Assembly: GCA_014859225.1 (NCBI GenBank)
Contig: JACUUP010000041.1
Coordinates: forward strand, 1-10,987
Length of the DNA: 10,987 nucleotides
Reading direction: 5' to 3'
Origin: Candidatus Aerophobota bacterium
GTDB lineage: Bacteria > Aerophobota > Aerophobia > Aerophobales > B3-G15
The position numbers and the translations under genes were made by a program. The notes under the pieces are model-generated. The model ran no database searches. It had not been told where the DNA came from and worked only from the letters and a program-made list of their open reading frames with translations. The stretch's first letter is position 1; each line of letters starts with the position of its first letter. Of this stretch, positions 1 to 10,987 are shown piece after piece.

Positions 1-8
1 AAAACTGG

Positions 9-3000
9 TTATTCCTCATTTTCTCCTTCTTTTTCCATATCTTTAATAGAGTACCTTTTTCCATTCTTCCAGAATTCAAGAGAAAGACCAAGTGATTGAA
101 ATTCCTTAACCAAAACTTTTAAGGACTCAGGAGTTTCTGTTTCAAGAGTATTCTCACCTTTTATTATTTTTTCGTGCATCTTTGTCCTGGCTAAAAGGTC
201 ATCGGATTTACTGGTAAGCATTTCTTGCAGGGTGTAAGCAGCTCCATACCCTTCCAGTGCCCACACCTCCATCTCACCAAATCGCTGTCCTCCCTGTCTG
301 GATCTTCCTCCGAGAGGTTGTTGTGTAATTAAAGCATAAGGCCCCGTGGAGCGAGAATGCAGCTTTTCCTCAGCTATATGAACAAGCTTCATCATATACA
401 TATACCCAACAGCTACAGGGCGATCAAAAGGCTCTCCTGTGCGAGCATCATATAAAATTATCTTACCATCTTCTGGCAGGTCTGCCTCCTTTAAAAGACT
501 CCTTACCTCCTCATGCTTTGGTCCTTCAAATACGGGGGTCACCATAATTGCGTCCATCTTTTTTGCCACCCATCCTAAGTGAAGCTCAAAAATCTGCCCC
601 ACATTCATTCGGGAAGGCACACCCAGAGGATTTAGAACCACTTCAACTGGCGTTCCATCAGGAAGACAAGGCATATCTTCTTCAGGCACTATTTTAGCTA
701 CAACACCTTTATTTCCATGACGCCCTGCCATCTTATCTCCAACACCTATCTTTCTTCTGACAGCCACATAGACCTTAACTCTGTCTCGCACATCAGGAGA
801 TAGGTCATCACCCCTTTCACGAGAAAAAACCTTAACTTTTATCACCTTTCCTTCAATTCCGTGAGGAACTCTAAGAGAGTTATCTTTTACCCTCTGAGCT
901 TTTTCTCCAAAAATGCTTCTTAAAAGTCTTTCCTCAGGAGTTAACTTTACTTCCACCTGAGGAGTCACTTTTCCCACCAAAATATCCCCTGCAGATACCT
1001 CTGCTCCAATTCTTGTTATCCCTTTTTCATCAAGATTCCTGAGGGCAGTCTCATCAACATTAGGAATATCAGAGGTTATCTCCTCAACTCCAGACCGAAG
1101 GTCTTTTGCCTCTACCTGGAACTCTTCTATATGTATAGAGGTAAAAAAGTCCTCTTTCACAAATTTTTCACTCACTACAATTGCATCTTCAAAATTATAA
1201 CCTTCCCAGGGCATAAAAGCTACAAGAACATTTCTACCAAGAGCAAGTTTTCCATTGCGTATTGTCGGGCCATCTGTGATAAAATCACCTTTTTTTACCT
1301 TCTCACCTTTTTTAACTATAGGCCTTTGGTCAATGCAAGTTCTTTGATTGGACCTTTTGAATCTAACAAGTGGATAGGTATCAATCCCCGCAGGATGTTT
1401 TACCATTATTTTACTGGCATCTACATAAATTACTTCTCCATCCCTTTTTGCTCTTAGGGCAATGCGGGAATCTTCAGCTACCTTACCTTCCATCCCGGTT
1501 TGAACTAAAGGCTCTTCAGGGTTTTCCAGGTGAATAGCCTGACGCTGCATATTAGAGCCCATTAAAGCACGATTGGCATCGTTATGTTCCAGAAAAGGGG
1601 TAAGAGATGCGGACACACTAACTATCTGTTTAGGGGAAATATCTATATAGTTTATCTTTTCCGTAGGAACAGCAAGTATTTCACCCCGATAGCGAGCTAT
1701 AACAAGGGGTTTAATAAACCTGCCTTTTTTATCCACTGCATTACATCCCGCAATATAGTATTTGTCTTCTTCTCTGGCAGAAAGATATTCAACTTCTTTC
1801 GTAGCTATGCCATCTTTTACTTTGCGGTAAGGTGCCTCAAGAAAACCAAACTCATTAACCCGAGCATAGATAGCCAGAGAGGTAATAAGACCGATATTTT
1901 GTCCCTCGGGAGTTTCAATAGGGCAAATTCTCCCGTAATGGGTATAATGTATATCCCTTACCTCTTCCTTAGCCTGAACCCTGGATAAACCTCCGGGACC
2001 AAGAGCAGATAATCTTCGTTTGTGAGTTAACTCCGATAGGGGATTGGTCTGGTCCAGGTACTGGCAAAGCTGTCCGGTATAAAAAAAGCTCTGTACTGCT
2101 CCTCTCAAGGCTCTCGTGTTAACCAGAGAGCGGGGAGTAATAGTTTCAGGAGGCTGGATACTCATTCTCTGCTGGACTATTCGAGAAAGATGGGCAAGCC
2201 CTATTCTAATTTGCTCTCCTAAAAGCTTACCAATTCCTCTTACCCGTCTATATGCTAAATGGTCTATACTTTCAATTTGAGTAATTTCACGGTTAATCTG
2301 AAGAAGGCGTTTCACCACACCTATTAAATCCTGTAGCCTCAAAACCATGAGATGGCATCCTGTGTCCAGACCTAACTCCTGGTCAATCTGAAAACGACCT
2401 ACCTTACCAAGATTGTAGTAGCGTGGATTTAAAAAAGTTCTCTCAAATACTTCCTTCACTGATTCAAACACAGGTGGCCTACCAGGTCTTAGCTGGTGAT
2501 ATATTTTAAGAAGAGCATCTTTAGTAGATTCAGCACTATCCTGCTCAAAAGTATTTTTTAATATCTCTCTATCGGTAGTATGCTCTATTTGCTTCAAAAC
2601 TCCCTCTGGGGATGCACCAAATGCCCTTAAGAATAAAGTGGCAGGAAATCTTCTTCCCCGGTTAATCCGCATATACAAAAAGTCATCTTTGAACTCAAGA
2701 TCAAGCCAGTTACCTCTCTCGGGAATAATCCGGGCCCGGTACAGTGCTTTTCCCTCATTTGAGATGGTTGCAGTTTCTTCAAAAAAAACTCCGGGGGTCC
2801 GTTGAATTTGACTGACCACTACCTTTTCCGTTCCATTTATAATAAAACTTCCTCTTTCATTCATTAACGGGATATCCCCCAGATAAACCTCCTGTTCAAT
2901 TACCTCACCTGTCTCTTTTTTGTTCAACCTGAGTTTAACATAAAGAGGGATGGCATAGGTCAGCTCTTTTTCCTCGGTCTCCTCGGGGCTATAACGAGGT

Positions 3001-3239
3001 TCAGCAAATCGATACCCTCCGTACTCCAGAGATATTTTTCCATTGTAACTTTCCACGGGAAATATATCCCGGAAAACAACCTCTAACCCTTTATATTCCC
3101 TCTTTTCCGGTGTAACATCCTGCTGAAGAAATTCCTGGTAAGAGGAGCGTTGCGTCTCTAAAAGATCGGGAATTTCCATTAAAGAGGAATATTTAGAAAA
3201 CTCCCTGACTTTCTTTTTTTCTTTTAATGCAACTTCCAT
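9..3239 (-). CDS. rpoB: DNA-directed RNA polymerase subunit beta
   Basis: Beta subunit of the core RNA polymerase, which with beta-prime forms the active-site cleft. The frame is complete, from ATG (Glu-Val-Ala-Leu follow) to TAA at 9-11. Visible landmarks are the rifampicin-pocket segment at about residues 390-413 (QLCQYLDQTNPLSEL, then THKRRLSAL), the THYGRICPIETPEG block just after it, GSNMQRQA, and KIGVGDKMAGRHGNKG at 830-845 carrying active-site lysines. The C-terminus has GGRSRQGGQRFGEMEVWALE, the clamp-contact region. At 1076 residues it is much shorter than the roughly 1340 of E. coli and carries no large inserts. Fork loop 2 is unusual: the normal RERAGF reads RVQAKE at 420-425. An AAGGGGTG ribosome site precedes the start, 38 nt after rplL, with no terminator in the gap. 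rpoC would be expected next but lies outside the window. Confidence 0.98.
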   Translation of the reverse strand: MEVALKEKKKVREFSKYSSLMEIPDLLETQRSSYQEFLQQDVTPEKREYKGLEVVFRDIFPVESYNGKISLEYGGYRFAEPRYSPEETEEKELTYAIPLYVKLRLNKKETGEVIEQEVYLGDIPLMNERGSFIINGTEKVVVSQIQRTPGVFFEETATISNEGKALYRARIIPERGNWLDLEFKDDFLYMRINRGRRFPATLFLRAFGASPEGVLKQIEHTTDREILKNTFEQDSAESTKDALLKIYHQLRPGRPPVFESVKEVFERTFLNPRYYNLGKVGRFQIDQELGLDTGCHLMVLRLQDLIGVVKRLLQINREITQIESIDHLAYRRVRGIGKLLGEQIRIGLAHLSRIVQQRMSIQPPETITPRSLVNTRALRGAVQSFFYTGQLCQYLDQTNPLSELTHKRRLSALGPGGLSRVQAKEEVRDIHYTHYGRICPIETPEGQNIGLITSLAIYARVNEFGFLEAPYRKVKDGIATKEVEYLSAREEDKYYIAGCNAVDKKGRFIKPLVIARYRGEILAVPTEKINYIDISPKQIVSVSASLTPFLEHNDANRALMGSNMQRQAIHLENPEEPLVQTGMEGKVAEDSRIALRAKRDGEVIYVDASKIMVKHPAGIDTYPLVRFKRSNQRTCIDQRPIVKKGEKVKKGDFITDGPTIRNGKLALGRNVLVAFMPWEGYNFEDAIVVSEKFVKEDFFTSIHIEEFQVEAKDLRSGVEEITSDIPNVDETALRNLDEKGITRIGAEVSAGDILVGKVTPQVEVKLTPEERLLRSIFGEKAQRVKDNSLRVPHGIEGKVIKVKVFSRERGDDLSPDVRDRVKVYVAVRRKIGVGDKMAGRHGNKGVVAKIVPEEDMPCLPDGTPVEVVLNPLGVPSRMNVGQIFELHLGWVAKKMDAIMVTPVFEGPKHEEVRSLLKEADLPEDGKIILYDARTGEPFDRPVAVGYMYMMKLVHIAEEKLHSRSTGPYALITQQPLGGRSRQGGQRFGEMEVWALEGYGAAYTLQEMLTSKSDDLLARTKMHEKIIKGENTLETETPESLKVLVKEFQSLGLSLEFWKNGKRYSIKDMEKEGENEE

Positions 3240-3277
3240 ACAAAAACACCCCTTATCTTTTATTTTATTTTAATTTA

Positions 3278-3703
3278 TTATTTTAACTCTACTTTGGCTC
3301 CTACCGTTTCCAGAATCTCTTTCATCTTCTGTGCTTCTTCTTTATTAATGCCCTGCTTTACAGGCTGGGGAGCAGACTCAACAAGGTCCTTTGCCTCTTT
3401 AAGTCCAAGTGAGGTAAGCTTCCTGATTTCTTTAATAACCTGGATTTTTTTATCCCCAACTTCGGAAAGAATCACATCAAATTCCACCTTCTCTTCCTCA
3501 GCTTCCTTTTCCACAGAAGGTGCGGCGCTTGCAGCTATCTGAGGGGCAGATGCTTTCACTCCAAATTTTTCCTCCAGTTCCTTAACAAGTTCAGATAACT
3601 CTAAAATATTCATCTGTTCAATTTCCCTGATAATTATCTTTTTTCTATCTTCTTTTTTTTCTTTAACCTCTTGTTTAACTTCCTGTTTAGGTACGGTTGC
3701 CAT
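3278..3703 (-). CDS. rplL: Ribosomal protein L7/L12, internal start
   Basis: L7/L12 forms the multicopy flexible stalk that recruits and activates translational GTPases such as EF-Tu and EF-G. An ATG at 3701-3703 is preceded by AAAGGAGG with a 7-nt spacer, about the best ribosome site in the window, so independent initiation is expected even though the frame is open from rplJ. The 141 residues comprise a charged, Lys/Glu-rich N-terminal extension (1-20), the dimerisation domain (about 22-50, [18 protein letters not shown]), an Ala-rich hinge (51-72) and the C-terminal GTPase-contact domain (73-141, with [13 protein letters not shown]). Bacterial L7/L12 is usually about 120-128 residues, so the extension is extra. 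Free L12 is needed in several copies per ribosome, which fits a strong separate start. No alternative start lies near the normal N-terminus. Confidence 0.9.
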
Positions 3704-4231
3704 TGATGCTCCTCCTTTTTTCTCATCAATAATGTTATTTATGACAAATACAAAATTTTGAACAGGCGATATTAAAGCTGTCATAAATGTAATTAAAGGT
3801 GCATTAAGCTGCGATAAAAACTCGGCCAGCAAAGTACCTCTATCGGGCAAGCTGGCCAGAGAAATTATCTTCTCTGCATCAATTAAATCTCGGGAAAGAA
3901 CTCCTCCTTTGATCTTCAAATTAGGATGCTCATCCATGAACCTCTTAAGTATCCTGGCTACTGCTACAGCATCCTGCTGAATAAAAACAATACCAGTAGG
4001 CCCAACAAAAAGAGGCTCAAGACCCATCAAATCAGCTCCTCCAGCTCCTCTTTTAGCTAAAGTATTTTTTACAACCTTAAATGAAGCTTTTGATTCTCTT
4101 AATTTTCTTCTAAACTCTGTAACCTCATCTACTTTTAAACCACGATAATCAACCAGGAAGCTTGCTGAACTTTCAAGGAGATTATCCTTTATCCACCCTG
4201 CTATTTGTCTTTTCTCTTCAACTTTCATCAT
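3278..4231 (-). CDS. rplJ: Ribosomal protein L10 reading in frame into L7/L12 (joined rplJ-rplL frame)
   Basis: One open frame of 317 codons holds a complete L10 (residues 1-176) followed without a stop by a complete L7/L12 (177-317). L10 is the base of the ribosomal GTPase stalk; its C-terminal helix binds L12 dimers. The L10 part shows [29 protein letters not shown] and the usual tail (LNAPLITF, then INNIIDEKK). At the point where L10 normally ends the codons continue as GGAS and then into the L12 methionine. Those GGAS codons are the rplL Shine-Dalgarno. The start is the first of two ATGs, 4 nt after rplA, with AAGGA overlapping the end of rplA. Either an L10-L12 fusion is made as well as free L12, or the run of six A at 3716-3721 hides a one-base difference. 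One extra A would end L10 at a TAA at 3687-3689, overlapping rplL by 17 nt. Confidence 0.85.
3711..3718 (-). promoter_or_regulatory. Strong Shine-Dalgarno of rplL inside the rplJ frame
   Basis: On the minus strand the sequence reads AAAGGAGG, 7 nt before the rplL ATG. It is translated as Lys-Gly-Gly if ribosomes read through from rplJ. It decides the rplL start and argues that free L12 is produced. It directly abuts a run of six A (3716-3721), a possible slippage site. Confidence 0.85.
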
Positions 4232-4235
4232 GGCC

Positions 4236-4931
4236 TTATCTTCCTTGAGTTAACCACTTCACCTTTACCCCCGGCCCCATAGTGGAGGAAAGATAAACAC
4301 TTTTAATATACCTTCCCTTTACTGTGGGAGGTTTATCGTTTTCAACAGCTTTTATTAAAGTGTGGAAATTTTCCAAAAGTCTCCCTTCTTCAAAAGATAC
4401 CTTGCCAATAGGAGCATGAATAACACCTGTAGCATCATTTCTATATTCTATTTTGCCTTTCTTAAGCTCTTCCACAACTTTACCCGGGGTATCGGTCACT
4501 GTGCCTACCTTGGGGGAAGGCATAAGTCCTTTGGGGCCAAGGAGTTTGCCAAGTCTCGCCACTGCTCTCATCAACTGGGGTGTAGAAACTACAACATCAA
4601 AATCAAGCCACCCTTTTTCTATCTTTTCAATAAAGTCTTCTCCTCCAATGTAATCTGCACCAGCTTTTTTCGCTTCCTCAGCCTCATCACCAGCGGCAAA
4701 AACTAAAACCTTTATCTTTTTTCCCAAACCTCCGGGAAGAATTACTGTTCCCCTTACTCTTTCACCTTTTTCCCTCGGTTTTATATTCAAAGCCACTGCA
4801 ACATCCACTGTCTCATCAAACCTGCGGTTATTAGACACTTTTTTTATAATTGCCACAGCTTCCCCGGGAGTGCATTCCCTTTTCTCTAAATTTTTCTGCA
4901 TCTCTAAATATTTTTTCCCTCTCCTCGGCAT
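4236..4931 (-). CDS. rplA: Ribosomal protein L1
   Basis: L1 forms the mobile L1 stalk of the large subunit that handles E-site tRNA, and in many bacteria it represses its own operon. The 231 residues match the usual length. Conserved stretches include [20 protein letters not shown] near the N-terminus, the [20 protein letters not shown] segment followed by [13 protein letters not shown] in the middle, and [20 protein letters not shown] at the C-terminus. The ATG lies 3 nt after the rplK stop, and a GAGGAG Shine-Dalgarno is formed by the last codons of rplK, so translational coupling is likely. Nothing unusual was seen. Confidence 0.98.
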
Positions 4932-4934
4932 AGC

Positions 4935-5366
4935 TTACTCCTCTACAATCTCTAATCCCATATTATTGGCTGTTCCTTCTATCATTCTCATGGCAACCTC
5001 AATATCGTATGCATTTAAATCTTTTAATTTAATTTTAGCTATCTCTTCAATATCCTTTCTGGTAATCTTCCCGACTTTCTTTTTGTTAGGTTCCCCTGAG
5101 CCTTTCTCTATTCCAGCTCTCTTTTTCAAAAGAGATGAAGCAGGAGGAGTTTTCAACTCAAAGGCAAAAGAGCGGTCCTTGTATATGGTAATTACCACCG
5201 GAATAATTATATCCCCCTGGTCTTTTGTGCGTTCATTAAAAGCCTTACAAAAATCCATAATATTTACACCATGTTGTCCAAGAGCTGGTCCCACCGGAGG
5301 AGCTGGATTAGCTTTCGCCGACGGTATTTGAAGTTTTACCTGAGCCATAACAGGTTTTTTAGCCAT
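4935..5366 (-). CDS. rplK: Ribosomal protein L11
   Basis: L11 binds the GTPase-associated centre of 23S rRNA at the base of the L10-L12 stalk. The 143 residues carry the N-terminal proline-rich element ([20 protein letters not shown]), the [14 protein letters not shown] linker and the C-terminal RNA-binding region ending in [16 protein letters not shown]. The chosen ATG overlaps the nusG stop by one base (TAATG) and is preceded by GGAG. A second in-frame Met at residue 7 is possible. Overlap with nusG means any L1-binding regulatory leader like that of E. coli rplKA would have to lie within nusG coding sequence. Confidence 0.98.
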
Positions 5367-5896
5367 TATAACTTCTCCACATTAACATATTCTAATTCTA
5401 CGGGAGTTTCTCTTCCAAAAATGGAAACCAAAACTTTTAACCTCTGTTGTTGAGGATTAACCTCAATTATCTCTCCCTGGAAATTGGTGAAAGGACCACT
5501 GCTTATGCGGATAGTTTCCCCTACCTCAAAAACTACTCCAGGTTTAGGTTTTTTCTCTAAAAGTCCCATTCTATATTCTATATGATGCACCTCCTTCTCC
5601 TGCAAGGGAACAGGTTGACTTTGCGAGCCTACAAATCCAGTAATCCCTGGAGTTCCAGATATAACATACTTTGTCTCATCATCCATCTCAGCCTGGATTA
5701 GAATATAACCGGGGAAAAATTTTCTCTTAAATATCCTTTTTTTTCCATTTCTAACTTCAGCTATCTTCTCCTTGGGAATTAATATCTGAGAGATTTTATC
5801 TTTAACACCAAAAGACTCAATCCTCTGCTCCAGATTAGTCTTTATTTTATCCTCCTGTCCAGAATATGTATGGGCTGCATACCATTTCTTAGCCAT
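5366..5896 (-). CDS. nusG: Transcription termination/antitermination factor NusG
   Basis: NusG binds RNA polymerase through its NGN domain and contacts Rho or ribosomal S10 through its KOW domain. The start chosen is ATG at 5894-5896 ([16 protein letters not shown]), which matches the family N-terminus. A TTG four codons upstream (5908) extends the frame but overlaps secE and adds only Met-Trp-Asp-Lys. The 176 residues contain the NGN domain at about 1-115, with the [14 protein letters not shown] element, and the KOW domain at about 119-176, with [19 protein letters not shown]. The ATG lies one base after the secE stop. The upstream purine stretch is only a modest ribosome site, so coupling to secE is likely. 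Confidence 0.96.
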
Positions 5897-5897
5897 T

Positions 5898-6083
5898 TTA
5901 TCCCACAAGAAAACCTAAAAGTTGCACAAAAAATATATCTATTCCCCCAATGACAATGGCAAAAATAATTATAGCCACAATTACAACTATAGTAGATCTC
6001 ACGATTTCCTTTCTTGATGGCCAGGTTACCTTACTAGCTTCTGACCTTACAGACTTAAGAAAAATTTTTATTTTATTATTCAT
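5898..6083 (-). CDS. secE: Preprotein translocase subunit SecE
   Basis: Small essential membrane subunit that clamps the SecY channel. The 61 residues are the short single-span form typical outside the enterobacteria. An amphipathic N-terminal helix carries the family motif KVTWPSRKEIVRST (18-31), followed by one hydrophobic segment at about 32-58. The ATG has a clear GGAGG about 6 nt upstream. The location between tRNA-Trp and nusG is the standard one. Confidence 0.96.
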   Translation of the reverse strand: MNNKIKIFLKSVRSEASKVTWPSRKEIVRSTIVVIVAIIIFAIVIGGIDIFFVQLLGFLVG

Positions 6084-6118
6084 TTAACCTCCGTCAGTAA
6101 CAGTTTAGCTTTTATAAA

Positions 6119-6166
6119 AGTGGTTCATTTTCAGGGAAACTTACCTGTTACATAAAAACAACCACT
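6119..6166 (-). promoter_or_regulatory. Inverted repeat between tRNA-Trp and secE (processing or attenuator hairpin)
   Basis: On the minus strand AGTGGTT (6160-6166) pairs perfectly with AACCACT (6119-6125), and an inner CAGG/CCTG stem (6144-6147 with 6132-6135) sits in the loop. The outer stem uses the final A of the encoded tRNA CCA end and is followed by TTTTAT. It may be a processing site or a weak attenuator; the short U-run makes strong termination unlikely. Confidence 0.35.
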
Positions 6167-6243
6167 GGCAGGCCCGGCAGGACTCGAACCCGCAACCGCC
6201 GGATTTGGAATCCGGTGCTCTAACCAAATTGAGCTACGGACCT
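6166..6243 (-). tRNA. tRNA-Trp (CCA anticodon)
   Basis: A full cloverleaf is visible on the minus strand: acceptor AGGTCCG with CGGGCCT (one G-U pair), D arm GCTC/GAGC, anticodon stem CCGGA/TCCGG with loop TTCCAAA giving anticodon CCA, a 5-nt variable loop, and T arm GCGGG-TTCGAGT-CCTGC. The discriminator is G, as expected for bacterial tRNA-Trp, and the 3' CCA is encoded. The location between rpmG and secE is the conserved one. Its first two bases, A1 and G2, are also the last two bases of the rpmG stop codon. Confidence 0.97.
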
Positions 6244-6382
6244 ACTTTTCTTTGTGGAGGGTATGCTTACGACAGAATCTGCAATACTTTTTAAGAGATA
6301 AAGAGGATGTCTTTTTGTTTCGCGAAGTAGCATAATTTCTCGCCTTGCACCCGGTGCACATTAAAGTAACAATCTCTGCCAA
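6242..6382 (-). CDS. rpmG: Ribosomal protein L33
   Basis: Small zinc-ribbon protein of the large subunit near the E site. The minus strand encodes 46 residues starting [17 protein letters not shown], with paired CxxC motifs at Cys9/Cys12 and Cys34/Cys37, the zinc-binding (C+) form of L33. The start is TTG, preceded by GGAAGGA with a 9-nt spacer. No ATG is available except Met8, which would remove a conserved strand. The gene begins 16 nt after the tuf stop. Its TAG stop (6242-6244) overlaps the first two bases of tRNA-Trp, so cleavage of the tRNA 5' end would cut inside the stop codon. Confidence 0.95.
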
Positions 6383-6398
6383 TTTAATAAATCCTTCC

Positions 6399-7601
6399 TC
6401 ACTCTATTATCTTGGTTACCACACCTGCCCCTACAGTATGACCACCTTCACGTATAGCGAATCTTAGACCCTCCTCCATGGCAATGGGAATAATTAACTT
6501 TACAGTCATGACCACGTTATCACCCGGCATTATCATCTCTACACCTTCAGGAAGAGATACGTCTCCGGTTACATCAGTGGTCCTAAAATAAAACTGTGGT
6601 CTATAACCTTCAAAGAAGGGAGTATGACGCCCTCCTTCCTCTTTAGTTAATACATAAACATTCCCTTCAAAGGTAGTATGTGGAGTTATGGAAGAAGGAG
6701 CTGCCAGCACCTGACCTCTGCTAACCTCATCTTTTTCTATTCCTCTGAGCAAAACACCGATATTATCGCCTGCCTGAGATTCATCCAATGTTTTCCTGAA
6801 CATCTCTAAACCAGTAGCTACAGTTTTCTTTATCTCTTTTGACATTCCCACTATCTCTACCTGGTCCGCCACCTTGATTTTACCTCTTTCCACTCTACCG
6901 GTAACCACAGTTCCTCTACCCGTAATGGTAAAAATATCCTCTATTGCAAGTAAAAACGGTTTGTCAACATCCCTGAGCGGCTCCGGTATATGTTCGTCTA
7001 TAGCATTTAAAATCTGCCAGATGGGACCACAATGCGGACAATCTTCTTTTCCACAACCACACTCCAGACACTTCAGTGCTGAGCCTGTAACAACCGGGAC
7101 ATCGTCACCAGGAAACTCGTACTTAGAAAGAAGCTCTCTTACCTCAAGTTCCACAAGCTCAAGCAGCTCTTTATCTTCAACCTGGTCGGCTTTGTTTAAA
7201 AACACTACAATTGCTGGAACATTAACCTGCCTTGCCAGAAGAATATGTTCCCTGGTCTGAGGCATAGCTCCATCAGCAGCAGAAACAACCAGAATAGCCC
7301 CATCCATCTGAGCAGCACCTGTAATCATATTCTTTATATAGTCAGCGTGCCCGGGGCAGTCAATGTGAGCATAATGTCTTTTATCTGTCTGGTACTCGAT
7401 GTGCGAAATACTAATTGTCAAACCCCTTTCTTTTTCCTCAGGAGCCTTATCAATTTCATCTACAGTTGTAGGCGTAGCATATCCTTTTTTGCCTAAAAGA
7501 TTTGTTATAGCTGCAGTTAAAGTACTTTTCCCATGGTCTACATGTCCTATTGTCCCAACATTAACATGCGGCTTCGTCCTCACAAATTTCTGTCTTGCCA
7601 T
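6399..7601 (-). CDS. tuf: Elongation factor Tu
   Basis: GTPase that delivers aminoacyl-tRNA to the ribosomal A site. The 400 residues have the expected three domains. The G domain shows GHVDHGKST (P-loop, Ser in place of the usual first Thr), the switch I segment [16 protein letters not shown] (G3), NKAD (G4) and SAL (G5). Domain 2 carries [13 protein letters not shown], and domain 3 carries GGRHTPFF and the C-terminal [13 protein letters not shown]. After the SAL motif there is a short Cys-rich insert with Cys178, Cys181, Cys183, Cys188 and Cys191 (spacing CxxCxC-x4-CxxC), which looks able to bind a metal and is absent from E. coli EF-Tu. The ATG follows AAGGAGG with a good spacer. It is transcribed with the upstream tRNAs, and rpmG follows 16 nt downstream. 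Confidence 0.98.
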
Positions 7602-7659
7602 ATTTTAATCCTCCTTATTTTCCTTATCTGAAATCTTATGTTAAGCTATTTTTCAAAAA

Positions 7660-7732
7660 AGCCCACGACCGGATTCGAACCGGTGACCTCATCCTTACCA
7701 AGGATGCGCTCTTCCCCCTGAGCCACGTGGGC
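7660..7732 (-). tRNA. tRNA-Thr (GGT anticodon)
   Basis: Minus-strand cloverleaf with acceptor GCCCACG/CGTGGGC (7 perfect pairs), D arm GCTC/GAGC, anticodon stem CATCC/GGATG with loop TTGGTAA giving anticodon GGT, and T arm ACCGG-TTCGAAT-CCGGT. The base at the discriminator position is T, and a run of T follows, so CCA is not encoded and must be added. It lies 58 nt upstream of tuf, as tRNA-Thr does in many bacteria. Confidence 0.96.
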
Positions 7733-7746
7733 AAAATAAAGCAAAG

Positions 7747-7829
7747 TGGGGAGGGATGGATTCGAACCATCGTAGGCAATTGCCAACGGGTTTACAGCCC
7801 GCCCCATTTGGCCACTCTGGCACCTCCCC
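7747..7829 (-). tRNA. tRNA-Tyr (GTA anticodon)
   Basis: Minus-strand class II tRNA with acceptor GGGGAGG/CCTCCCC, anticodon loop CTGTAAA giving GTA, the long variable arm expected for bacterial tRNA-Tyr (TTGGCAATTGCC region), and T arm GATGG-TTCGAAT-CCATC. The discriminator is A and CCA is not encoded. It lies 14 nt before tRNA-Thr, so the two are probably processed from one precursor. The tRNA-Gly found between them in E. coli is absent. Confidence 0.96.
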
Positions 7830-7838
7830 CATCTTAGC

Positions 7839-7897
7839 TGTGGGTTTTTAATTGTTAGCCTTTGGTAGTTTAGCTGTTATGGATTTTTTTGCCCACA
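7839..7897 (-). promoter_or_regulatory. Leader inverted repeat at the start of the tRNA-tuf transcript
   Basis: TGTGGG at the predicted 5' end of the transcript (minus strand, 7892-7897) pairs with CCCACA just before tRNA-Tyr (7839-7844), enclosing about 47 nt. The enclosed leader and the bases just after the repeat contain three GCTAA motifs. The repeat may bring the 5' end near the tRNA for processing or stability; function is inferred only. Confidence 0.3.
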
Positions 7898-7900
7898 ATA

Positions 7901-7929
7901 TTTATATAAAATAAAAACAAAAATGACAA
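7901..7929 (-). promoter_or_regulatory. Sigma70-type promoter for tRNA-Tyr, tRNA-Thr, tuf and downstream genes
   Basis: On the minus strand TTGTCA (7924-7929) and TATAAA (7901-7906) are separated by 17 nt of very T-rich sequence. Start of transcription is expected near 7893-7895, about 65 nt before tRNA-Tyr. It is the only convincing promoter between ppdK and rpoB, so it may drive the whole cluster. Confidence 0.75.
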
Positions 7930-7942
7930 CCCCTTCCTTTTT

Positions 7943-7960
7943 GAAAAGTTGCCACTTTTC
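7943..7960 (-). terminator. Possible hairpin after ppdK
   Basis: GAAAAGT and ACTTTTC form a 7-bp stem with a 4-nt loop, 10 nt after the ppdK stop. On the gene strand it is followed by A-rich, not U-rich, sequence, so it is a poor intrinsic terminator for ppdK. The T-run lies on the other side. It may only be a 3' end stabiliser. Confidence 0.25.
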
Positions 7961-7970
7961 TTTTTGCTTT

Positions 7971-10619
7971 TTACTCTTGTTCCAGTTTCGCCTGAGCCGC
8001 TGCTATCCTGGCAATAGGCACCCGATAAGGTGAACAGCTCACATAATCAAGACCGTTGTAATAGCAAAATTTAACTGAAGACGGTTCACCTCCATGCTCT
8101 CCGCAAATACCAACCTCTAAATTGGGATTTGCTTTTTTACCTCGCTCCGTCCCCATAGCTACAAGTTGACCAACTCCCTCCTGGTCTAAAACCTGGAAAG
8201 GGTCATCTCTCAGTATCTTTTTCTCCAGATAAACATGGAGAAACTTTCCTTCTGCATCGTCACGGCTAAAACCAAAGGTGGTTTGCGTAAGGTCATTGGT
8301 CCCAAAAGAGAAAAAATCAGCTACCTTCGCTATTTTATCTGCACAAAGTGCGGCGCGAGGAAGCTCTATCATTGTACCCACTTTATACTTAAAGTCAACC
8401 CCCTCTTTTTCCATAACCTCTTTTGCTATTCCAACCACATCCTCTTTTAATAGCGAGAACTCTTTGTCTTCCATGACTAAAGGAATCATAACTTCGGGCA
8501 AAACGTTTACGCCCTCTCTCGTAAGTTCAGCCGCTGCCTCGAAAATAGCTCTTACTTGCATATGGTAAATTTCAGGAAACGTTATACCCAATCTGCAGCC
8601 TCTGTGACCTAACATGGGATTCGTTTCTCTTAAATCTTCAATGCGGCGCAAAAGTTTCTCTTTTTTTTCTATCTCTTTTTCGTCTCCATTTTGAACTTTA
8701 AGTTTTGTTATTTCCACCAGCAGTTCATCGTGATTAGGTAAAAACTCATGCAAGGGAGGGTCTAACAATCTAATGATTACCGGCAAACCTTGCATCTCTT
8801 TCAGTATACCCTTGAAATCTTCTTTTTGTATGGGCTCAAGCTTTTCCAGAGCCTTTCTTCTTTTGTCATCCGACTCTGAAAGAATCATACGCTGCACATA
8901 GGGAAGTCTCTCTTCTCCGAAAAACATATGTTCTGTGCGACAAAGTCCAATACCTTCAGCCCCCATCTCCCGGGCAATCCTTGCATCATCAGGAGTATCT
9001 GCATTAGCCCTGACTCCCATGACTCTTACCTCGTCCGCCCATCCAAGAAGTTCCTTAAATTCCTCACCCAACTTGGGCTCTATTGTGGATACCTGACCTT
9101 TTATCACCTGACCCAAAGACCCATCTATGGTTATGTAGTCACCTTCCTTAAAGACAACGCCATTTACAGTAAACATAGCTTTTGCTTCATCTACTTTTAT
9201 TGCCTCGCAACCAGCAATACAGGGTTTACCCATACCCCGGGCTACGACTGCTGCGTGACTGGTCATACCTCCGCGTGAAGTTAAAATACCCTGAGCTACT
9301 GCCATTCCGTGAATATCTTCAGGAGAGGTTTCCCTGCGTACCAAAATAACTTTTTCTCCTTTATTCACAAACCTAACTGCACTATCAGCATCAAAAACGA
9401 CGATGCCCGCTGCTGCCCCGGGAGACGCAGGAAGACCTTTAGCTAAAACTTCAACTCTGGCATCAGGGTCTATACGCGGATGCAAAAGCTTTTCTATCTG
9501 AGCTGCATCTATCCTTAAAATAGCCTTTTTCTTGCTGATGAGTCCTTCCTTAACCATATCATGAGCAACTTTAACAGCGGCCTGGGCAGTTCTTTTGCCT
9601 GAGCGTGTCTGCAGAATATAGAGGGTCCCTTTTTCTATAGTAAACTCAAAATCCTGAATATCCCTGTAATGTTTTTCCAGACGCTGGGTAATTCCCTCCA
9701 GTTCTTCATAAACTTCGGGCATCTCGTCTTTTAAGCGGGAAATAGGCCTGGGAGTCCTTATTCCAGCAACTACATCCTCTCCCTGGGCATTTAAAAGGTA
9801 TTCCCCATACATCTTTTTTTCACCTGTAGCCGGGTCCCGGGTGAAACCTACACCTGTGCCTGAATCACTCCCCATGTTTCCAAAAACCATAACCTGTACA
9901 TTAACCGCAGTTCCCCAGTGGTTGGGAATATTGTGTATTCTCCGGTACTCAATGGCTCTTTTGTTATTCCAGCTATTAAAAACAGCCTCAATAGCCATGG
10001 CAAGTTGTTTAACCGCATCCTGGGGAAAATCGTCCCCGGTTTCCTCTTTCACTATTCTTTTAAATTCTTCAATCAGCTGTTTAAGGTCATCTATGGTGAG
10101 CTCAATATCATCTTTCACATCCTTCTCTTCTTTCTTTCTATCAATAGTCTCCTCAAACTTCTCGCCGGGAATTTTTAAAACAACATTACCAAACATCTGT
10201 AAAAGGCGACGATAGGAATCAAAAGCAAACCTGGGATTAGTGACCCTCCTAACAATTCCTTCTACACTTTTATCAGTTAAGCCAAGATTTAAAACAGTAT
10301 CCATCATTCCGGGCATGGATACCCTTGCTCCAGACCTTACAGAAACAAGCAAAGGATTATCCGCATCTCCAAATTTTTTTCCCGTAGCGGTTTCCAATTT
10401 TTTTAAATTTTCTTTTATCTGCCCATCTAAACCCGCAGGATACTCTCCCTTTTCATTATAATAAGTACAAACCTCTGTAGAAATGGTAAAGCCAGGTGGA
10501 ACCCTGATTCCTAAGTTAGCCATTTCCGCTAAATCTGCTCCTTTTCCCCCTAAAAGATTCCTCATCTTAGATGAGCCATCAGCTTCATCTTTGGCAAAAA
10601 AATAGACACACTTTTGCAT
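7971..10619 (-). CDS. ppdK: Pyruvate, phosphate dikinase
   Basis: Interconverts pyruvate, ATP and phosphate with phosphoenolpyruvate, AMP and PPi in the cytoplasm; in anaerobes it often replaces pyruvate kinase or serves gluconeogenesis. The 882 residues follow the family layout. An N-terminal ATP-grasp region carries LLGGKGADLAEMA near residue 25, GTGVGFTRDPATG near 250-265 and LQTRSGKRTAQAA near 340. The central swivelling phosphohistidine domain has GGMTSHAAVVARGMG with His455. The C-terminal PEP-binding barrel has GIGLCRTEHMFF near 555-565, NPMLGHRGCRLG, FGTNDLTQTTFG and GICGEHGGEP with catalytic Cys839. The length is close to the well-studied Clostridium symbiosum enzyme, and the phosphohistidine falls at the same number. 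The ATG is preceded by TGAGGT. It has its own promoter (10669-10696) and appears to be monocistronic. No partner regulatory kinase is in view. Confidence 0.98.
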   Translation of the reverse strand: MQKCVYFFAKDEADGSSKMRNLLGGKGADLAEMANLGIRVPPGFTISTEVCTYYNEKGEYPAGLDGQIKENLKKLETATGKKFGDADNPLLVSVRSGARVSMPGMMDTVLNLGLTDKSVEGIVRRVTNPRFAFDSYRRLLQMFGNVVLKIPGEKFEETIDRKKEEKDVKDDIELTIDDLKQLIEEFKRIVKEETGDDFPQDAVKQLAMAIEAVFNSWNNKRAIEYRRIHNIPNHWGTAVNVQVMVFGNMGSDSGTGVGFTRDPATGEKKMYGEYLLNAQGEDVVAGIRTPRPISRLKDEMPEVYEELEGITQRLEKHYRDIQDFEFTIEKGTLYILQTRSGKRTAQAAVKVAHDMVKEGLISKKKAILRIDAAQIEKLLHPRIDPDARVEVLAKGLPASPGAAAGIVVFDADSAVRFVNKGEKVILVRRETSPEDIHGMAVAQGILTSRGGMTSHAAVVARGMGKPCIAGCEAIKVDEAKAMFTVNGVVFKEGDYITIDGSLGQVIKGQVSTIEPKLGEEFKELLGWADEVRVMGVRANADTPDDARIAREMGAEGIGLCRTEHMFFGEERLPYVQRMILSESDDKRRKALEKLEPIQKEDFKGILKEMQGLPVIIRLLDPPLHEFLPNHDELLVEITKLKVQNGDEKEIEKKEKLLRRIEDLRETNPMLGHRGCRLGITFPEIYHMQVRAIFEAAAELTREGVNVLPEVMIPLVMEDKEFSLLKEDVVGIAKEVMEKEGVDFKYKVGTMIELPRAALCADKIAKVADFFSFGTNDLTQTTFGFSRDDAEGKFLHVYLEKKILRDDPFQVLDQEGVGQLVAMGTERGKKANPNLEVGICGEHGGEPSSVKFCYYNGLDYVSCSPYRVPIARIAAAQAKLEQE

Positions 10620-10668
10620 TTTTACCTCATGCTTTATTCAATTACTTATATTAAAAACTTTGCACATT

Positions 10669-10696
10669 ATTATAGTAAACTTTACCATCCCGTCAA
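10669..10696 (-). promoter_or_regulatory. Sigma70-type promoter of ppdK
   Basis: On the minus strand TTGACG (10691-10696) and a perfect TATAAT (10669-10674) are separated by 16 nt. Start of transcription is expected near 10662, giving a leader of about 43 nt before the ppdK ATG. It lies immediately downstream of the structured region, so that region is not part of this transcript. Confidence 0.8.
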
Positions 10697-10705
10697 CTAT
10701 TATCC

Positions 10706-10721
10706 TCAGAGAGAGCTCTGA
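10706..10721. promoter_or_regulatory. Palindrome just upstream of the ppdK -35 box
   Basis: TCAGAG, four bases, then CTCTGA form a 6-bp inverted repeat, with a perfect 8-bp AGAGCTCT palindrome inside. It sits between the tail of the structured RNA region and the ppdK -35 box. It could be an operator or a hairpin closing the upstream transcript, but no U-run follows it on the minus strand. Confidence 0.3.
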
Positions 10722-10732
10722 AAAATATAATT

Positions 10733-10983
10733 GCTGCCCTTTCCCTCGGTGTTCTCCAACGGTGGCGGCTTAGTTCTACTTTTATCCTGCTACTGTGGCC
10801 TGGTAGATTTGTCCGCCTGGGGACTTCCCTGATTATAAACAAGGTCTTACATAAGATATTTCGCCTCACAGTTACCTTTCTCCTTACTTTTTGCAAAACA
10901 CATCCGTAAAGAACCCAAACGTTAGAACTCATAGACCCGCCTACTCGCCGCTCACCTTATGGAGAACACACTCGGCGGGCAGC
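10733..10983 (-). ncRNA. Unidentified structured RNA (rod of five nested helices)
   Basis: Five complementary pairs are perfectly nested: 10733-10739 with 10977-10983 (GCTGCCC/GGGCAGC), 10749-10757 with 10961-10969 (9 bp), 10761-10769 with 10947-10956 (9 bp with one bulged base), 10772-10777 with 10924-10929 (6 bp) and 10792-10797 with 10867-10872 (6 bp). This gives about 37 base pairs folding some 250 nt into a long interrupted rod with an asymmetric bubble and an apical domain. The minus strand is favoured weakly: its 3' end is followed by an AT-rich tail with TTTTT, and an extra local stem (CUUUAC/GUAAGG) has a G-U pair only in that orientation. The conserved cores of tmRNA, RNase P RNA and SRP RNA were not seen. 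A 6S-like RNA is the nearest idea by shape, but it is longer than typical 6S. The true 5' end and promoter may lie outside the window. Confidence 0.6.
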
Positions 10984-10987
10984 TAAA

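Follow-up and report, generated by a model that had tools for sequence, protein, structure and literature searches.

The window, the whole 10,987-nucleotide stretch of DNA analysed here, carries on its minus strand the gene order tuf, secE, nusG, rplK, rplA, rplJ-rplL and rpoB, in which rplJ and rplL, encoding the ribosomal stalk proteins L10 and L12, occupy one open reading frame of 317 aa (3278..4231, minus strand). The frame is flanked directly upstream by rplA (L1; 4236..4931, minus strand), from which the L10 start is separated by 4 nt (4232-4235), and directly downstream by rpoB, which lies in a separate frame (9..3239, minus strand). Elsewhere in the window, an 80-aa ORF on the plus strand (7595-7837) overlies the tRNA-Thr and tRNA-Tyr genes and is a typical spurious call. 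The claim of the first-pass annotation that rplJ and rplL form a single open frame is borne out by both domain libraries: Pfam matches Ribosomal_L10 at residues 3-98, Ribosomal_L12_N at 199-239 and Ribosomal_L12 at 251-317, and NCBIfam matches L10 at 5-171 and L12 at 197-317, with both equivalog models scoring above their cut-offs. The uL10 assignment rests on NF000955 (residues 5-171, 152 bits against a cut-off of 85), and that of bL12 on PF16320 for the N-terminal domain, PF00542 for the C-terminal domain and TIGR00855, all above cut-off. Nested within the frame is a complete rplL coding sequence (3278..3703, minus strand), from which a free L12 of 141 aa is predicted.

The standard bacterial rplJ-rplL operon (uL10, bL12) is alike in its proteins, in their order between rplA and rpoB, in having complete domains, and in providing L12 with its own Shine-Dalgarno (SD) sequence. 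It differs in keeping the two genes in separate frames with a stop after L10, whereas no stop intervenes here, so that L10 would never be made without an attached L12; in addition, no L10 leader was matched by Rfam in the window, including the rplA-rplJ gap, or in 20 related loci. Searches of open-access papers turned up no account of an L10-L12 fusion.

Both proteins appear structurally intact within the fused chain. An AlphaFold2 model built with 49 sequences (an input of eight gave no confident L12 fold) contains the L10 body, the L10 tail helix, the L12 hairpin and the C-terminal domain (251-316) as intact modules. The L10 part spans residues 1-172 (3716..4231, minus strand), as delimited by the NCBIfam match, the model, and an alignment to Thermotoga L10 (1zav) that extends up to residue 178 of 180. 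In other bacteria, it is the long C-terminal helix of L10 that carries L12; here the corresponding tail helix, which closes the L10 part, is predicted at residues 131-173 with a pLDDT of ~90. It is followed by a flexible linker (residues 174-193; 3653..3712, minus strand), with pLDDT below 50 for residues 175-190, which includes a Lys/Glu-rich N-terminal extension of L12 that also occurs in relatives with separate genes. The L12 N-terminal hairpin for dimerisation and L10 binding (residues 194-223; 3563..3652, minus strand; PF16320) is modelled as helices at 194-205 and 209-223, and the C-terminal factor-binding domain (residues 251-317; 3281..3481, minus strand; PF00542) has a pLDDT above 90. 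L12 is bound as dimers to the L10 tail, with two to four dimers per ribosome depending on tail length (PMC4592705). The near-complete alignment to Thermotoga L10, together with the helix at 131-173, suggests three. At its length, the linker could plausibly extend to a site on the same L10 helix.

Across the phylum (3653-3703 in the window; L032-L036), the Lys/Glu-rich extension measures ~23-27 aa in fused members, and some members with separate genes have a far longer version with a repeat-like Lys/Glu/Pro sequence. An AT-rich repeat-like sequence, TTAGTGGATTAGTTAATTAGAGATTAGTT, is present in G010 (L033, L140) between rplJ and rplL, and also directly after rpoB.

At the junction, the codons read GAT GAG AAA AAA GGA GGA GCA TCA ATG GCA. 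A run of six A lies at 3716-3721 (minus strand), exactly where the first-pass annotation had placed it, and the frame is broken in computed variants that lose or gain one or two bases of the run. The SD that had been described as lying inside the frame, read as Lys-Gly-Gly, is likewise present as AAAGGAGG (3711..3718, minus strand), identified from anti-SD pairing and from relatives, and is followed by the GCA codon (3707..3709, minus strand) and the internal L12 start ATG (3701..3703, minus strand). The anti-SD was taken from relatives, whose 16S 3′ tail reads GGATCACCTCCTTTC, because no 16S gene was among the matches in the window's own bin. Against this tail, the internal SD gives the strongest pairing among the 315 positions of the ORF. 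The SD ahead of L10 is weaker when judged by eye, in line with an excess of L12 over L10.

The phylum of the window was sampled with 17 genomes, all from one order, with the locus present in 16. A fused frame without a stop was found in eight of these 16, spread over six families (the window genome, G002, G004, G005, G006, G007, G008 and G013), and the other eight have separate genes. Comparison of the junction in relatives, as the first-pass annotation had proposed, thus recovers the fused frame in seven further genomes. Fused members are 47-67% identical to the window, the nearest being G002 (67%), and several lack the junction A run (ACAGGAGG, AAGGAAGGAGG and GAGGGAGG). The fusion was to be abandoned, by the first-pass annotation, had every close relative carried a stop at the end of L10; this is not the case, as G002 and others are fused. 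Where the genes are separate, the junction reads GGA GGA TAA TCT ATG in G011 and G014, and GGA GGA TAG TCT ATG in G012; at this stop position, occupied by the GCA at 3707..3709 in the window, the fused members have GCA, ATA, TTA, CTA or TCA. The final base is A throughout, as expected from an old TAA, and as each of these is a sense codon, stop reassignment and readthrough are excluded. Two genomes in which fusion had been suspected from frame length, G031 and G056, were found to have stops.

On a tree of RpoB, L1, L11, NusG and EF-Tu, from which G016 was left out, neither the fused taxa (AU p = 0.0004) nor the separate taxa (p = 0.029) are monophyletic, and at least three switches between the two states are needed, by repeated loss of the stop or by a single loss with repeated regain. 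With this many changes of state, the fusion is not indispensable. Stop loss between neighbouring genes also occurs at another gene pair: rpoB and rpoC form a single open frame in G003 (L136, minus strand, 7974-14747), in G013 (L135) and in one outgroup, G053 (L147), with junctions DMEKGEEPWKMDNIDKIKIRL in G003 and DMEGKGSIEGKPLWKMSDIDKIRI in G013 that reflect the same kind of stop loss as between L10 and L12.

A second fused clade lies in another phylum. Among 386 sampled genomes, the same open frame turned up in one that is unrelated, G310. Within its order nine of nine genomes, representing nine genera, were fused, and the remainder of its phylum yielded no fused frame. A second, overlapping sample of 385 genomes, queried with an alignment of both clades, yielded no further fusion, although both broad samples can miss fusions below the similarity thresholds, and none was found at 112 loci from other genomes. 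Sister families of this clade (hereafter clade 2, the fused members of the window's phylum being clade 1) have separate L10 and L12 genes with a spacer between them, and an L12 start that is mostly GTG (for example GTG CAG CAG ATT ATT GAA). At the position of this start, the fused members read TCN GTG CAA GCA ATA ATT GAA or near variants. At its N-terminus, clade-2 L12 is as long as usual, and the linker resembles a read-through of the former spacer. By these comparisons, the fusion arose independently in two bacterial phyla.

Signals for internal initiation are retained in both clades. In clade 1, GGAGG is found 7 nt before the ATG in eight of eight members, the start is Met in all eight and coincides with the L12 start where relatives keep the two genes apart, and in an alignment of the fused members GG-x-S-M is invariant while the rest of the linker varies. 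The clade-2 start column holds GTG in eight genomes and ATG in one, aligned with the GTG start of the separate rplL in the sister families; the SD-to-start spacing of only 4 nt is short, and two members have GGAGAA, both of which count against internal initiation. The SD glycine is the sole invariant glycine column encoded by a single codon (GGA) in either clade, one of ten such columns in clade 1 and one of 13 in clade 2. Based on codon usage, the chance of GGA at this glycine is P = 0.0018 in clade 1 and 1.2e-5 in clade 2, and that of GTG at the clade-2 start among members with Val is 1.4e-6, with related genomes counted as independent, although the proteins are so divergent that synonymous sites are expected to be close to saturated. 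Because of that assumption of independence, the comparison among glycine columns within the alignment is the safer control. The SD and start are hence conserved beyond what the amino acids need, and on this evidence the junction residues of both clades follow a nucleotide requirement.

A search with PF00542 returned one L12 copy in the window's bin (1.8 Mb, 91% complete). Every other fused genome of both clades also gave a single match, with no second rplL or other gene for the short product, all of these being incomplete bins. A second rplL could lie on a missing contig in any one of them, and is unlikely to do so in all 17 fused genomes.

The two-product design put forward in the first-pass annotation, one tethered L12 and free L12 from the internal start, gains support from the conserved frame, its recurrence in a second phylum, the nucleotide conservation of SD and start, and the lack of any other rplL match; both proteins, their ratio and the place of the tethered copy on the stalk are inferred. 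At a probability of about 0.82, one frame is read as giving an obligatory L10-L12 tether together with free L12 through internal initiation. Translation from rplJ would meet no stop after L10 and would yield an L10-L12 chain each time, so that, going by the sequence, every L10 would be born with an attached L12 because nothing terminates the frame between them. The old rplL ribosome-binding site and start, now in frame and under selection, would drive internal initiation, and as searches of the fused genomes gave only one rplL each, free L12 would have to come from this start. The tethered L12 probably occupies one place on the tail helix of its own L10 by way of a flexible linker of ~20-30 residues, with the remaining places of what is probably a three-dimer stalk filled by free L12. 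Within the window's phylum, the state of fusion would be set by one codon between SD and start, sense or stop, and persistence of the L12 start signal would explain why the fusion is tolerated. At the level of sequence, both the fusion and the conservation of the internal start are well established, and the two protein products are predicted.

The six-A run at the junction, in a metagenome bin, could raise the suspicion of a homopolymer indel or a binning artefact, but the frame recurs in seven more members of the phylum, some of which lack the run, as well as in nine genomes of another phylum, which rules out sequencing or assembly error for practical purposes. It is very improbable that the SD and ATG are fossils in the continuous open frame, with all L12 tethered at one per L10, since both signals are conserved at the nucleotide level in two independent clades and each ribosome uses several L12 copies, which act as dimers (PMC4592705). 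Cleavage of the fused chain by a protease near Gly-Gly/Ser-Met, releasing normal L10 and L12 whether or not internal initiation also occurs, would fit the conservation of GG-x-S-M (in clade 2, GG-S-V) within a segment that is flexible and exposed. Processing of ribosomal proteins has precedent, L27 being a known example. The constraint, however, is on nucleotides and not on residues, with GGA selected among the Gly codons and GTG among the Val codons; Met and Val are exchanged by way of ATG and GTG, and two members have GES. One-to-one cleavage alone could not supply the several L12 dimers per L10 used by bacteria, and we know of no candidate protease, making this an improbable explanation.

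What the tether is for is a separate matter, as a neutral fusion would share the mechanism of the two-product reading and differ from it in purpose only: both products would be made, and an idle tether would drift by single-codon loss and gain of the stop. The alternation of stop and sense at one codon, the scatter of fused and separate taxa on the tree, and the loss of the rpoB-rpoC stop in the same phylum all fit such drift. Fixation in nine of nine genera of clade 2 and in several deep families of the window's phylum argues against it, as does the failure of both broad samples to yield another case, though L10 and L12 often lie in one frame; neutrality is a reasonable possibility, somewhat short of even odds. 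It may also be proposed, tentatively and with rather more doubt than belief, that a fixed factor-binding arm, acquired independently in two phyla, has been kept for better stalk assembly or factor recruitment, as a bacterial parallel of P0. Archaeal and eukaryotic P0 is a stalk base with its own factor-binding tail, present besides free P1/P2 dimers. This tail is short, and not a whole L12 with a dimerisation domain; there is no internal start, and the fusion event was a separate one. C-terminal residues are shared by P0, P1 and P2 (PMC4379515). The fused protein matches bacterial L10 models and L12 domains and falls outside the P0 family, which is marked by an extra domain II and a P0-type tail; its resemblance to P0 is, as far as the sequences tell, functional only.

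Similar in genetic layout is Spa33/SctQ of type III secretion, the counterpart of a FliM-FliN fusion, which is accompanied by a free FliN-like Spa33-C made by alternative translation (PMC4832279). The long and short forms associate 1:2, with the short form in excess (PMC4832279). Spa33-FL and Spa33-C likewise come as a fused long form and a C-terminal short form from one frame; the proteins are unrelated to those of the stalk, and both products were shown by experiment there, whereas here they are predicted from sequence. In-frame alternative initiation also gives N-terminally truncated second products of infB, clpB and cheA (PMC11005335), in which the short form is an isoform, whereas the short product of the fused frame is an entire ribosomal protein that was once separate. 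The rpoB-rpoC frames of G003 and G013, in the window's phylum, likewise arose by stop loss between cluster neighbours. Such fusions are known from Helicobacter and Wolbachia, and need no second product because the subunits are used 1:1.

One-start-per-frame gene callers are likely to annotate fused genomes as being without rplL or rplJ. Alone among ribosomal proteins, L12 occurs in several copies, and its movement on L10 contributes to the recruitment of translation factors. A natural design in which one L12 would be covalently fixed, found twice, probes the importance of free exchange and exact copy number, and the single stop or sense codon that divides fused members from some unfused relatives constitutes a natural experiment.
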